Source: a virus. From it: a stretch of DNA of 64,000 bases. This document shows, in pieces, positions 1 to 64,000 of the stretch. Under the pieces are notes generated by a model, which was not told the DNA's origin, did no database searches, and saw nothing but the letters and a program-made list of their open reading frames with translations. Positions within the stretch are counted from its first letter, which is position 1, and every line of letters begins with the position of its first letter. The stretch is taken from IMG/VR virus record IMGVR_UViG_3300036831_000050, positions 1 to 64,000 of that record; one strand, 5' to 3'. The translations under genes and the position numbers were made by a program.

Positions 1-59
1 TCTACCTGGGCGTCTATTTGTGCGTCCTGACCTGCCGGTTCCTGCGGTCCAACCAGTAG
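1..59 (+). CDS. 3' end of an upstream gene (partial)
   Basis: One frame is open from the window edge to a TAG at 57-59 and gives about 18 residues rich in Leu, Val and Cys. It lies just before the capsid gene, where a scaffold, protease or decoration gene usually sits. Too little is present to assign a product, and it may not be coding. Confidence 0.3.
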   Translation, partial: YLGVYLCVLTCRFLRSNQ

Positions 60-107
60 GCAACCAGGCCGACCACCCACGAAAGAACCGAAGGGAGCTA
101 CACACAA

Positions 108-1046
108 ATGGACGCCCTGGTAGAGCGCGCACTGGCCGAAGTGGCGGCCGTCGAGGACGAGGACCGCCGCCAACAGCTCATGCGCGAGAGCAACCCCGCG
201 CTGGGTCAGTATTTCCGCCGTCACCCGCACGACCTTGAAGAGGTGGCCTTCCAGCTCTTCGACATCGCCTGGGACGACATGATGCAGGAGGACATCGTGC
301 CTCGCATCATCGACGTGAAGAACGTCGGTCTCGGGGACGTGGACTGGGTGGACGAAGACCTGCGCGGCATGCGGGCCTACTTCCAGGGCAAGGGCGGCCA
401 GATTCTCAGCGACATGCTGCGCTACCAGCGCACGCTCATGCCGCGCGAGGAGATGGCCGTCGCCATCGACCTGCACCGCGACGAGATCGAGCTGGACTTC
501 TGGAACAGCTTTCAGAAGTTGCAGGACCAGGCGAACGAGAAGATTCGCCAGCTCCCTGTCACGCGACTGGTCCAGCTCATTCAGTCCGGCATCACTGCCG
601 GGACGACGTACGGGACCTTCCCGGCCGCCAACCTGACAGCCAACAACATCGACCCGATCATCGACTTCGTTGCACAGCGGTCGAAGGGTCAGGTCACGTT
701 GCTCGGCTCGCGCAACGCGGTGCGCATTCTGTCCAACCTGGGCGTGCAGTTCGGCCCCAACGTGGCGGAGCGCATCTTCAACGCCGGTCAGGTCGGCGTC
801 TACAAGGGCTACCCCATCGTGGAGGTTGAGAACTTCGAGGACTTCTCGGGCAACCTCGTCCTTCCGGTCAACGAGATTTGGGTCGTTGGCCAGAACGCGG
901 GTCGCCTGACCTACTTCGGACAGGACGCCAAGGTGCAGCAGCTTCCGCGCCCCGGCTTCTACGTCCGGTGGGAGACCGCGCGGGACGCGGGCATGCTGCT
1001 CTACGGCATCGGCCGTGGACGGCTTGGCCGACTGGTCTTCACCTAA
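108..1046 (+). CDS. major capsid protein (HK97 fold)
   Basis: The 312-residue product is the likely shell subunit. The first half is acidic and helical. From about residue 195 it has the pattern typical of HK97-type capsid A-domains: a segment naming a residue run VTLLGSRNAVRILS, then YKGYPIVEVENFEDF, LPVNEIWVVG and a C-terminal YVRWETARDAGMLLYGIGRG. No long N-terminal scaffold domain is present, so scaffolding may be separate. The ATG at 108 follows GAAGGGAG about 12 bases upstream. Its position directly before head and connector genes supports the call. It is a family-level recognition, not an alignment. Confidence 0.85.
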   Translation: MDALVERALAEVAAVEDEDRRQQLMRESNPALGQYFRRHPHDLEEVAFQLFDIAWDDMMQEDIVPRIIDVKNVGLGDVDWVDEDLRGMRAYFQGKGGQILSDMLRYQRTLMPREEMAVAIDLHRDEIELDFWNSFQKLQDQANEKIRQLPVTRLVQLIQSGITAGTTYGTFPAANLTANNIDPIIDFVAQRSKGQVTLLGSRNAVRILSNLGVQFGPNVAERIFNAGQVGVYKGYPIVEVENFEDFSGNLVLPVNEIWVVGQNAGRLTYFGQDAKVQQLPRPGFYVRWETARDAGMLLYGIGRGRLGRLVFT

Positions 1047-1125
1047 GACGCGAGACAAGGGCGGCGGCGGAACCGAACAGGTGGCCGCCGCCCACACACC
1101 CCGGACCACAGGAGGAGTAACGGAG

Positions 1126-2031
1126 ATGGAAGCAGCAACGGTCCCCGGCGCAGAGCAGCTTGAGAAGCGCCTCTACCGCAACAACACCGCTGGATACCTC
1201 GGCGTCGTCAAGCTGGACCACAAGGGCGACCCGTACGGGGAGAACGTGGACCCGCACGGCACGGTCTGGCTCAGTGACGCAGAGGCGACCCTGACAGCAC
1301 GTGCACCTCGCAAGCCTGAGGACAACCCCTTCGAGGAGCAGATGTTCGTCATGCAGGACTCCGAGACCGGCCGTCGCGAGGAGGTGCCCATGCGGCCCCT
1401 CACACTGGCGGACGACGACGGGCGGTTCGTGCCCGACGAGCGTTACACGCCAACTCAAGCCGAACGGGAAGCTCAGGCCCAGGCCACTCGCCCCGTTCAG
1501 CACTCGGCGGCGGCGAGCGACGCCGCGCCTCCCGCGCCGCCATCGACCGGCTCGGAGAACGCCCAGTCCGTTCCGCCTCCCACGCCGCCAGTGGCGCCGC
1601 AGACGGCCGCCGTACCCTCTCCCCGGTCCGAGCGTGCCCCGCTGTCCTCCCCGGCGCCGGAGGCGGGCATCTCAGGCGCCCACGTGGCCACAGAGGCCGA
1701 TGAGCCGGTCGAGAGCTGGACGGAGCCGCCAGCGGCCCCCGGACAGGTGCTCACAGGCTCTCTCGCGGGCGACGACGGCCCGACCGACGCGCCGGACGCC
1801 ACGAACCACCCCGGCGCCGGTAACGGGCCAACTGCCGGTCAGGCGCAAGCCGCACCGCAGCAGCCCGGTGCCGAGGAGCACGCCGCCGCCGTGGACCCGG
1901 CCGTGGGCGAGGAGACCGGAGCCGCCAGGCCCCCGGTCCAGCCGCAGCCGGAGGGCGAGTACGCCCAGGCCGAGGAAGTGGGGTCACCCGACGCCCCGGC
2001 CGCCAATGACGAGCCATTGATCGGAGGGTAG
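1126..2031 (+). CDS. proline/alanine-rich virion-associated protein
   Basis: The protein has 301 residues. The ATG at 1126 is preferred over an upstream in-frame ATG at 1015, because GGAGGAG lies at 1111-1117 and 1015 is inside the capsid gene. Residues 1-125 form a compact domain (GYLGVVKLDHKGDPYG, VWLSDAEA). The rest is a low-complexity Pro/Ala/Glu-rich tail, probably disordered. The location after the capsid gene suggests a head decoration or head-fibre component. Its first six residues, MEAATV, are shared with the unrelated-looking protein at 61579. Function unknown. Confidence 0.7.
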   Translation: MEAATVPGAEQLEKRLYRNNTAGYLGVVKLDHKGDPYGENVDPHGTVWLSDAEATLTARAPRKPEDNPFEEQMFVMQDSETGRREEVPMRPLTLADDDGRFVPDERYTPTQAEREAQAQATRPVQHSAAASDAAPPAPPSTGSENAQSVPPPTPPVAPQTAAVPSPRSERAPLSSPAPEAGISGAHVATEADEPVESWTEPPAAPGQVLTGSLAGDDGPTDAPDATNHPGAGNGPTAGQAQAAPQQPGAEEHAAAVDPAVGEETGAARPPVQPQPEGEYAQAEEVGSPDAPAANDEPLIGG

Positions 2032-2033
2032 TC

Positions 2034-2855
2034 GTGAGCGCAGTTGCCGAGAAGACCGAACCGCTGGGTGTTCTACTCGGCAACCCGCGCCCGCACATGC
2101 AGGTCGAGCATGTGGTGAAGAACGAGGACGGCGAGGTGGTGTCACGTACCCGCGTCGCCGTCCCCCACCCCTTCCTGAAGCAGAGCATCACCCAGGTGAA
2201 CATGTGGAATGGGGTCACCGACCCGGAGCGGGTCAAGCACACGCTGTCAACTGACAACGACCGGGTGCTCACCGGCCTGGCGGCGATTCTCGGCACAGAG
2301 CTTCAGGACTACGCCGTCGCCATTCGCGAGATCGAGGACTTGCTGCACCCGCATGCGGGCGGTGCCAAGCCGACGTGGGTGGACTGCAACGACGAGGGTC
2401 TGGCTCGCGCCATCGAGAAGGTCTACGGCAGTCACATCGGCCAGCCGACGAACCTCCTGACCAACGCCGGTCGGGACGCGCTGCACCACCAGAGCTACGA
2501 CACGACCGCGCCGCCTGCGCAGTTCAACTACATCGCCCTGACGGCGAGCGTGGTGGCGCCTGCGGTTGGTGACACCGCCCTGACAGGCGAGATCGCGACG
2601 GTCGGCGGCGGTCTGATTCGCGCGCAGGCCACCTTCGCGCACACGGTCGGGACGAACACGTCCACGCTGACCAAGACCTTCACGGCCAACGGCACAGACG
2701 CTCTGCCGGTCACCGTCGCCCAGATCGGCGTGTTCAACGCGGCGGGACCGCCTGTCGCCGGAACCATCGTGTTCCACACGGCGCTGGGATCGACCATCAC
2801 GTTGAACGTGTCAGGTGACAGCATCACCGTCACTGAGACCGTTACGGAAGGGTAG
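2034..2855 (+). CDS. head-module beta-rich structural protein
   Basis: The protein has 273 residues and starts at a GTG three bases after the previous stop; CGGAGGG at 2022-2028 is the ribosome site. Residues 1-160 are mixed alpha/beta. Residues 165-273 are Thr/Val/Ala-rich short beta strands, typical of virion decoration or fibre domains that expose a jelly-roll. It lies between the capsid gene and the connectors, so a head-fibre or decoration role is inferred. No enzymatic motif is visible. Confidence 0.65.
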   Translation: MSAVAEKTEPLGVLLGNPRPHMQVEHVVKNEDGEVVSRTRVAVPHPFLKQSITQVNMWNGVTDPERVKHTLSTDNDRVLTGLAAILGTELQDYAVAIREIEDLLHPHAGGAKPTWVDCNDEGLARAIEKVYGSHIGQPTNLLTNAGRDALHHQSYDTTAPPAQFNYIALTASVVAPAVGDTALTGEIATVGGGLIRAQATFAHTVGTNTSTLTKTFTANGTDALPVTVAQIGVFNAAGPPVAGTIVFHTALGSTITLNVSGDSITVTETVTEG

Positions 2856-2866
2856 GCGAGCCAGGC

Positions 2867-4795
2867 GTGGGCCGCCTGCGCTACGACAACTCGGTAGGGA
2901 CGCTCGGGACCGCACTGGGCGGTCTCGTCGGTGACACGGTAGTCAACTTCCAGGCCGCACCGGCATGGGCGACGCTGGCGCAGGGCGACTACATTCCGCT
3001 GGTCATTGACCCCCCCGGCGCGTCGCCCAATGGCAACTACGAGGTAGTTTACGTTACGGCGTACACGGCCGGTGACACTCACGCGACCATCAAGCGTGGG
3101 CAGGAGGGCACTGTGCGCGTGGCCCACGCCAATGGCGCCGTGTGGATGGTGGCGGCCACCAAGCATGACATTCCCGGCCACATCGTCGTGCCGAAGATGC
3201 TGCTGACCTTTGGCCACTCCTATGCCCAGGGCAATGGTCTGACCAACTCCGGCTTCCAGAAGAACAACCGGCAGTCCACGCGACTGGCGCAGGCTCTCGG
3301 CGCGCAGGAGACCAACTACGGCGTGGGTGGTTCCTGTCTGTGCTTCGAGAACTCCTCCGGCGTGACAGGCGTGGCCGCTACGGGCGGCTGGCCGACCATT
3401 CTTCAGAAGTTCGCCCCGACACTCGGCTCTCCGTACCTGACACCGCTCGGCGCCGTGCTGCTGGAGTACGGCGTCAACGACTACTGCATGTTCGACACGG
3501 GCGCGCACTTCCAGACCGTCTTTCAGGCGGTGCTCCAGGGAGTCGTTGACCGCCTCCGCTGCGCCAAGATTTTCGAGGACACCGACGCCTCTGTCACCTA
3601 CCCGTCGGGTAGCTGGTCAACGTCCACGTTCAGCAGCGGCACTGTCAACTCGGGCACGACGATGCACAGCTCGAATGCCACTGTCGCCACCGTGCAGATC
3701 GCGTTGCCTGCCGACTACAACGGCGAGGCACTGGTCTTCGGCGTGGTGCTCAACGGTGGCGCCCCGGCGCCCTGGTCCACAGTGGCCGCGTGCTCCATAG
3801 CCGCCACTGACCACCTCGGCACGAACATCGGGAACCTTGACATGAAGGCGATTTGGGTGGCCTTCAACAATGCCACGACCAACCATCACAACCCGATGGC
3901 CACTCTTCGCGTTCCGGCAGGCACGCTCCCGGCCGGGGCGCAGAACATCACCCTGACGTACACGAACCCCGGTGCCAACTCACTCTGGTTCGACTGGTGG
4001 GGCATCGAGGCTGACGTGCCACCGCCGATCATTCTCGAAGCTCCGTTCCGCTTGCCGACTGCCGGTTACACCGCGCTCGGCCCCAGCTCCAGCCGCCCCT
4101 ACACGATTGATGACACGGGCATCGCCAACATCTTGGCCTCGCTGCACGCGGTGGCCGCGATCTACACCGATGGTCGGGTGTTCGTGGCCGACGGTGCCGA
4201 TGCGATCATCAACAAGCAGGCCGCGTACATAACGTCTGACAACGTGCACCCCAACCCCGCTGGAACGGGGATCGTGGCTCAGTACAACTTCAGCGCCCTG
4301 GCCAACTTCCTCTTCGACAACCCGACTGACGCGCTGAGGACCCAGAACAGCCAGGCCGCCAAGCCCAGCATCGCTACGGCCGCCAAGGCTTACCAGACAA
4401 CTCTCACCTCGCCGTTCATCAACGGCTGGAACAAGATCAACGTGGACACCATCATTCACGACGATGGTGGCAACATGGACCTGACAAACCACCGCTACGT
4501 GTGCCCAACCGACGGCATCTACGACGCAACCGGCCAGCTCCTCCTCGCCAACCAGGCGTCCGACTCGAACTACCTGGCACTCTACGTCAACGGCACGCGG
4601 CTCTCGGACGGCATCTGCACGCGCACCTCGGTGGGTGCCACCGGGACGCTCTGGGCGCTGACGGTCCACGCACGCTTCAAGTGCAAGGCGGGCGACTACA
4701 TCGAGCTGTTCTTCAACACCGCCAACACTACGGCCGCGTTTGAGTCCGGTGGTGACGCGGCCAACGACTACCTTGACGTGGTGAGGGTCGAGTAG
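2867..4795 (+). CDS. SGNH/GDSL-type hydrolase virion protein
   Basis: This 642-residue protein starts at a GTG. Residues 1-105 look like a virion-attachment domain. SGNH hydrolase blocks follow: TFGHSYAQGNG with nucleophile Ser118, NYGVGGS near 150-156, LEYGVNDY with GxND at 202-205, and SDNVHPN with Asp458 and His461 as the expected acid/base pair. A beta-sandwich of about 150 residues (roughly 240-385) is inserted between blocks III and V. The C-terminus (about 510-642) resembles a C1q/TNF-like jelly roll. The enzyme is predicted to deacetylate or de-esterify host surface glycans. Its place in the head block, not the tail tip, is unusual. Block I is GHS rather than GDS. Confidence 0.75.
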   Translation: MGRLRYDNSVGTLGTALGGLVGDTVVNFQAAPAWATLAQGDYIPLVIDPPGASPNGNYEVVYVTAYTAGDTHATIKRGQEGTVRVAHANGAVWMVAATKHDIPGHIVVPKMLLTFGHSYAQGNGLTNSGFQKNNRQSTRLAQALGAQETNYGVGGSCLCFENSSGVTGVAATGGWPTILQKFAPTLGSPYLTPLGAVLLEYGVNDYCMFDTGAHFQTVFQAVLQGVVDRLRCAKIFEDTDASVTYPSGSWSTSTFSSGTVNSGTTMHSSNATVATVQIALPADYNGEALVFGVVLNGGAPAPWSTVAACSIAATDHLGTNIGNLDMKAIWVAFNNATTNHHNPMATLRVPAGTLPAGAQNITLTYTNPGANSLWFDWWGIEADVPPPIILEAPFRLPTAGYTALGPSSSRPYTIDDTGIANILASLHAVAAIYTDGRVFVADGADAIINKQAAYITSDNVHPNPAGTGIVAQYNFSALANFLFDNPTDALRTQNSQAAKPSIATAAKAYQTTLTSPFINGWNKINVDTIIHDDGGNMDLTNHRYVCPTDGIYDATGQLLLANQASDSNYLALYVNGTRLSDGICTRTSVGATGTLWALTVHARFKCKAGDYIELFFNTANTTAAFESGGDAANDYLDVVRVE

Positions 4796-5473
4796 ATGGC
4801 ACTCGGCGGCTCACCCTATGGCGGCGCTCCTCTCGGCGGCGGCCTCGGCGGTAGCAGTGCTCGCGGTGCCAGCGACACGGTTGCGATCTCTGACAGCGCC
4901 TCGGCGCTGGCGGCGCTTCGTGCCAGCGCCAGTGACGGCGTGGGCATCTCGGACACCGCTCACGCCACCCTAGGAGGAGGCCGCTTCGCCAGTGACAGCG
5001 TGGCCGTGGGGGACTCACCCGCTGGCGTCCTCTCGCGCAGCGCCGCTGCCAGCGACTCCGTGGCCGTGTCCGACGCTGCTGGAGCCAACGGCGACCTGCG
5101 CTCGGGCGCCAGCGACTCCGTTGGGGTCTCGGACAGCTCGCTGGCACCCTTCGCTGGCACCGCCTCCGACGCGCTGGCGGTCTACGACACGGTGCACTTC
5201 ATCTACCCGGCCCACACCTCGGACAACGTGCCGGTGGCCGACACGTCCAGCGGGATCACGCGCTCCGGGTCAGACACCGTGCCCGTGGGCGACTCGGTGC
5301 TCTACATCTCGGACACCCTGCCGATCACTGACCTGCCGACGCCATTGACGGTGGACCCGGCCACCACTACGCTGCAACTGTCGTCGGAGCGTACTAGCCT
5401 GTCGCTCCAAGACGTGCCGGTCTCGATCACGGTCAAGTCCGACGGCGCCATAGTCCACATCGACGGTCCGTAA
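4796..5473 (+). CDS. SDxVxVxDS-repeat structural protein
   Basis: The 225-residue protein starts with ATG immediately after the stop of the SGNH gene. After a Gly-rich N-terminus it carries about nine copies of a degenerate unit of the form SDxVxVxDS, spaced 15-20 residues apart between residues 25 and 180. A beta-strand C-terminus of about 45 residues follows. Such repeats are seen in extended fibrous or beta-solenoid surface proteins. In this position it may be a head fibre or spacer carrying the preceding hydrolase. No catalytic motif is seen. Confidence 0.65.
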   Translation: MALGGSPYGGAPLGGGLGGSSARGASDTVAISDSASALAALRASASDGVGISDTAHATLGGGRFASDSVAVGDSPAGVLSRSAAASDSVAVSDAAGANGDLRSGASDSVGVSDSSLAPFAGTASDALAVYDTVHFIYPAHTSDNVPVADTSSGITRSGSDTVPVGDSVLYISDTLPITDLPTPLTVDPATTTLQLSSERTSLSLQDVPVSITVKSDGAIVHIDGP

Positions 5474-5485
5474 AGCGAGGAGATC

Positions 5486-5827
5486 ATGGCCAGAACGATG
5501 AAGAACGGAGACACCTGGCCCCCGCTGCGGGGCGAGGCCGCAGACGAGACCGGGCAGCCGGTCGATCTCAGCGGGGCAGTCTCGCTGACCATGTTCGCCG
5601 TCAGCGACACGCACACGATCACCGGACCGGCCTCGGCGCTGTGGCCAGCAGTGCCCGACGCCGATGGGCAGCACCAGTGGAACTGGCAGTACGACTTCGT
5701 GGCCGGTGACACCGTGGTCTCCGCCACATACAAGGTGCGGCTGGTGGTGGAGTGGGCGGTTGGTGAGACACAGACCTTCCCCAACACCGGACACGAAACG
5801 CTCACCATCGAGGACGACACAGCCTGA
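5486..5827 (+). CDS. Ig-like/BppU-N-like virion protein
   Basis: The product has 113 residues. The pattern KNGDTWPPL, DETGQPVDLSGA, WQYDFVAGDT and a final strand pair is like the N-terminal beta-sandwich of phage baseplate upper proteins and related phage structural Ig-like folds. The ribosome site GCGAGGAG lies just before the ATG. The stop overlaps the next start (TGATG), so the two are probably coupled. It is probably a virion component; the exact location (head or neck) is inferred only from context. Confidence 0.55.
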   Translation: MARTMKNGDTWPPLRGEAADETGQPVDLSGAVSLTMFAVSDTHTITGPASALWPAVPDADGQHQWNWQYDFVAGDTVVSATYKVRLVVEWAVGETQTFPNTGHETLTIEDDTA

Positions 5828-6498
5828 TGCCACTCACAGAGAACGTCAAGAACACAGAGCTGCGCGAGCGGGGCATTCCAAACCCCCGCCTCGGACCGGA
5901 CCTGACAGACCTGATGGTGCTGGTGGCGCGCACGCGCCGCTACATCGAAGGTCCCTATGGACCGCCCGAAGGCCGTCCGGCGCTGACCGATGGTGTCGTC
6001 TACACGATGGTGGCCGACGCGCTGGCGGACATCATTCTCTTCACCGGCAACCTCTTCGGCCACCAGCTCATCGTCAAGACGCGCGACCCCACCGTGGGCT
6101 ACCCGACGGCGTGGCAGACCGAGGCGATTCTGGACGAGTGGGAAGTGACACTCATCACCACGCAGGCTGCGCTCAACTACTTCTTCTTCCTGTTCCGCGA
6201 CTTGAAGATCAGCCAGGCGATTGCCAACGAGGGCACGTCCTGGGAGTACAGCCTGTCGGCCAACGTCGTTCGGGACTACATCGCTGAGCTTCAGCAGCGC
6301 CGAGACCTGGCGATTCAGGGCCTCCAGAAGCACCACCCGGTCATTGACCGCTTTGCGTCGAACATTCGAGTGCGTGATCGCGCCACTGTCACGCTGCTGG
6401 AGTGGTGGGACACCAACGCCCCCGACGCTGGCGGCGGACTGCCAGGCGGGCAGGAGTCATCGGCAATACCGTGGGTCGGCGGCGTCAGCCCCGTATAA
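5827..6498 (+). CDS. head-tail connector/adaptor candidate
   Basis: The 223-residue product is mostly helical with an N-terminal segment of charged helices and a central aromatic block (NYFFFLFRD). It follows the capsid block and precedes tail completion genes, where siphoviruses encode head-tail adaptors. No diagnostic motif is visible, so the call rests on gene order and size. The C-terminal 30 residues are Gly/Pro-rich and probably flexible. Confidence 0.45.
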   Translation: MPLTENVKNTELRERGIPNPRLGPDLTDLMVLVARTRRYIEGPYGPPEGRPALTDGVVYTMVADALADIILFTGNLFGHQLIVKTRDPTVGYPTAWQTEAILDEWEVTLITTQAALNYFFFLFRDLKISQAIANEGTSWEYSLSANVVRDYIAELQQRRDLAIQGLQKHHPVIDRFASNIRVRDRATVTLLEWWDTNAPDAGGGLPGGQESSAIPWVGGVSPV

Positions 6499-6522
6499 CC
6501 AAACTCAAGTCAGGAGACAAGC

Positions 6523-7179
6523 ATGCCACTCGCAGACCAGCTCGCACAGATCGTCAAGCTCAAGGGACAGGGCCAGACTTCGGCACAGATCGCCGCTGCC
6601 GTTGGCCTGGAGATCGGTGACGTGGAGTCGGTGCTGGGCGGCGCACTGCCCGCTGGCATATCGCCGGGGACGCCGGAGTCCCTGGTGGCGCAGACCTTCT
6701 CGTATGCGCCAGAGGTGGCCGTTCCCGGCACGCACCAGAACGCCTTTGCCGATCTGGCGGAGGCGGTGAACTTCGTCACCGTCCCCGCCCTGACGTTCTT
6801 CCTGGCCAACGTCTACGCCGAGCTGTCGGCCGCACCGGAACCTGGCAACAACGCGCTGCCAATGGCCGTGGCGCTCCAGCTCGTCGGCCGCCCTGTCACG
6901 CCGCCCTGGAGCGACGCGATGGGACTGGGGCACGGTGTCAGCACCGACGTGCCCATCGTGCAGTCGAACGACCCGGCGATTCCCGCCGACGGCAACCACG
7001 ACCCCAACACCTACTACCCGATTGTCGCGCAGACGACGATATACGTGGTCCAGTTCCCAGACCCCCTGAAGCTGACGCTCCAGGCCCAGTCCTCGAACGC
7101 TGGCAACACCATCGTCGCCGGGTCGAAGATCAGGAACCTCAAGGTCACGCTGGTGACGATGAACCCGGCCGTCGGGTAG
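6523..7179 (+). CDS. virion or connector protein, unknown
   Basis: The product has 218 residues. Residues 8-40 (KLKGQGQTSAQIAAAVGLE) could form a helix-turn-helix-like helical pair. The remainder is beta-rich with several Asn/Pro loops. CAGGAGAC precedes the ATG. The upstream spacer holds the sequence AAACTCAAGTC, one copy of the dispersed dyad described in the findings. The position inside the connector block suggests a structural role, but the family was not recognised. Confidence 0.5.
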   Translation: MPLADQLAQIVKLKGQGQTSAQIAAAVGLEIGDVESVLGGALPAGISPGTPESLVAQTFSYAPEVAVPGTHQNAFADLAEAVNFVTVPALTFFLANVYAELSAAPEPGNNALPMAVALQLVGRPVTPPWSDAMGLGHGVSTDVPIVQSNDPAIPADGNHDPNTYYPIVAQTTIYVVQFPDPLKLTLQAQSSNAGNTIVAGSKIRNLKVTLVTMNPAVG

Positions 7180-7192
7180 CGAAGGGCTGGAG

Positions 7193-7630
7193 TTGCCCCT
7201 TACGCCCGACATCGCTGGCTTCGTAGCCGCCAGCCAGCAGCTCCGCGAGCTGTTCGGCGTTGATTGCGTGTTCCACGTGCCGCAGGACCCCGTGTGGCCC
7301 GCTGGCACGCGCATCAACGCCGACACGGGCGAGCCGTACAGCGCTATGGTCAAGCGCACCAACGCCGAGTTCACCGATGTGACCAAGACCGTGCTGCTCA
7401 TCTTGAAGCAGGGATCGCCGCTGCGGCCACAGGCCGATACACACTTCAGCGAGGCGGGTCTGCTGTCAGGTATGGACCTGATCTTGGACGTGGATGCCGC
7501 TGACTACCCGGACATCGTGGGTGCCACTGAGCTGACGACACAGGGTCTCGACTACAAGATCGAAGAGCGCAAGCCGTTCTCGCTGGCGAACAACGAGTAC
7601 CGCTGGCTCATCTACGCGATGGAGAAGTGA
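7193..7630 (+). CDS. head closure/stopper-like protein
   Basis: The protein has 145 residues. The start is a TTG at 7193, preceded by GAAGGGCTGGAG; the next in-frame ATG lies about 50 codons downstream, which would remove conserved-looking sequence. The fold is predicted small alpha/beta, ending in a strand YRWLIYAMEK like that of head-closure (stopper) proteins. Its place between connector-like and tail-completion genes supports that role. Assignment is by order and size only. Confidence 0.45.
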   Translation: MPLTPDIAGFVAASQQLRELFGVDCVFHVPQDPVWPAGTRINADTGEPYSAMVKRTNAEFTDVTKTVLLILKQGSPLRPQADTHFSEAGLLSGMDLILDVDAADYPDIVGATELTTQGLDYKIEERKPFSLANNEYRWLIYAMEK

Positions 7631-7631
7631 C

Positions 7632-8141
7632 ATGCCAGAGCCAGACCTGATTCGCGAAGAGCTGGTGGAGCTGTCAGTGCTCCGGGCGATTCGCTCTGCC
7701 CTGCCGGACTACGGCTACACACTGGGCACCGACCCGGCCGTGGCCGATGTCAACGTGCGCGAGGCGTTCCCGGCACCCGAGGAGCGCAACGGGGAGCTGG
7801 TCATCACCACCGTCGCCTTCGGCTTCAACATTGACGACGGCGGCGACGCGGCAGAGATGGGGAGCAACCTGACCAAGTACGTGCACACGCTCATCTGCTG
7901 GACGTTCGCGCTGGAGCCACGCTTCGGTCGGCGGCTGGCACACACCATCAAGAACATCGCACGCCGCAATCTCGACGTGCTGCCGCTGTATGACTTCAAC
8001 CAGAACACCGAGCCGCAGATCGACGCGATGAATGTCATGAAGACACAGGTCCGCCATGAGGTGAACAACAGTCCGCGCCCGTGGGACCAGTACGTGTGGA
8101 CAACCGCGATCTCCGTGCAGGACATCTGCTACCCCACCTGA
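7632..8141 (+). CDS. tail completion/terminator-like protein
   Basis: The 169-residue product starts two bases after the preceding stop. It begins with a charged helix, followed by strands such as GELVITTVAFGFNI and a final strand pair ending VWTTAISVQDICYPT. This alpha/beta layout and its position before the tail tube gene fit a tail terminator. No diagnostic residue was identified. Confidence 0.45.
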   Translation: MPEPDLIREELVELSVLRAIRSALPDYGYTLGTDPAVADVNVREAFPAPEERNGELVITTVAFGFNIDDGGDAAEMGSNLTKYVHTLICWTFALEPRFGRRLAHTIKNIARRNLDVLPLYDFNQNTEPQIDAMNVMKTQVRHEVNNSPRPWDQYVWTTAISVQDICYPT

Positions 8142-8144
8142 GCC

Positions 8145-8795
8145 ATGGCCGAGTATGCCTTCTACGACTTCGCACGCGGCTGGCCCGAACTGGTGGTGGC
8201 CGTTGACGCGCTGGAGGTGAAGTTCCGCGAAGTCGGTCGGCCGGTCGCCGCTGACATGGTGCTCAGAGCTTACGGCGAGATGAGAGATGAGCTGTTGGTG
8301 CTGGCGCGTGACATGTCGGTGCTGGGCACCAAGATTCTCCGCGACATGGAGAAGAAGACGCGCGTCCGTGGTGACACCGAGGGCAGGGGCGGTCCGCGCA
8401 TGGAGGACCACTTGTTCGTTGAGCCGACTGAGCAGCAGAACCTACTCCCCGGCAGCATCGGCGTCGCCAACGAGACCGAGCTGGACGCCAAGGTCGGGTG
8501 GTGGTGGACCAACGAGGAGGGTTATTCGGGGCTTGTCGGCCGCAGACTCTTCGGCTTCTTCGAGGGTGACGGTGACTTCGCGCCGCCGTCACGGGAGGAG
8601 TCTCGCGTGCACCCGCTGTTCGTGCCGGGGTCCAGTCCGGTGTCGGGCGGCGGGATCATCGCAGAGCCGATTCCAGCGCGACGGTTCATCGAGAAGTCCA
8701 TACCCCTGATCGACCGTGCATGGAAGACGCAGTTCCTCGCGATCAAGGGCCGATTTGACGTGGCTATGGCACGCGCGGCGGTGACCTACCGATGA
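8145..8795 (+). CDS. neck/tail-assembly protein, unknown
   Basis: The 216-residue protein opens with helices (ELVVAVDALEVKFREVG) like those of HK97 gp10-type tail-component proteins. A flexible middle rich in Gly and acidic residues follows, and it ends in a basic helix. The last four bases overlap the next start (ATGA). It probably acts in tail completion, but this is inferred from position. Confidence 0.45.
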   Translation: MAEYAFYDFARGWPELVVAVDALEVKFREVGRPVAADMVLRAYGEMRDELLVLARDMSVLGTKILRDMEKKTRVRGDTEGRGGPRMEDHLFVEPTEQQNLLPGSIGVANETELDAKVGWWWTNEEGYSGLVGRRLFGFFEGDGDFAPPSREESRVHPLFVPGSSPVSGGGIIAEPIPARRFIEKSIPLIDRAWKTQFLAIKGRFDVAMARAAVTYR

Positions 8796-9139
8796 GCGAC
8801 ACCGCTACGGCCCAACTCCCGTCGGCGTATATTAGGGACAGTAGCCCGGACGACGGTGGTGTGGGCGTGGACCGAGAGGCCATTCTCCACCACAGGCGCA
8901 AAGCGGCGATGGTCTCGCTCCTCAGCGAGTTCGAGCGCCACATAGAGCGCCACGTCGCGCCAGGTAACAGCAAGGCAATTGCGGACTTCAAGAGGAGCTG
9001 TCGAGAGAAGCTAAATGGCATCACCTTCCTGGCCTGTGAGTTGATGAAGCTCCAGCCCGGTGAGGAGATCAACCAGCACATAGTGGACCTGGCAGAGAAA
9101 CTTCAGTTCGACGCTAACGGAGGACAAACGAGACCATGA
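8792..9139 (+). CDS. small helical protein in the tail block
   Basis: The product has 115 residues and is predicted mostly helical (AILHHRRKAAMVSLLSEFER, then a second pair near 65-105). It overlaps its neighbours by four bases on both sides, which suggests translational coupling in the neck-tail operon. It was not recognised; a tail assembly or morphogenesis role is possible. Confidence 0.5.
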   Translation: MSDTATAQLPSAYIRDSSPDDGGVGVDREAILHHRRKAAMVSLLSEFERHIERHVAPGNSKAIADFKRSCREKLNGITFLACELMKLQPGEEINQHIVDLAEKLQFDANGGQTRP

Positions 9140-10407
9140 GCGGCATTCCGGCAGGCAGTATCGTCCACGTTGGCGGCAAGACCGTCCTCAATCGTCTTCA
9201 GGACGCTGGGCTACAGAACCCGAACGTCCCGACGCAGACCGTCTACGAGACCGGCAACGATCTCGTCGTCGGCAAGATTCTGACGGAGGCGGACTTCCGC
9301 TTCCAGCTCACGTCCTGGGACGTGTCCACCGACCTGATGGCCCTGCTGCACGGCAAGTTCGCCGCCATGGGCGCTCTCATCTCCGCCGCCGATGCCGCTG
9401 GCACGGTCTACAAGTGGGAGGACTGCCAGTTCCTCAACGTGGCCTCTCCGTGGAAGCGTGACACGGGCACCGACGGCGGCGACGTTGAGGCCGGTGTCAT
9501 CATTCCCAACCTCTTCCCGACCGCGCTGGCCTACCGCCTGGGTGTCACCGAGAACGCCCAGATGCAGGTCACGCTCGCCTCCGGCGCCTACTACATGGCG
9601 AAGGGCTACCCCATGGAGGAGACCGCAGTGGGCGATGGTGTCGCCACGGCGTACGTCACCAGCGAGCACGCCATGGTGCACCGCATCGGCGGTTTCGCCT
9701 CCACGCGCCTGCGCTACGTCTTCGGCGTCATGGTCAACGGCGTCATTCAGGTGGAGGGCGAGGACTACACCGTGACAGGCGGCGCCGCCCCCGAGGTGGC
9801 CCCGACCGCTGTCACGATTCACTTCACCGTCCCGCCGCCCAACACGGCGGTTGTCAAGTTCTGCTACTTCAGCCCGACGGCCCACGCGATTCCGCAGGCG
9901 GACAACCTGGGCACGAACATTCTGCCCGCCGCCGTCCGGGGACGTGACATCACGATTCTCGTCGGCACGCCGAGCACGGCCGTGCCGCTGACGGGCATTC
10001 AGTCCTTCGAGTTGCAGGCTTCCTGCAACGGCGCGCTCCAGCGCGAGATGGGCCAGTACGACCCCATCGGCTACACGCAGACTGGAGTTGACACGACGGG
10101 CACCGTCACGATGGAGCCGAAGAACATCGACACGCTCTACAGCGCGCTGTCGGTCATGCTCGGCATCGACGTGTCTGAGGTGGTCGGCTACATCAACCAG
10201 CACGGCGTCCCACTGACGGCCGTCATTCACGACCCGACGGACCCGGCCACGATCATCAAGTCGATCTACGTGCCGGACGCGATCTTCCAGGCGCCGGGTG
10301 AGAGCGCGCGGGCCAATCAGGTCACGCAGTTCCCCATTCGCTTCGAGTCACAGACCGGCGTGTTCCGCGAGATCAAGGGCCAGCTCCCGCCCGACGGCCT
10401 GGGCTAG
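9136..10407 (+). CDS. major tail (tube) protein
   Basis: The 423-residue beta-rich protein lies upstream of the chaperone pair and tape measure, the usual position for the tail tube subunit. Short strands with Thr/Val/Gly, a central Ig-like insertion (FGVMVNGVIQVEGEDYTV) and a final region ITILVGTPSTAVPLTGIQSF followed by QREMGQYDPIGY fit tube proteins of long-tailed actinophages. It is larger than the common 150-300 residues, as expected with an inserted domain. The ATG overlaps the previous stop. Confidence 0.75.
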   Translation: MSGIPAGSIVHVGGKTVLNRLQDAGLQNPNVPTQTVYETGNDLVVGKILTEADFRFQLTSWDVSTDLMALLHGKFAAMGALISAADAAGTVYKWEDCQFLNVASPWKRDTGTDGGDVEAGVIIPNLFPTALAYRLGVTENAQMQVTLASGAYYMAKGYPMEETAVGDGVATAYVTSEHAMVHRIGGFASTRLRYVFGVMVNGVIQVEGEDYTVTGGAAPEVAPTAVTIHFTVPPPNTAVVKFCYFSPTAHAIPQADNLGTNILPAAVRGRDITILVGTPSTAVPLTGIQSFELQASCNGALQREMGQYDPIGYTQTGVDTTGTVTMEPKNIDTLYSALSVMLGIDVSEVVGYINQHGVPLTAVIHDPTDPATIIKSIYVPDAIFQAPGESARANQVTQFPIRFESQTGVFREIKGQLPPDGLG

Positions 10408-10412
10408 TCCCA

Positions 10413-10592
10413 ATGGTCGAACTGCTCATTCGCATCATCGTCGCGGCCGTCATCGCCGTCATTGTCGATGTCGTCCTCAACGCCCTGGTGGTGTTCCCCC
10501 ACTCGGCACTCATCTTCGGTCTGATCGCGGTCCTCATCTTCCTGGCCATCGTCTTCAGCCGGTGGACGCCCAGCATGAGAGGGCGACCGTAA
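10413..10592 (+). CDS. 59-residue membrane protein between tail genes
   Basis: An ATG at 10413, five bases after the tube gene, opens a 59-codon frame that ends exactly one base before the next start. The product has two hydrophobic stretches: residues 4-28, rich in Ile and Val, and residues 32-49 (LIFGLIAVLIFLAIVFSR). A basic tail follows (MRGRP). It is a probable two-helix membrane protein with a periplasm- or outside-facing loop NALVVFPHS. A holin-like or tail-injection role is conceivable but unproven. It is tightly packed between structural genes, which supports real coding. Confidence 0.7.
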   Translation: MVELLIRIIVAAVIAVIVDVVLNALVVFPHSALIFGLIAVLIFLAIVFSRWTPSMRGRP

Positions 10593-11021
10593 GTGTCCGA
10601 GCAAGTCCTGACAGAGGCCGCAAGCGCCGGAGCCGCCGTGTCGGGCGGCGCAGTGCTGGTGGCCGACACGGACCACGTGCTCGCGGCCGAGAACCATGAG
10701 CGCGACAAGCTCATCGTCACGGTCGAGACCGCCGACGCCTGGCTGTCACTCGGCGCCGCTGCGGCCGTTGTCGGCCAGGGCATTCGCGTCGAGATGGACG
10801 GGCCGCCGTACGAGATCACGGACTGGAAGGGTCCGGTCCACATCATCTCCCACGGAGCGGCCGTGGTCGGCGTCGAAGAGACTTCATTCGCCACTGGCGA
10901 CGATGAGGGCGAGCGCCCCGCTGGCGCCGACACGTTCGTGCCCAGTGGACCCAGCGACTCCTTCTCACAGAACGCCAGGGCGAATGACACCACCGGGCGG
11001 CCATACCCGCCCCAGTCGTAA
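10593..11021 (+). CDS. beta-rich virion protein, unknown
   Basis: The 142-residue protein uses a GTG directly abutting the preceding TAA. Residues 25-105 are alternating strands (DKLIVTVETADAWLSLG, IRVEMDGPPYEIT, VHIISHGAAVVGVEE), and the last 45 residues are polar and probably disordered. It resembles small decoration or tube-associated proteins. The family was not recognised. Confidence 0.55.
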   Translation: MSEQVLTEAASAGAAVSGGAVLVADTDHVLAAENHERDKLIVTVETADAWLSLGAAAAVVGQGIRVEMDGPPYEITDWKGPVHIISHGAAVVGVEETSFATGDDEGERPAGADTFVPSGPSDSFSQNARANDTTGRPYPPQS

Positions 11022-11075
11022 CCCCACAACTGAAGTTCGGCAACGGGGCGTGAGAGCGCCCGAGGAGGAGTAGAA
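11022..11075 (+). other. intergenic with AACTGAAGTT dyad
   Basis: This 54-base gap contains AACTGAAGTT near 11030 and a strong ribosome site GAGGAGGAG before the chaperone gene. No clear promoter is visible. The dyad is one of the dispersed ACTNNAGT copies. Confidence 0.5.
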
Positions 11076-11957
11076 ATGGAAGCATCGGCTGTTGCCACCC
11101 CCACCAGCGCGGCCCCGCCCGCCGAGCCTGAGGAGACTCACGACGGCGCGGCAGAGGCCACGCGGTCCACCGAGGAGCTGTTCCAGTGGAGCGGCTACGT
11201 CCACGTCGGCAGAGGAGCTGAGGACTGCGAGCACGGTCTTGACGGCGAGTGCGTGGACCCCGAGCACTTCCACGCCTGGGTGTGTCTACCCAACTCGTTC
11301 CAGATCAGGGACATTGGCGACAAGGCCAAGGCGGCGAAGGCGCGCAAGATTCGCTCGCTCAAGGACCCTGACAGCGACTCATACGTGACACTGGAGGACG
11401 AGCTTGACAGCTTCCGGGTCGGGGCGCGCTTCGACCACTTGGTGACAGCACTGGCGAAGGCGCGCGTCGATGCGCACCTCCCTGACATCATGCGTGCAGC
11501 GTCCGAGGACGAGCGGTTCGAGAATCACGCCCAGGACGCCGAGGAGCTTCAGAGGCTTGAGCTGCTACCCGAGGACGAGCGCGACCCCGAGGAGTACGAG
11601 CGGCTTCAGAAGGACATGGTGGCCTTCGCCGAGGAGATCGAGCGAGGCATCAACGAGCGCGTCGAGACCGAGGAGAAGGCGCTGCGCGCACTGCCGGTCG
11701 ATGATGTCATCGCGGAGCAGCGGCAGCTCCGCATCGAGGACATCGGCAACGAGGCGTACCTGCACACCTACTACACGTGGGCCATGTACGTCGGCGCGCG
11801 GCAGCCCACTATGACGGGATTCTCGTCGGCCCGTAAGTTCGCCAAGCCTGACGACCTGCGCGAGGCGGCGCCCGAGATCATCTACGCGCTGCGGTCGAAG
11901 ATTCAGCAGTTGGAGACCCGGACAACGGCAAGGGGTGATGCGGCGGGAAACTCCTAG
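11076..11957 (+). CDS. tail assembly chaperone, upstream frame (G-like)
   Basis: The 293-residue product is acidic and helical, with Glu/Asp/Arg-rich coiled segments in residues 120-230. It sits directly before the tape measure, the standard place of the G protein. It is expected to coat the tape measure during tail assembly. The last codons carry the slip site GGGAAAC (11945-11951) in the frame G GGA AAC, allowing a fraction of ribosomes to move to the -1 frame. Confidence 0.8.
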   Translation: MEASAVATPTSAAPPAEPEETHDGAAEATRSTEELFQWSGYVHVGRGAEDCEHGLDGECVDPEHFHAWVCLPNSFQIRDIGDKAKAAKARKIRSLKDPDSDSYVTLEDELDSFRVGARFDHLVTALAKARVDAHLPDIMRAASEDERFENHAQDAEELQRLELLPEDERDPEEYERLQKDMVAFAEEIERGINERVETEEKALRALPVDDVIAEQRQLRIEDIGNEAYLHTYYTWAMYVGARQPTMTGFSSARKFAKPDDLREAAPEIIYALRSKIQQLETRTTARGDAAGNS

Positions 11958-12295
11958 TGGACGAGGCGTGGCTGAACATGGTCCGCATGGCGCGTGACCT
12001 AGGCGACATCTCGTCCCTGTTTCCCACAGGCATCAAGCGAATATGGGACCTGCCACACACACTCGCGTCCGCTATTCGCATGGGCCTCTATTACCTGTCA
12101 TTCGAGGAGCTGCCAGAGAAGGAACGGCCGCCTCGTCACATCTGGCTGGACCCGAAGAAGATGGACGCTCACTGGGCGCAAGTGAAGGCCGACCGGGAGC
12201 GTGAGATGAAGGGCCAAGGCTCCATCAATGACATGCCCGAGAACGCGCTGCTGAAGGACATGTTCGGGCCGAGGGTCAACGTCGGAACGACGTAA
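11076..12295 (+). CDS. tail assembly chaperone, -1 frameshift fusion (GT-like)
   Basis: The fusion is read as 11076-11951 joined to 11951-12295 and gives about 406 residues. The slip places GGG AAA in the -1 frame, which runs directly through CTC CTA into the second reading frame without a stop. This is the same arrangement as the lambda G/GT pair and most siphoviral chaperones. The downstream part ends only one base before the tape measure ATG. The slippage itself is inferred from the heptamer and frame geometry. Confidence 0.75.
11945..11951 (+). promoter_or_regulatory. -1 programmed frameshift slippery site
   Basis: The heptamer GGGAAAC has the X XXY YYZ pattern in the zero frame (GGA, AAC codons). 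It lies six bases before the zero-frame TAG at 11955-11957. GGGAAAC and close relatives are known slip sites in tail chaperone genes. Confidence 0.8.
11957..12295 (+). CDS. tail assembly chaperone, downstream frame (T-like)
   Basis: This 112-residue open frame encodes the T extension. A GTG at 11957 overlaps the upstream stop, but no convincing ribosome site precedes it, so it is probably made only as the fusion product. It is mixed helical with an aromatic core (MGLYYLSFEELPEKERPPRH) and ends MFGPRVNVGTT. The stop TAA shares its last A with the tape measure ATG. Confidence 0.7.
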   Translation: MDEAWLNMVRMARDLGDISSLFPTGIKRIWDLPHTLASAIRMGLYYLSFEELPEKERPPRHIWLDPKKMDAHWAQVKADREREMKGQGSINDMPENALLKDMFGPRVNVGTT

Positions 12296-15200
12296 TGGCA
12301 CGCATCACCTACGGCTCCTCTGGTGGTGACTTTGCGGACGAGACCCGCAAGGCGGAGCAGCTTACTGCCGCCACCCAGACTGTCAACCAGAAGCTAGAGG
12401 AGTACCGCGCCGAGCAGGAGAGCACGGCGGGCACTGACCAGGGGTCGGCCAAGACCAGGGCCGACGTGGCGGGCGCTACCGAGCAACTGTCGGCGGCGCT
12501 CCGGGCCAACATCGAGTCGATCTCGGCTGAGACCGCCGCGCTCAGGACCAACACGGCCCAGCTCGAACGACAGCTTACGCTCCGACGTGAGTTGGCTGCT
12601 ACGGGTGGTCGCGGTGGCGGCGGTGGCGGCATCATTCCGCCCGTCGCCTACGCGGCCGGTGGCCCGGAGGAGGACCCGGCCAACCTGCGGGCACAGCTCG
12701 CCGCACGCGAGCGCCAGATCGCGCAGCTCAGCAGGCAAGGCTCGGTGGCCGGGGTTCCGATCATAGGTGGCCCTGGCTCGGCCGCAGAGCGCGCGGCGGC
12801 GGTCGCCCCGTCGCTGGAGACCACCGCCGCCAGGAAAGAGGCGGAGGCTTACTTCCAGCAGGTCGCCAAGAACGAGCAGGCGATTGGCCAGATGGGCGCC
12901 AGGCAGGCGTCTGCCAATGCGGAGTTCCAGGCATCGGCCGCCGCGTACGCCAGCTCCAGCGACGCACTGTCACGCCACGGTGCGCTGACCACCGAGTTCA
13001 TTCAGGCGCTCGCCCGTGGCCAGGTGACGATGGGCGAGTTCGGCAGCCAGATGGTGTCAACCATCGGGAAGTTCGGAGGGTGGATCGCGGCCGGTGCTGC
13101 GGTGTACGGCGTCGTCAAGCTCTTCGGTGACCTGACCAAGGGAGCGACGGAGACCCAGACGGCAGTGTCACAGCTCGGCCGGTTCATTCCCGGCCTGGGC
13201 GGTCCGGCCGGTGGTGGCTCTGGTCAGATTGCTCCGTTCGAGGGTCAGTTGCGAGGCATCTCCACCCAGTTCAACGTGCCGATCAGCGAAGTGACCGACT
13301 CGATGCTGGTCATGGCGCGGAGCTTCCACAACGTGACAGACGCAGCGAATGCCACACGCGCCGCGCTTGCTGTGCAGATTCTTGACCAAGTGTCGGGCAG
13401 CCAGACCGAGACCTACCTCACTGGTATCGCCAACTCACTGGGCTACAGCAACCAGCCCGGAGGCGGCAACCGGCTCATCGGCGTGGTCAACTCGCTCAAC
13501 GAGCTTCAGAGCCAGTACAACGCGCGAGTGTCACAGGTGCTCCCCGGCGTCGCCCGCGCCGTCCCGGCTGCCATCGCGTCGGGGACCAGCATCAACCAGC
13601 TTGAGGCCCTGACCGCCCTCGGCGTGCGCTCCGGCATACCCGGCAATCAGGTCGGCACGGCGCTCCTACGGTCGATGACAGGGTTCGCCTTCCGGCCGGG
13701 CAGCGAGGTGACCTACGGTCGTTTCGGCATTCAAGCCGAGCCAGGGCAGTACGGGAACCTCATCGAGCAGATCATGGGCACGATCTCCGGTCGCGCGAGA
13801 GCGGGTAACCCACTGTCACGCGGAGACCTGACAGCACTCGCGTCGGCACTGGGCGGACCACAGCTAGGCGCCCGGACACTCCTGCCATTGCTGGTCCAGC
13901 AGTCCTCGCACCCCAACGAGAACTTCTACCAGAACGTACTCACCGCGACACAGCACCCGCGCTCATACCAGGAGGACTTGAACGCCTACCTTGACACAGT
14001 GGGACAGCGGTTCAAGTCCATTGGCATCTTGCTCCAGAACTTCGGCTCGCAGCTTGCCGAGTCGGGCGCGCTCCAGCCGCTCATCTCCATGCTCAGCATC
14101 TTCAGGGACCTGGCCTCGGCGGCGACGAACACGCTCGGCCCCATCACTCGCCTCCTGGGCTTCTTCAACGTCCTGCCAGGCTTCGTACAGCAGCTCGCGG
14201 GGGCGGCTGCGGTCTTCGCTGCCGTACGCTGGGCGTCAACCAGCACGCGGTTCGGCGGAGCGGCCACGGCGGCCATCAGTCGCCTCCCTGGTCTCGGTGG
14301 CCTCTATAACGACTCACGCGCCGAGGTGGAGGGTGCCGTCGGTCGCTACCAGACCTACACACTGCCACTACAGGAGCAGGAGCTAAACGCCGCGCGAGTG
14401 GCCAGGCTGCGCGCTTCCTCCGCCTCCGTGCAGGCCGGGGATGCGTTCGCCGCCTACGCCGCAACTGGAGTTGCGACAAGCGACCCCCACCTCACCACCC
14501 TCCGCGAGAAGCAGGAGGCTGCCTCGGCCGCGCTCACCACCGCGAGCGAGCGGGAGTCACAGGCAGCACAGGCCGTGGCGCAGACCCAGGCCGACATCGA
14601 AGTCCTGAAGAACAAGCAACTGGACTGGTCCACCAGGGCGACCTATCTGGAGCAGCGAGGCGCTGTCAGCTCCGAGGAGCTTGTCGGCCTCAAGCAGCAG
14701 CTCGTAGAGCAGGCTTACGCGCAGCTCTCGGCCGGTAGGGGTGTCACGGCGGCTGCCACGGGTGCGCTGGCGACAAGTCTCGGCGCCGCTGGTGCTGCCG
14801 GTGCCTCCGAGTTCGCCGCTGCACGCAGCGTCGGCTTCGACCCGACCGCACTGGCAGGTTTCGGCATCGCTGGTGTCGCCGGGGTCGCTGGCACTCGCAC
14901 CCTGATTGAGGCACGTGCGTCACTGGCACGTCGTGTCGCGGCGGAAAGCAGCCTGGGTCAAGGGATCGCGTTCACACCCGAGTCCGTTCGAGCTGGTCTG
15001 GCGGTGCCACTCAGCAATGCCGTGACACCGGCCGTGGAGGAACAGGTGGCGGCCGTGCAAGCCTCCCTGCGCCAGCGTATCGCCAGTCGGTTCGGCGCGC
15101 TGGCCGGTGGACCGGCGCTGCCGCTCGCGGGCGCGTTGGTGTCGCAGTCGATTCCGGGCTACGTGGGCCAGGTGGCCCAGAGCGGCTTCAGTGACATGCT

Positions 15201-18200
15201 GCTGGCCAGCTTCATTCCCGGTTTGGGCGCCGGGGGCAGGCTGGCAGCGTTCGCACTGGGTGGTGCGACGACACCCCTGACAAACGGCAGCAGCGGCTCG
15301 CAGCAGTTCCTCTCTCGCGCGCTCGGCGCGGGGGCTGGCGCGTACCTGGGGTCCAAGGCGCTCCCGCTACTCGCCAGGGGTGCCACATCGCTCCTGAGCG
15401 CGCTCCCCGAGTCACTACTTCCCTTCGATGTCGCCGCCCCGGAGATCGGCATACCACTGACCATCGCCGCTACGGTGGGTGGCGCGCTCCTCGGTGGCAT
15501 CTTCGGCGGCGGCTCCAGTCAGCAGCAGCCGCCGCCCCAGCCGACGGCATGGAACCAGAACCAAGACGCGCTGGGCGCGCTCCATGCCGTCATCTACGGC
15601 GGTGCCAAGGGTCGGGCCGCGTTCGGCTCGAACGTCAGCAACCTGCTCGCGGACGCCTACCTCAACACAGGCGCCTCCGCCCAGCGCAGCCAGCAGAGCG
15701 CCGCTGCCATCGTGAACACCCTTACGGCCCAACTTGGGTTGTACGGTAGCAACACCGTCGAAGGCAAGGCGGCCCAAACCGGCCTCTCGGAGTTCATGCA
15801 GTCGGTGGGTGAGAACGCGCGGCTCAACCCGCAGCTTACGCAGCAACTCATGTCCACCCTTACGCAGTCGAGCAACGCGGAGATTCAGCGTCGCTTCCAG
15901 TTCGCGGTCTCTCAGGGCGGGGGCAGCGCCAGCGGGGCGGCTGCGGACGCCATCGCGCGGACCCAACAGACGAACGTCCAGCCACTCCAAGATGCGCTGG
16001 CCAGCCAACAGGGACTTGCCGCCACCGCTCAGGAAACCTTGTCATCACTCCAGGGTCGCGCGGCCGGTGCCACCGGCAAGCAGAAGCAGGAGCTTGAGAA
16101 GCAGATCGCCGCCCAGCGCGAGCTACTGGGCAAGGCACAGGGCAACGTGCAAACCCTCCAGGCCATGACACAGTTGGCCAGAGAGAACGCCACTCTTCAG
16201 GAGCAGCAGTATGCCCAGCAGGCCCTCCAGGCCGAACAGACTTCCATTCAGGCGGCCGGTCAGCTCAAGGTGGCCCAGGCTGGTGGCAACCAGGCGCTCC
16301 AGGCCCAGGCCCAGGCGACGACGGCGAACAAGTCACTTCAGGCCGTCAAGGACAGTCACCTGACAGGCCGCGCCCGGACCGACGCCCTCAACCAGGCCCA
16401 GGCGGCTGCCGACCAGGCACACACAGCGGTTGTGACACAGGGCTTGAATGCGGTCCAAGCAGCGAGTGCGGTTGCCGAGGCCAGCACCCCCATTGGCAAC
16501 ACGGCCGCCGATGCCGAGGCCAAGGCCAAGGCGGCCTACGCGGCTTGGAACTACATGTCACAGCACTCCCACTCGTTCGACCCGAATCAGATCAAGACCG
16601 CGTGGGCAGCCGTCCTCCAGGCACGCAAGGACGCCATCACGGCCGTGGCTGACTACGCCATTCAGATGAACGACCTGGCCACGTCACTGACACAGGCCCA
16701 GGACTATGGTGACAGTCTGGCGGCGGCCCAGGCGGGGCTTTCCGGCGCAGAACGAGACTTGAGTTTGGCCAAGACGCCCCAACAGGCCGCCCAGGCGCGG
16801 GTCAACGTCGCCAACCAGCAGGCTGCCGTCTACCAGGCCCAGCAGCAGCGGTATCAGGAGTACGGACAGCTCGCCGCGTCACAGCTCCCCGGCGACCCGG
16901 TGGGACAGGCGGCAGCACTCGCCCAGGCCGCTGCGGTGGCACTTGCCAATGCTCACGGCACTGACAACATCATCACCGCCCAGACGAACTACAACAACGC
17001 CCAGAAGGCTTACTACGACGCCATCACTCAGCAGCAAGACATGCTGTACCAGACGGCACAGATCAACGAGACCGGCAACGCCGTGCTCCAGGCGGCGACC
17101 GCCGAGGCCCAGGCTGCGTACGACGCCTCCAGGGCACAGGGTCCGGGCGAGGCGGCCAAGGCGGCACAGGAAGCGGCCCAGGCCGCCCAGCAGGCCCACC
17201 AGGCCGCACAGCAGCGCATTCAGGAGACCACTGCGCTGGCCCAGGCGCGCGATGTCTACAACCCCGTCGAGGCGGCCAAGCGCGCGCTCGCTGGCATCAA
17301 CGCCGAGATCGCCAACGCACAGGGGCGGCCCGACGAGCTGCTTCAGCTCGAAGCACAGCGCGCCCAGGCCGAGTACCAGCTTCACCAGGCCCGCCAGGCG
17401 CGCATCTCACAGCACGGTGCCACGCGCGAGGCCCAGCAGTCTGGCAACACCGTCGCGTCGGCCGAGACCGCAGTTGACACCGCGCGACAGCTCTTGGCCA
17501 CCGCTCGCGGCACACAGGAACAGCAGCAGGCCGAAGCACAGCTCGCTACGGCTGAACACCAGTTGACTCAAGCGCGCATCGCTCGCGCCCAGGCGCTCGC
17601 CCAGCTTCAGGAGACCCAGGACACGGGCAACGTCGTCGCCCAGGCCCAGGACGCCCTCGCCGCCGCCAACAGGGAGCGTGAGCTGGCCAAGGGCCGGGAC
17701 GCCACGATCAAGGCTCGGACGGATCAGGCCGCCGCGAGGCAGCAGGAGATACAGGCCGAGCAGACGCGCGCACAGGAGTACGGTCAGCTCGCCGTGGCCC
17801 AGGCCGGTAACGACCCGGTGGCTGCGGCTCAGGCCCAGTTGCGCGCCGCTGCGAAGGAACTTGAGTTGGCACATGGCATCGACCAGAAGATTCAGGCCGA
17901 GACTGCCTACGCCCAGGCCCAGAATGCGCTCGTCGTGGCACTTGACAACGAGATCGTGTCACTCGGACAGTTGGCCGCCGCGAGAGACTGGGCCGACCCA
18001 CTCAAGGCCATTCAGGACCAGATCAACGCTGTCATCAAGGCACTTGCCAACGCCAAGACTCCAGCCCAGAAGATTCAGTACGAGACCCAGCTCGCACAGT
18101 TGCAGGCGCAGTACCAGCAGGCTTTCACTAGCCAGCGAGAGGCGACGATTCAGTTCCAGCTCACCATGCGTCAGATCACTGCGCAGCAGGCCATTCTCCA

Positions 18201-18522
18201 GCTCGAAGACTTGCTCAAGACCCAGAAGATGACAGAGGCCAGCCGCCAGCAGATCGAGGAGCAGATCAGGCAGCTCCAGCTCGGCAACGGTACGAGCGAG
18301 TTCAACCTGGCACCCGGCAAGATCAAGCTGCCGACCATCTATGACATTGTGCGGGCGATGCAGGGTCACTCGCCCATCGGAAACTCGGCCGCGCTTATCA
18401 ACAATCAGCCGACCATCAATGTGTATGTCGGTCAGGCCAGCGACGCCGGAGCGGTGTATGACGCGATTGACAGGGCGACCGGCAGCGGCCTGGCCTCCAC
18501 CATGCGATCAGTGGGAGCATAG
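12295..18522 (+). CDS. tape measure protein
   Basis: At 2075 residues it is the longest gene in the window. It has an N-terminal coiled coil (to about 110) and a Gly-rich linker. The TMP-typical hydrophobic segment near 245-290 (GGWIAAGAAVYGVVKLFG) comes next, followed by a domain with LSRGDLTALASALGGPQLG near 500. Several hydrophobic Ala/Gly segments lie at 640-1090. A very long Gln/Ala-rich helical repeat array (about 1190-1990) has units near 110 residues marked by A(Q)LAxAQxxGDPV-like motifs. By the usual 0.15 nm per residue the tail would be roughly 0.3 micrometre. The ATG overlaps the previous stop. Confidence 0.95.
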   Translation: MARITYGSSGGDFADETRKAEQLTAATQTVNQKLEEYRAEQESTAGTDQGSAKTRADVAGATEQLSAALRANIESISAETAALRTNTAQLERQLTLRRELAATGGRGGGGGGIIPPVAYAAGGPEEDPANLRAQLAARERQIAQLSRQGSVAGVPIIGGPGSAAERAAAVAPSLETTAARKEAEAYFQQVAKNEQAIGQMGARQASANAEFQASAAAYASSSDALSRHGALTTEFIQALARGQVTMGEFGSQMVSTIGKFGGWIAAGAAVYGVVKLFGDLTKGATETQTAVSQLGRFIPGLGGPAGGGSGQIAPFEGQLRGISTQFNVPISEVTDSMLVMARSFHNVTDAANATRAALAVQILDQVSGSQTETYLTGIANSLGYSNQPGGGNRLIGVVNSLNELQSQYNARVSQVLPGVARAVPAAIASGTSINQLEALTALGVRSGIPGNQVGTALLRSMTGFAFRPGSEVTYGRFGIQAEPGQYGNLIEQIMGTISGRARAGNPLSRGDLTALASALGGPQLGARTLLPLLVQQSSHPNENFYQNVLTATQHPRSYQEDLNAYLDTVGQRFKSIGILLQNFGSQLAESGALQPLISMLSIFRDLASAATNTLGPITRLLGFFNVLPGFVQQLAGAAAVFAAVRWASTSTRFGGAATAAISRLPGLGGLYNDSRAEVEGAVGRYQTYTLPLQEQELNAARVARLRASSASVQAGDAFAAYAATGVATSDPHLTTLREKQEAASAALTTASERESQAAQAVAQTQADIEVLKNKQLDWSTRATYLEQRGAVSSEELVGLKQQLVEQAYAQLSAGRGVTAAATGALATSLGAAGAAGASEFAAARSVGFDPTALAGFGIAGVAGVAGTRTLIEARASLARRVAAESSLGQGIAFTPESVRAGLAVPLSNAVTPAVEEQVAAVQASLRQRIASRFGALAGGPALPLAGALVSQSIPGYVGQVAQSGFSDMLLASFIPGLGAGGRLAAFALGGATTPLTNGSSGSQQFLSRALGAGAGAYLGSKALPLLARGATSLLSALPESLLPFDVAAPEIGIPLTIAATVGGALLGGIFGGGSSQQQPPPQPTAWNQNQDALGALHAVIYGGAKGRAAFGSNVSNLLADAYLNTGASAQRSQQSAAAIVNTLTAQLGLYGSNTVEGKAAQTGLSEFMQSVGENARLNPQLTQQLMSTLTQSSNAEIQRRFQFAVSQGGGSASGAAADAIARTQQTNVQPLQDALASQQGLAATAQETLSSLQGRAAGATGKQKQELEKQIAAQRELLGKAQGNVQTLQAMTQLARENATLQEQQYAQQALQAEQTSIQAAGQLKVAQAGGNQALQAQAQATTANKSLQAVKDSHLTGRARTDALNQAQAAADQAHTAVVTQGLNAVQAASAVAEASTPIGNTAADAEAKAKAAYAAWNYMSQHSHSFDPNQIKTAWAAVLQARKDAITAVADYAIQMNDLATSLTQAQDYGDSLAAAQAGLSGAERDLSLAKTPQQAAQARVNVANQQAAVYQAQQQRYQEYGQLAASQLPGDPVGQAAALAQAAAVALANAHGTDNIITAQTNYNNAQKAYYDAITQQQDMLYQTAQINETGNAVLQAATAEAQAAYDASRAQGPGEAAKAAQEAAQAAQQAHQAAQQRIQETTALAQARDVYNPVEAAKRALAGINAEIANAQGRPDELLQLEAQRAQAEYQLHQARQARISQHGATREAQQSGNTVASAETAVDTARQLLATARGTQEQQQAEAQLATAEHQLTQARIARAQALAQLQETQDTGNVVAQAQDALAAANRERELAKGRDATIKARTDQAAARQQEIQAEQTRAQEYGQLAVAQAGNDPVAAAQAQLRAAAKELELAHGIDQKIQAETAYAQAQNALVVALDNEIVSLGQLAAARDWADPLKAIQDQINAVIKALANAKTPAQKIQYETQLAQLQAQYQQAFTSQREATIQFQLTMRQITAQQAILQLEDLLKTQKMTEASRQQIEEQIRQLQLGNGTSEFNLAPGKIKLPTIYDIVRAMQGHSPIGNSAALINNQPTINVYVGQASDAGAVYDAIDRATGSGLASTMRSVGA

Positions 18523-18524
18523 AC

Positions 18525-18968
18525 ATGGCACGTGTGACGTTCACCGACCCGGCGACTGGCGACACCTACACGTGGCCCAACAACCCTGCGCCTAACGAGA
18601 TAACTCAAGCTGCGTCGAAGTCGCGGAGCATCGACCGCACTTCCTCCACCGGCAACGTCGGCCTGGTCAAGCAGCAGGGCGACGACGGCGCCTACATCGT
18701 GCACTGGGAGCCGTCGGTGTTCACGCGCGAGCATGAAGTGCAGCTCTGGAGCTGGTACACGCTGTCATCGAAGCAGACCATCTATCTGGCCGACTGGGAT
18801 GGCAACGTCTACGAGGGTCAGATCATCACGCTCTCGAAGCAGGACATTGGCGCACTGGGCGGACCGGGTGACATACCCGACCGGCTCATGTACGCCAAGT
18901 ACGTGTTCGAGTTCGAGGTGTACTCGTTCATCGCGGGCATCTTGGCCGACGCCGGGGTTCGTGCATAG
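18525..18968 (+). CDS. distal tail (Dit)-like minor tail protein
   Basis: The 147-residue protein begins two bases after the tape measure stop. It is beta-rich with a WPNNP motif near residue 17 and strands IVHWEPS, IYLADWDGNVYEG and YVFEFEVYSF. Size and location immediately after the tape measure fit a distal tail or tube-cap protein. Its stop shares a base with the next GTG. Confidence 0.6.
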   Translation: MARVTFTDPATGDTYTWPNNPAPNEITQAASKSRSIDRTSSTGNVGLVKQQGDDGAYIVHWEPSVFTREHEVQLWSWYTLSSKQTIYLADWDGNVYEGQIITLSKQDIGALGGPGDIPDRLMYAKYVFEFEVYSFIAGILADAGVRA

Positions 18969-21900
18969 TGAAGACCATTCCCGAGACCGTCCTGGCACGC
19001 TGGCTGTCAGGGGAGCTGGTCGGACAGGCCAAGCACCAGATGGTCGTGCGCGTTCGGCCTGGTGTCGTCATGCGCCAGTACGCCGAGCTTGAGCGCATCG
19101 ACCTGGCCAAGTGGCCGCACGTCACACCGATGATCTACGACGGCGACAATTCGACACCGTGGCAGGGTCAGTGGGTGCCGCTAGGCGACTGGGTGACGCT
19201 ACCGCACATACAGAGCAGCAAGTACACCCGGAGCTTTGACCAGAACGGCAGTTCCACGCTAACTGTCGTTCAGGACAACATCGCCTTCACGCCCCAGTCG
19301 GGCTTCGCGGGCATCTACCGCAACATCGAGCGCGGGTACTTCTCGCCGTCGCGTGGCATTGTGCTCAGCTCTCGGCCGAGCCTGTGGACCGAGACCGGCT
19401 GGACGGACGTGCTCAACGGCGGCTACCAGATCGAGCTATGGGAGGGCTACGGTCTGGACCGCGACCCGTCCGTCATTCCACTAGAGACCCCCGACCCGGT
19501 GACGCACTCCTGCGCCCCACCCGATGCGGCGATCTCCCGCACGTGGACGGGCCTCATCGAGACCGTCGATCTGGAGTCACAGCCCGACCACATCACCCTG
19601 ACATGTCGGGACTTCGGCATTCTCTTCACCGACCAGTACCTCCAGCATGCCAACAAGGACCCCGCCATCATCGCGCCGACCACCTTCGCGGACCGGCGCA
19701 CCACGATGGGCGAGCAGGCGGTCCAAGCCCTGCTGCCGCCGCCGAGCGGTGCCAACGGCGGTGGCCTACAGGGTAACTCTTACGAGGCCGTAGGCACGGA
19801 GGGTGCATATCTGAAGAAGCACGGCTACTTCGCCTTCACCACATCGAGAGCGTCGTCACGGTTCACCACCCCGGCCGACGCCAAGGTGGACACGTACAAC
19901 AGCACCTACCCGTGGGAGACCACCTCGTTCGTGCTGGCGAATGGCTGGGTGTCAGCAGCACAGGCCCACCCGAACGACTATCAATGGCTGGAGATGGACC
20001 TTCCGGCTGGTGAGTACAGCGAGTTCGACATGGCACTGCCGTTCGCCCAGGAGGCATGGGTGTCCATCTACGTTGGACCTGGCGGGGGCTGGTATGACGA
20101 CAAGACCGGGCTACTGCCCGAGGGCTGGGCCGACCCCGACGGGAACGGCGACACACCGCTCGGCATACCGTTCGTCCACCACTTCGGCACTGTTCCCCCG
20201 TCGTGGGTGCCGGGTACTGACAAGGCCGGGAATGTCATCAACGCGACGACGTATGCCGGTCCGCTTCAGTTCGGCCACGACTTCGTGGTGCCGAAGGGGT
20301 CAAAGCTGCGTGTCACATTCGGCAAGCTCAAGTTCCGCGACCCCTCCTATGACACCGCGCCACCGTTCCCCGCAGGACTGTGGGAGAAGTTGACCACCGA
20401 GATACAGAGCGTCTTGCCAGTACGGGATGCACGTGACCTAGTTGCGCGCGATCAGAAGGGGGTCGATGCCTGGAGTTCCGAAGTCAACAAGATGAAGGCA
20501 TGGCAGTCGCAGGCCCACCACTGGGTGAACACCCCCTCGGAGTGGCCGTCGTGGTGGACCGATGTGATGAGAGGCCAGCTCAACAACGTCCCGGCAGGCA
20601 GCGTGAAGATCAACGCCCCTGTCATGCAGGGCACGACCATGGGACCTGACGTACTTGTGCTCCCCAACCCTCACTCCCCCGACGGGTTTGACTACTTCGC
20701 CACCAACTACGACCACGGGCAGATCGACCGGGCCAACGACAAGAAGAGCTGGAGCAGTGAGCCGGTTGCCTGGTTTGACAGTCAGCTCAAGAATGCCGAG
20801 GCCCAGCTCGATGCCTGGCAGCGGCAGCTCAAGGGCGATCAGGAGTTCCTAGACCAGGCCATCAAGGCCAAGTCGGTGGCGGCGACGGCGAAGGCGCGGC
20901 TTGCCGCACTCATGTCAAATTACAAAGAGCTGTGGATCAAGGACTCCCATCATCGCCCCGGCTACTACGCTGGGTGCAACTACCTGCGTGCGTACAGAGT
21001 GTCAAAGACCGACCCGTCCGTCGATGTGGGTCAGTTCGACATGGGCGGCGCGCCGGTCAACGCCGAGCACTGGGTGCTCGTAGACGACGCCTCTGAAGTC
21101 ATCACCCAGCTCTGCATCTGGCTGGGCTTCAAGGAATGGGACATCGACCGCTACGGATGGTCACTTGTCAACCCGATGCAGTGGGGCATTGACAAGTTCT
21201 TCATCGACGTGGTGAATGACATGCTGGGCCAGGGCAACTACGTGTTCTTCATGGGACCGCCCACCGAGGACGACCGCAGCATCGGCGTGCCGAGCTTCAA
21301 GCAGCAGCGCGCAGTCGCCAACCCGGTGCCTGACATGCTTCAGGTAGACGACCACCTCCTCACCGAAGCAGCGCAGATGAAATGGGACCTGTCCACGCTG
21401 CCGGGGCAGTTCATCTACCGGGGCGACCCAGTGCCGACGGACGGCTCGCGCGGTCCCGGCCAGACGTATGAGAACGATCTGGTGGACACTTACATGGCAA
21501 CTTACGTTCCGCCGTGGGCTGGCGCGGAGAACTGGACACCCCTCGACGGCTCAGACCCAATGACAGTGGACCCGCCAAACAGGGTCGCCGGAGTCATGCG
21601 CCACTTCATTCAGACCGTCGGCGTCAACGTCGTCATCGGCCTCACCTCCAACGAGGAGTGCCTGTTCGCCTGCCTGCTGGCGGCCGTGCAGTACGCGCTC
21701 GGCATCGCCACCGGACAGGTTCAGGTGCCTGGTCTCGCGGTCCCGCAGCTCAACGACCAGATCAGCGTCGTTGACGAGGGGAGTGGCATCAACTCGCGCA
21801 TGTGGATCGCCTCGATTGACAGCGAACACACGGGCGGCTCCAACGGCATGTGGAAGATGGTCATATCAGGGTCTTACATCGACCACGTGGACATGGTGCT

Positions 21901-21994
21901 GGTGCTCGATGACTACTGGGCAGCACTCAAGGCGTACCAGGCACTCAAGCAGGACCCGATCACTCTCGTCCCCGTCGGACAGGTGGGCTTCTAA
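18968..21994 (+). CDS. large minor tail protein (baseplate hub/Tal-like)
   Basis: The 1008-residue product starts at a GTG that overlaps the TAG of the preceding gene. The N-terminal 250 residues have the beta-rich pattern of hub (gp27-like) domains. A middle part contains Trp-rich strands and an amphipathic helix (about 595-645). The C-terminal part returns to hub-like strands (LAVPQLNDQISVVDEGSG, MWKMVISGSYIDHVD). This organisation fits the tail-associated hub protein that docks fibres and opens the tail. No peptidase or lysozyme motif was recognised. Confidence 0.65.
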   Translation: MKTIPETVLARWLSGELVGQAKHQMVVRVRPGVVMRQYAELERIDLAKWPHVTPMIYDGDNSTPWQGQWVPLGDWVTLPHIQSSKYTRSFDQNGSSTLTVVQDNIAFTPQSGFAGIYRNIERGYFSPSRGIVLSSRPSLWTETGWTDVLNGGYQIELWEGYGLDRDPSVIPLETPDPVTHSCAPPDAAISRTWTGLIETVDLESQPDHITLTCRDFGILFTDQYLQHANKDPAIIAPTTFADRRTTMGEQAVQALLPPPSGANGGGLQGNSYEAVGTEGAYLKKHGYFAFTTSRASSRFTTPADAKVDTYNSTYPWETTSFVLANGWVSAAQAHPNDYQWLEMDLPAGEYSEFDMALPFAQEAWVSIYVGPGGGWYDDKTGLLPEGWADPDGNGDTPLGIPFVHHFGTVPPSWVPGTDKAGNVINATTYAGPLQFGHDFVVPKGSKLRVTFGKLKFRDPSYDTAPPFPAGLWEKLTTEIQSVLPVRDARDLVARDQKGVDAWSSEVNKMKAWQSQAHHWVNTPSEWPSWWTDVMRGQLNNVPAGSVKINAPVMQGTTMGPDVLVLPNPHSPDGFDYFATNYDHGQIDRANDKKSWSSEPVAWFDSQLKNAEAQLDAWQRQLKGDQEFLDQAIKAKSVAATAKARLAALMSNYKELWIKDSHHRPGYYAGCNYLRAYRVSKTDPSVDVGQFDMGGAPVNAEHWVLVDDASEVITQLCIWLGFKEWDIDRYGWSLVNPMQWGIDKFFIDVVNDMLGQGNYVFFMGPPTEDDRSIGVPSFKQQRAVANPVPDMLQVDDHLLTEAAQMKWDLSTLPGQFIYRGDPVPTDGSRGPGQTYENDLVDTYMATYVPPWAGAENWTPLDGSDPMTVDPPNRVAGVMRHFIQTVGVNVVIGLTSNEECLFACLLAAVQYALGIATGQVQVPGLAVPQLNDQISVVDEGSGINSRMWIASIDSEHTGGSNGMWKMVISGSYIDHVDMVLVLDDYWAALKAYQALKQDPITLVPVGQVGF

Positions 21995-22539
21995 TGGCTG
22001 GGGGCCAACGAGAGAACCAGAGTTGGGCCGAAAGCCAGCGGCACGCGGCAGGTCGGGCGAGCGGGAGGGCACGTGTCAACCAGCTCGGACGTGCGCTTGC
22101 TCGCGTTGAGATTCGCCGCGCCCAGACCGAGCAGAGCAAGGCCAAGCGCGCTGCACAGGGCCAGGGCGAGTATGACCAGCAAGTCCAGTTCCCGTTCCAC
22201 GGCAACGCCACGGCGGACTGGTCCTTCGTTGACAAGCAGGTCAAGCTCCGCATGCCATTCATCTCCGCCAAGCAGCAGCGTCCAGTGCCGTTCGAGACCC
22301 CACACTTCACCTACGGCGTAGTGCTTGACAACCCGCCGAAGGACATGCTCATCGTCGTGGTCACCGTGGTGCAGTGGACGGTGAATCGAAGGGGTTGGAC
22401 CACGGGCGCCACCGTTCGAGTGGCCGCCCAGGCGCCCAACGCCGGGAAGCTCGCGTTTAGCGGTACAGTCCATCTCACGTTCTCCGGTTACTCGGCGTAC
22501 GCCGAGAACCAGAACACTCAGCCACAAGGGAGCCTATAG
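21994..22539 (+). CDS. minor tail protein with lectin-like beta domain
   Basis: The 181-residue protein has a basic helical N-terminus (1-60). A beta domain follows from about 62: FPFHGNATADWSFVDKQV, VPFETPHFTYGVVLD and GTVHLTFSGYSA. The strand pattern recalls H-type-lectin-like modules of phage fibres, but this is tentative. It starts on the stop of the hub gene and is likely part of the adhesion complex. Confidence 0.5.
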   Translation: MAGGQRENQSWAESQRHAAGRASGRARVNQLGRALARVEIRRAQTEQSKAKRAAQGQGEYDQQVQFPFHGNATADWSFVDKQVKLRMPFISAKQQRPVPFETPHFTYGVVLDNPPKDMLIVVVTVVQWTVNRRGWTTGATVRVAAQAPNAGKLAFSGTVHLTFSGYSAYAENQNTQPQGSL

Positions 22540-22541
22540 CC

Positions 22542-24068
22542 ATGCCCGCCAAGACACCGTTCGCAGGTCTCGAAGTCCTCTTCGGTCCGGGCGACCCGCT
22601 CAGCTCTGACGGCTACGCCTTCACGGCCGTCAACCCGGTCGTCATCGACGCGCTGTTGCGCATCGGCGCTGTCACGCACAGGCACGATGGTCACGCCGCG
22701 ATGGCCGACCCGACCGATGCCCCGGTGCTGGCCGTCAACCCGGCCGGTGGCAACATTCCGGGCGGCCTGGAGCTGCACATCTGCTACACGCTGCTGGACA
22801 TCGACGGTGGCGAAACGCTCCCGGTCCCGGCTACCTCGATTGTCACACCGAGCGGCTTCGCGACCCCCACGAACGAGCCGAGCGTCGCGCAGATCGCGGT
22901 CCCCTCCGGGCACAAGGGTCTGCTGAAGGGCAGCTACAGCTTCGGCGTGACGGTCACGGACGGCGAGGGTGGCGAGACCCAGATGAGTCCCATGACGACC
23001 ATCTACGGGCAGGACGCCTTCCACGTCAGCGGCCTGACGGCACTCGTCAACGCTGCCAGCGGCAGCAACCCAATGGCGGGCTGGCGGCTGTGGGTGCAGG
23101 CGAACGGTGGTGCGCTGTACCTCATTGGCACGGGGACACATGCCACCGATGCCTTCACCTACGACGGCAATGTCATCGGTGACTGCACGATTAGCCCACC
23201 CGCGATTGACACCACCACCACGAACAACCAGCTTGAGGTGACAGTTCCGAACACGCAGCCTGCGGGCGCTGAGCGGTTCGCAATCTACGTCAGCATCAAC
23301 GGCGCCTTCAACTCACCGGCCCTACTTGGCGGCCCGTACCCCGCTGCCGATCTCGGCACTGTCAAGACATTCGCCAACCTGCTGGTCCAGCCTGGCGCTC
23401 CGCCACCCGTCAGTCGCTCCTACCCCGGCGCGGCGAAAATCGACCCGGACACGGAGATGCTGGCCTTCCCCTGGAAGCGGCCGGTGGCCACCAGCGCCGA
23501 CCTGCCATCGGGCGCCAACGAGGACGGCGACGTACGCATCGCGCTCGACACCAAGATTCCGTGGGTGTGGAACGCGGCCGGACCCGCCTGGGAGATTCTG
23601 CCGATTCCCGACGTTGAGCCGGTGGACTCGTTCAAGGGCACGGTGGCCACTACGGCAGCACTTCCGTCTGCCGGTAACACCGACGGCGACGTGTATCTGG
23701 TCCGCGATAGCTACCAGCTCTGGGTCTGGGAGAACACGGCAGCCGTGTGGGTGCCGCTTACCGAGGAGGCGGCCAACCATCAGGTCGCCGCCTATCAGCT
23801 CGTCCTCACCGACGTGGGCAAGACCGTGGAGTTCGACGTGGCGGCCGGAGCGGCCGTGACGGTGCCGACCCATGCCACGGTGGCCTTCCCCGTGGGCGCG
23901 GTCATCAGAGTCCTCCAATTCGGCGCGGGGCAGGCAGCGATCACCGCTGCGGGCGGTGTCACGATTCACTCCAAGGGAGGTCTGACCCATACCGCCGCCC
24001 AGTACAGCGAAGTGAAGCTGCGTCAGCGCGCCGTCGATGAGTGGGTGCTGACCGGCGACCTGGCATGA
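22542..24068 (+). CDS. tail fibre/receptor-binding protein
   Basis: The 508-residue protein contains fibronectin/Ig-like strands to about 300. It then has two copies of the phage-fibre repeat: ATSADLPSGANEDGDVRIA near 320 and ATTAALPSAGNTDGDVYLV near 370, each ending in a WVWNxAGPAWE-type loop. A C-terminal beta domain (YQLVLTDVGKTVEFDV to the end) is common in tail tips. It was recognised by these repeats. The four last bases overlap the next ATG. Confidence 0.7.
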   Translation: MPAKTPFAGLEVLFGPGDPLSSDGYAFTAVNPVVIDALLRIGAVTHRHDGHAAMADPTDAPVLAVNPAGGNIPGGLELHICYTLLDIDGGETLPVPATSIVTPSGFATPTNEPSVAQIAVPSGHKGLLKGSYSFGVTVTDGEGGETQMSPMTTIYGQDAFHVSGLTALVNAASGSNPMAGWRLWVQANGGALYLIGTGTHATDAFTYDGNVIGDCTISPPAIDTTTTNNQLEVTVPNTQPAGAERFAIYVSINGAFNSPALLGGPYPAADLGTVKTFANLLVQPGAPPPVSRSYPGAAKIDPDTEMLAFPWKRPVATSADLPSGANEDGDVRIALDTKIPWVWNAAGPAWEILPIPDVEPVDSFKGTVATTAALPSAGNTDGDVYLVRDSYQLWVWENTAAVWVPLTEEAANHQVAAYQLVLTDVGKTVEFDVAAGAAVTVPTHATVAFPVGAVIRVLQFGAGQAAITAAGGVTIHSKGGLTHTAAQYSEVKLRQRAVDEWVLTGDLA

Positions 24069-25108
24069 GTCCGGTCCCCGCATTCAAGGACGACTTCAGC
24101 ACTGACAACAGTGCTACGTGGCAGTTCGACGCCTATCTGGGCGGTGGAGGTGACGGGGGCGCCTTCGGCGGAAACTCCTGGGACCTGACAGCCTTCCCCG
24201 GCAATCTGTACGTCGCATCGGAGGCGGGGGCGCCCCATGAGTTCGTCACGATTGCGGCGGCCGGTCATGACTTCACTGTGGCCACGTGCAACGTCGTGGC
24301 CGTGCAGATGGTGGGCTTCCCTGGTGGCACCGACCGCGCCCATGGAGTGTCCGTAGGACTGGCGAACTTGACCGCCCCCTACAACGAGCTGGTGGCCAGT
24401 CTCAACGGGAACCTGCTCGGCCTGTGTCTCGGCCACTCCCCCGATCTCACGTCCACGTTGATCGACATACCTGACACCGCCGACGGCTTCGCCTGCGACA
24501 ACACCCTGCCGCTTTGGCTGGCGCTGGTGCTCGACGGACCAGACACACTGGCGTGTGTCTACGACACGGACCCCTTCGCTGGCGGTGCGCTGCCGACTCC
24601 AAGGGCCAAACTCAAGTGGAGTGATTACGCAGTCGCGCAGGGCCAGCCAGCGGACCCCACGACAGGCCTGGGGACCTGCGTGCCGCAGCTCGGCTTCTGG
24701 CTGACCGGCATCAGTCCGCAGGACACGATGAGGGTGGACAACTGGGAGGCAGGCGAGATGCCTCGCGTCCAGCCCGACAACATCAAGGTGGGGGCACAGC
24801 CCAACTCGATTCCGGCCGACGGCACGTCGCAGAGCGATGTAACGGCGCTCGTCAGGGATCACACGGGCGCGGGCGTGCCCGGACTAGCCGTGGTCTTCAC
24901 ACCGGCCGCGCACTTCGGTGGCGCTGTCACTGACAACGGCGACGGGTCCTACGACACGCTCTTCACCAGCGACACCAACCCAGGCTCGGTAGAGGTGCAG
25001 GCCAAGACCGGGACCATCTCTGCCACCACCTCGATTCAGCAGAGGCCACCGGGCGACATTCACGCTGGGCCGCCGCAGGTCGGGATCGTGAAGCGGGGTC
25101 CACGATGA
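24065..25108 (+). CDS. minor tail protein with C-terminal Ig-like (invasin-type) domain
   Basis: The 347-residue product starts at the ATGA overlap at 24065, not at the upstream ATG at 24041 inside the neighbour. Residues 1-230 look like a concanavalin-type beta-sandwich (GNLLGLCLGHSPDL, LALVLDGPDTLACVYD). Residues 238-325 form a Big-1/invasin-like Ig domain (SIPADGTSQSDVTALVRD, then DNGDGSYDTLFTSDTNPG). This domain is nearly repeated in the next protein. Both are probably surface-exposed fibres. Confidence 0.65.
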   Translation: MSPVPAFKDDFSTDNSATWQFDAYLGGGGDGGAFGGNSWDLTAFPGNLYVASEAGAPHEFVTIAAAGHDFTVATCNVVAVQMVGFPGGTDRAHGVSVGLANLTAPYNELVASLNGNLLGLCLGHSPDLTSTLIDIPDTADGFACDNTLPLWLALVLDGPDTLACVYDTDPFAGGALPTPRAKLKWSDYAVAQGQPADPTTGLGTCVPQLGFWLTGISPQDTMRVDNWEAGEMPRVQPDNIKVGAQPNSIPADGTSQSDVTALVRDHTGAGVPGLAVVFTPAAHFGGAVTDNGDGSYDTLFTSDTNPGSVEVQAKTGTISATTSIQQRPPGDIHAGPPQVGIVKRGPR

Positions 25109-26091
25109 CGCACTGGACCGATGACTTCACGCACGACCACTTCACGGACGGCACCTACACGGTCGGAGCACTCCCGTCCTACCACGTGGGTGGGGGTGAC
25201 CTGTCCGTGGAGGTGCTGGACTGGACGGACGAACACCTCAGTGGCCGCTATCTGCGCGACGGCGGTGTGTTCACGTCCTGGCTGAGGGTCGATGACATCA
25301 CCAACCTCTACTTCGCGCAGCTCAGACTCTCCAACCTGAGTGACACCTTCATTCGCGGACTGATCTACGGTCCCGATATACCTTCGGGGGTCGGCGGTGT
25401 CGCGAACGAGGCCGATGTCACCTACGGAGGGCCGAGCTTCGGCGGCGACTTCGCCATGTTCTTCGCTGACCAGCCGACGAGTGGGCCGGTCACGATCACC
25501 ATGGAGGTCTTCGCCCCCGGTCTGCTGATAGGCCAGGCTGCCATCAGGCTCAAGGTCACGTGGCCTCCCGACCACTTTGACGAGAGCGTGTTGGCCATCG
25601 CTGACGCCGACTGGGCGACGCTCAAGGGCATGACACTCTGGCCAGAGGTAGTGGCCAACGGCCGTTCGGGGCTAGGCGCGCTGGACCCCAGCGCCCATGA
25701 TGTCGTCTTCACTGAGTGGCACTACGACGATGAGGGCGGCGGGCCGCCTCCGCCTCCGCCGAGAGCGACGATGGCGCTCGGCGCCAACCCCGGGTCAATT
25801 CCAGCAGACGCCAGCTCGACCAGTGATGTGACAGCGTACGTGAGAGACCATTCGGGCGCGGGTGTGCCTGGCCTGGGCGTCGTGTTCACACCGGCCTCGC
25901 ATTTCGGCGGCGCCGTCACCGACAATGGCGACGGGACCTACGACACGACTTTCACCAGCGACCTGAACCCCGGCTCGGTGGAGGTGCAGGCGGCGGCGGC
26001 CACCCTCAGGGCCACCACGGCCATTCGGCAGCGGGGCGAGCAGGGCGATATGCACGCTGGCGCCCATCAAGTAGGCATTTTGCGGCCTTAG
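25105..26091 (+). CDS. minor tail protein, paralogue sharing the Ig-like domain
   Basis: The 328-residue protein overlaps the previous gene by four bases. The N-terminal 210 residues are a different beta-sandwich, then a GGGPPPPPPR linker, then an Ig-like domain (SIPADASSTSDVTAYVRD, DNGDGTYDTTFTSDLNPG) almost the same as that of its neighbour. Both end in a GDxHAGxxQVGI peptide. This suggests domain duplication with swapping of the receptor-facing part. It closes the virion module. Confidence 0.65.
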   Translation: MTHWTDDFTHDHFTDGTYTVGALPSYHVGGGDLSVEVLDWTDEHLSGRYLRDGGVFTSWLRVDDITNLYFAQLRLSNLSDTFIRGLIYGPDIPSGVGGVANEADVTYGGPSFGGDFAMFFADQPTSGPVTITMEVFAPGLLIGQAAIRLKVTWPPDHFDESVLAIADADWATLKGMTLWPEVVANGRSGLGALDPSAHDVVFTEWHYDDEGGGPPPPPPRATMALGANPGSIPADASSTSDVTAYVRDHSGAGVPGLGVVFTPASHFGGAVTDNGDGTYDTTFTSDLNPGSVEVQAAAATLRATTAIRQRGEQGDMHAGAHQVGILRP

Positions 26092-26177
26092 GGAAAGTCT
26101 CCAGTTTGCGGGAAGAACACAGGTTCCGTCCGAGCCATGGGGCATGATGCAACAGTCCGAATCGAGAGGAGTACCCG
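26092..26177 (+). other. intergenic start of the replication/recombination operon
   Basis: The 86-base gap separates virion and DNA-metabolism modules. It contains GAGAGGAG as the ribosome site. No convincing -35/-10 pair or intrinsic terminator is visible. Confidence 0.5.
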
Positions 26178-27218
26178 ATGCCCCAGCAGCAGTGGCAGCC
26201 ACCCGCGCCGCCAGACGAACCCGTGCAGGAAGGTGCGCGTTGGCGCTGGCATAAGCCGCCCAGCGAGGCCGTGGCCACGTGGTTTGGCCAGCAGCACATC
26301 GCAGACGAGCTGGACCATGAGCACTACGTCGGCGGCGTGGTCCTCATTCCCCAGTCGGAGAAGGTGAAGTACACCAAGCCCGACGGCAGCGGCACCATCG
26401 AGCGCCAGGAACAGGTCTTCACGCCGTACGTCCAGATCGGGACGCGCATCGCCTACTTCCACGATCTCGCGGAAGCGCGCAACTTGATTCCTGTCATAGA
26501 GCCAGCCGACGTGCCGCGTGCCACCAACCCCCAGTCGCTCTACTTCAACGCCAACATGGAGGCGGGCCTGTGGTGGCACGTCGTCGCCGGTCGCAACCAG
26601 GGCGACGGCAACCAGCGGTTCCTCTGCGCGACGTGGACCGTGGCGCTCTACAAGCCCGAGAGCTACGCGCGCAAGCTCAACGGCCACAAAGAGATGCCCG
26701 TGCGTCAGGGCCGGGGCACCAAGCAGGTCTGGGGCAGCGCCGACATCAACCAGATCGCCAAGGCTCAGACCGGCGCCATCGGCCGCGCGTTGGGCGTGTG
26801 CGGCATTCTCGTCGTCGGCACGGGTATCGCCACGGCGGAGGACATGCAGGAGTACGTCGGAGCACCGCCCCAGCAGCCCGTGCAGGGCGAGCCGCAGCTT
26901 CCCGTACCCACCGAGGTGCCTGGGGCCGAGGCGCCGCCACTGGACCCGGAGGCCGCGCTGGACCAGCTCAGGGCGCACGCCATGACCCTCCAGGCCCAGA
27001 TGCAGGAGCGCGGCGTGTGGCCGGAGTTCTCGGCCTGGTACTCCGAACGGGCCAAAGAGTCCGGGTGGTCCAGCCTCAACGACGTGCCGCACGATGCACT
27101 GCGCGGCGTCGTCAGTCGCATGGAGCGCATGGTGGCCGAGGCGCCCGCCAGTGTGCCTAACGAGCAAACTCAAGTCGCACCACTAGAGGAGGTGGCGAGT
27201 GAGCCGGTTCAGCAGTGA
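26178..27218 (+). CDS. ERF-like single-strand annealing protein (tentative)
   Basis: The 346-residue protein has a core (about 45-225) with the motif IAKAQTGAIGRALGVCGI followed by TAEDMQEY. The AxTxAIGRAL pattern is typical of ERF/Rad52-type phage annealing proteins. The middle Pro/Glu-rich linker and helical C-terminus are also common there. It lies upstream of a RusA-like resolvase and a Cas4-like exonuclease, giving a coherent recombination module. The C-terminus overlaps the next gene by 20 bases. Confidence is moderate because only the core motif was recognised. Confidence 0.55.
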   Translation: MPQQQWQPPAPPDEPVQEGARWRWHKPPSEAVATWFGQQHIADELDHEHYVGGVVLIPQSEKVKYTKPDGSGTIERQEQVFTPYVQIGTRIAYFHDLAEARNLIPVIEPADVPRATNPQSLYFNANMEAGLWWHVVAGRNQGDGNQRFLCATWTVALYKPESYARKLNGHKEMPVRQGRGTKQVWGSADINQIAKAQTGAIGRALGVCGILVVGTGIATAEDMQEYVGAPPQQPVQGEPQLPVPTEVPGAEAPPLDPEAALDQLRAHAMTLQAQMQERGVWPEFSAWYSERAKESGWSSLNDVPHDALRGVVSRMERMVAEAPASVPNEQTQVAPLEEVASEPVQQ

Positions 27219-27780
27219 CTACGACGACGAGTATTTCCCCAACCAGGCCGCGCTCTGGCAGGCCAACGCCAGACGCGCACTGAAGGGGAAGAAGGGTCGC
27301 AAGGCTCTCGCTGAGCTGCGCGACGCACTGCGGGCACTGCCCGAGAAGCGCCTGATCGCTGGCGCGCTGTGCACCGTGGGCGGCCTGGAGCGACCCGACA
27401 TCGCGGAGAAGCTGGCCGAGGAGGAGCGCCGTCATGAGGAGAACCCTCAGTGGGGCAACTGGTATCGCGACGAGGCGACGAGCAAGGTGAAGGAAGAGGG
27501 CGAGGGCGTGTGCGCCATCGGCGCATACCTCTGGCACCGCGAAGTGAAGGCCGGGACCGACCCCGAGGAGGCGTTCGCCAAGCTGCCGACACTGCTCGAC
27601 ATCGACGGTGGTGACTACGAGACCGCGAGGGCGGGCCACGAAGCCGGACTCACCTTCACGCTCGCCTGGCAGCTCGCCTGGCGCAACGACGAGGAGTACG
27701 ACGGCCTGTCACCAGAGGAGCGGTACGAGTCCTTCATGCGCTGGCTCGATGAGGAGCTGGGCGACGCGGTGGCGGCGTGA
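27199..27780 (+). CDS. conserved-looking helical protein, unknown
   Basis: The 193-residue product starts at a GTG within the end of the preceding gene, with GGAGGTGGCG as ribosome site. It has N-terminal KGRKALAELRDALRALPEK and a Glu/Trp-rich rest that looks helical. GVCAIGAYLWHRE is a central hydrophobic helix. The last four bases overlap the next start. No catalytic motif is visible; its place suggests a recombination accessory. Confidence 0.6.
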   Translation: MSRFSSDYDDEYFPNQAALWQANARRALKGKKGRKALAELRDALRALPEKRLIAGALCTVGGLERPDIAEKLAEEERRHEENPQWGNWYRDEATSKVKEEGEGVCAIGAYLWHREVKAGTDPEEAFAKLPTLLDIDGGDYETARAGHEAGLTFTLAWQLAWRNDEEYDGLSPEERYESFMRWLDEELGDAVAA

Positions 27781-28232
27781 CCCTCCACCCCGACAGCCAC
27801 ACCGAGCTGCCGACCATCGAGCAGACCTACGTCCTGACAATCAAGGGTGCGCCGAAGTCGATCAACGCTGGCGGCGGCGGCACACGTGCCAACCACTACG
27901 CGGCGGCGGCCGAGAAGAAGCACTGGCAGGGTCAGTTCGGCCTAGAGCTGATGGTCGCCAAGGTCCGACGGAACATGCTGTTCTGCGGTGTGACTGTCAC
28001 GGTGCGCTTCAAGCATCGTAGCGGCAAGGGGCGCGACGCAGAGAACTACCGCCAGCCCATCATCAAGCCACTGCTCGACGCTCTTCAGGCTGGCGGCTAC
28101 CTTGAGAACGACACTGAGGAGTTCGTCAAGGTCCACGATGTCACCCTGGAGGAGGGCGTGGCCGAGTGGCCGCACGCCGACCCCCGAATCAAGTCAGAGA
28201 TGATCGTCCAACTGGAGGCTGCCTACCTATGA
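27777..28232 (+). CDS. RusA-like Holliday junction resolvase
   Basis: The 151-residue protein starts at a GTGA overlap. RusA-family features include the GAPKSINAG strand-loop (24-32) and the acidic core GRDAENYRQPIIKPLLDAL (86-104). ENDTEEFVKVHDV (110-122) completes it. Asp87, Asp101 and Asp112 are the likely metal-binding positions. It should cut branched intermediates during recombination or before packaging. Neighbours are an annealing protein and a nuclease. Confidence 0.7.
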   Translation: MTLHPDSHTELPTIEQTYVLTIKGAPKSINAGGGGTRANHYAAAAEKKHWQGQFGLELMVAKVRRNMLFCGVTVTVRFKHRSGKGRDAENYRQPIIKPLLDALQAGGYLENDTEEFVKVHDVTLEEGVAEWPHADPRIKSEMIVQLEAAYL

Positions 28233-28417
28233 ACCTAGTCCCCCGCACCTACGTGTGCATCGCCCAGCTTCAGGTCGTCGCGCCGGACCCAGCGACAGCC
28301 CAGGAGGCCATCAAGACCGCCGCCGCCAACGTGGCGCCGACGCTCGCCGCCCAGACCGTCCCCGTGACGCTGAGCTTCGAGGAGGAGCAGGGCATGCCCG
28401 TCCTGGCCGAGACATGA
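28229..28417 (+). CDS. small alpha/beta protein, unknown
   Basis: The product has 62 residues with one strand, a helix (ATAQEAIKTAAANVA) and a second strand (PVTLSFEEEQG). ATGA overlaps exist at both ends, so it is likely translated by coupling. Function unknown. Confidence 0.6.
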   Translation: MNLVPRTYVCIAQLQVVAPDPATAQEAIKTAAANVAPTLAAQTVPVTLSFEEEQGMPVLAET

Positions 28418-28608
28418 AGGTCCGCGTGAACATCGTCATCGACTACGAGTTCACGGACAAAGAGGCGCACGACAGCTACGGCGCCTACGACCCGGCCACC
28501 GTGGCAGCAGCGATGCAGGCGCAGGGCGAGCGTGAGCTGATCGGCGCCTTCGAGCACAAGCAGGGCGTGCAGCACGTCGGCCTGACAGTGCACCCGCTCT
28601 ATGGCTGA
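28414..28608 (+). CDS. small alpha/beta protein, unknown
   Basis: The product has 64 residues: strand MKVRVNIVIDYEF, a helix region rich in Ala and Gln, and strand QHVGLTVHPL. It has an ATGA overlap upstream and an eight-base overlap downstream. It is similar in layout to the preceding gene but without clear sequence identity. Confidence 0.6.
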   Translation: MKVRVNIVIDYEFTDKEAHDSYGAYDPATVAAAMQAQGERELIGAFEHKQGVQHVGLTVHPLYG

Positions 28609-29356
28609 ACTGAAGTTAGCGACTTACTACGACAGCGCGCCGCTGCATGTGCTGGCGGAGTACATGCGCGACCGCGTGTGGCTGGACGTGATGACGGGGG
28701 AGGGCCTGCTCAAGCGCGTCCGCATCGTGCAGATCATCGTCGGCCGTCGGGCCGAGCAGGTCGTCTTCAAGCAGCAGTGGCTTGAGGGTGGCGGCAACGT
28801 CATCGAGCTGTGCAAGCAGCGCATCGTCGTGGACGGCTGTAGCATCTGGCAGGTCGGCGTCACGCAGTACACGGTGGACGAGATCGCGCCGTGGGGGGCA
28901 GCGAAGCTAGAGGTGGTCGATGTGGGCGAGCAGTTCGATGACGTGATGCGTCAGCTCGTCGTGGAGGCAGTGCTGGAGTGCACCGAGGAAATCTTCAAGG
29001 TCAAGCGCGACAAGCTCCTCCAGACGAGTGGGGACTGGCGCGAGTGTCACCATCGACACCAGGCCATTCTTGTCATCTACGAGATGACTGACTACAGGCC
29101 CGCCGATCTCTGCAAGAACGTCTTTGGCTACGCTTCGCAGGGGCCGTGGTTGACGGCCAGGGGCAAGTGTCAGAAGCCGCAGAACTACCACACTGCGTAT
29201 GGGCAGGAGTATTACCAGCGACGATTGGCGCAGGCCGAGGGCATGGTCAAGGCCGTGCGACAGATCGGCAAAGCCGCCGACAGGCGACTCAACGCGCGCT
29301 ACCGGCGCCCCGAGAGCTGTCCGTTCCCCCAGGACTACAAGCCGGTGCTCCGCTGA
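28601..29356 (+). CDS. hypothetical protein in the recombination block
   Basis: The 251-residue protein overlaps its upstream neighbour by eight bases. The N-terminal half is strand-rich (VVFKQQWLEGGGNVIELCK), and the C-terminal half has helices and a basic end (KAADRRLNARYRRPE). The start codons contain one dispersed dyad copy (AACTGAAGTT). The family was not recognised. Confidence 0.6.
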   Translation: MAELKLATYYDSAPLHVLAEYMRDRVWLDVMTGEGLLKRVRIVQIIVGRRAEQVVFKQQWLEGGGNVIELCKQRIVVDGCSIWQVGVTQYTVDEIAPWGAAKLEVVDVGEQFDDVMRQLVVEAVLECTEEIFKVKRDKLLQTSGDWRECHHRHQAILVIYEMTDYRPADLCKNVFGYASQGPWLTARGKCQKPQNYHTAYGQEYYQRRLAQAEGMVKAVRQIGKAADRRLNARYRRPESCPFPQDYKPVLR

Positions 29357-29640
29357 TGGACAGCGCCCAGACGTACAGAGCTTTCACCCGCGCCCGTGAC
29401 CTCCGCCTGGCCGACCTGCACTACGACGGGACCTACAAACTGACACGCGGGGGCAGGGACTTCCTCGACATGGTGGACTTCCTGCGCTCGATAGACGACC
29501 GCGCGGGGGCCGCCAGCTCTTCGTCGCCTTTGGCGGCAGGCTCGGAGCAGGCGGCACCCCAACGCGGCGGCACACCGAGGGGCACACGCCAGGGGGATGA
29601 TCGCCCGACGGCGCGCGGTGCGCGGAGTAAGCGTACATGA
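29356..29640 (+). CDS. small protein with disordered tail, unknown
   Basis: The ATG shares its A with the previous TGA. The 94-residue product has a 45-residue ordered N-terminus (FTRARDLRLADLHYDG) and a polar Ser/Arg/Gly tail. Coupled start and ATGA overlap at its end support coding. No function visible. Confidence 0.55.
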   Translation: MDSAQTYRAFTRARDLRLADLHYDGTYKLTRGGRDFLDMVDFLRSIDDRAGAASSSSPLAAGSEQAAPQRGGTPRGTRQGDDRPTARGARSKRT

Positions 29641-29843
29641 AGCTGCGGAGCCACCTACGGCGCGTCTTGAGTCGGCACGTAGTGCTGCACACCAGCGTCG
29701 CCCTGGACATGGTGAACCGACCCTACTTCACGGTCTACCGCGACACCGATCTCATTGGCGTGGGCCTGTCCTGGGGCAACCGACTGAGTGACCCCGTGTG
29801 GTCCATCGACATCGAGCTGTGGAGGAGACCGATCAAGCTATGA
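29637..29843 (+). CDS. small basic protein, unknown
   Basis: The 68-residue product begins KLRSHLRRVLSRHVVLHTS and continues with beta strands (YFTVYRDTDLIGVGLSWG). It is linked by ATGA overlaps to both neighbours. Function unknown. Confidence 0.6.
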   Translation: MKLRSHLRRVLSRHVVLHTSVALDMVNRPYFTVYRDTDLIGVGLSWGNRLSDPVWSIDIELWRRPIKL

Positions 29844-31069
29844 AGCTGCCCAACAACAGCATCGGCATCTCGGACATCATCAACTACCGAGAGTGTCCGC
29901 AGCGCATGGCGTTCAACATGCGCCGTCACATCGAACTGCCGGAGAGACTTCAGCTCGAACCCGGCGAGCGCGACGAGCCACCTGGGCACACCAACTGGAC
30001 CAATGCCTACGGGTCGGCCATTCACGACGCGATGCACCTCGTTGACAAGGAAGGTCTCACCCATGAGCAGGCGATTCACGAAGTGATGCTGCGCTGGGGG
30101 ACCTACCTTGACCCCGGCGACATCGACCAGTTACGGGACGACTTGAGTCTGTTCGAGAAGCGCCGTCCGCTCGGCGTCACTCTCGTCGGCTCGGAGATGG
30201 AGGCGCGAGTCCCGCTCTTCGCCCATGAGACCGAGGGCCAAATCTACTTCCGGTTCCGCATCGACGCGCTACACCGCCTGATCGCGAACCCCGGCATCTT
30301 CCTGCACCGCGACTACAAGTCGAGCAAGTGGCGCAAGTCACCGGCCGAGGTGCACTCAGACCCACAGATGTGGTCGTACAACTGGGGCATACATGAGTGG
30401 TTCCCCGAGTGCCAGTTCCTCCAGCAGACCTACGACCAGCTCCGCTTCGGTGAGGTGCCGACCAGCAAGAACGACGCGCAGCGGGCCACGATCAAGCAGT
30501 GGCTCATCGAGAACGTCCGCGTCATCATGGCGGACGAGACCTACAAGCCGAAGCAGAACGACTTTTGCCGCTACTGCCCGCTCGTTGTCACGTGCCGGGA
30601 GACACAGCGCGCCACTGACTACTGGAAGGGGCGCCTGGCACTGACTGCGCCGCTGACGAAGGAAGGTCGCAAAGTGCGGGTCGCGTTCGAGGCCGAGGGC
30701 GAGGAGCTGGCGCGCGTCGTGCGCGAGGAGCTGCCGAAGATGAGCGGCACCCGCAAGCACATCGAGCATGTTGAAAAGGTGTTGAAAACTATGTTGGCAG
30801 AGATGTCGATAGAGCAGCGCCAGGAGCTTGGCTGGCAGCTCAAAGACCGCCGCAGTAAGACGATTCCGCCCGACGGACTGCGCGAGCTGCACGCGATGAT
30901 GGGTGACACCTTCTACCAACTTGTCAACATGTCGATGTCAACACTGGAGGAGCACACCGGCAAGCCGAAGAAGGGCGAGCCAGTGCCCGCCGAACTTGAG
31001 GTGGCCCGTAACTGGCAGACCGAGGAGGTGACCGGGACCAACCTCGTCCCTGCAAACAGCGAGGACTAG
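29840..31069 (+). CDS. Cas4/RecB-like PD-(D/E)XK exonuclease with Fe-S cysteines
   Basis: The 409-residue protein starts at the ATGA overlap at 29840. It shows nuclease motifs in order: His62 (GSAIHDAMH), Glu119/Glu121 (GSEMEARVP), Asp142 (FRFRIDALH) and the DYKSSK motif with Asp158 and Lys160. Cys19 (YRECP) plus Cys243, Cys246 and Cys252 (FCRYCPLVVTC) match the one-plus-three cysteine spacing of AddB/Cas4 iron-sulphur nucleases. It probably resects duplex ends to feed the annealing protein. The C-terminal 140 residues are helical and may bind a partner. Confidence 0.8.
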   Translation: MKLPNNSIGISDIINYRECPQRMAFNMRRHIELPERLQLEPGERDEPPGHTNWTNAYGSAIHDAMHLVDKEGLTHEQAIHEVMLRWGTYLDPGDIDQLRDDLSLFEKRRPLGVTLVGSEMEARVPLFAHETEGQIYFRFRIDALHRLIANPGIFLHRDYKSSKWRKSPAEVHSDPQMWSYNWGIHEWFPECQFLQQTYDQLRFGEVPTSKNDAQRATIKQWLIENVRVIMADETYKPKQNDFCRYCPLVVTCRETQRATDYWKGRLALTAPLTKEGRKVRVAFEAEGEELARVVREELPKMSGTRKHIEHVEKVLKTMLAEMSIEQRQELGWQLKDRRSKTIPPDGLRELHAMMGDTFYQLVNMSMSTLEEHTGKPKKGEPVPAELEVARNWQTEEVTGTNLVPANSED

Positions 31070-31073
31070 CCCC

Positions 31074-31102
31074 TTGAAACCACCCGGCGCTCGCGCTAGG
31101 GT
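31074..31102 (+). promoter_or_regulatory. candidate promoter of the replication operon
   Basis: TTGAAA (31074-31079) and TAGGGT (31097-31102) are separated by 17 bases. Transcription would start near 31109 and leave a 195-base leader before the HTH protein. This is the best sigma-70-like match seen in the window. Confidence 0.6.
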
Positions 31103-31303
31103 GGCCGCAGACAGGGACAAGCCCCCTGCGACCGGAGAGTCTGGCGGACACCGGAAGCACGGGACCTGTCCTGGGATGATGCGAAACCGAGGCAGATGCA
31201 GGCTATTCGTGCCGTACCTTCAGGCCGTCCGTGGCCCGTTCTGCATCGGTGTCCGAACCAGTGTACCGAAGGCCACAACAGTGGTCAAGAGGAGGGAGAG
31301 AGT
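31103..31303 (+). other. long 5' leader of the HTH replication gene
   Basis: About 200 bases separate the promoter from the GTG start. One in-frame ATG at 31196 lies in it with weak GAGG upstream, so an N-terminally longer form (345 residues) is possible. No clear hairpin terminator was found. It may hold regulatory RNA. Confidence 0.4.
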
Positions 31304-32233
31304 GTGAGCTGGGAAGCGTTAGGGCGCGTGTGGGAGAGGGAGATCACCCCCGCCGCCCGCAAACTTGTCGCCGTGGCCATCGCAGACGCGGCGAGCGAGG
31401 AGTGTGTGTGTTGGCCAAGCCACAAGAGTCTCGCAACGAAGTGCTCACTCAGCGTTGACAGTGTGCGCGGGCACCTCCGGGCCTTGGAAGATGAGCAGGT
31501 CATCGAGAAAGAGTCGCGCGTCCGAGAGAACGGGTCGCAGACTTCCAACACCTATGTCATCTTGCGGGCGCCGGACGATTCACCCCCCGGAGCCGGTTCA
31601 CAGGGGGGTGTGGACGGGTCCACAGGGGGGGGTGTGAACGGGTCCACCCCCCAGAACCACCATGAAGAACCACCAGAGAACCCCACAGACGGTGCGGAGG
31701 GGGTGGGCGACGGGCGGCTGTTCGACTCCGACCCCGTGGCCGAGGTGTTCGAGCACTACAAGGTCACCGTCCCTGGCAAGGCCGACTCCCGACTGACCCA
31801 GCCGACGCGGAAGCTCATCAAGCGCGCCCTGGACGAGCGTCCTATCGACCGACTCAAGTTGGCCATCAACGGCCTCGCCGTCAGCCAGCACCACATCGAC
31901 GGCGGCTGGCTCGGCATTCAGTACGCCATCGGCAAGGTCAAGCAGAGCGAGACCCCCGGCGACCGCATCGACATGATGGCCGCCAAAGCGCCTGCTCAGT
32001 CCAACAGTTCAGACGGTGGGGTCACAGTTGACGAGCTGCTGCGCACTGTTCCGTCCGACCGCCACTGGATCATTCGGGACACGATGAGTCTGGTCATCGC
32101 CGCCATCAAGCGCGGCGAGCGCGCCGAGCGCGAGGAGGAGATGTTGCGTCGTTCCCCAGGAGTCGAGCCGATCATCGTGACCGCCAGGGTGGACCAGCCG
32201 CCCGAGTTCAAGGGGTGGAGGCGGGTGTCATGA
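31304..32233 (+). CDS. helix-turn-helix replication initiator-like protein
   Basis: The 309-residue product uses a GTG preceded by GGAGGGAG (31291-31298). Residues 1-90 form a winged-helix of the HTH_36/replisome-organiser type (CWPSHKSLATKCSLSVDSVR, then GHLRALEDEQVIEKESRVRE). A Gly/Pro linker and a DnaD-like helical C-terminus (VAEVFEHYKVTVPG, TRKLIKRALDER) follow. It lies three genes before a DnaB-type helicase and may bind the origin and load the helicase. The origin itself is not defined. Confidence 0.65.
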   Translation: MSWEALGRVWEREITPAARKLVAVAIADAASEECVCWPSHKSLATKCSLSVDSVRGHLRALEDEQVIEKESRVRENGSQTSNTYVILRAPDDSPPGAGSQGGVDGSTGGGVNGSTPQNHHEEPPENPTDGAEGVGDGRLFDSDPVAEVFEHYKVTVPGKADSRLTQPTRKLIKRALDERPIDRLKLAINGLAVSQHHIDGGWLGIQYAIGKVKQSETPGDRIDMMAAKAPAQSNSSDGGVTVDELLRTVPSDRHWIIRDTMSLVIAAIKRGERAEREEEMLRRSPGVEPIIVTARVDQPPEFKGWRRVS

Positions 32234-32592
32234 GTCATGGCAGCGACCCGCTCAGCACGGGCTTCGAGAACCGGAAGAATGCCTACTGGTGCCCGGAGTG
32301 TCATGGCTACGTCGTGACCATCGACTTGGACGAGGGTGTCACACCGATGTTCCTGGCCTGCCGCGTCCTGGGTGAACCGAAGGACCCGGCCAACACGTGC
32401 ACCGGCCGGATGCACTCGATGATGTACCCCGAGGAGCCGTGGCCAGCCGAGGACGGCTACGGCAACCCGATTCCCACCGTGCCGACCTGGGAGTGGTACA
32501 TGCCCGACGCCGCCGAGCTGCGGAAGATGGGCCGCGAGGGCCGAGAGCACGCACGCAAGGGCGGCCTGTCACTGAGGCAGCGCAATGCGTGA
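32230..32592 (+). CDS. zinc-ribbon protein, unknown
   Basis: The product has 120 residues and starts at the ATGA overlap. CPEC at residues 21-24 pairs with later cysteines in FLACRV and ANTCTG, suggesting a four-Cys zinc site. A Pro/Trp-rich middle and a basic C-terminus follow. Eight-base overlap with the next gene. It may be a nucleic-acid-binding accessory of the replisome. Confidence 0.6.
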   Translation: MSHGSDPLSTGFENRKNAYWCPECHGYVVTIDLDEGVTPMFLACRVLGEPKDPANTCTGRMHSMMYPEEPWPAEDGYGNPIPTVPTWEWYMPDAAELRKMGREGREHARKGGLSLRQRNA

Positions 32593-33097
32593 CGTGAACT
32601 TCGGCTACTGGGTCGAGCGCAGCTTGGCCAACATGGGCGTCGGCCCGCTGGACGGCCCTGTCATCTTCGGCAGTGCTGTCATGAAGCTGCACGGTCTCAA
32701 GGACGAGATCGGGGACGTGGACCTGTTCGTAACACCGAGCGCCTATCACCGGCTGCGCGGCCAGGGGTGGGAGGAGCTGCGGCCCGTACCGGAGGACCCG
32801 CCGTTCCTAGAGGCGCAGTCGATCATCGAGCGCACCCTGTCAGCCGCCAAGGTCATGGACTTCCACGCCTTCCACGCATGGACCAGCCGCGACGCCTGGC
32901 TGGACCTGCCCGAGGCGGTGGCGACGGCCGAGCGCGTCTGCGGCCTGATGTGCGTGCGACTGGAGTTGGTCGCTAAGTGGAAGCAGGAGGCGTTGACGTG
33001 GTGTGTCAAGCACGGCGTCGAGATTCCCGGCTCACCGTGGGAGAAGCACATCGCAGACCTGAACACGCTGGTCGGGGCGGGGGTGACACCAGCATGA
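32585..33097 (+). CDS. nucleotidyltransferase-fold protein
   Basis: The 170-residue protein has the signature PVIFGSAVMKLHGL then EIGDVDLFVT. This is the GS-x-DxD arrangement of the polymerase-beta-like nucleotidyltransferase fold, with Asp44 and Asp46 as metal ligands. Similar phage proteins occur in replication modules; the substrate is unknown. It is coupled to the helicase by an ATGA overlap. Confidence 0.65.
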   Translation: MRDVNFGYWVERSLANMGVGPLDGPVIFGSAVMKLHGLKDEIGDVDLFVTPSAYHRLRGQGWEELRPVPEDPPFLEAQSIIERTLSAAKVMDFHAFHAWTSRDAWLDLPEAVATAERVCGLMCVRLELVAKWKQEALTWCVKHGVEIPGSPWEKHIADLNTLVGAGVTPA

Positions 33098-34485
33098 GCG
33101 AGATCATGGCCATGCCGATCAACCGCGAGGCCGAGTGGTCTGTCATCGCTCGCATGCTCAACCAGCCTGACATCATCGGTGAGATCATCGGCGTGCCCAT
33201 CGAGCAGCAGGACTTCTCCGACGGCGACACGCGGCTTCTCTACGCAACTTGTGTTGAGCGGTACTACAGCGGTCAGCCCGTTGACCCGCTCATCGTGGGC
33301 GAGGTGGTGCGCGAAGACCTGGCGGCTGCGTGGGGCATGACCGACAGTCGTGGGGTGTCCGGTCAGCTCGTCCAGCGTGTCCGGCAGGCCGAGGTGGGCG
33401 GCAACGTGCTGGACCACGCGGCGCTCGTCAAGCGGCTCTCGGTGGCACGCCAGCTAGACATGGTGTGCTTCCAGGCGATCACCCAGCTCCGCGACGGCCA
33501 ACTGACACCCGAGGAGGTGGCCGACCAGCTCTCCACCGAGGCCCTACAGATCACGGCAGGCTCGCTGCGGCGCTCCGAGCTACTGGGGTGGATGGACGTG
33601 GGCCGTCAGTACGCCATTCAGCTCGAACGGATCATGAAGGCCAGGCAGCAGGGCATCGAGATCGGCGTCTACACCGGCCACTCGTTCATCGACAAGTGGA
33701 CGCAGGGCATCGGTCCCGGCGAGCTGTGCTTCCTGGCGGGAGACCCCGGCGTGGGCAAGACGGCGGTTGCGTGGTCGGCGGCGATGGGTTTCGCCCGACG
33801 GCAGATGCAGCGTAAGCCCGAGCAGCGCGTTGGCACGCTGATGCTGTCCATGGAGATGAACCTGTTTGGGTCCACGATGCGCATGGTCCAGTCACTTACA
33901 GGGATCGACGGCGGCAAGCTGCGGACCGGCGACCTGACACGCGACGAGTTCCACCACATCTTGCGCGAGTGGAAGAACCGCGAGCAGCTACCCATGCACT
34001 TCAACTTCGCCAGCAACTTCAGGCTGTCACAGATGCGGGCGCTCATCACCGAGGCCATTCGCAAGGCGAACATCGGCTTCGTTGTCATCGACCACTTCCG
34101 CATGATCGACACCGACCGGCGCTACACCAACCCCAATCAGGAGGACGAGGCCAAGGTCCGCTTCCTGAAGGAATCGTTGGCCAAGGACTTGAACATCGCC
34201 GTGCTCTGCCTGGCGCACACTGTGAAGGTGGGGCGTGGTCAGGGCGGCGAGTCACCCAAACCAAGACTGTCAGACCTTCGAGGCTCAGGTCAGGTGTCAG
34301 CGCACGCCGACTTCGTGGGCTTCATGTGGAACCCCAGCAAGTACATGTCAGAAGAGGCACGGTACGAGATGGGGCTACTCCGTGACAACGAGATGGAGCT
34401 GTCATGGGAGAAGAGCCGCTTCGGACCAGGCGGTAGTGAGAAGTTCCTGTTCGAGGCAGACAAAATGCGGGTGCTACCCGCCTAA
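33094..34485 (+). CDS. DnaB-type replicative helicase
   Basis: The 463-residue protein has an N-terminal helical domain (1-160) and a RecA-like motor. Walker A GDPGVGKT is at 216-223, then LSMEM near 252. Walker B FVVIDHF has Asp333, and CLAHTVKVGR is near 372. The H4-type stretch LSDLRGSGQVSAHADFV lies near 392-408. All classical superfamily-4 motifs are present, so it should be an active hexameric helicase moving 5' to 3'. The HTH protein upstream may load it. Confidence 0.9.
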   Translation: MSEIMAMPINREAEWSVIARMLNQPDIIGEIIGVPIEQQDFSDGDTRLLYATCVERYYSGQPVDPLIVGEVVREDLAAAWGMTDSRGVSGQLVQRVRQAEVGGNVLDHAALVKRLSVARQLDMVCFQAITQLRDGQLTPEEVADQLSTEALQITAGSLRRSELLGWMDVGRQYAIQLERIMKARQQGIEIGVYTGHSFIDKWTQGIGPGELCFLAGDPGVGKTAVAWSAAMGFARRQMQRKPEQRVGTLMLSMEMNLFGSTMRMVQSLTGIDGGKLRTGDLTRDEFHHILREWKNREQLPMHFNFASNFRLSQMRALITEAIRKANIGFVVIDHFRMIDTDRRYTNPNQEDEAKVRFLKESLAKDLNIAVLCLAHTVKVGRGQGGESPKPRLSDLRGSGQVSAHADFVGFMWNPSKYMSEEARYEMGLLRDNEMELSWEKSRFGPGGSEKFLFEADKMRVLPA

Positions 34486-34498
34486 CGAGAGGAGCAGC

Positions 34499-35407
34499 AT
34501 GGAAGGTTCAGACCCATTCGCGCAGGTCGAGACAACGGGAGAGAACGACCCGTTCGCCGGGACCGAGTTCGGTGACTTCGAGCAGCATGAGCCGACGACC
34601 GACGGCGACGGTGAGGCAAGCGGCGAACTGAAGACCGTCGATAAGGAAGGCAACGAGGTGGCGCCAGGCCAGGCCGCCCCGGCGCACGCCCCGAACGACG
34701 GCGCCCAGAGCGGCACGCAGACAGAACCGGCCGCCCAGCCCACCAGCGAGGTGGACGTGCAGCCCCAGGCCGCCCCTGCGCCCGCTGAGGTGGCCCAGGA
34801 GGCCACGCCGGACCCTACGCCGTCCTCGCCGGAACCGTCGCCCGCAGCAACGCCCGACGCTTCGCCGCAGCCTGGGGAGCCTGCGCCGAGCGAACCGGCC
34901 GCTGCCGCTGCGCCGAGCGGGGAAAGCACCCCGGCTTCTACCGAGGCGACGAATGGTGCTTCGGCGGAGCAGACGGGGGGTGACCAGGGCGACCCTACCC
35001 CAGCCTCGCCCGCGCAGCCTTCACCCGCCGCAACGTCCGACTCGTCCTCCAGCGAGTCGAGCGACGTGGAGGACGCACCGCTCCCTGAGGAGCCGAAGGA
35101 CAAGCGCGGTCGGGCAACGGCGCGGCGGTATGTCATCTTGCGTGTCGATGGACCGGGCAAGTTCACCCAGGTCCACTGGTACGAGAGTGCCGACGGCAAG
35201 ATGCTGACCAAGCGCGAGCCTGGCAGCAAGCGTCAGACGGTGGCGCTGTGTAAGAACGCCGAGGACGCCCTGAAGGTCGGCTTCGCGGCGTGCGGCGGAC
35301 CGCAGGATGGTGTCAACCTCGTCGCCACTGCGGCCCTGCACTTCCAGCCGAAGGTGGTCAAGCCCCTGCCCCCCGAGCCGTCGAAGCAGCGGCTTCAGAT
35401 CAGCTAG
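34499..35407 (+). CDS. acidic disordered-linker protein with C-terminal domain
   Basis: The product has 302 residues. The ATG at 34499 follows GAGAGGAGC. Residues 1-60 are acidic and contain two DPFA motifs (SDPFAQ, NDPFAG). Residues 60-200 are a Pro/Ala/Glu/Ser low-complexity linker. Residues 205-295 form a small domain (ARRYVILRVDGPGKFTQVHW) that could bind nucleic acid or a replisome partner. A further DPFA ends the histone-like protein encoded at 40326. Function unknown. Confidence 0.6.
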   Translation: MEGSDPFAQVETTGENDPFAGTEFGDFEQHEPTTDGDGEASGELKTVDKEGNEVAPGQAAPAHAPNDGAQSGTQTEPAAQPTSEVDVQPQAAPAPAEVAQEATPDPTPSSPEPSPAATPDASPQPGEPAPSEPAAAAAPSGESTPASTEATNGASAEQTGGDQGDPTPASPAQPSPAATSDSSSSESSDVEDAPLPEEPKDKRGRATARRYVILRVDGPGKFTQVHWYESADGKMLTKREPGSKRQTVALCKNAEDALKVGFAACGGPQDGVNLVATAALHFQPKVVKPLPPEPSKQRLQIS

Positions 35408-35409
35408 GC

Positions 35410-35604
35410 ATGGCCTCTGCACGGCAGCGTAGGCGGCGACTTGAGATGGCCCGTAACCACCAAGCCGCTCAGGATCGCCGTCTACGCGCCGCGCTCGATG
35501 AGCTGCCCGCCGTCGTGTCACCAAAGGCGATGGTGCAGCACATGGAGGAGCGCGGCTTCGAGCGAGACATGATGACCGGCAAATGGAGAGCGAGGCGCAG
35601 ATGA
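35410..35604 (+). CDS. small basic protein, unknown
   Basis: The 64-residue protein is strongly basic at both ends (RQRRRRLEMARNH, WRARRR) with a helical middle (AALDELPAVVSPKAMVQHM). It starts two bases after the previous stop and overlaps the next gene by four bases. DNA binding is plausible from charge only. Confidence 0.55.
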   Translation: MASARQRRRRLEMARNHQAAQDRRLRAALDELPAVVSPKAMVQHMEERGFERDMMTGKWRARRR

Positions 35605-35939
35605 TCGGACGCAGAAACGGATGGCCCGTCGTGGACGGCGAGCCTGTCAAGCCGTACGAGTTGCCCGACGACCCCGCAGGCAACCAGCGAGAGCTACTAC
35701 GGATGGCTCGCGAGGAGCAGAGGCGCATGGAGCGCGACCGCTCACTCTTCAGGCGCGGTGTTCGGGCGGTGGTCAAGGGGATCAACGCCCGCAAGGGTCG
35801 GGGGTTCGAGGTGACACTGCTCCGTCGCTGGACGCTGGAGTGTCACCGTCTAGCCACCAGCGGCGGCGAGAAGTTCCGCGTCGAGCTGTACCGCCGCCTG
35901 AAGTGGGACCTGAACGTGGAGTTCTGGAGGAGCCGATGA
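35601..35939 (+). CDS. basic helical protein, unknown
   Basis: The 112-residue product uses the ATGA start at 35601. It has many Arg residues in helices (LLRMAREEQRRMERDRSLFR) and a C-terminal amphipathic section. Both ends overlap neighbours. Nucleic-acid binding is plausible, but no family was recognised. Confidence 0.6.
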   Translation: MIGRRNGWPVVDGEPVKPYELPDDPAGNQRELLRMAREEQRRMERDRSLFRRGVRAVVKGINARKGRGFEVTLLRRWTLECHRLATSGGEKFRVELYRRLKWDLNVEFWRSR

Positions 35940-36322
35940 ACGGCACGTACGCAGAGAAGGTCTCTACGGACAGACTCCAAGTGGACAGTTACCGTGTGCG
36001 ACGGTGGACGCGCTTCACGCCAGGCAGGCCCGCCGAGCGCAAGGACCGCGAGGCGCATCTGGCGCGGGCCTCGCTGCTCATGACGACCAAGATGGCCGAC
36101 ACCATTCCCGACATGAAGGGCAAGGTGGAGCAGGTCCGCGTCAACGGCGAGCCTGAGCTGCTGTTCGAGATCACCGTGCTGGCCACCGACGAGGACGACG
36201 CCAGGAAGCGCGCCCTCTACCGCTTCGAGCGGGTGCTGACCACCAGGATTCCCACCGGGCCGAGGCAGAGTGTGACACTCAGGCCGCCGTGGGGCAAGCT
36301 GGAGGTGGACAAGCAGTCATGA
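35936..36322 (+). CDS. hypothetical protein
   Basis: The 128-residue protein carries a basic N-terminus and a central strand-helix section (LLFEITVLATDEDDARKRAL). It is linked by four-base overlaps on both sides. It was not recognised; it belongs to the replication operon by position. Confidence 0.6.
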   Translation: MNGTYAEKVSTDRLQVDSYRVRRWTRFTPGRPAERKDREAHLARASLLMTTKMADTIPDMKGKVEQVRVNGEPELLFEITVLATDEDDARKRALYRFERVLTTRIPTGPRQSVTLRPPWGKLEVDKQS

Positions 36323-36780
36323 CAGACCAGCGCCAGGGCGGGAAGGACATGAAGCTGAAGATCGCGGCGTGCCGTCAGGTCTACAGCGGTGTCAACCGGC
36401 GCGGCGATTCGTACACCATCTACGAGGTGGAGGCGCACCGCGCACAGGACGGAGTGAAGATCAACCAGAAGCTCCGCTCGTTCACGGCGCTGGCCATCGG
36501 CCAGGAGATCGAAGTGACGGTCGTGCCGTTCAACTCAGAGCAGCACGGCCGGAGCTTCACCCTGTACCCGAAGAACTCGAAGGGAGGGGTCAGCACGACC
36601 GACCAACTCAACGAGCTGAAAGAGCAACTGGACGAGGCGTTCAGCCGGATTGCCAAGCTGTCACAGCGGGTGGGCGCGCTAGAGGGGGCGCACCGCACCG
36701 AGACCGTGGCCGAGGTGAACGCTGGCGGGTCCGTCCAGAGTCGGGCGGCCCAGAACTTCGGAGATGACCCAGGTTTCTGA
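36319..36780 (+). CDS. single-stranded DNA-binding protein candidate
   Basis: The 153-residue protein has a beta-rich N-terminus (KLKIAACRQVYSGVN, SYTIYEVEAHRAQDG, EIEVTVVPFN, SFTLYPK) that could form an OB fold. A coiled-coil linker (QLNELKEQLDEAFSRI) follows, and the extreme C-terminus is NFGDDPGF. The acidic Phe-ended tail resembles the DDDIPF tail of bacterial SSBs, which docks partners. Position after helicase and nuclease genes fits. It is a reasoned candidate rather than a firm match. Confidence 0.5.
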   Translation: MTDQRQGGKDMKLKIAACRQVYSGVNRRGDSYTIYEVEAHRAQDGVKINQKLRSFTALAIGQEIEVTVVPFNSEQHGRSFTLYPKNSKGGVSTTDQLNELKEQLDEAFSRIAKLSQRVGALEGAHRTETVAEVNAGGSVQSRAAQNFGDDPGF

Positions 36781-37004
36781 TGGCTGGCGAGGTGGTTAGA
36801 ACCGAACTGGCGTCGCTCCGTGACGACATCGAGCGCGTCCGTGGCACCGAAGAGGTGGACGACGAGGAGCTGGCCCGCTGGGTGTCGGTCCTCGATGACG
36901 CACTGCTGCGGCTGGGCGGTCGCCCCTGCCCTGAGTGTGGTGGGCAGATGGAGTACAGCGCCACACTCCAGGCCCACGTCTGCCACCACTACGAGTCCGG
37001 CTAA
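36780..37004 (+). CDS. zinc-finger protein, small
   Basis: The product has 74 residues. A helical Glu/Asp-rich half leads to RPCPECGGQM and HVCHHYESG, so Cys50, Cys53, Cys67 and His residues may bind zinc. The ATG shares the A of the previous TGA. Function unknown. Confidence 0.6.
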   Translation: MAGEVVRTELASLRDDIERVRGTEEVDDEELARWVSVLDDALLRLGGRPCPECGGQMEYSATLQAHVCHHYESG

Positions 37005-37013
37005 GGACCAGAC

Positions 37014-37042
37014 TTCAGTTCCGTCGTCGGCCGTGCTAAGCT
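37014..37042 (+). promoter_or_regulatory. promoter of the sigma-factor gene
   Basis: TTCAGT (37014-37019), 17 bases, then TAAGCT (37037-37042) preceded by TGC, an extended -10. The ATG at 37052 would be at the transcription start, so the message is probably leaderless; no ribosome site is present. The -35 overlaps the dyad ACTTCAGT. Confidence 0.6.
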
Positions 37043-37051
37043 CCCGCTCGG

Positions 37052-37711
37052 ATGATTGAAGCCTGCTCCACTGGCGGAGAGCAGACGGTTGGGGACCTTC
37101 GGTCCTTCGAGGGATTAGTCGTCAGCACCGCACGTATGTTCGCCTCCCGCATTGGCATGGAGGAGGACGACCTGGCGCAAGAGCTGCGCATCAAGGTCTG
37201 GAGCGTGATACCCCGCTACGACCCGGCACGCTCGCCCCTGACACTGGAGCGGTACGTCTTCGGCGCGCTCACCAACAAGATCAAGGACTTCAAGCGCGGC
37301 GCGGGCCGAGAGGCCAAGCGCCGTGTCACGTTCGGGGTGGAGTTTCTGCACATCGAGGACATGCGTGGCTGGGATGACCTGTCGCGCCAGGAAGCCTTCG
37401 ATGGCCAGTTCCACTTCGTTGAGCGCGAAGAGGTGTTCTCCCAGATCGAGGAAGGGCGCTTTGTCCTACCCGCTGGTGTGACACACACCGAGGCGCGCGT
37501 GCTCGTCCTCCTGATGACCGACCACACCAAGAGCGAGATCGCGCTCCGGCTCGGCATCACCAAGACCGAGGTGTTCCGGTCGATGACGGCGTTGCGCGAA
37601 AAGTTTGCCGACTGGCGGCCGTCGCGGCCGAACTCCAGTCAGGTCGTAGAGATCAGCACCGTACAAACGGTGCGGGCCGAGGACCAGCTAGTAGGGAGCC
37701 GCGCGGCGTAA
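37052..37711 (+). CDS. ECF-like sigma factor
   Basis: The 219-residue protein shows sigma-70 region 2 in residues 18-82 (LVVSTARMFASRIGMEEDDL, LRIKVWSVIPRYDP, YVFGALTNKIKDFKR). A helix-turn-helix of region 4 type lies at 143-188 (THTEARVLVLLMTDHTKSEI, RLGITKTEVFRSMTAL). Such proteins direct host RNA polymerase to specific phage promoters. It stands alone at the end of the replication block with a leaderless promoter. No anti-sigma gene was recognised nearby. Which promoters it uses is not shown by the sequence. Confidence 0.7.
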   Translation: MIEACSTGGEQTVGDLRSFEGLVVSTARMFASRIGMEEDDLAQELRIKVWSVIPRYDPARSPLTLERYVFGALTNKIKDFKRGAGREAKRRVTFGVEFLHIEDMRGWDDLSRQEAFDGQFHFVEREEVFSQIEEGRFVLPAGVTHTEARVLVLLMTDHTKSEIALRLGITKTEVFRSMTALREKFADWRPSRPNSSQVVEISTVQTVRAEDQLVGSRAA

Positions 37712-37787
37712 GGCATGCCGAACCAAGGTGCGCCGCGTATGGTCGTGGACCCCTGGCGGAAGAACCCGAACACACTCTCGACCCTCT

Positions 37788-37813
37788 GACGGCCGTCCTA
37801 CGTGGCGGCCGTC
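37788..37813. terminator. bidirectional hairpin between convergent operons
   Basis: An 8-base stem GACGGCCG (37788-37795) pairs with CGGCCGTC (37806-37813). Its right arm lies inside the leftward gene end. It sits exactly where rightward and leftward transcription meet, which is typical for a shared terminator. The lack of a U-tract weakens the call. Confidence 0.55.
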
Positions 37814-38028
37814 GTCGTTCCTGACTGCTTGAGCTTGTGCTGGTGCTTCGCCCCCGTCGTGTGGGTCCGGGCGATGTTGACAGCGATGGCGTGGACGCCC
37901 TGCGTGGTGCCCTCGTAGTCACACATCGTGCACTTCGGGGTGTAGCTGCCGTCGCCGTTCCAGCGTACGGTGGCCACGTCGCCCTCGCGGACGATCTCCT
38001 CGCCGTCGTCAGTGAACCTGACGCTCAC
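37798..38028 (-). CDS. small zinc-finger-like protein
   Basis: The product has 76 residues. The GTG at 38028 is preceded by GAGGAGGGC, which is much better than upstream starts. Cys33 and Cys36 (KCTMC) with His56 (IARTH) suggest a zinc-binding finger with a long loop. Its start overlaps the preceding stop (GTGA). It is the last gene of the leftward operon. Confidence 0.65.
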   Translation of the reverse strand: MSVRFTDDGEEIVREGDVATVRWNGDGSYTPKCTMCDYEGTTQGVHAIAVNIARTHTTGAKHQHKLKQSGTTTAAT

Positions 38029-38402
38029 GGTGCCCTCCTCGCGGCGGCGTTGAGCGCGTCTAGCGAGTGCTGCATGCGCTCCACCTCGTCCTTCAGCTCC
38101 ATGAGCTTCTGTTCGGTGTAGTGGGCCTCCAGGGGGATGGCGGCGCGCATCGCCTCCTCCATGGTGTCGAAGTCGCCAGCGCGTCCCTCCCATCGCTGCT
38201 GGTTCTTCCAGCGTTTGACGTGACTGCCCACCTCGTCCAGCGCCAGCACCCAGTCCTCGCGGTCGTCCTGGCCATCGCCAAAGCCACCATGGGCGCGCAG
38301 CCAGCGCAGCCCGTCAACCTCCACCTCGGCGTCGTACTTCATCTCCCGCCAGTGCCCCACCTTCAGCATGGCAGGCTGGTCCCAGTAGGTGATCTCGCTC
38401 AT
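38025..38402 (-). CDS. hypothetical protein with coiled coil
   Basis: The 125-residue protein has a Trp-rich N-terminal half (ITYWDQPAMLKVGHWREMKY) and a helical end (LMELKDEVERMQHSLDAL) predicted to form a coiled coil. It is coupled on both sides by four-base overlaps. Family unknown. Confidence 0.65.
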   Translation of the reverse strand: MSEITYWDQPAMLKVGHWREMKYDAEVEVDGLRWLRAHGGFGDGQDDREDWVLALDEVGSHVKRWKNQQRWEGRAGDFDTMEEAMRAAIPLEAHYTEQKLMELKDEVERMQHSLDALNAAARRAP

Positions 38403-38962
38403 GTGATTCCCCTTCTACGGGCAAACTCAGGTCCGGTGCTAATGCCTGGCTCCCAGTCTCGCTGGCGCCCCTTGTCCGGGCCGGGGCCGAGCACGGCCTG
38501 CATTGCCGCGCGAGACTCGGCCTCGGTCTTCACGTCGCGGTCGCGGAAGCCGATCTCCAATGTGACGCCAGCCTCCATGACCCAGAGGTGGGTCTGGTTG
38601 GCCTGGTCCACTAGACGGCTCTCGCGCGGGAACAGCTCGAATGCCTCCCGCTCCCAGCCTGCGATCTCGTTCTTGATCGACTGGAGGTGACGCCAGTCAC
38701 GGGCAGGCTCGCGGTCGTACCGCTTGATCGACAGGTGCAGGGCGCCTCCCTTGCCGCGCGGCTCGATGTAGCGCACGATGACTTCGTACTGGTCGTTCGC
38801 CCACACCTCATGCACTTGGTCAACGAACGGATTGGCCGACGCCCCTGACGTGTGGAACGCCGCCATCTTCCTGACGAACTCCGGGTCGATGGGCCTCTGT
38901 GTCAGGGGTGTCCACCCAGAAGCCTCTCCACTCTCCGCCGTGCTCTGTGGTGACGGTTCCAT
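38399..38962 (-). CDS. DUF7694-like phage protein
   Basis: The 187-residue protein contains ARDWRHLQSIKNEIAG, FPRESRLVDQANQTHLWV and nearby strands, a pattern I associate with DUF7694 phage proteins. The ATG at 38962 is chosen because GAGGGAG lies 10 bases upstream. With that start it overlaps the previous gene by 143 bases; a shorter start at 38866 would remove most of that overlap. Function unknown. Confidence 0.6.
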   Translation of the reverse strand: MEPSPQSTAESGEASGWTPLTQRPIDPEFVRKMAAFHTSGASANPFVDQVHEVWANDQYEVIVRYIEPRGKGGALHLSIKRYDREPARDWRHLQSIKNEIAGWEREAFELFPRESRLVDQANQTHLWVMEAGVTLEIGFRDRDVKTEAESRAAMQAVLGPGPDKGRQRDWEPGISTGPEFARRRGIT

Positions 38963-39155
38963 GCTGTATCGCTCCCTCGTTCGCTAGGTGTTGTAGGTGC
39001 CTGCCGAGCCAGCGCCGTTCGTTCCGGCGACGGCGGTTCAGCGACTTCCACTCCGGGGTGTCGGCCCAGAGGTAGTACAGGTCAGTGGCGGACTGCGGTT
39101 CGCTCGTAAGCAGCGGCACCGGGTCGCCGTACTTCTCGATGAGTGGGTGTGTCAT
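38820..39155 (-). CDS. hypothetical protein, overlapping neighbour
   Basis: The 111-residue product starts at an ATGA overlap at 39155 and has a basic centre (LNRRRRNERRWLGRHLQHL). Residues past about 85 are shared in another frame with the DUF7694-like gene, so the C-terminal sequence is constrained by two proteins. The first part looks genuine. Confidence 0.55.
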   Translation of the reverse strand: MTHPLIEKYGDPVPLLTSEPQSATDLYYLWADTPEWKSLNRRRRNERRWLGRHLQHLANEGAIQHGTVTTEHGGEWRGFWVDTPDTEAHRPGVRQEDGGVPHVRGVGQSVR

Positions 39156-39238
39156 AGCCGTGGCCAGTAGTAGCCGAGCATCATGCCCGCGATGAACGCG
39201 AGCACGCCGACCGCGAAGCACCAGCCGACGGTGCTCAT
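39152..39238 (-). CDS. 28-residue membrane peptide
   Basis: A tiny frame lies exactly between the integrase stop and the next start, joined by ATGA on both sides. It encodes one hydrophobic helix (TVGWCFAVGVLAFIAGMMLG) and a short YYWPRL end. The perfect double overlap argues for real translation by coupling. A single-pass membrane peptide is predicted; role unknown. Confidence 0.6.
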   Translation of the reverse strand: MSTVGWCFAVGVLAFIAGMMLGYYWPRL

Positions 39239-40257
39239 GCTGCCAGGCCCATGCGCCGAGCGAACTCCTCCGAGGCCGCCCCGAACGCAGAGGACACGTC
39301 ACTGTTCGCGAGCTTGACGTACTCCATGGTCTGCTCGATGCGAGCGTGACCGGCCGCGATCTGCATTTGGACCAGCGGGATGCCCGCAGCGGCCCAGCCA
39401 GTGATGGCAGTGTGACGCAGGCGATGCCAGCGCCACGGTCCCAGGATGCCCAGCGACTCGCGGAAGCTCCGCACGCTGAGCGGTGCGAGCTGCTGATCGC
39501 GCAGCCCGTCACGTGTCAGGGCCAGCCACGGTGAATCGTGGTCCGGCCTTAGCAGCCAACGCAAGTCCAGCCATTCGCGCATGCACTCCCTGGCGTGGGG
39601 GAAGTAGGGCACGGCACGCATCTGCGGCACGCCCGGTCCCTTCTTCGCGGTCCTGACCACCACGTCGGTGTTGTCGTAGTGGAGCGCCGGGATGGTAAGC
39701 GTCATGATCTCGATGCTGCGTAGCCCCTCCTCGATGGCGAGCGCGATCTGTGCCTCCAACTGCACGCGCCGTGCGTGGCGCAGGAGGTGACGGCGCATCG
39801 CCGGAGACTTGCCCTGCACGAACCGCGTGAGCAGGCGAGACCCGCGCCCGTAGGCAGGCAGCGCCGGGTACACCTCAGCCAAGCGGCGCCGCATCTCCGC
39901 GACTTCGCTCTGCTTGTAGGGGTTCGGCTTGCCGTGGCTGGTGCTGCCACGCGGGTTAGGAACAGACTGAAGTTGAAGCGTACGGTCCGTGTCGATGAGA
40001 TCGGCCTCGCTAGCCCAGGTGATGAACGAGCGGATCATGATGCGGTACTTGCGCGTGGTGTTCGGGGACACACCGCGCTTCAGCTCGGCGCCCAGGAACG
40101 TGGTGAAGTCCTGTCGCGTCAGCTCGATGAGCGGGTGGTCCAGTCCGGCCTCGAAACGACGAAGGACGCGGAGCTGTTCGCCGCGCCGGTCGGGACTGAT
40201 GCTGTTCACCTCAAGGTACTCGGCCTCGAAGCGGGAGAGGAGTGTGTCGGTGTCCAT
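39235..40257 (-). CDS. int: tyrosine integrase/recombinase
   Basis: The 340-residue protein has a core-binding domain (1-110). The catalytic domain carries Arg180 (EEGLRSIEIM), Lys205/206, His278 and Arg281 (WHRLRHTAIT), His304 (AAGHARIEQ) and the nucleophile Tyr313 (TMEYVKL). All expected residues are present, so it should be active for integration or dimer resolution. No excisionase was recognised. Its promoter is probably the TGCTACACC motif near 40302-40310. An att core was not proven. Confidence 0.85.
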   Translation of the reverse strand: MDTDTLLSRFEAEYLEVNSISPDRRGEQLRVLRRFEAGLDHPLIELTRQDFTTFLGAELKRGVSPNTTRKYRIMIRSFITWASEADLIDTDRTLQLQSVPNPRGSTSHGKPNPYKQSEVAEMRRRLAEVYPALPAYGRGSRLLTRFVQGKSPAMRRHLLRHARRVQLEAQIALAIEEGLRSIEIMTLTIPALHYDNTDVVVRTAKKGPGVPQMRAVPYFPHARECMREWLDLRWLLRPDHDSPWLALTRDGLRDQQLAPLSVRSFRESLGILGPWRWHRLRHTAITGWAAAGIPLVQMQIAAGHARIEQTMEYVKLANSDVSSAFGAASEEFARRMGLAA

Positions 40258-40281
40258 GTGGGTCTCCGTGTCGGGTGATGG

Positions 40282-40317
40282 GGCGCGGTGCTACACGGTA
40301 CGGTGTAGCACCGCGCC
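40282..40317. promoter_or_regulatory. 15-base perfect inverted repeat before the integrase
   Basis: GGCGCGGTGCTACAC (40282-40296), six-base loop, then GTGTAGCACCGCGCC (40303-40317). It can end the leftward transcript of the histone-like gene and it also contains the extended -10 TGCTACACC for the integrase on the minus strand. It is thus probably both terminator and promoter/operator. Confidence 0.65.
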
Positions 40318-40325
40318 TGAGGCAA

Positions 40326-41165
40326 CTACGTGGCGAAGGGGTCGTCGCCCTCCTGCTGGAACTCCGGCTCGGTCGGCACGCCGGGACGCTCCTCTTCGAC
40401 ACGCGCACCCACGGCGGCCAGCTCGCCGCCCTCGACCGGCTCAGTAGTCGAACCAGTCGTCCCAGCGGCGTCGGCTGGGGTAGGGTCCGGCTCGGGGGTA
40501 GAGGCAGACTCCTGTCCACCCGTAGGAGGCGCTGAGGGAGCCGGAGCGGCCGTCTGAGCGGCAGCCTTGGCCCCGGCCTTGGAGCCGGTCCCGTTCCGCG
40601 ATGCCCCGGCCTTGGCGGAGGACCGCTTCGGCTTCGGCTTGGCGCCGGACAGGGCGGCCTCGGCAGCGGTGAGCTGCTTCAGCTCGTCGGCCCGGTTGGC
40701 CTCCAGCTTGGCGTGCGAGTCCTTCTCGCTGTTGTAGACCTTCTCGGCCTCAGCGACACGCCGCGCCGACTCGGTGATCTGCGCCTCGATCTCCGACTTG
40801 CGGTGCCTGATCGCCTGGAGTGGCGTCATGGCCCTCGCCTCAGCGACCGGAGCGGGCGCAGGGGCAGGCGTGGGGCGCCGTGGCGCCCTCCGCGTGGTGC
40901 TCTTGCGTGTCGCGCTCCGTCGCGTGCTCGGCTTGCGAGTGGTGCTCTTACGAGCCGTGCTCTTCCGGGCAGTGCTCTTGCGAGCGGTGGTGCGCTTGGC
41001 ACCGGCACGCTTGGTGGTGGCACCCGACGCGCCCATGCGGCGAATGTGCTGGTAGATGCTGTTGACGTTGACCTTGAGCGTCTTCGCCACTTCGGCGGGA
41101 GTCTTGCCCTGGTCAAGCAGGTCTTTGACCTGCTTCTGCTTCGGTGTGAGTGTGGCAGTGGCCAT
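40326..41165 (-). CDS. histone-H1-like protein with HTH and coiled coil
   Basis: The product has 279 residues. The ATG at 41165 follows GAGGAGGGG; an upstream GTG at 41201 lacks such a site. It has an HTH domain (10-43, TPAEVAKTLKVNVNSIYQHI), then a Lys/Arg/Ser/Thr tract (52-97) with repeats of the form ARKST/TRKST. A coiled coil (116-175) and an acidic disordered tail ending GDDPFAT complete it. The basic repeats resemble H1/HU-type nucleoid tails. A role in DNA compaction or gene silencing beside the integrase is inferred. Confidence 0.65.
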   Translation of the reverse strand: MATATLTPKQKQVKDLLDQGKTPAEVAKTLKVNVNSIYQHIRRMGASGATTKRAGAKRTTARKSTARKSTARKSTTRKPSTRRSATRKSTTRRAPRRPTPAPAPAPVAEARAMTPLQAIRHRKSEIEAQITESARRVAEAEKVYNSEKDSHAKLEANRADELKQLTAAEAALSGAKPKPKRSSAKAGASRNGTGSKAGAKAAAQTAAPAPSAPPTGGQESASTPEPDPTPADAAGTTGSTTEPVEGGELAAVGARVEEERPGVPTEPEFQQEGDDPFAT

Positions 41166-41228
41166 GCGGCCCCTCCTCTGGTTGGTTGATGTGTAGCTCA
41201 CGGTGTTGCACTGTACTACAGGTGGCGG
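41166..41228 (-). promoter_or_regulatory. leader and possible promoter of the histone-like gene
   Basis: Read leftward, TACAGT and then GAGCTACACA occur about 50 and 35 bases before the ATG. The second resembles the TGCTACAC element used before other units but lacks the TGC. No -35 was found. Confidence 0.3.
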
Positions 41229-41396
41229 TTAGTTGTGAGATGTTTCTGCCAGTTCGTCCACCATCTCGGCGGCGGACTCATGGCTCATGCCGAACGTCTG
41301 GCCCAGCGCGTCGATGATTTCGTCACGCGGGTACTCCAGCGTCAGGCACAGGCGTGTCATCGCTTCCGGCGTTGTCAGCCTGCTCGGTATCGACAT
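41229..41396 (-). CDS. 55-residue helical protein
   Basis: The ATG at 41396 follows GAGAGGAGAG. The product is helical (TPEAMTRLCLTLEYPRDEI, ESAAEMVDELAETSHN) and acidic. Its first 74 bases overlap the end of the upstream gene. The strong ribosome site supports coding. Function unknown. Confidence 0.6.
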   Translation of the reverse strand: MSIPSRLTTPEAMTRLCLTLEYPRDEIIDALGQTFGMSHESAAEMVDELAETSHN

Positions 41397-41739
41397 GACG
41401 CTCTCCTCTCAGGCGTCGGCGGGCCTCGTCGGCCAGCATGAACTTGACGGTGCGGCCAAGACTGGTCCCCAGCACGGCCTCGGGTTCCTTCAGCGTGCCA
41501 CTGTCCCCAGGTGCCAGCCAGGACCCGTACTGGCAGTGGAAGTAGACCTTGCGCGTCCCGTCCACGATGATGCGGGCATGCCAGTAGCCGCCCGTGGGAT
41601 GGCGGCCGAAGGTGTCTTGGCCACGGGCGTCCTTGTCGTATCGGATGCGGCGCAGCTCGTAGTCCTCACCGATGGCCTGGTTGAGCGCCTGTCGGGCGGC
41701 TCGGCTGGCCCGCTCGACTGCCGTGTCAGTCCTCGCCAC
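41323..41739 (-). CDS. hypothetical protein
   Basis: The product has 138 residues. The start is a GTG with GGAGG eight bases upstream. A basic helical N-terminus (AVERASRAARQALNQAIG) is followed by beta strands (ARIIVDGTRKVYFHCQYGS) and a polar tail. It overlaps both neighbours. No family recognised. Confidence 0.6.
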   Translation of the reverse strand: MARTDTAVERASRAARQALNQAIGEDYELRRIRYDKDARGQDTFGRHPTGGYWHARIIVDGTRKVYFHCQYGSWLAPGDSGTLKEPEAVLGTSLGRTVKFMLADEARRRLRGERHVDTEQADNAGSDDTPVPDAGVPA

Positions 41740-41908
41740 CTCCCACCTCCAGTTGCGTCGTAATGGTGGTCACGCAGCAGCCCCGGCACACGGGGCATGC
41801 GATGCGTAGGGTGGGCGCGCCGATCTGGCCCTCGCCCTGGCAGCGTCCGCACGGCACGACGGCGACCCCGGCCATCGCCCGCTCGATGAGTGCTCTCTCG
41901 CCGTTCAT
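41726..41908 (-). CDS. DnaJ-type zinc-finger small protein
   Basis: The product has 60 residues. CGRCQGEG and CPVCRGCC are like the paired CxxCxGxG knuckles of DnaJ, so one zinc site is expected. It has no J-domain. Start and stop overlap neighbours. It may act as a protein- or RNA-binding adaptor. Confidence 0.65.
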   Translation of the reverse strand: MNGERALIERAMAGVAVVPCGRCQGEGQIGAPTLRIACPVCRGCCVTTITTQLEVGGGED

Positions 41909-42240
41909 GACTCCTCCAGTTCTCGTAGTCGTGTGCGACCGTGGTCGGTGATGGTGTAGTAGACGCGCCGTCCTCGGAAGAACGCACCGCTCCGGCGCGC
42001 TGGCTTGGCGTAGTTGTGGTGGGACAGGCGCACGAAGACCTTTTGCAGCGTGCGCTCGTTCCAGCGGTTAGGCTCGTCCTCGGTCCAGCTATGCGCACTG
42101 CCCGTGCCCTTGCGCTCTGTCATGACGCGCAGCACGACTCTCTCCTCATAGGTATGCAGTGCTCGGCGGTACTTGTAGGCCCTGGAGATTTTTCGCCACG
42201 GCGAAGTCCGCCTCTTACGACGCAACTTGAGTGGCGTCAT
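41905..42240 (-). CDS. basic winged-helix-like protein
   Basis: The product has 111 residues. The ATG at 42240 forms an ATGA overlap and is preferred over the longer start at 42288. It is very basic at the N-terminus (KLRRKRRTSPWRKISRAYKY) and ends with a strand-turn-helix VYYTITDHGRTRLRELEES, as in winged-helix transcription regulators. It could be a DNA-binding regulator of the leftward arm. Confidence 0.55.
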   Translation of the reverse strand: MTPLKLRRKRRTSPWRKISRAYKYRRALHTYEERVVLRVMTERKGTGSAHSWTEDEPNRWNERTLQKVFVRLSHHNYAKPARRSGAFFRGRRVYYTITDHGRTRLRELEES

Positions 42241-42968
42241 AGGGCACGCCTCGACTCTGCGATGGCCAGCCCCGTGTCTCCCACCCACGGGTTTGGCAGG
42301 CCGTGAATGCGGACCACGGTGGGCGACCAGCGGTCGTAGATGTCGGCCGCAGTGCTCATGCCCTGGCCCAGCAGGCCCTCGCCAATGCTGTCGTGACTGA
42401 CGAACAGGTCGAACAGCACGCCGTCAACCGGCTCGATGCTGCTCGGGTCCACCGTGTAGAAGTCGTCGCACACGATGTCCAGCTTGTCGTGGGGCACGTG
42501 GGGCGCCACCAGCCTTATCACGTCCCGCTCGCGCTCAACGACCGTGATGTGCTCGACGCGGGGGTTCGCGGTCAGCGTGTGGACCATGAGGCCCAGGCCG
42601 AGGCCAGCACACAGCACGTGGCCGGTCAACGCCTCCGCGTGCTCCTCCATCGCCCACCAGTGCGGCGGGTCGTCCACCATCCACGTCTTACCACCAATCT
42701 GGAGATCAGTGATAGGCAGCGGGCGGTTGTTCTCGAAGTACAGGAAGCCGCGCTGCATGTAGTTCCGGTAGATGCCGGGTGTGTACTGGAACGTCACGAT
42801 CTCCGCCTTGCCCACGCGGGTGCGCGGGTAGTCGGTGGCTGGCGTGTGCCAGGCGTCCAGCCTCACGGTGTCACTGCGCAGCGGGCCACTGGTGATGCCG
42901 CCGCACGTGAGGCAGACGTACTGCTTCGGGCGCACCGACGGGCGCAGGCATGTGCACTGGTTGGGCAT
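42237..42968 (-). CDS. methyltransferase-like Rossmann protein
   Basis: The 243-residue protein has an N-terminal cysteine cluster (CTCLRP, CLTCGG) likely to bind zinc. A class I SAM-type nucleotide-binding stretch follows: HVLCAGLGLGLMVHTL, then VEHITVVERERDVIRLVAPH. Later DIVCDDFYTVDP and VLFDLFV fit strands 4 and 5. The acidic residue after strand 2 is Glu. The substrate is unknown; modification of DNA or protein is possible. Confidence 0.65.
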   Translation of the reverse strand: MPNQCTCLRPSVRPKQYVCLTCGGITSGPLRSDTVRLDAWHTPATDYPRTRVGKAEIVTFQYTPGIYRNYMQRGFLYFENNRPLPITDLQIGGKTWMVDDPPHWWAMEEHAEALTGHVLCAGLGLGLMVHTLTANPRVEHITVVERERDVIRLVAPHVPHDKLDIVCDDFYTVDPSSIEPVDGVLFDLFVSHDSIGEGLLGQGMSTAADIYDRWSPTVVRIHGLPNPWVGDTGLAIAESRRAL

Positions 42969-43231
42969 CAGATGACGCCCTCCACTGCCCAGCCAAAGCT
43001 CCCCCAGCGCGGCTCGGTCGGGGCCTTCGGACCGACCAGGCGCACGCGGTGCTCGACGCGATTGCGTGGCTGGTAGCTGCGCTCGATCTCGTTGGAATCA
43101 CTCTCGCTGGCGGGCCGACACATGTCGAAGCGCAGCATGTCGATGGGGAACTGGCCGGTGCCAGCGACGGTGAAGTTGTACGTCCGGGGAATCTTCGGGT
43201 AGGTTCGCGGGACGCCTCTAGCTCGGGTCAT
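42968..43231 (-). CDS. small hypothetical protein
   Basis: The product has 87 residues with a basic N-terminus and strands FTVAGTGQFPIDMLRFDMC and EHRVRLVGPK. The stop overlaps the next start (TGATG). It was not recognised. Confidence 0.55.
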   Translation of the reverse strand: MTRARGVPRTYPKIPRTYNFTVAGTGQFPIDMLRFDMCRPASESDSNEIERSYQPRNRVEHRVRLVGPKAPTEPRWGSFGWAVEGVI

Positions 43232-43866
43232 GTCAACTCCGTTCGGTTGGGATCGTATGGCAGCTTGAGAATCGGGAAGTCGTGGCGGCTGTTGTCGTAC
43301 CGGGCCGGGTCGTGCTGTTCGAGGGAATGGTGGATCAGCTCCGAGGTGAGGCGGTCCAGCATCGGGAGGCCGAACTTGCCGTCGTGGTCGTTGACCAACC
43401 GCACATCGAAAGTTAGGCCGTAGTAGCCCCAGTGCTCGGGCGGCAGGAACTTCATCTTGGTCTCGGGACTGCGCGCCCTGTCCAAGTGCTGTAGCGGGAA
43501 TGTCAGCTCCAGCATCTCACCGTCCGGCGCCACACACCAGGCGTGAGCCAGTGGCACGCCGTAGCCTGTCGTGTAGTAGCCCTCGCAGTAGGTCAGCGAC
43601 GGGTCGGCGTTGGCGGCGTTCTGTGCGTTGGCGAAGCAGTGCCCCAGGTCGCCTTGGTGCGGCATGTACTGGGCGGGCAGCAGGCGGCCGGGGTAGAACT
43701 TGCCGTGCCTGAGCGCAAGGTCAGCACCCCCGCGATAAACGTAGCCGTCACCTGGCGAAAATTGCGCAGCCTCTTCCAGTCGCTTACGACGCAGCTCAAG
43801 TTCACGGGTAAGCGATGTGCGCACGCGCTCCTCGGGACTGGGCAGCACGCCGTCAAGGAAGGTCAT
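43228..43866 (-). CDS. hypothetical protein
   Basis: The product has 212 residues. The ATG at 43866 gives an ATGA overlap and is preferred to an upstream ATG at 43881. It contains an aromatic, Gly-rich central region (CFANAQNAANADPSLTYCEG, YYTTGYGVPLAHAWCVAPDG). The Cys/His pattern of that core (LGHCFANA, AHAWCV) could be a papain-like or transglutaminase-like fold, but this was not verified. Confidence 0.6.
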   Translation of the reverse strand: MTFLDGVLPSPEERVRTSLTRELELRRKRLEEAAQFSPGDGYVYRGGADLALRHGKFYPGRLLPAQYMPHQGDLGHCFANAQNAANADPSLTYCEGYYTTGYGVPLAHAWCVAPDGEMLELTFPLQHLDRARSPETKMKFLPPEHWGYYGLTFDVRLVNDHDGKFGLPMLDRLTSELIHHSLEQHDPARYDNSRHDFPILKLPYDPNRTELT

Positions 43867-44651
43867 TGCCGCTGCTCCCACCTCTCCAGCGTCGTAGCCG
43901 CGACGGCGCGTGCGTCGGCCGTGGACTGGAACTGGTGTCCACGGGCCTCGGCCATGCAGAGCTGCTGAAGTGACTCGATGTGCTCCTCGGCCGCCGCGAG
44001 CCGCTTGAGCAGGTAATCAACGTCCTCGGCGGAGTGTGCGATGAAGTCGGCGTCTGGGACGTGTAGACCCTTGAAGTCCTCACGGTAGAGCGCGTCCTTC
44101 ACGCCGATGGCGCCGCCCTGGTCCATCTCCCACTGCGCCTTGGTCCTGTAGCCCAGCACCTCGTACCGTGGGCCGGACTCGCGGTAGGACCGCATCGAGC
44201 CGTCGAAGCGGAACCGTATGTCAGGGTGGACCTGCACGCCGCGAATCAGGTTGGGGAACTGATCGCTGCTACGGCCGAACTCCAATTGGAGCCAAGTCTC
44301 GAAGCGACGGCTGGCCTCGGCCGGGTCCATGTCGCCGCGCATGAACTCGCGCAGCTCGTCACACAGGCACGGCGGCGGGAAGTCCAGATCGGAGTCACTG
44401 TGCGCAGGGCACCACTTGCCGATGACATTCGCGCGAGCCTGCTCCAGTGTGTAGCTCTCCATCTCGTCCTCGTCGTAGACGTACTGCTCGTTGCGCAGCG
44501 TGGGGGTCATGATGTAGAGGCGCCCACGGTCCGGTGTGCCAAGGTAAACCTGATCGGTCTCCGTGTTGCCGAACCAGTCCCACGGCGGCGGGGTGATGCT
44601 CTCGAAGCGTTCGCGAATCTCGTCCAGCTTGCTGCCGCTGACGGTTGTCAT
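43863..44651 (-). CDS. Ea22-like phage accessory protein (tentative)
   Basis: The 262-residue protein begins with IRERFESITPPPWDWFG and later has DADFIAHSAEDVDYLLKRLA followed by a coiled coil. This combination is common in accessory phage proteins of the Ea22-like type. It has no catalytic motif. Coupled to both neighbours by four-base overlaps. Confidence 0.55.
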   Translation of the reverse strand: MTTVSGSKLDEIRERFESITPPPWDWFGNTETDQVYLGTPDRGRLYIMTPTLRNEQYVYDEDEMESYTLEQARANVIGKWCPAHSDSDLDFPPPCLCDELREFMRGDMDPAEASRRFETWLQLEFGRSSDQFPNLIRGVQVHPDIRFRFDGSMRSYRESGPRYEVLGYRTKAQWEMDQGGAIGVKDALYREDFKGLHVPDADFIAHSAEDVDYLLKRLAAAEEHIESLQQLCMAEARGHQFQSTADARAVAATTLERWEQRQ

Positions 44652-44881
44652 CGGTCCTCCTCTAGCGCGCGGTTTACGTGGTCGATGACCTGCTGGCGGC
44701 TGGTCACTTCTTCAACGGGGAGTGCGGGCTGGCCGATGGCGATGTAGCAGGCGTCACAGATGACGGTCTCGCCATCGAATGTGCCGTCATCGTCCATGCT
44801 GTCGTACCCGCCATAGACGGACACACACTCGCGCCCCTCGTAGCAGTTCGGGGATCGCTTGGCTCGGCACTTGATCTGCAT
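44648..44881 (-). CDS. small zinc-binding protein
   Basis: The product has 77 residues. The start at 44881 overlaps the TAA of the upstream gene. Cys residues in IKCRAKRSPNC, GRECVSV and ICDACY could form a zinc site. The longer frame up to 45031 is a shadow. Unknown function. Confidence 0.6.
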   Translation of the reverse strand: MQIKCRAKRSPNCYEGRECVSVYGGYDSMDDDGTFDGETVICDACYIAIGQPALPVEEVTSRQQVIDHVNRALEEDR

Positions 44882-45111
44882 TACACGCTCTCCTCTTGGT
44901 GGTGGACACTGGCGGCGGGAAGGTCGCCTAGCACGGCGCCGAGATCGGCCTCGGCCGCCTCGCGCGTGCGGTAGGTCATGAACTCGCCCCGGTTGGTGGC
45001 GTAGACCTTGATGACGGCCTTGCCGCCGCACTCGATGACGAACTCGGCCGGTACGGTGGCGGCGATGGCCTCGGCCGTGGCCTTGCCGGTGGTGTAGGTG
45101 ACGGCACTCAT
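44881..45111 (-). CDS. small alpha/beta protein
   Basis: The 76-residue protein has strand AEFVIECGGKAVIKVYATN and helix REAAEADLGAVLG. Overlaps exist at both ends. No family recognised. Confidence 0.6.
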   Translation of the reverse strand: MSAVTYTTGKATAEAIAATVPAEFVIECGGKAVIKVYATNRGEFMTYRTREAAEADLGAVLGDLPAASVHHQEESV

Positions 45112-45269
45112 GCTGGTGTCACGTCCACCAGACCGACGATGTGGAAGTTGGATAGCGCCGACTCCACGTCCAGCGCGATGCCAGCGGCATCGACATCGCC
45201 GTCCTCGATGTAGAAGTCGTCGTCCTCCTCGATCTCGACCTGCACGCGAATCTCAACAACCACACTCAT
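45108..45269 (-). CDS. 53-residue acidic protein after RuvB-like ATPase
   Basis: An ATGA overlap joins it to both the RuvB-like gene and the next small gene. The product starts SVVVEIRVQVEIEEDDDFYI, is strongly acidic and ends with a helix and strand. The tight double coupling supports coding. It may be an adaptor of the ATPase. Confidence 0.65.
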   Translation of the reverse strand: MSVVVEIRVQVEIEEDDDFYIEDGDVDAAGIALDVESALSNFHIVGLVDVTPA

Positions 45270-46471
45270 AGCTGCCTCGCTCTCTCGATTCCGGCGTCGG
45301 TGAGCTGGCGTCCGCCGTGGGTCACGCAGACGTAGCCCTCCTCGATCAGGTACGGCTCAACGAACAGCGCCACGGCCTTGGTGTCGCGTGAGTGGCCCAG
45401 CGCCGTGGCGATGGTGTTCACGCTGGCCTGGTAGATGACAGTGTTGTCCACCCGCCGCGTCCGCTTGGAGCGGAGCAGGGACTTGAGCATCTTCTGCATG
45501 TCGATGGTCAGGCCGTCTAGCGTGCAGCCGTTCAGATCGCGGACCACGGCCTCCGCGTCGGCATCGGTCACGGGATCGCAGCCGAGCGCCATCGCATTGC
45601 GGACGTAGGTGTTGACCTGCCTCGGGTTACGCCGTGACGCAAGTCCGAAGATAGCCTCGGCCTCTGGTGTCAGGTGCACTCCGAGCTGCTGCCCGTTGAG
45701 GTGGGCCAGACTGGTCATGTCCGCGAAGGTGTAGGGGTCCAGCGTCAGGGTCAGCGGGAAGCGGTTGCAGAACGCTTCCGGCAGCAGGCCGATGTCGGTG
45801 GTGCAGCCGATGAAGGTCACGGCCGGGAAGGGCAGCATGCCGCTCTGTGTCGGCAGCCGACGGTCCTCCATGACGTGATAGAAGTCCTCGGGGTCGGCAG
45901 CCTGCGTGACGCCTCGCCTGTCGCCGGAGACCTGCTGATGAATCTCGTCCACGATGACGACATCGCCGTCCTCGCAGGTCGTGCGCAGCGCGTCCAGCGT
46001 CGCCAGATCGACCGGGGCCTTGATCTGGTACACACGCCGTCCGCACTCATGAGCGACGACCTGTGCCAGCGTGGTCTTGCCGGTGCCCGACTGGCCAGCC
46101 AGCATGATGTGGTCCAACGGACGACCTGAAGTTCTGCTGTTAGCAACGATGCGGGCCATGAGGCGCTTGAGCCTGTCCTGGCCGATCATCGTGTCGAACG
46201 TGGACGGCCGCAACTTGTTGCCGCTGCGGTCATCGAAGCTCAGTGGCTTGAGCTGGACCTTCGGGCCGGTGGCACCGTCGCCCCAGATGGCCTGGTGAAT
46301 CGCGCGCATCTCCCGGGAGAGCGGGTCCTGGCCAACCTCACGCATGAAGTTGGGGTAGCGGTCGTGGAGACTCTGGCCGTGGCCAGCGGGCACGCGGCCG
46401 GTCGGTGTGCCGCCGCCGTGGTCATGGTGTCGGGCGATGCGGGCGGTGCGAGAAAGATCGTGATGGTGCAT
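45266..46471 (-). CDS. RuvB-like AAA+ ATPase
   Basis: The product has 401 residues. The ATG at 46471 has GGGAGC upstream, better than the ATG at 46483. After a His-rich N-terminus it has RPSTFDTMIGQDRLKRLMAR, Walker A GQSGTGKTT (126-134) and Walker B VVIVDEIH (171-178). Sensor 1 lies near 224 and an arginine finger in FCNRF. The RuvB-type tail follows (RRNPRQVNTYVRNA, VEPYLIEEGYVCVTHGGRQL). It resembles the bacterial branch-migration motor, but no RuvA or RuvC was recognised. It lies downstream of MoxR, VWA and DUF6744-like genes. Confidence 0.75.
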   Translation of the reverse strand: MHHHDLSRTARIARHHDHGGGTPTGRVPAGHGQSLHDRYPNFMREVGQDPLSREMRAIHQAIWGDGATGPKVQLKPLSFDDRSGNKLRPSTFDTMIGQDRLKRLMARIVANSRTSGRPLDHIMLAGQSGTGKTTLAQVVAHECGRRVYQIKAPVDLATLDALRTTCEDGDVVIVDEIHQQVSGDRRGVTQAADPEDFYHVMEDRRLPTQSGMLPFPAVTFIGCTTDIGLLPEAFCNRFPLTLTLDPYTFADMTSLAHLNGQQLGVHLTPEAEAIFGLASRRNPRQVNTYVRNAMALGCDPVTDADAEAVVRDLNGCTLDGLTIDMQKMLKSLLRSKRTRRVDNTVIYQASVNTIATALGHSRDTKAVALFVEPYLIEEGYVCVTHGGRQLTDAGIERARQL

Positions 46472-46491
46472 GTGTGCTCCCATTCGGTAGG

Positions 46492-46524
46492 GCGGAGAGT
46501 GTAGCAGCGTGCCACACTCTCCGC
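46492..46524. promoter_or_regulatory. inverted repeat with leftward promoter before the RuvB-like gene
   Basis: GCGGAGAGTGT (46492-46502) pairs with ACACTCTCCGC (46514-46524). Read leftward the structure holds TGCTACACT (46498-46506), an extended -10 placed about 20 bases before the ribosome site. It also follows the stop of the DUF6744-like gene, so it may terminate and restart transcription. Confidence 0.6.
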
Positions 46525-46538
46525 ACTGTCGTGGTTGG

Positions 46539-47594
46539 TCAGACGCCGAGCAGCTTGCGGAGCTGCCGGTTCAGCACCTCCATGCGGGTCTCGACATCGC
46601 CAACCTCGCTCTTGAGCGCGCCCTGGTACTCGCCCAGCTTGCGCTTGAGCTGGTCCAGCTTCCCGTAGTGGTGCTTCATGACATCTTCGCGGACGCCCCG
46701 CTTACGGGCATCGCCGGAAGTGTCGTTGGGGTTGACTGGCCGGAGCAGGTCAGCGACGGTGGCGATCTCCTCCTCAAGCTCCTCCATGATCGTGGTCATG
46801 AACGACCTACGAATCAACTCACGCTCGCTGGCACCGTCTGCCATCGGAGCGTAGTAGAGGAACGCCCGACCTTCGGGCTTGTAGAGGCTGTTCAGGAACT
46901 CGGCCAGCGCGTCCAGCGTCCTGCGGTGGCGCTCCAGCACGAAGTAGATCGACTGACGCGGCCCACCGATGGGAGTGCCGCTGAGGCCGACCTGATTGCC
47001 GTACGTCTTGCCGGTCTTCTCATCGACGCGGCCCTCATCGTGCACGTTGACGATGTAGTCACGGACCATCTCCCTGACCTTGGCGCCAGTGATGCGCTTG
47101 GCGTTCTGGTCAACGCGGGTCTGGATGCTGTCCATGATGGCCACGACCGTGGGCCGGTTGGCACCTTCGAGCGCCTTGAAGCCGACGGTCTCGCTGGCCT
47201 TGGAAAACCAGACCTTGACGGCGCCGGAGTACAGGACACGCTCGTCGGAGGTGTCACGCTCAACACGTGTCACCTGATAGATCACGTCCTCGTTGTTCTC
47301 CAGCACCAGCCGAATGTCGGTCTCGACCTTCGTGCCAGTCTTGTCATCGACGTACGTCCCGGCCTTCTCCTCGTCCCGTACGGCGCGCTTGAACGCATCG
47401 ACGGCGCGGGGATCGCGGGGAAGCGGCTGTGGGTCCAGACCTGCCATGCCCCAGCGCCGGATGACCCGGCTCAGAGACACGTCCTCCATGGGGACGCTGG
47501 ACCACACGATGTAGCCCAGCGGCTTGACCTTGGAGTCCTTCGACACGGCGACCATGCCCTTCAGGACATCGGGGGTGGTCATTGTTGCGGACAT
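46539..47594 (-). CDS. DUF6744-like protein of the MoxR-VWA operon
   Basis: The 351-residue protein has strands in the first half (GYIVWSSVPMEDVSLSRVIR, IYQVTRVERD, YSGAVKVWFSKASETVGF) and a long helical end (DQLKRKLGEYQGALKSEV). The location between a VWA and an AAA+ gene and the overall pattern recall DUF6744 phage proteins, though this is from memory. It has AGGAG upstream of the ATG. It could be a substrate adaptor or effector of the MoxR system. Confidence 0.5.
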   Translation of the reverse strand: MSATMTTPDVLKGMVAVSKDSKVKPLGYIVWSSVPMEDVSLSRVIRRWGMAGLDPQPLPRDPRAVDAFKRAVRDEEKAGTYVDDKTGTKVETDIRLVLENNEDVIYQVTRVERDTSDERVLYSGAVKVWFSKASETVGFKALEGANRPTVVAIMDSIQTRVDQNAKRITGAKVREMVRDYIVNVHDEGRVDEKTGKTYGNQVGLSGTPIGGPRQSIYFVLERHRRTLDALAEFLNSLYKPEGRAFLYYAPMADGASERELIRRSFMTTIMEELEEEIATVADLLRPVNPNDTSGDARKRGVREDVMKHHYGKLDQLKRKLGEYQGALKSEVGDVETRMEVLNRQLRKLLGV

Positions 47595-47635
47595 GTGGTC
47601 ACGCTCCTAACGGTGGGATTGCAGTTGGTCGGTTG

Positions 47636-49333
47636 TCATGTCAGGTGGACGGCCAGCTCGGCGGTGGCGTGGGACGGGTCGTTCAGCTCGAAGTCCTCGA
47701 CCCGGACCACGTAGTCGGAGTAGCCCTCCAAGTAGGGGAAGCGGCGCGAGTCGCGCCCGATGGCGATTCCGAAGATGCGCACACCCATCTCGTTGAGTCG
47801 GTTGCGCAGACGCTTGTCAGCGTCGCCGTACGGTGCGTCACCGTCACCGATGAGCACGATGTCGGCCTTCTTGAACTCGGGTGCGCGCTGCATGATGTCA
47901 GCGGCGCCCTTGACGGCCTGGTATGGCGCGGTGCCACCTCCGAAGAAGTGACTGGCCATGTCCACGATCTTCTGTGCGTCCATGGCCTCGCGCCCCTTGA
48001 ACTCGGTGACGAACACCTCGTCCATGTCCGCCCATTCGACACAGGCGAAGTCACGCTTCTCCAGCCGAGCGATGTGGAGTAGGCACATGCACACGGCCCG
48101 TGCCCAGATGTTGCGCTCGCCCTTCATGGAGTAGCTGGCGTCCGGCGCCACGATGATCGGCCCGCGTCCGGCGTGCTCCTCACCGACGGTGCTGAACTGA
48201 AGCAGCTCTTGGTCGCCGTACCGCTGGAGGAAGCCCAGCTCCAGATCGTCGTCTGCGAACTCGGACAGCTCGGAGCTTAGGACGCGATTCAAGTTGTCCC
48301 CAAACTCAACGTCAACGATCTCGTCGTTGCCGCCGACGATGCGCTTCGCACGCCGGAACCGAATGTCACGGTCCAGCCGACCGAACCGCTCGGCCATGGC
48401 GCGGAGCTGCGGGTTCTCGGCCCACATCTGGGCGATGGTCAGAGCTTGCTCGGGCGATTCGTAGACCGGCTCGCCCTTGCCTAGACCGCTGCCGAACTTC
48501 GGTACGTTGCTGGCCTGCTCGGCCGCCTCATGGGCAGCCTGGGCGGCCCGCTCGATGGCGGCGAGTGCCTGTGCGTCCATGGGACTGAAGTTGTCGGCCA
48601 CGTCGGCGGCCTGCTGCTGTAGGTCGGCCTGCTGCTGAGCGAGCTGGTCGATCTCCGCTGTCAGGTTCGCGGGCACCGGCTGTCCGGCGTCGGCAAGCTC
48701 CTGAGCGTGCCCCTGAGCCTGTCCGAGCTGGTCGATGGTGTCACGGACCTGCTGCTCAAGGTCGCTGTACTCCTGCGACTCTTGCGACTGCTCAAGCAGC
48801 TCGTCGGTCAGGATGCGGCGCAGTTCCTTGGCGAACGCCATGGTGGCGATGCCAGCCATGGAAGCGTCGTCCATGGTCGTGTTGCGAGCGGCTGAGTGCG
48901 AGTCGCTGGCGATCAGCTTCGGCATGATGCGCTTGTGCAGCTCGACGCGCGGGTCAACCGGCTCGATGATCTCGGGCCGGAAGTGAGCGTGGTAGCTGTA
49001 GAACACGTCCCGGCACAGCTCGGCCCATGCGTGGTAGGCCGGAGCGTTCTCGGTCGCGTCCTTGTGAGCCTTCATGGCCTCTTGGTACGCGATGAACTCT
49101 TCGGGCGTGGCGGCTGTCATGTCGATGGGGTCAGGCTCGGGCACTTCGCGGGGAATCTGCGGCGCCTCATCGACGGCGATGGCCCGGAATCGCGGGCTGT
49201 CATCGCGGAAGTTCTTGTACTGCATGCTGTCCATCGAATCGTGGGTCAGCACGCTGTCAGGCAACTGAAGTTCGGGCGTACCGATCTTGTTGCCGTTCTC
49301 GCCCAGCAGGTCAGTCAGTGAGATGACCGGCAT
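47636..49333 (-). CDS. VWA-domain protein (ViaA/CobT-like)
   Basis: The 565-residue protein has a long helical, Gln/Glu/Ala-rich N-terminal part (70-280) and a C-terminal von Willebrand A domain. The MIDAS is complete: DASYS (398-402), Thr468 in GGGTAPYQ, and Asp497 in LIGDGDAPYG. This layout (helices then C-terminal VWA) is that of ViaA/CobT-type partners of MoxR ATPases. GGAGG precedes the ATG. It lies next to a MoxR-like gene, as expected for a two-component chaperone. Confidence 0.8.
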   Translation of the reverse strand: MPVISLTDLLGENGNKIGTPELQLPDSVLTHDSMDSMQYKNFRDDSPRFRAIAVDEAPQIPREVPEPDPIDMTAATPEEFIAYQEAMKAHKDATENAPAYHAWAELCRDVFYSYHAHFRPEIIEPVDPRVELHKRIMPKLIASDSHSAARNTTMDDASMAGIATMAFAKELRRILTDELLEQSQESQEYSDLEQQVRDTIDQLGQAQGHAQELADAGQPVPANLTAEIDQLAQQQADLQQQAADVADNFSPMDAQALAAIERAAQAAHEAAEQASNVPKFGSGLGKGEPVYESPEQALTIAQMWAENPQLRAMAERFGRLDRDIRFRRAKRIVGGNDEIVDVEFGDNLNRVLSSELSEFADDDLELGFLQRYGDQELLQFSTVGEEHAGRGPIIVAPDASYSMKGERNIWARAVCMCLLHIARLEKRDFACVEWADMDEVFVTEFKGREAMDAQKIVDMASHFFGGGTAPYQAVKGAADIMQRAPEFKKADIVLIGDGDAPYGDADKRLRNRLNEMGVRIFGIAIGRDSRRFPYLEGYSDYVVRVEDFELNDPSHATAELAVHLT

Positions 49334-49393
49334 GTTGTGCCTCCAGTGCCGCCGCGCCGATGTGCGCGGCGGCCGGTCGTCGGTGTCAGAGTC

Positions 49394-50629
49394 CTACTCG
49401 TCGTCATCATCGTCGTCGGTGCCGGACAGGTAGCCGACCACCCACTTGTGATAGCTCTTGATCTCGGCTACAACTTCGCGGGTGACAGACACGTCCTCGC
49501 CCTCGGCCTCGCCTTCGGTGATTTGGTCCTTGCCCTCGTCAAGCAGTTTCTTGAGCTGAGTGGCGAACTGCCACCCTTCGCCCATCTTGTCACGGCGCTC
49601 GGCCTCGTCCAGCTTGGCCGCGTCCTGCTCCAGCTTCGCCATCTCGGCCCGTACGGCCTCCATGGCCTCGCGCAGCCGCCTGGCCTTGCGAGTGAACTTG
49701 CTGGCGAGATCGGTCACGATGTCGCGAGCTGGCTTGTGGTGGTCAGGCAGACTCCACGCCATGTGCTCGGCAACGAGGAAGTCGTCCATGACCACGGTGT
49801 CACGGCCGCGCAGCCAAGCGCGAGACCGCATCGCCCGCCAGATGTCACGCTTGCGCCGCTGGGAGACCATGAAGCCAGCCTCCAAGCACTTCTGCTCCAG
49901 TTCGCCCATCTTCTCCAGCACCGGCTCGGGCACTGGGATGGCGCGGGCAGCGTCGCGGATCGTCTTGATGTCGTCCAGCGTGAGCGGTTCGAGATCAGTG
50001 GAGTCGATGCCGTCCACGTCATAGCCGAGCTGGATCAGTGACACCGACTTGCGTCCCTCCGGCGTCTGCACCGGCTGAACGACCTTGGTGATGGCGATTC
50101 GGTCGCGGAACGCCTGCAAGTCCTCGCGGTCAGGCAGCTCGTTCGATGACATCAGAATCGTGATGAGCTGCGAGCAGTCGATGACCTTACCGCCGATCTT
50201 CAGTTGGCGCTTAGCGAAGATGTCCAGCAGCGGGTTGAGCATCGGCGGCGACCCCTTGAAAATCTCGTCCAAGTAGGCCAGGTTCGCCTCGATGAGCGAG
50301 CCAGCGGTGATGCGGGCGGTCCGGCCTTCCTTCATGGCCATCACGTCCTTCTCGCCCAGCAGCTCGGACACGCTCTGGTCCTTCGCCAGGAGGTGCGTGA
50401 ACAGCTCGGCGGCGTCGATGCAGTAGTCGGTCAGCAGCTCGATGAGCCAGGTCTTGCCGACGCCTGGGTCGCCCAGGAAGAGCAGGTCGATACCTGAGAT
50501 GATCGCGATGGCCAGCAGCTCGATCTCCTCAGTTCGCTCGACGTTGTTCCGAGCGAGGAAGCCGGTCTTCGGGTTGAAGATGGCGTCGAACCGAGCGTGT
50601 AGCTGGCTCGTAACGGTGGTCGTGGTCAT
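49394..50629 (-). CDS. MoxR-type AAA+ ATPase (RavA-like)
   Basis: The 411-residue protein has Walker A GDPGVGKT (53-60), Walker B LAYLDEIF (Asp121, Glu122) and sensor 1 MSSNELP (Asn163). An arginine-rich FRDRI stretch lies at 174-178. These match MoxR/RavA ATPases. The C-terminal helices (310-395) with an acidic DDDDDE end could contact the VWA partner. The promoter TGCTACACT lies 38-46 bases upstream, and CGAACTGGAG acts as leader/ribosome site. Confidence 0.85.
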   Translation of the reverse strand: MTTTTVTSQLHARFDAIFNPKTGFLARNNVERTEEIELLAIAIISGIDLLFLGDPGVGKTWLIELLTDYCIDAAELFTHLLAKDQSVSELLGEKDVMAMKEGRTARITAGSLIEANLAYLDEIFKGSPPMLNPLLDIFAKRQLKIGGKVIDCSQLITILMSSNELPDREDLQAFRDRIAITKVVQPVQTPEGRKSVSLIQLGYDVDGIDSTDLEPLTLDDIKTIRDAARAIPVPEPVLEKMGELEQKCLEAGFMVSQRRKRDIWRAMRSRAWLRGRDTVVMDDFLVAEHMAWSLPDHHKPARDIVTDLASKFTRKARRLREAMEAVRAEMAKLEQDAAKLDEAERRDKMGEGWQFATQLKKLLDEGKDQITEGEAEGEDVSVTREVVAEIKSYHKWVVGYLSGTDDDDDDE

Positions 50630-50666
50630 GCGAGTCTCCAGTTCGCTAGTGGTTGACGGGAGTCAG

Positions 50667-50675
50667 AGTGTAGCA
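50667..50675 (-). promoter_or_regulatory. leftward promoter of the MoxR-VWA operon
   Basis: The minus strand reads TGCTACACT, an extended -10 with TACACT at 50667-50672. A start near 50660 leaves a leader of about 30 bases. The same nonamer precedes the RuvB-like gene and, with one change, the integrase. No -35 was found. Confidence 0.6.
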
Positions 50676-50701
50676 CGGTGCCACAGGTGTGGCATCGCGC
50701 A

Positions 50702-50908
50702 TCAGGTTGTGGCTCGTTCGATGTCGCTTGCAAGTCTCTGCATTGCTCGCGCAATCGCCTTCGCCAGGTTCGGTGGCGTGATTCGTGGTCCATCGAAGGA
50801 CACCATGGGTCCGGGCATGAATCTCGCGACCCGTGCCACGCGCTCGCCTTCGTCATCGAGCACGTGGTAGACGCCCTCGTACTGCTTACTGACGCGGTAG
50901 GTAATCAC
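50702..50908 (-). CDS. small hypothetical protein
   Basis: The product has 68 residues. The GTG at 50908 overlaps the previous stop (GTGA). Strands (YRVSKQYEGVYHVLDDEGER) and a helix (NLAKAIARAMQRLASDIER) suggest a small alpha/beta domain. Unknown function. Confidence 0.55.
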   Translation of the reverse strand: MITYRVSKQYEGVYHVLDDEGERVARVARFMPGPMVSFDGPRITPPNLAKAIARAMQRLASDIERATT

Positions 50909-51627
50909 GGCACTGTCACCACCCCGCGAGCGGCCCACTCCTGAGCAAGCTCGGCCTCATGCTGGACCTGCTCGGCGCAGCTCTCGGCCATGGACGCGGC
51001 CTCGGCCTTGATGTAGCCCTCGTCGGGTTCGCCAATGAAGCCCCACACGGACTCCATGACTTCGCCGCCCTCACGGTCACGTATCACGATGCCGAACACG
51101 TAGCCCTGGAGCCACTGGTCCAGTTCGTTGACGCGAGCCTCGGCGTACTTGGTGGCGTCATCGACCGAGCCGTTCCACTCGTCATCGAGCTGCTTCTGTG
51201 TGAAGCAGATGGCACAGTTCGGGCCGTCCTCCATGACGTACAGGCGAGCACCAGTTGACCCGTAGTCCGAGAAGAACAGCGGGATGGTGAGCACGGCGTC
51301 GTAGTTGTGACGCATGTAGGTCGGCAGGTCGCACTCGATGTAGCCGTTGCCCTCGCAGTTCGGGCAGTTCTTCTCGATTGGGTGGTCGTCGGCATCGAGC
51401 ACTGGTTCGTCGTCCGACTCGACGGTGCCCTCACCCTCACAGTTCGGGCAGTCGATGGTCAGCTCCGGCTCGGAGATGCGTTCGTCGCCTTCCCACGTGC
51501 CGTCGTAGACCCACGAATAGATCGTGCCAGCGTTGTCGTTGTCCTGTGGGCTAGACACGGGATCGTCGTCGGGAACGATCTCGACCCACACACCAGCGTG
51601 TTCGTATGCCTCGGCAGGTTCGATCAT
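50905..51627 (-). CDS. DnaJ-type zinc-knuckle protein
   Basis: The 240-residue acidic protein has CPNCEGEG (60-67) and CPNCEGNG (88-95), the CxxCxGxG pattern of DnaJ, and a further Cys near IECDLP. It lacks a J-domain. The rest is helical and acidic. It could be a chaperone-like adaptor; it sits just before the MoxR operon. Confidence 0.6.
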   Translation of the reverse strand: MIEPAEAYEHAGVWVEIVPDDDPVSSPQDNDNAGTIYSWVYDGTWEGDERISEPELTIDCPNCEGEGTVESDDEPVLDADDHPIEKNCPNCEGNGYIECDLPTYMRHNYDAVLTIPLFFSDYGSTGARLYVMEDGPNCAICFTQKQLDDEWNGSVDDATKYAEARVNELDQWLQGYVFGIVIRDREGGEVMESVWGFIGEPDEGYIKAEAASMAESCAEQVQHEAELAQEWAARGVVTVP

Positions 51628-51628
51628 G

Positions 51629-52057
51629 TCAGCTCCTAATCAGGTAGTCGTCACCGTCGTAGGTGATGGTTGTGTAGTCCTGGCGCAGTTCGTCGGCCGC
51701 CGCCTCCCAGTCGATGTGATTGAACGGCCAGCGGTTCGTGTCGTCCGAGATGTAGCCGAGATCGGTGGCCAGCTCCTCCGCGTACTCCGCGAAGTCGTCC
51801 TCGGCAATGAGCGTGGGTTCGTGGTTGTTGGCGTGCCACTCCAGCGTGTCAGGTTCGGCCGGATCAAGGCCCAGCTCGCCGCATAGGCTCACGTACTTCT
51901 CGACGTACTCCTGCTGCTCGTCTTCGGCCAGGAACTTCTCCGTGGCCTCGGCAACCTCACCGTAGGACATGCCTTCGGTGTCGGGCACGCTGGACCCCAT
52001 CTCGGCAATGCGTTCGCGCCACTCTTCAGCGATCTCTCGCAGGTCCAGTACGTTCAT
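51629..52057 (-). CDS. ArdA-like antirestriction protein (tentative)
   Basis: The product has 142 acidic residues. The C-terminal part (TLIAEDDFAEYAEELATDLG, then FNHIDWEAAADELRQDYTTI and a final strand YDGDDYLIR) resembles the C-terminal domain of phage ArdA-like proteins, which mimic DNA to block restriction enzymes. The high Asp/Glu content fits a DNA mimic. The N-terminal part differs from full ArdA, so the call is tentative. Confidence 0.45.
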   Translation of the reverse strand: MNVLDLREIAEEWRERIAEMGSSVPDTEGMSYGEVAEATEKFLAEDEQQEYVEKYVSLCGELGLDPAEPDTLEWHANNHEPTLIAEDDFAEYAEELATDLGYISDDTNRWPFNHIDWEAAADELRQDYTTITYDGDDYLIRS

Positions 52058-53376
52058 GCTGTCACCTCCACGCCAGCGACGCCAGCGCCATAGGTCTCGG
52101 GAATGAGTCGGCGGTACAGGTAGGTTCGCAGGGCACGTGTCACCACATCGGCGGTGCCGTATCGCGCCTTCTCGCCACCCATGGTCCCTTCGTCTGGGTC
52201 CATGCCCAGGTGGATGAAGACGCCGGTATCGGAGTAGCCCGCTTCGCGCAGTGCGTTGACGAACATGCTCGGCACGTAGTACCGCTCGCGAATGTGCTGT
52301 TCGAGATGGTCAGTGCCGAACGCCTCAGCACGCGGTTCGTTGGGATCGCGCAGCGCGCAGCCCCAGCAATCGCCGCCACTGGGCAACTTGAGTCCGTTCG
52401 TAACCAGCTCGTTGACGGCATCGGCCACGAACTTGTTGATGCGCTTCTTCTTCTTCTCCAACTGGCGCTCGCGGCGAGCATTGCGCTCGATCTCTCGCCG
52501 GTTCGGACGCGGGGCATAGCCCTCGGCGTTGACTTCCATGCCATCGGTGAAGGGCACGCGGTTGCGTTCGTCCCACTCCCGGTAGAGCTTCCGCGCAGCC
52601 TTGACAGCTCGGAACTCCTCCAGATAGGCGTCCTGCCACGCTTCGCGGGTCTCGAACCGTTCGAGCATCGCTGTCATCTTCGCGTAGCCCTCGGTTCGGT
52701 TGCGACCCCAGCCGCCGCCGTTCATGGCCTCAGACCACGCGCGGTGCTGGCGCTCGAACAGCGCGCAGTGTGGGCATTGCTCCCACTTGTGTTCGTCGGC
52801 ATCGGGGAACGTGGTCTCCGGCCGTGGGGCGTGATAGTTGTACTGCTCTTCGCGCCAGGCGGTTGCCACGTGCACGACACGCCGGACCTTCGCGGAGAAG
52901 TACCCGTCGCAGTGTTCGAGCGTGATGTCATCGTCGCGATGCTCGCCCTCACGAATGAACACCTCGCGGGTCTCCGGTTCGCAGGTCTCGGTGCCAGCGA
53001 TGCAGCCCTCGGTGGGCTTGACAGGCTCAGGGCCAGGGTCGAGCGCGTGGAACGGCTTTGGGATCGTTCGCTGCGGCCAACGCTCCGGGCGTGGGTCGTC
53101 TGGGTCCGGCTCAGCGCGCACGTACCAGTCGCCGCGCTCGCTCACAATGTGGGGCGTGACGGCCGAGAGTCTGTCCTTCGTGGTCACAGTTCGCCAGCCG
53201 CCGCTATTGAGCGTGACGCGGCCGTCCCTGTGGAACGTCGCGATGTCTGTGGCGTGCAACCTCAGCGCGTAGGTGTCCTCGTCGCGCCGTTCGATGCGAG
53301 TGTTGTTGGCGTACGGCTTTGACCGCTTATCGCGGGCACTTGAGACAAGCTGTTCGCACTGTGCGAAATCGAGCAT
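52054..53376 (-). CDS. conserved phage protein of unknown function
   Basis: The product has 440 residues. The ATG at 53376 follows CAGGAGACC; longer frames upstream are shadows. The N-terminus has ANNTRIERRDEDTYALRLH and TFHRDGRVTLNSGGWRTVTT, a pattern common in many phages. A Cys-rich middle (WEQCPHCALF, CWGCALRDP) and a basic coiled segment (RRERQLEKKKKRINKFV) follow. It was not assigned a function. Confidence 0.65.
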   Translation of the reverse strand: MLDFAQCEQLVSSARDKRSKPYANNTRIERRDEDTYALRLHATDIATFHRDGRVTLNSGGWRTVTTKDRLSAVTPHIVSERGDWYVRAEPDPDDPRPERWPQRTIPKPFHALDPGPEPVKPTEGCIAGTETCEPETREVFIREGEHRDDDITLEHCDGYFSAKVRRVVHVATAWREEQYNYHAPRPETTFPDADEHKWEQCPHCALFERQHRAWSEAMNGGGWGRNRTEGYAKMTAMLERFETREAWQDAYLEEFRAVKAARKLYREWDERNRVPFTDGMEVNAEGYAPRPNRREIERNARRERQLEKKKKRINKFVADAVNELVTNGLKLPSGGDCWGCALRDPNEPRAEAFGTDHLEQHIRERYYVPSMFVNALREAGYSDTGVFIHLGMDPDEGTMGGEKARYGTADVVTRALRTYLYRRLIPETYGAGVAGVEVTA

Positions 53377-53398
53377 GATGGTCTCCTGTGTAGGTGGG

Positions 53399-53707
53399 TC
53401 AGTTGTCGTCCAGCGAGTACAGTCCGAACTCGCCGTCGTTCCAGCTCCAAGCGTGTCCTTCGAGCGGACGCTGTTCGTTGAGCCAGCTCTCTGCGTCGTC
53501 TGCGCAGTCCACCAGCCGCTCGAACTCGTCCACGTCCAGCGGGGGTTCGGTGCTCGGCCCCATGGCCGCGAGATGGCGCCGCGCGAGATCGCTCGCCTCG
53601 TCGTCCTCCCAGCCGAACTCGGCCGCAACTTGGACCGCACGCGCGAGCGCGTACTGGCCCCAATGGCCGTCCACGTAGCACCCAGGTTCGGGCTTAGCAT
53701 CGGTCAC
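53399..53707 (-). CDS. small acidic protein, unknown
   Basis: The 102-residue product starts at a GTG with AACTGGAGAAC as ribosome site. It is acidic and helical (ASDLARRHLAAMG, FERLVDCADDAESWLNEQ). The leader shares the 12-mer AGCGAACTGGAG with the MoxR gene leader. Function unknown. Confidence 0.6.
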   Translation of the reverse strand: MTDAKPEPGCYVDGHWGQYALARAVQVAAEFGWEDDEASDLARRHLAAMGPSTEPPLDVDEFERLVDCADDAESWLNEQRPLEGHAWSWNDGEFGLYSLDDN

Positions 53708-53850
53708 GACAGTTCTCCAGTTCGCTCGTAAGGTCGAGCGAGGTTGTAGGTGGGTTCTGGCGGGTTCGCGGGAAGTTCACCCGCGCGCAAGTCAAAGGTT
53801 AGGGCATGGCGCGAACCGCCGTACCCGACAGCTCGCGCCACAGTGCCCAA
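53708..53850. other. gap with two hairpins
   Basis: A 6-base stem CGCGGG/CCCGCG spans 53767-53785. A longer structure spans 53802-53848 (TGGCGCGA/TCGCGCCA with outer GGGCA/TGCCC). The second is next to the stop of the small gene at 53851 and could be its terminator. Confidence 0.5.
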
Positions 53851-53937
53851 TCAGTCCTCGACGCGCGTGAGCAGTTCGTAGCCAGTGTCCTCAGGGACAC
53901 GGAACGCTTCGCGCAGCCGGTGCAACAGTCGGCGCAT
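53851..53937 (-). CDS. 28-residue basic peptide
   Basis: The ATG at 53937 has an ideal AGGAGG seven bases before it. The peptide is RRLLHRLREAFRVPEDTG plus a short acidic tail, and should form an amphipathic basic helix. The strong ribosome site is the main support for coding. Function unknown. Confidence 0.5.
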   Translation of the reverse strand: MRRLLHRLREAFRVPEDTGYELLTRVED

Positions 53938-54304
53938 TGCCAACCTCCTGTGTAGAAGACTCCCGCGCGCAACAGCGCACGTATTCGCGCGGGCATTACT
54001 CACGGTGCGCCCGTGAGGGTTCGTGCAACATTCGACAGCACGTCGTCAGCAGCGGGCAGGAACCGCAGCTCGCTGTAAGCGGGGTCGTTGTTCGTGGCAG
54101 TGTGCCTCTGCCCTGTGGTTCGCTGGACTGGCGGAGCTTGCAGTGCGCAAGGACACCAGCAGCGCGTGACGCTCGCGGCGCCACTGTTCGCGGCGGTCTC
54201 ACACTGTTCGCCAAACAGTGCGAGTGTGCCGAGACCGTGTTCACGTCTGCGCGCGGCTGTTCGAGCACACGCGCACACGCGAGCACGGGGGATGGCCCCC
54301 CTGC
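53938..54304. other. intergenic region with cruciform-like repeat and possible gene remnant
   Basis: No convincing gene is seen in these 367 bases. A strong nested inverted repeat lies at 54195-54236 (GGTCTC/GAGACC outer; CACTGTT/AACAGTG inner). The frame on the minus strand ending at 54000 has a natural-looking last stretch (DPAYSELRFLPAADDVL) but no credible start, so it may be a decayed gene. Confidence 0.4.
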
Positions 54305-54622
54305 TCAGCTTGCGCCGAGCAGGGAAGCGATCTCCTCCGGGGTGATGACCGCGCCGATGGCCGCGCCGATGGCCGCGAGCGGGAGCGTTTGCTCCGAGCT
54401 GCCATCGCGCAGCACCAGCACGGGCACGCGGGTATTGTCGCGGCCGACCAGCCGCGCGCCGCGCGTGACATACGCGGCATCGGAAACCTCGGGCACGCTC
54501 GCGCGGGGTGCGCTCTTATCGACCAGCACGCGAGACTCGCGCCGCGCGGAGACCTTGAAGTCTGCGAGCGTGTCTGTCTTCGCGGCCGGAGCGGCCGGGG
54601 TGGTCGTTGTCTTACCGGGCAT
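54305..54622 (-). CDS. small protein at the divergent control region, unknown
   Basis: The product has 105 residues. The ATG at 54622 follows GGAGGAG and is preferred over longer starts. A basic Thr/Ala/Lys N-terminus precedes strands (RVPVLVLRDGSSEQTLPL) and a hydrophobic helix (AAIGAAIGAVITPEEIASLL). It is divergent from the gene at 55055 across a palindromic region and could be a regulator. No HTH was recognised. Confidence 0.6.
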   Translation of the reverse strand: MPGKTTTTPAAPAAKTDTLADFKVSARRESRVLVDKSAPRASVPEVSDAAYVTRGARLVGRDNTRVPVLVLRDGSSEQTLPLAAIGAAIGAVITPEEIASLLGAS

Positions 54623-55054
54623 AACTCCTCCGATCTCACGCGGGAAGGTCCCGCGAGTGTTGACTCTGACACTAGGTACAGTGCGCCGCCCCCTGAAAAG
54701 GTTACGGGCCAACTGGCGGCCGAGCGTAACCTTTTGCCCGCTTGGCCCACTGTACCTAGTGAAGGCGCCGAGCTGGCCCGCCACTGTGGCGGCCACACTA
54801 GGAACAGTGCTCAAGGCGCCGCAAAGGTTTCGGCCGCACATTGGCCGCGCCGCTCGCCCCACTCGCCCCACCCCGCCATGATTCGGCGGCCGTCCGCCAA
54901 TGTGCGGCCAACACTCTGCGAGATTGCGCGAGCGGCGCGGCGGCCGTGCGGCGCGGCGGGTAGTACAAACGTCCAGAGTCGTAACCTTCCAACTGAAGTT
55001 GGCCGATAATAGCCGCGAAGCGGCTACCGGCCGCCAAACGGAAGGGAAGACCAG
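54623..55054. promoter_or_regulatory. divergent control region dense in inverted repeats
   Basis: The 432 bases between divergent genes hold several elements. CACTAGGTACAGTG (54670-54683) has its exact reverse complement at 54748-54761, and a variant CACTAGGAACAGTG lies at 54796-54809. AAAAGGTTACG/CGTAACCTTTT (54696-54706/54725-54735) has the same centre as the first pair. GGCCGCACATTGGC/GCCAATGTGCGGCC lies at 54832-54845/54896-54909. CCAACTGAAGTTGG lies near 54989 and TAGCCGC/GCGGCTA at 55010-55026. Candidate promoters overlap the 14-mers. Operator array or replication origin are the main options. Confidence 0.65.
54734..54762 (+). promoter_or_regulatory. candidate rightward promoter overlapping the operator-like repeat
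   Basis: TTGCCC (54734-54739), 17 bases, TAGTGA (54757-54762). The -10 overlaps the inverted 14-mer, so binding there would block it. A TAGTGT -10 on the other strand at 54669-54674 could drive the leftward gene in the same way. Confidence 0.35.
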
Positions 55055-56107
55055 ATGTCACCCCGCAACACTCTCACCCCGGCCGAGCGAATCACGCTCA
55101 AGCGTGAAGTGTCGGCCGCCAGACTGGCCGCCAAGCGTGCCGCCGATGCCCGGACCGAATCACTCCGGCCGAGCGGCGGGCCAGCACTGCTACCGAATCT
55201 GGCCCAAATGCGCGAGCTGCGCGGCCAGCTCGAAGCGGCCGAGCTGCTGAAGCTGGCCCGCTCCGCCGCACGTTTGGAGCTGCGCGGCGAACGGTACTCG
55301 GCAGATGACCGCGCCGATGTCGCCGCGTCCATAGTGGCGGCCGTGCTGGCCGACACTGGCGGAGCGATGCCGCGCCGCGAATCACCCCGGATCAAACTTG
55401 GCCGCTTGTGCGGCGACGCGAAGAACTTGCGCCGCTCAATCGACGCGGCGCGGGAGCGTGACCAGCTCGAAGCTGGCCGCGAAGCTGCGCGGCATGCGCT
55501 CACGGCCGATGCTCTGGGCCACTCGCCCACCCCGGCCGCTCATGCCGCCATCGTGGCCCGCTCTGGGGAGCTGGCCGCCGAGCGTGCCGCCACTGCGATA
55601 TGCGCCGAGCTTGGCCTACCGGCCGACCCGGACACGGCCGCTTGGAGCGTGCTCTATCAATGGGCACGCGGCGCCACTGGCGAAGTCTGCGCCGCCGAGC
55701 GTGGGGCCACGTGGGGAGCTTGGAAGGTCCGCCAGACACGCGGCGCCAAGTTCCTGCGCGAGTTCTACTCCGCCGCCGAGCTGATGGCGCGGCTAACGCT
55801 TGGCGCCACAGTGGGCGAGGATGGCGCGATTGTCTTTGCTCTGGAGGATGACTCGCGCGAAGCGCACGGCCGCACGCCGATCATGGCGCCAGACTGGCGC
55901 GAGCACCCCGACACGGCCGCGCCGATGCTCAAGCGGGCCATGTCACCCCGCGAGCGTGTCCACTGGCGCCGCCGCCGCGAGCATCGCGCCGACACGGCCG
56001 AGCAGACGGCCGCCGCTCTGGCCAGACTGGCCCGCGCGTATGCCACCAGCTCGCGCCGCGAACGTGCCGCCGCCAGAACTTCAGACCTACCCCGGATAGG
56101 AGGATGA
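55055..56107 (+). CDS. Ala/Arg-rich protein, unknown
   Basis: The 350-residue protein is very rich in Ala, Arg and Glu and is predicted helical (ERITLKREVSAARLAAKRAA, GQLEAAELLKLARSAARLEL). A short strand region lies near 235-265 (GATVGEDGAIVFALEDDS) and the C-terminus is basic. The upstream box GATAAT (55005-55010) is a -10 candidate. Base composition (GCCGCC runs) differs from flanking genes. It may bind DNA or be a regulator; the family was not recognised. Confidence 0.6.
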   Translation: MSPRNTLTPAERITLKREVSAARLAAKRAADARTESLRPSGGPALLPNLAQMRELRGQLEAAELLKLARSAARLELRGERYSADDRADVAASIVAAVLADTGGAMPRRESPRIKLGRLCGDAKNLRRSIDAARERDQLEAGREAARHALTADALGHSPTPAAHAAIVARSGELAAERAATAICAELGLPADPDTAAWSVLYQWARGATGEVCAAERGATWGAWKVRQTRGAKFLREFYSAAELMARLTLGATVGEDGAIVFALEDDSREAHGRTPIMAPDWREHPDTAAPMLKRAMSPRERVHWRRRREHRADTAEQTAAALARLARAYATSSRRERAAARTSDLPRIGG

Positions 56108-56111
56108 CCAG

Positions 56112-56354
56112 ATGACCAGCGAAGAGACCGCACGCGCAGCTCTGGCCCGCTCACGCGGGCCATGGGCCACCCCGGCCGCGCGAGCACTGGCGGAGCGTGT
56201 CCAAGCGTGCGAGCTGGCCGCTCTGGCCCGCTCCGCGCCGCTCACCCCGGCCGCGCCGCACGTGCCCGCTCGCGCAGTGCCGCCCCCGTACCGGCCGCGC
56301 ATGCTGGCCCGCGTGCTGATGGCCGCCGCGCCGCATGCGCTGCGCGCGGGGTAG
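56112..56354 (+). CDS. small Ala/Pro-rich protein
   Basis: The product has 80 residues and follows GGAGGATGACC. Its composition matches the preceding protein (ALARSRGPWATPAARALAE), with a Pro-rich centre and a hydrophobic end (MLARVLMAAAPHAL). It is probably the second gene of the same transcript. Function unknown. Confidence 0.5.
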   Translation: MTSEETARAALARSRGPWATPAARALAERVQACELAALARSAPLTPAAPHVPARAVPPPYRPRMLARVLMAAAPHALRAG

Positions 56355-56795
56355 CGTGGGAAGTCCACGCGCGGACGTGCCGCCCCCCCCTTCCGCGTGG
56401 GAGGACGGGTGGCGCGCCCGAACCCCTCACCTGACTCTCTCCCGCAGTAGACCCCCTCTCGCACCGCTTACGAACTGTGTCGAGTTCTGCGGTAACAGTC
56501 CAACTGCCGTTCACTCCTAGCCAGCCCCCCAGGCCGACGGCCCGCGAGCGCCCCCCATCGGGTCCACCAGGGGACGGTCGGCGCCAATTCCTGCACAGTG
56601 CATACTCGCGGGGCGACACTGCGGCTCCCACGGTGATACTGTGCACCCGCCTAGGGTTACCTCTCCCGCTTGCCCCCTCGTCCGCCTTGCTCAGGGTCGC
56701 ACCCTGTGTCGGGCCACCTGGGGCCTCGCGGTGAAGTGGCTCTAGGCTACGGCGCCCCCACCGGGGCTTCCCCGTAGAGGGTGGGCGGCTTCTGA
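56355..56795. other. non-coding stretch with hairpins
   Basis: No credible gene is visible. The segment has C-runs, an extended -10-like TGATACTGT near 56633-56641 and a compound hairpin near 56750-56790 (CGGGG/CCCCG inside GCCCCCACC/GGGTGGGC), plausible as a terminator for the upstream pair. Confidence 0.4.
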
Positions 56796-56824
56796 TCGGC
56801 AGAGTCGCCCCCCTCTGATACTCT
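56796..56824 (+). promoter_or_regulatory. promoter for leaderless gene at 56832
   Basis: TCGGCA (56796-56801), 17 bases, TACTCT (56819-56824) preceded by TGA, an extended -10. The next GTG lies eight bases downstream at the expected start site. Confidence 0.55.
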
Positions 56825-56831
56825 CACCCGC

Positions 56832-57050
56832 GTGGCGGACACAGGCATCGTGCGCGAGCTGCTGGGGTGCGAGTGGGGTCGGGCACTCTCCACACCCGAC
56901 GATACTGTGCCCTGCGAGGAGCGCGCCGTCGGCTACGTGGTCGTTCACGACGGCGATGCGGAGGCCGCCTTCAAGCTGTGCCAGCGCCACCACGACCGCC
57001 TCTCCCAGGAGACCACCCCGAGGGAGGTGACCGATGGCGCCCCCGCTTGA
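56832..57050 (+). CDS. small Cys/His protein, probably leaderless
   Basis: The 72-residue product starts at a GTG without a ribosome site, right at the predicted transcript start. Cys13, Cys28 and CQRHH may bind zinc. It overlaps the next gene by 17 bases. Function unknown. Confidence 0.55.
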   Translation: MADTGIVRELLGCEWGRALSTPDDTVPCEERAVGYVVVHDGDAEAAFKLCQRHHDRLSQETTPREVTDGAPA

Positions 57051-57351
57051 GCGCCAGGGCCTTGACCTGCTGCTGGCGAAGTTCCCCGAGGCGACCGTCT
57101 ACCACGCTGGCCGCCCGCTGGTCTTGGACCGGCAGATGTGCGGCACCGTGATGGAGACTCCCTGGCTGGCCTGCGACCTGACAGTGGACGGCACCGTGCG
57201 CAAGTTCGCTATCTGGAAGACGACCGGCGCGGTGTACGAGCTGGACGAGCACGGCGCCGTCATGGAGGACACGCTGTTCGGCTACCCCTGCGCAGTGTGC
57301 GGCTTCCAGGGCACCTGCGGCGACCCACCCGGAGAGGACTGTCACTCATGA
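57034..57351 (+). CDS. hypothetical Cys-rich protein
   Basis: The 105-residue product has GAGGTGACC as ribosome site. It is alpha/beta with Cys residues at MCGTVM, LACDL and a terminal PCAVCGFQGTCG cluster, which could bind zinc. ATGA overlap with the next gene. Function unknown. Confidence 0.6.
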   Translation: MAPPLERQGLDLLLAKFPEATVYHAGRPLVLDRQMCGTVMETPWLACDLTVDGTVRKFAIWKTTGAVYELDEHGAVMEDTLFGYPCAVCGFQGTCGDPPGEDCHS

Positions 57352-57719
57352 AGCTCCGCCGTGACCTGCTGAGCGAGCAGGAGATGCGCGACGCCGTGCT
57401 GTGCGGCGAGGCCATGGCGCTGCGCCAGATGAACAAGCCGATCTCCCCCGAGCACCAGGAGGCCGAGCGCCGACACGCTGCCTGGCGCAAGGCCGAGGAG
57501 GAGGGCATGGGCACGGCGCCGGAAGTGACTTACGGGCCAATTCTCGTTTCGCTGTTAGTCGTGCTCTCGACCATCGGCCTCGCCGTGGCCGTGGGCTTCC
57601 TGCTCAGGGACGAGGGCGCACCGAAGTGGGGTGCCGAGCTGGGCGCCATACTCACCCTGCTGGTCATGTGTGCCAACTGCCTGCTCTTCGCCGTTCTGTA
57701 CGCCACTACCCGGAGGTGA
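57348..57719 (+). CDS. two-helix membrane protein
   Basis: The 123-residue protein has a charged cytoplasmic N-terminus (1-62), a first membrane helix about 66-91 (ILVSLLVVLSTIGLAVAVGF) and a second about 99-121 (LGAILTLLVMCANCLLFAVL). It could be a holin or a superinfection-exclusion factor, but no lysis gene adjoins it. The start is fixed by the ATGA overlap. Confidence 0.65.
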   Translation: MKLRRDLLSEQEMRDAVLCGEAMALRQMNKPISPEHQEAERRHAAWRKAEEEGMGTAPEVTYGPILVSLLVVLSTIGLAVAVGFLLRDEGAPKWGAELGAILTLLVMCANCLLFAVLYATTRR

Positions 57720-57721
57720 CA

Positions 57722-57928
57722 GTGGACGAGAACCCCAACGCATACGACGTACAGGGCATCGCTGCGGCGCATGACAGCCTCCAGTCGGTGCTCCCACCCC
57801 AGCTCGACAAGCTGTGGAAGGCCGGGGCCACGCTGGAGGACATCGAGGCGTCCCTGGCCGTGGCCGTCCAGTCCTGCTCGATGTACGGCCGTCACCAACA
57901 CTGCACCGTCACGGTGGCGCTCTCATGA
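57722..57928 (+). CDS. small hypothetical protein
   Basis: The product has 68 residues and starts at a GTG after CGGAGGTGAC. A single long helix (LDKLWKAGATLEDIEASLAV) and a Cys/His-bearing end (CSMYGRHQHCTVTV) are visible. ATGA overlap downstream. Function unknown. Confidence 0.55.
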   Translation: MDENPNAYDVQGIAAAHDSLQSVLPPQLDKLWKAGATLEDIEASLAVAVQSCSMYGRHQHCTVTVALS

Positions 57929-58137
57929 TGGTCAAGGTGGAGGTGCTGCATCGGCACGGCCGTCCCGGCGACACGCCGGTCTGGCAGTCGGCGGCCATGG
58001 AGGTGGGCGAGGCCGAGCACTACGTGCCTTCGGACGACCTGATGCAGGAGTTGCACGACTGCCTGGCCGAGCAGGCGCAGCGGGTGGTGGAGGGCAACGC
58101 CTGCGAAGTCACCGTCACCTTCCAGCCAGCCGTATGA
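57925..58137 (+). CDS. small alpha/beta protein
   Basis: The 70-residue product has strand MVKVEVLHRHG, helix DDLMQELHDCLAEQAQRVVE and strand CEVTVTFQPA. Two ATG codons in tandem; the first is used because of the overlap. No family recognised. Confidence 0.55.
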   Translation: MMVKVEVLHRHGRPGDTPVWQSAAMEVGEAEHYVPSDDLMQELHDCLAEQAQRVVEGNACEVTVTFQPAV

Positions 58138-58343
58138 CCGAGCCTGTCACACACATCTACGTGGGCGGGTCGAAGAAGGTGTGGTGCGGCATCAAGCTGG
58201 CGCGCGACGCGCAGGGCCACCTCCGCTTCAGCACCCCGGCGCCGATCACCGAGGGCGAGTTCGTGGACGGCCACCACGGGTCCAGGGACCTATGCCCGGA
58301 CTGCCGTCAGCGCGTAGTGGCTATCAGGGGCGAGCCTGCGTGA
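58134..58343 (+). CDS. small zinc-binding protein
   Basis: The product has 69 residues. A Cys at KVWCGIKL and CPDCRQR at the end suggest a zinc site, with strands between them. Overlaps on both sides. Phage proteins of this size and pattern are common but uncharacterised. Confidence 0.55.
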   Translation: MTEPVTHIYVGGSKKVWCGIKLARDAQGHLRFSTPAPITEGEFVDGHHGSRDLCPDCRQRVVAIRGEPA

Positions 58344-58762
58344 CACCCGGCATGCCAGCCCAGGACGACGACGAGCCGTGCCCCTGGTGCCAGTGCCCGC
58401 CCGAGAAGTACGACGGGCACGCCTGCGACGAGTATCCGCCCCAGCCCGAGCACTGTCACCATGAGTGGGTGCTGGGCAACGATGACTGCATACACCGCTG
58501 CGGCACCCGGTGGTCAGAGCTTCACCCCGACCACCCCGACATGCTGCTGGACCCCGAGCCTGGCTGGGAGGGTAAGACGGTCACGGCCAGGGCGCTGGAG
58601 CGGTCGGCCGAGGAGCTACGTGCGCTGGCCGACTGGGTACGCGGCGTGAGGACCACGCACTACATCATCGACAAGTTCATGGCCCGCCTGTGCCTGCTGG
58701 TCACCTTCGCCGCTGGCATGGCCATCGGGGCACTGGTCATGGTCCTGGCCATCTTCGGCTAG
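58340..58762 (+). CDS. Cys/His-rich protein with C-terminal membrane anchor
   Basis: The 140-residue product starts at a GTGA overlap. Residues 10-60 hold many Cys and His (CPWCQCPPEK, EHCHHEWVLG, CIHRCGTRW). The end is one membrane helix (CLLVTFAAGMAIGALVMVLA). It would place a zinc domain at the inner face of the membrane. Function unknown. Confidence 0.6.
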   Translation: MTPGMPAQDDDEPCPWCQCPPEKYDGHACDEYPPQPEHCHHEWVLGNDDCIHRCGTRWSELHPDHPDMLLDPEPGWEGKTVTARALERSAEELRALADWVRGVRTTHYIIDKFMARLCLLVTFAAGMAIGALVMVLAIFG

Positions 58763-58882
58763 ACTCACCGCCGTCAACGACGAGAGGAGGCGCACCCACG
58801 CCCAACCTGCGCGGGCTTCCAGTAATCGGAGCTAGTGCGAACGCGCCCGCTGGACAGTGACCATACGAACTAGGAGGCTTCA
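58763..58882 (+). other. intergenic leader before the secreted protein
   Basis: The 120-base gap has TAGACT overlapping the previous stop as a weak -10 candidate and GGAGG just before the next GTG. No other feature was seen. Confidence 0.35.
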
Positions 58883-59437
58883 GTGAAGCGTCTGATTCTC
58901 GCGGCGAGCTGTGTGCTCGCCGTTTCTGCGCCCGCCGCTCTGGCCGCAACGCCGACGCGGGCACACACCACGAAGTACACCCACCTCTACCGAGAGGTTG
59001 CCCGGAAGTTCGGCAAGCGGACCCCTGGCCGCAACATCGTCAACGATGGCGTGTCCTCTGGGCGCGGCGCCACCGACGCTGAGGTGGCCAAGAGCATCAC
59101 GGTGCTGGAGCGCATGCTGGCTCCGCCCCCGGTGCCAAGCTCGGTGCCAAGTGGCAACCCGGCTGGCACCACCAGTTACGGGTCAACTTCCGTCAGCTCG
59201 TACAGCTCGGCGGGCGCGTCGGGAGTCCCGGCGTGTGCATCGGAGTCGGGGACGAACTACTCGACTGGCTCGGCCAATACCAACGCCTCGTCTGGCGCCA
59301 CCGGCCGCTACCAGATCATTCCGTCCACGGCTGCGGCCTATGGCTGCGATCTCTCGACACCGGCAGGGCAGGACTCCTGCGCTCAGGCCATCTACGCCCA
59401 CCAGGGCGCTGGTGCCTGGGTGGGTTGCGGGGGCTAG
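58883..59437 (+). CDS. secreted Rpf/transglycosylase-like cell-wall protein
   Basis: The 184-residue product starts at a GTG after TAGGAGGC. It has a signal peptide (1-21, ILAASCVLAVSAPAALA, cleavage probably after ALA) and a Ser/Thr-rich linker. The C-terminal domain (115-184) has ESGTNYS, SGATGRYQIIPSTAAAYG and YAHQGAGAWVGCGG. This is the resuscitation-promoting-factor/lytic transglycosylase pattern, with Glu121 as catalytic acid. It would act on host peptidoglycan from outside, either to help release or to alter growth state. Confidence 0.7.
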   Translation: MKRLILAASCVLAVSAPAALAATPTRAHTTKYTHLYREVARKFGKRTPGRNIVNDGVSSGRGATDAEVAKSITVLERMLAPPPVPSSVPSGNPAGTTSYGSTSVSSYSSAGASGVPACASESGTNYSTGSANTNASSGATGRYQIIPSTAAAYGCDLSTPAGQDSCAQAIYAHQGAGAWVGCGG

Positions 59438-59448
59438 GACGCGGAGCT

Positions 59449-59479
59449 GGGGTTTCCACTCGATTCGGGTGGAAACCCC
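59449..59479 (+). terminator. hairpin terminator after the Rpf-like gene
   Basis: GGGGTTTCCAC (59449-59459) and GTGGAAACCCC (59469-59479) form a perfect 11-base stem with a nine-base loop. No U-tract follows, as is common in high-GC hosts. Confidence 0.7.
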
Positions 59480-59506
59480 GCACCCCGCAAAGAGCGACAA
59501 TCTGTG

Positions 59507-59537
59507 GTGTCGCAGGCTGCCACAGTTCTGATACCGT
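59507..59537 (+). promoter_or_regulatory. promoter with shared GCAGGCTGCCACAG block
   Basis: GTGTCGC (59507-59513) then TACCGT (59532-59537) preceded by TGA as extended -10. The 14-mer GCAGGCTGCCACAG lies between them and recurs in the promoter at 62122. Transcription would start near 59544. Confidence 0.55.
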
Positions 59538-59550
59538 CCCCGCCTCAGGC

Positions 59551-59614
59551 GCGGGTGCTGGCTCTGACGGGCCTCAACAGCCCAGAGGACGAGGTTCGAT
59601 TCCTCGGCCCGCTA
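59551..59614 (+). other. tRNA-like element in the leader of the next gene
   Basis: A perfect T-arm is present (CGAGG, loop TTCGATT, CCTCG; 59590-59606). An anticodon-like arm GGGC-CTCAACA-GCCC (59569-59583) lies at the correct distance with a five-base variable stretch. A six-pair acceptor-like stem GCGGGT/GCCCGC is also present. A D-arm is missing and acceptor pairing is imperfect. It may be a decayed tRNA, a tRNA mimic in the leader, or an attachment core copied from a host tRNA 3' half. Confidence 0.4.
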
Positions 59615-59615
59615 T

Positions 59616-60002
59616 GTGGACGACGAACTGGACAGGGCCATCGACGCCGCCTTCAGCGCGGACCGACCCCTCGGCAAGCTGGAGCGCGAGCTGCGCGACC
59701 TGATCGACCTTACACAGATGGCCACCGCCGACGTGCCGAGTCGCATACGCTTGACCGTGATGTGCCCACCGGGCATGGCCGTGCTGGTGCCCTACGAGGA
59801 GGACGGCGGCGTGCCGCTGCTGGAGCGCACCGTAGGCGACGGCGGCCCGAAGGAAGTGCTCATGCACCCCGACGACTGGGAGCGCATTGTCGCCACCGTG
59901 CCTGACATGTCAGATTCGCCCTTCAAGGACCGGGCGTCGTTTTACCAGGGCATTCCTGTCATCAAAGATCAACCCAACAAACCAACTGGAGGTGAGCAGT
60001 AA
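59616..60002 (+). CDS. hypothetical protein
   Basis: The 128-residue product starts at a GTG next to the tRNA-like element with no clear ribosome site. A helical N-terminus (LDRAIDAAFSADRPLGKLER) leads to strands (RIRLTVMCPPGMAVLVPYEE). The TAA overlaps the next ATG. Function unknown. Confidence 0.55.
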   Translation: MDDELDRAIDAAFSADRPLGKLERELRDLIDLTQMATADVPSRIRLTVMCPPGMAVLVPYEEDGGVPLLERTVGDGGPKEVLMHPDDWERIVATVPDMSDSPFKDRASFYQGIPVIKDQPNKPTGGEQ

Positions 60003-60319
60003 TGTGGGAGTTCACGCAGGTCGAAGGCTCTGGCCCGCCCATGGACATCGAGGCCAAGACCGATGACAGCAACGCCGAGCTGGCGGAGCTGAGGGACCTG
60101 TTCAACGAGGGCGAGTTCGAGCCGGGTGACTGGAAGACGGTCGCCAACTTCGACGCCGCCACGGCGGGCGAAGACGGTCTGACGATGTTCGTCATTCCCG
60201 GCGACGAGGCCGGGGAAATCTCGGACTACTGGGACGAGCTGGGAGCGTTCCTGCACGAATGCAACCAGAAGGCCATGGCCGCCGCCGAGGCCGAGGCCGA
60301 GAAGGCGGCATCGGCATGA
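60002..60319 (+). CDS. small acidic protein
   Basis: The 105-residue acidic protein has a strand-helix mix (WKTVANFDAATAGEDGLTMF) and a helical Ala/Glu-rich end (QKAMAAAEAEAEKAASA). ATG shares the A of the previous TAA; ATGA overlap follows. Function unknown. Confidence 0.55.
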   Translation: MWEFTQVEGSGPPMDIEAKTDDSNAELAELRDLFNEGEFEPGDWKTVANFDAATAGEDGLTMFVIPGDEAGEISDYWDELGAFLHECNQKAMAAAEAEAEKAASA

Positions 60320-60495
60320 AGTACGTCGGCATTGTCATACAGGGCATGGTGCTCGACAGCGCCGCTGTCACGGTGGGCGAGGACTCGCAGGCCGTCCTCC
60401 AGTCCGCCGAGGGCGAAGCACACAGCCGCAACCAGAAGATCGAGATGGAGGAGGGCTACACGGCAATCGTCCTGTCACTGCCCGACGAGTCATGA
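60316..60495 (+). CDS. 59-residue alpha/beta protein
   Basis: The product has strand MKYVGIVIQGMVLDSAAVTV and a later strand YTAIVLSLP. Both ends overlap neighbours by four bases. Function unknown. Confidence 0.55.
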   Translation: MKYVGIVIQGMVLDSAAVTVGEDSQAVLQSAEGEAHSRNQKIEMEEGYTAIVLSLPDES

Positions 60496-61025
60496 GCGGC
60501 GCCGTGCAGGTCAGCTTCGCTCACGCCCACCCGGCACCCGACGGGCTGGAGCCGGGACGGGGTGACATGGGTCTCGACTGCACCTTCAGGAAGGTGTGGT
60601 GCTCGATGGTGGACGCGGTGGTGGAGTACGCGGGCGAGTTCGCAGGCTGGGACGGCTCGAAGGGAATCATCACCCGCGCCACGGAGTCGCTTGACCACCA
60701 CCCCAACCTGAAGAGGTGGTGCCCGTCCGGCTGGTTCTACGTGGTGGAGGGCATCGAGCCGGTGGTGTCAAACGGCCAGCATGTCAGGGCCGGTGAAGTC
60801 ATCGGTCACGCGGCACGCAACCCGTACAACGGCATCATCGGCAACATCGAGCACGGTGTGTCCGCGCAGGGTCGGCCGGGTGAGCACGTACAAGTCGATG
60901 CGCTCGCCAAGGTCATGGGCGAGGGCAGTGACGCTCGCCGCATGGTGTTCAACTACGAGTGGGGCTGCGTGCACATCATCGGCATGTCACCCGCCACGAC
61001 GATGGTGGACGCCGGTCACGCATGA
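60492..61025 (+). CDS. hypothetical protein, possible M23-like fold
   Basis: The 177-residue product has VVSNGQHVRAGEVIGHAARN then GIIGNIEHGV, a hairpin pattern that recalls M23/LytM peptidases, but the canonical metal-binding HxxxD and HxH are not clear. Several Trp and Cys residues precede it. The resemblance may be superficial. Coupled to both neighbours. Confidence 0.45.
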   Translation: MSGAVQVSFAHAHPAPDGLEPGRGDMGLDCTFRKVWCSMVDAVVEYAGEFAGWDGSKGIITRATESLDHHPNLKRWCPSGWFYVVEGIEPVVSNGQHVRAGEVIGHAARNPYNGIIGNIEHGVSAQGRPGEHVQVDALAKVMGEGSDARRMVFNYEWGCVHIIGMSPATTMVDAGHA

Positions 61026-61228
61026 GGGCGTTCGAGGCCACCGACACCATGACAGTACGTCGGGTCAAGGCGATCAATCGCCAGACTGGCCGCGAGCACG
61101 GCATCGCTCTGCTCGGTGACTTCGATGGTGACATCGAAGCGTTCGAGGAGATTCGTCGCCACTACCCGAAGCGGCTCTACAAGATCGTGGACCGCGAGAC
61201 CGGCGAAGAGATCGAGCTGGACAGTTGA
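61022..61228 (+). CDS. small hypothetical protein
   Basis: The 68-residue product has a basic middle (MTVRRVKAINRQTGREHG) and ends KIVDRETGEEIELDS. The overlap ATGA fixes the start. Function unknown. Confidence 0.55.
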   Translation: MRAFEATDTMTVRRVKAINRQTGREHGIALLGDFDGDIEAFEEIRRHYPKRLYKIVDRETGEEIELDS

Positions 61229-61566
61229 GCTTCCGCGACCGCATGGAAGAGGAGGACCGCAACTGGCAGTTCGAGGACGAGCGCCGAGCTGAGCGCGAGC
61301 GCGAGCATGCGCCTGCGCCCCGGTTCGGCATTCCGGCCATCTCCGAGCTGGAGGGCTGTAACCCGACCATCGGGCCGGACCCCGTGCTCCTACTGGTCGT
61401 GCAGGTTCCACCAGGGACCGAAGGGGCTGTAGTGAGGGCGGTGGCGAGGCACGCCAAGTCTCACAGTGTCACACTGATGCTGTGGACGAGGCGGCCTCGC
61501 CGCCGCCAACGTCGTGCAATGAAACTTCTGTGGGGCCGTAAGCTCGGCAAGCGGCTCACAGGCTAA
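61225..61566 (+). CDS. basic protein, possible nucleic-acid binder
   Basis: The 113-residue product uses a TTGA overlap start. The first 30 residues are highly charged (RMEEEDRNWQFEDERRAERE), the middle has strands (PVLLLVVQVPPGTEGAVVRA) and the end is strongly basic (RRPRRRQRRAMKLLWGRKLG). It may bind DNA or RNA. Function unknown. Confidence 0.5.
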   Translation: MSFRDRMEEEDRNWQFEDERRAEREREHAPAPRFGIPAISELEGCNPTIGPDPVLLLVVQVPPGTEGAVVRAVARHAKSHSVTLMLWTRRPRRRQRRAMKLLWGRKLGKRLTG

Positions 61567-61578
61567 CGAGAGGAAGAC

Positions 61579-61989
61579 ATGGAAGCAGCAACAGTGACGC
61601 CGGACCAGACGGAGACCAAGGCCGAAGAGGCCGAGGAGTCAACGCCCGAGCAGCGGGCGGAGCAGGAGGCGATCATCGGAGACCCCGGCATCGAGACCGA
61701 GGCGCCGATGGCCGAGCGCACCACGCCGCCCGCGAAGTCCTGGGCGGTCTACCAGTACGACTCAACGGCAGTTCCGCCAGCGCCGCAGTGTCACATCTTC
61801 GGCTACGACACGGCGGGCAACCCGCTGGACGAGGCCGGAGCCAACGACCTGCTGGCACGGCTCTCGCCCGGACACTCCGGCACACTCATGGCGTTGCCCA
61901 ACGAGGACGCGCCCGACCTGCCACCCGCGCCTGCCGCTGCGGCCCCGCTGGAAGAGCCGCACGCCGAGCAGAACCACGACAACGCATAG
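61579..61989 (+). CDS. acidic protein with MEAATV start
   Basis: The 136-residue product has a Glu/Ala-rich N-terminus and a central domain (SWAVYQYDSTAVPPAPQCHI, GYDTAGNPLDEAGANDLLAR). It begins with the same six residues, and almost the same bases, as the head-module protein at 1126. GAGAGGAAG precedes the ATG. It may be a duplicated start and leader. Function unknown. Confidence 0.55.
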   Translation: MEAATVTPDQTETKAEEAEESTPEQRAEQEAIIGDPGIETEAPMAERTTPPAKSWAVYQYDSTAVPPAPQCHIFGYDTAGNPLDEAGANDLLARLSPGHSGTLMALPNEDAPDLPPAPAAAAPLEEPHAEQNHDNA

Positions 61990-62021
61990 GTGTCGCTCAT
62001 GGAGGGTAGACCTGCTACCGT
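61990..62021 (+). promoter_or_regulatory. promoter of a short transcript
   Basis: GTGTCGC (61990-61996) then TACCGT (62016-62021) preceded by TGC as extended -10. The arrangement matches the promoter at 59507-59537. Start expected near 62028. Confidence 0.55.
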
Positions 62022-62027
62022 CGGTCC

Positions 62028-62097
62028 CCTCCAGTTCGTTGGCATGGACGCCAACATCGCCCCGCCGCTCAGCGCCCCCGAGCGGCGGGGCATCTTT
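62028..62097 (+). ncRNA. candidate small RNA of about 70 bases
   Basis: Between promoter 61990-62021 and the terminator at 62060-62097 there is no gene. The transcript would hold one small hairpin (GTTGGC/GCCAAC, near 62038-62055) and the terminator stem. It could be a small RNA or a leader remnant. Confidence 0.45.
62060..62097 (+). terminator. intrinsic terminator
   Basis: CCCCGCCGCTC (62060-62070) and GAGCGGCGGGG (62080-62090) form an 11-base stem, followed by CATCTTTTT. This is the clearest intrinsic terminator in the window. Confidence 0.85.
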
Positions 62098-62121
62098 TTG
62101 CCCAAATTGCGGGGTCACCTG

Positions 62122-62150
62122 TTGCAGGCTGCCACAGCACGTGGTATGAG
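62122..62150 (+). promoter_or_regulatory. promoter with shared GCAGGCTGCCACAG block
   Basis: TTGCAG (62122-62127), 17 bases, TATGAG (62145-62150) preceded by TGG. The 14-mer GCAGGCTGCCACAG here is identical to that at 59507-59537. It drives the gene at 62210. Confidence 0.6.
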
Positions 62151-62209
62151 TCCCACCAAGTGTCAGAGGACTGACGCTAACACCGGGACCAGATCGGAGG
62201 GGCACTGCA

Positions 62210-62413
62210 ATGCTCTCCACAGTCATGCAGGAAGTCAGGGACAGACTCCACGGAGGCGAGCCGTTCGAGAGGGTCGAAGCCTTCATCGAATACGCGCCCG
62301 GTCTGACAGACGAGGAGCGTGCCGCGCTCTGGCTGCTCGCCTGGTCAGACGGCGATCTCCAGGCGATGTCATTCGACCTGGGGCGCTCACACGACTTGGT
62401 GGTCTGTGACTGA
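62210..62413 (+). CDS. small acidic helical protein
   Basis: The 67-residue product follows CGGAGGGGC. It is helical (VEAFIEYAPGLTDEERAALW, LLAWSDGDLQAM). The next gene overlaps its end by eight bases. Function unknown. Confidence 0.6.
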   Translation: MLSTVMQEVRDRLHGGEPFERVEAFIEYAPGLTDEERAALWLLAWSDGDLQAMSFDLGRSHDLVVCD

Positions 62414-62792
62414 CATCGTTGTCACCTGGCCGAAGGACCGGCGACTCGCCAGCTACATCGCGGGCTGCATGAACGCCAAGTCCGACGGCCAGGTCATCAA
62501 CTTCAGGGTGCGCAACCCACCCAATCGTGGGCGGCTGTTCGAGGAGGGGGAGCAGCCGCCCCGTCTGTACCGGGTGCACGACGGGTTCGTCCGTGGCTAC
62601 ACGCCGATTACCGCTGTCACATTCAAGGACGACGTGATAAGAGTCGCGGACGACCCGTTGCCTGGCTACTGGCCACCGGGCTGGTACATCGTGTGCGACC
62701 CGACGTGGACCGACGCGCAAAAACCGTTGCAGGCCATGAAGGGCTTTCGCGGTTTCCGCTGGTTCCAGCGGCCGATGCGCGACGGCGGCTAG
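62406..62792 (+). CDS. possible PUA/ASCH-like domain protein
   Basis: The 128-residue product starts at a GTG at 62406. The centre (RLYRVHDGFVRGYTPITAVT) and end (GWYIVCDPTWTD, MKGFRGFRWFQ) have the spacing seen in EVE/ASCH/PUA-like RNA-binding domains, in which the GFxGFxxF end is typical. This is a tentative match. RNA-modification recognition could be involved. Confidence 0.45.
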   Translation: MTDIVVTWPKDRRLASYIAGCMNAKSDGQVINFRVRNPPNRGRLFEEGEQPPRLYRVHDGFVRGYTPITAVTFKDDVIRVADDPLPGYWPPGWYIVCDPTWTDAQKPLQAMKGFRGFRWFQRPMRDGG

Positions 62793-62796
62793 AAGC

Positions 62797-62802
62797 TAGA
62801 AT
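62797..62802 (+). promoter_or_regulatory. strong -10 box TAGAAT
   Basis: TAGAAT lies six bases before an ATG at 62809, so that message would be leaderless. No clear -35 is visible. Confidence 0.5.
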
Positions 62803-62808
62803 CTAGGC

Positions 62809-62991
62809 ATGAACTTCAATCGAGGCGTAGAGCGGGTCCGGCGTGTCATGAGGGAACGCGAGGAGGCGGCCCGACGGTCGGTCGGCCTCCGGCGTAAATT
62901 ACGAACCAGAGTCCAACCGTCAGGAGGAAGCAATGACGAATATCGCCAAGTGGGAGGAAGGGACCGAGATCACACTGGACAGCGAGGTTGA
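62809..62991 (+). CDS. possible leaderless 60-residue peptide
   Basis: This frame is basic (RGVERVRRVMREREEAARRS) and overlaps the next gene by 59 bases in another frame. A hairpin GAGGCGGCC/GGTCGGCCTC is within it near 62860-62895. It may instead be an untranslated leader. Weakly supported. Confidence 0.35.
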   Translation: MNFNRGVERVRRVMREREEAARRSVGLRRKLRTRVQPSGGSNDEYRQVGGRDRDHTGQRG

Positions 62992-63259
62992 GGCCGCCTC
63001 CGCAGGCTGGGTCCTCAACTACGCGAGCGTCCTGCGCATCGGTAGCGCGGTCGCGGTCCACATCGAGGCGACGAGCGATGGGACCGGCACCGGCCACATC
63101 TGCACGCTCCCTCCCCAGTTCGCCCCCGGCGCCCTGGTGACCACCTCGGACGGTCTGTTCACCATCGCGCAGGACGGCACCGTGACGCGGCTCGCGGGCG
63201 GCGCGGCCGGAGTCGGCCGCATCAACGTCAACTACGCCGCTGGCGAGGCATCGCCCTGA
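62933..63259 (+). CDS. beta-rich virion-like protein
   Basis: The 108-residue product follows AGGAGGAAG. It looks like a phage fibre or decoration domain (VLRIGSAVAVHIEATSDG, TLPPQFAPGALVTTSDGLF), unexpected in this accessory arm. It forms its own transcription unit between TAGAAT and a terminator. A secreted or capsid-decoration role is possible. Confidence 0.55.
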   Translation: MTNIAKWEEGTEITLDSEVEAASAGWVLNYASVLRIGSAVAVHIEATSDGTGTGHICTLPPQFAPGALVTTSDGLFTIAQDGTVTRLAGGAAGVGRINVNYAAGEASP

Positions 63260-63288
63260 TCTGCACCTGACGATTCGGACTCGTCATG

Positions 63289-63326
63289 GGGGCGGCGCCT
63301 TTGGTAGGGGCGCCGCCCCTCTTTTT
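63289..63326 (+). terminator. intrinsic terminator
   Basis: GGGGCGGCGCC (63289-63299) pairs with GGCGCCGCCCC (63309-63319), followed by TCTTTTT. It closes the unit of the beta-rich protein. Confidence 0.85.
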
Positions 63327-63347
63327 GTCCAGATAGCGGGATAGCTC

Positions 63348-63376
63348 TTGCGAGCCTTCGGGAACACGTGTACTCT
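63348..63376 (+). promoter_or_regulatory. promoter for the last operon in the window
   Basis: TTGCGA (63348-63353), 17 bases, TACTCT (63371-63376). The start near 63384 leaves about 20 bases of leader before the ATG at 63403. Confidence 0.6.
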
Positions 63377-63402
63377 CCCGACGGGATGATGAGGACGGCC
63401 GC

Positions 63403-63714
63403 ATGAGCGAGCAGCCAGCGGTGCACCGGCACCCCGAGGCGCCGAAGGTGCACACCGAGCACAAGAAGGCCAACGAGGCCATCGAGAGCTTGCGTGCGGT
63501 GGCGGCCACCCTTCAGCAGGTCGGCAACGAGCTGACCCACACGACGACCGACAAGAAGAAGCTGGAGGAAGAGGTGACCAAGCTCACCGAGCAGGTCGCG
63601 GAGATGGAGGAGCAGGTCGCTCTAGGCGGTGAGGCGCTGGAGGCACTGGAGGACTTCAAGCGTGACCTATGTGACAGGGACGAATTGCTGCAACGAACGG
63701 TGGGGAGGCCATGA
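63403..63714 (+). CDS. coiled-coil protein
   Basis: The 103-residue product has a long heptad-rich helix (NEAIESLRAVAATLQQVGNE, KKLEEEVTKLTEQVAEMEEQ) and a polar end. It is probably oligomeric. ATGA overlap with the next gene. Function unknown. Confidence 0.6.
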   Translation: MSEQPAVHRHPEAPKVHTEHKKANEAIESLRAVAATLQQVGNELTHTTTDKKKLEEEVTKLTEQVAEMEEQVALGGEALEALEDFKRDLCDRDELLQRTVGRP

Positions 63715-64000
63715 CATTCGATGACGAGCGCCGGACTCTGGAGCTGGCGAGAGAGTGGAAGGAAGGGCGCATCGTCGCGGTGCACCCGAGCATCGGGCGA
63801 ATGCTCAACTGCGCACTGACAGCCAACGGCGAGGACCCGGTGCCATTCGGGCTGGCCACCAACAGCCAGGCGCCGTCGTTGATCGACCTGATTCGTGGTG
63901 AGTACGAGTGTGCACCACGTGACACATCGGGCGGGAAAAAGGCAGCGGCACGTCGATTCGCGCACCAACTGAGCGCGAGCGTGCATGGGAGGGCACATGT
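63711..64000 (+). CDS. 5' part of a gene running off the window
   Basis: The frame starts at the ATGA overlap and stays open to the window end, giving at least 96 residues (FDDERRTLELAREWKEGRIV, then a basic stretch). No domain is recognised from this fragment. Confidence 0.55.
   Translation, partial: MTFDDERRTLELAREWKEGRIVAVHPSIGRMLNCALTANGEDPVPFGLATNSQAPSLIDLIRGEYECAPRDTSGGKKAAARRFAHQLSASVHGRAH

What the first reader, a model, noticed from the sequence alone, without database searches (positions are those of the whole stretch)
2867..4795. SGNH hydrolase in the head module with an inserted beta-sandwich
The full SGNH block set with Ser118, Asp458 and His461 occurs in a protein encoded between capsid and connector genes, fused to a C1q-like end. 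Glycan esterases are usually at the tail tip. It may be a head-fibre enzyme, a rare arrangement.
Basis: partly seen in the sequence, partly recalled or inferred. Interest (0 to 1): 0.55.

Follow-up and report, generated by a model that had tools for sequence, protein, structure and literature searches.

The report
Neck-fibre esterase in a phage cassette
A soil virus of bacteria carries, among its head and neck genes, a fibre-like protein built around a predicted ester-cutting enzyme, and comparison with related viruses suggests, without proving, that it sits at the neck of the particle rather than at the tail tip.

Summary
ORF 2867-4795 (642 aa) is an SGNH hydrolase (Pfam Lipase_GDSL_2, E=7e-10, over cut-off) with Ser118, Gly154, Asn204, Asp458 and His461. 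A strand-rich insert (about 241-395) splits the catalytic domain; the end is C1q/TNF-like (Z 12.5). It lies between the capsid gene and the head-tail joining genes of an 82-kb virus record.

In related viruses this slot is a swappable cassette: 7 of 19 resolved loci hold ORFs of 270 aa or more, 12 only small ones; no other SGNH match was found. In 6 of the 7 (0 of 12 others) the joining gene next to the cassette carries an extra N-terminal domain of about 100 aa: on g7 when the cassette precedes g7, on g9 when it precedes g9. In four it is one Ig-like domain that also heads recognised head-tail adaptors in other phages; in two it is a sequence-unrelated type. This favours a neck fibre, like lactococcal neck passage structures, over the capsid surface. 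Limits: L013 lacks the domain; the window's own g6 shows no relation to it; prophage L060 has an Ig-adaptor without a fibre; nothing localises the protein. Its one close relative (L001) also sits among head genes, with Glu for Asp458. New variant of a known kind.

The parts
2867..4795 (+). SGNH-hydrolase fibre-like protein, 642 aa
   Evidence: Pfam Lipase_GDSL_2 E=7e-10
2867..3169 (+). N-terminal anchor-like domain (res 1-101), shared with an L011 protein in which no SGNH domain was found
   Evidence: 57% identity over res 23-101, 61% over 1-23; strands within res 24-94
3194..3586 (+). SGNH catalytic domain, first half (res about 110-240) with Ser118 (3218-3220), Gly154, Asn204
3587..4051 (+). 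Inserted strand-rich domain (res about 241-395)
   Evidence: Split of the Pfam profile; strands within 265-380; 44% identical to L001
4052..4336 (+). SGNH catalytic domain, second half (res about 396-490) with Asp458 (4238-4240) and His461 (4247-4249)
4418..4792 (+). C1q/TNF-like C-terminal domain (res 518-642)
   Evidence: Z 12.5 to C1QL3, also the phi812 central spike 9eul at Z 12.2; phrog_12754, unknown function, 3.3e-7; similar to two stretches in L011
108..1046 (+). Major capsid protein
   Evidence: PHROGs; gene order; relatives
1126..2031 (+). g2, conserved gene after the capsid gene (start uncertain; ORF opens at 1015)
2034..2855 (+). g3, cassette gene just upstream; among the 27 loci matched only in L011, which also has the anchor domain
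4796..5473 (+). g5, repetitive cassette gene
   Evidence: Repeats read by eye; no Pfam match; phrog_12240, unknown function, 0.0019
5486..5827 (+). g6, 113 aa, separate ORF in the place where some relatives carry the extra domain on g7
   Evidence: Position; relation to either type of extra domain not established
5827..6498 (+). g7, probable head-tail adaptor by position only
   Evidence: no family match
7193..7630 (+). g9, next joining gene, probable stopper by position only

Best explanation
The protein is a virion-borne, probably trimeric fibre or spike, mounted at the head-tail junction (neck/collar). It belongs to a swappable adhesin cassette inserted between the capsid gene and the joining genes. 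The N-terminal domain would dock it to a partner (g3, g6 or the neck ring), the C1q-like end would trimerise and bind, and the SGNH domain with its beta-rich insert would hold and de-esterify (most likely de-O-acetylate) a host surface glycan. Reversible binding would be followed by local trimming and release while the tail-tip fibres engage. Shown: domain content, gene position, cassette swapping, co-occurrence of an extra domain on the neighbouring joining gene. Inferred: neck location, trimer, substrate, catalysis.
For: SGNH match with catalytic residues and C1q-like end. Of 19 relatives with g2, g7 and g9 resolved, 7 hold ORFs of 270 aa or more between g2 and g9; in 6 of these 7 the joining gene next to the cassette has an extra N-terminal domain of about 100 aa, against 0 of 12 others (nominal Fisher p=2.6e-4, or 3.8e-4 without the duplicate L028; shared ancestry makes p only a guide, and the profiles were seeded from cassette loci). 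It follows the cassette: on g7 in L011, L012, L014, L036, on g9 in L020, L030. One Ig-like type occurs in L012, L036, L020, L030; the L012-g7 and L030-g9 copies are 50% identical, E=6e-31. That type heads adaptors in other phages: L048, L049, L051 match phrog_442 head-tail adaptor at about 1e-14, L053 matches SU10_adaptor at 5.8e-11. Three of these four have an ORF of 277-478 aa upstream that I read as a fibre (only L048's has a Pfam hit, collagen; in L051 a 91-aa ORF intervenes). The one SGNH relative, L001, lies between terminase and a P22/SU10-like portal.
Against: No localisation data. The extra domain in L011 and L014 is unrelated by sequence to the Ig-like type (hhalign no better than column-shuffled controls) and was not folded on its own. 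Window g6 shows no established relation to either type, and BppU_N was found in 0 of 12 records. L013 has a cassette and no such domain on g9. L060 has an Ig-adaptor directly after a capsid-like ORF with no fibre between. In phage R4C the adaptor's Ig domain contacts the capsid and is read as structural (passages). g7 has no recognised family.
Confidence: 0.45

Rival explanations
1. It is a fibre or spike on the capsid surface, docked on the capsid or decoration proteins.
For: The gene follows MCP, g2 and g3; g3 and the anchor domain occur together in the window and L011.
Against: The co-occurring extra domain is fused to joining genes, not to the capsid gene; no capsid-binding domain recognised.
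Confidence: 0.2
2. It is an ordinary tail or baseplate receptor-binding esterase whose gene merely lies early in the operon.
For: SGNH domains are frequent in tail-fibre proteins (passages); a similar knob occurs in a tail spike (9eul); gene order does not fix location.
Against: A tail-fibre-like region exists downstream (22542-26091); the cassette co-varies with domains on joining genes.
Confidence: 0.2
3. The SGNH fold is used only for binding, as a lectin-like adhesin with little or no catalysis.
For: In L001 Asp458 is Glu; no enzyme family was recognised in the relatives' cassette ORFs that were scanned (two each of L011 and L012, one each of L013 and L014); carbohydrate-binding neck fibres are published (passages).
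Against: In the window protein the Ser, Gly, Asn, Asp and His positions are all present; Ser, Gly, Asn and His are kept in L001.
Confidence: 0.1

Closest known systems
Lactococcal neck passage structure (NPS) proteins of 936 and P335 phages
   Same: Accessory, variable fibres at the collar; beta-sandwich base; carbohydrate-binding or enzyme-like end folds, two groups hitting a carbohydrate esterase structure (2waa) (PMC6669499, passages)
   Different: NPS is one protein with a BppU-like N-terminus; here the Ig-like part in relatives is fused to a joining protein, BppU_N was not detected, and a complete SGNH catalytic set is present
SGNH-domain phage tail fibres (e.g. Klebsiella prophage receptor-binding proteins, PMC13123978)
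   Same: SGNH hydrolase fused to fibre domains; a section there reports such tail fibres as functional esterases (passages)
   Different: Those are tail fibres; this gene is in the head/neck region with an inserted domain and a C1q-like end
Ig-headed head-tail adaptor of roseophage R4C (PMC10276861)
   Same: N-terminal Ig-like attachment domain on the adaptor (passages), as in the fused g7 or g9 of some relatives
   Different: No associated fibre cassette is described in the passages seen; the Ig domain contacts the capsid

Membership tests
SGNH/GDSL hydrolase (Lipase_GDSL_2, PF13472) | Profile match over the curated cut-off | tested here: met
   E=7e-10, 40.1 bits vs 32.9; first part of the profile only
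SGNH/GDSL hydrolase (Lipase_GDSL_2, PF13472) | Ser, Gly, Asn, His (and Asp) of blocks I, II, III and V | tested here: met
   S118, G154, N204, D458, H461; block names are recalled
SGNH/GDSL hydrolase (Lipase_GDSL_2, PF13472) | SGNH fold | tested here: inconclusive
   AlphaFold2 model of the core too poor
SGNH/GDSL hydrolase (Lipase_GDSL_2, PF13472) | Esterase activity | not testable with these tools
   Needs an assay
C1q/TNF-like domain | C1q/TNF jelly-roll fold | tested here: met
   Z 12.5, rmsd 2.5, 115 aligned
C1q/TNF-like domain | Pfam C1q match in the window protein | tested here: not met
   Not listed at E<=1; the similar L011 protein matches C1q at 2.9e-7
Neck passage structure (BppU_N-based collar) | BppU_N domain by sequence | tested here: not met
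   PF10651: 0 of 12 records at E<=1
Neck passage structure (BppU_N-based collar) | BppU_N-like fold of the base domain | tested here: inconclusive
   The L012 Ig domain resembles two BFVD entries named BppU N-terminal (one at TMt 0.65, rmsd 2.7, 88 columns) among many generic Ig folds; window g6 was not folded
Neck passage structure (BppU_N-based collar) | Location at the collar | not testable with these tools
   Needs microscopy
Head-tail adaptor (window g7) | Profile match to a known adaptor family | tested here: not met
   No adaptor family at E<=0.1 in the 18 members of A6 (Pfam, PHROGs); role inferred from position

The most novel reading that the evidence does not exclude
An esterase-armed neck: an enzyme-bearing collar fibre in a mobile cassette whose docking domain can be carried by either of two neck rings (g7 or g9), so that phages exchange neck adhesins and enzymes as plug-in units.
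Probability: 0.32. Interest if true: 0.65.

Novelty: new variant of a known kind. Interest (0 to 1): 0.45.

Why it matters
A glycan esterase at the neck would imply that the neck takes part in handling the host surface, a task usually given to the tail tip. The association of an extra domain with whichever joining gene adjoins a fibre cassette offers a testable genomic sign of neck-mounted adhesins in uncultured phages.

Tried and rejected
tblastn of the protein against 50,697 phage records found nothing at E<=1e-3, nor did the L001 core at E<=0.1; the C1q-like end alone matched 2 records (best 6e-5), not followed. PDB sequence searches gave only unrelated matches. The SGNH alignment in viral contigs returned only the L001 contig, in genome contigs nothing, and in 396 genomes drawn from the phylum of the genome that holds L043 one partial hit, L061, not followed. 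The anchor-domain scan returned only the L011 contig. The Ig scan in the same kind of 396-genome draw gave one hit, L060, which counts against a strict fibre-Ig rule. Two annotated adaptors of about 190-205 aa whose match starts after the Ig part (Madraxi, phiPsal1) have no annotated fibre between capsid and adaptor: consistent, but only two cases. g6 matched CRP-6 gp56 (8e-6), whose neighbour gp55 matches head maturation protease families, though its best hit is a family named DNA methyltransferase, and HGTV-1 gene 6 beside the portal (3e-3): weak evidence.

Rows dropped: of 27 loci, L035 was never analysed (its contig ends inside the capsid gene); of the 26 family loci, 7 lack g2, g7 or g9 (L004, L016, L019, L026, L027, L029, L031), and the outgroup L010 was left out, giving 19; L022 and L028 are copies, so 18 are distinct. 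Counting a cassette as an ORF of 270 aa or more was fixed after seeing the loci. Long N-terminal extensions of the g9 ORF in L022, L028 and L032 overlap g7 and were taken as over-long ORFs. L047 and L050 were dropped as apparent copies of L048 and L051 (same identity and E; not compared base by base). A first alignment misplaced two Ig fragments (A5), so the fold used A6. The Foldseek and VIA lists for the Ig-g7 model are dominated by the Ig half, so g7's own fold was not tested. A chance motif was rejected on the Pfam score and the conservation in L001. Paper searches for head fiber + SGNH, collar fibers + esterase, neck fiber + depolymerase, and GDSL + head decoration gave 0, 0, 1 (off topic by its listing) and 0; an open-licence library only, so this shows little.

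Full report
Observation. ORF 2867-4795 encodes 642 aa. Pfam Lipase_GDSL_2 matches residues 115-241 with E=7e-10, over the curated cut-off. Ser118, Gly154, Asn204, Asp458 and His461 are present. The only relative found in viral contigs, L001, is 37% identical over residues 91-463; it keeps Ser, Gly, Asn and His but has Glu for Asp458. The SGNH profile is split: its first part matches the window protein, its later part L001, weakly and below cut-off. Between lies an insert conserved at 44%, like the core, and predicted mainly as strands, though the model is poor overall (mean pLDDT 44.9). The C-terminal 125 residues match C1q/TNF-like domains at Z up to 12.5.

Genome context. The window is bases 1-64000 of an 82,353-base virus record. 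The record's last 18 kb hold a terminase (phrog_2, 4.7e-6), then ORFs that by order and reading look like portal, protease/scaffold and a 203-aa head protein, without a confident family match. After the cassette come g7, g9, g10, further genes and a 2,075-aa ORF taken as tape measure by length and place (no family match). Downstream, the end of 22542-24068 matches a minor tail protein family (5e-22) and two ORFs match Invasin_D3, so a separate tail-fibre region exists.

Relatives. A capsid alignment found 27 viral loci. I analysed 26 of them plus one annotated phage; 19 had g2, g7 and g9 resolved. In 12 of 19 no extra ORF between g2 and g9 exceeds 217 aa; in 7 of 19 (L011, L012, L013, L014, L020, L030, L036) there are ORFs of 270 aa or more, which I read as fibres. 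Pfam bears this out for part: C1q and weak collagen in one of two L011 ORFs scanned, collagen in the L013 ORF, nothing in two L012 ORFs and one L014 ORF; L030 has many collagen-like triplets; L020 and L036 were judged by reading only. Lipase_GDSL_2 was found in 1 of 23 records, the window's own; that search also missed L001, and several records are fragments, so it is not sensitive. L011 shares the anchor domain, split by an insertion, and two C1q-like stretches with the window. The SGNH unit with its insert thus looks exchangeable: in L001 the N-terminal domain is Laminin_G_3 (1e-22) and the protein ends soon after the core.

Extra domain. In 6 of the 7 cassette loci the joining gene next to the cassette starts with about 100 extra residues: g7 in four, g9 in two; none of the 12 others has a match to these. 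There are two types. Type A (L012, L036 on g7; L020, L030 on g9) is one family: L012-g7 and L030-g9 are 50% identical (E=6e-31). Type B (L011, L014; 35% identical, 5e-12) shows no relation to type A above shuffled controls and was not folded on its own. The L012 fusion folds well (mean pLDDT 75.1): an Ig-like sandwich (Z 7.7-8.7 over the listed rows, generic Ig folds) with BFVD neighbours that include two BppU N-terminal entries. Type A also occurs in phages outside this family, fused to head-tail adaptors: L048, L049, L051 (phrog_442, about 1e-14) and L053 (SU10_adaptor, 5.8e-11). Upstream of these lie ORFs of 277 aa (L048, collagen 1.1e-14), 190 aa (L049, unclear), 478 aa (L051, with a 91-aa ORF between) and 318 aa (L053). 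phrog_442 aligns to L048 from residue 18, so Ig-headed adaptors already belong to that family.

Against a strict rule: L013 has a cassette and no such domain on g9; the window has g6 as a separate ORF without an established relation to either type and no BppU_N match; prophage-like L060 has an Ig-adaptor right after a capsid-like ORF with no fibre. In R4C the adaptor's Ig domain contacts the capsid and is read as structural (PMC10276861, passages).

Mechanism. I favour a neck-mounted, probably trimeric fibre that binds and de-esterifies a surface glycan. Published neck passage structures carry beta-sandwich bases and carbohydrate-binding or enzyme-like folds, with two groups hitting a carbohydrate esterase structure (PMC6669499, passages). 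In phage 812 stopper decoration proteins contact putative neck whiskers (PMC12886913, passages). The Milano paper describes a collar without fibres and compares the fibre- or spike-bearing collars of T4 and XM1 (PMC10491603, passages). SGNH domains are frequent in Klebsiella prophage receptor-binding proteins (PMC13123978, passages). The neck site, the trimer and the substrate are inferred. The host is unknown; one capsid relative lies on a 6.1-kb contig of an Actinomycetota metagenome bin, which may be a mis-binned phage.

Verdict. A real, intact-looking SGNH fibre-like protein in a head/neck cassette; a new variant of known virion-associated esterases and neck fibres, with location and activity untested.

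Noticed in passing
L025 12390-15223; L048 5438-7004; L059 2589-4961: Sugar-modifying genes in the head/neck region of other phages: a glycosyltransferase (PF00535) and a hexapeptide-repeat protein (below cut-off) in L025, similar-looking ORFs in L048 by reading only (both searches missed its record), annotated glycosyltransferases in phiPsal1. Perhaps virion glycosylation.
   Followed up: partly
L053 6279-6995: An N-acetylmuramoyl-L-alanine amidase (Amidase_2 4.9e-21) between a capsid-like ORF and a fibre-like ORF plus Ig-SU10-type adaptor: another enzyme gene in this slot, or simply an endolysin.
   Followed up: partly
24041-26091: Two consecutive ORFs each end in an Invasin_D3 Ig-like domain, likely tail-associated adhesins.
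   Followed up: no
L014 13386-16061; L011 16450-17955; window 4796-5473: Repetitive cassette ORFs with short repeats seen by eye, possibly rod-like shafts; no Pfam match in the two scanned, L014 and the window's.
   Followed up: no
L009 5305-6315: ORF some kilobases upstream of the terminase with a lipoprotein-like start, judged by eye only.
   Followed up: no
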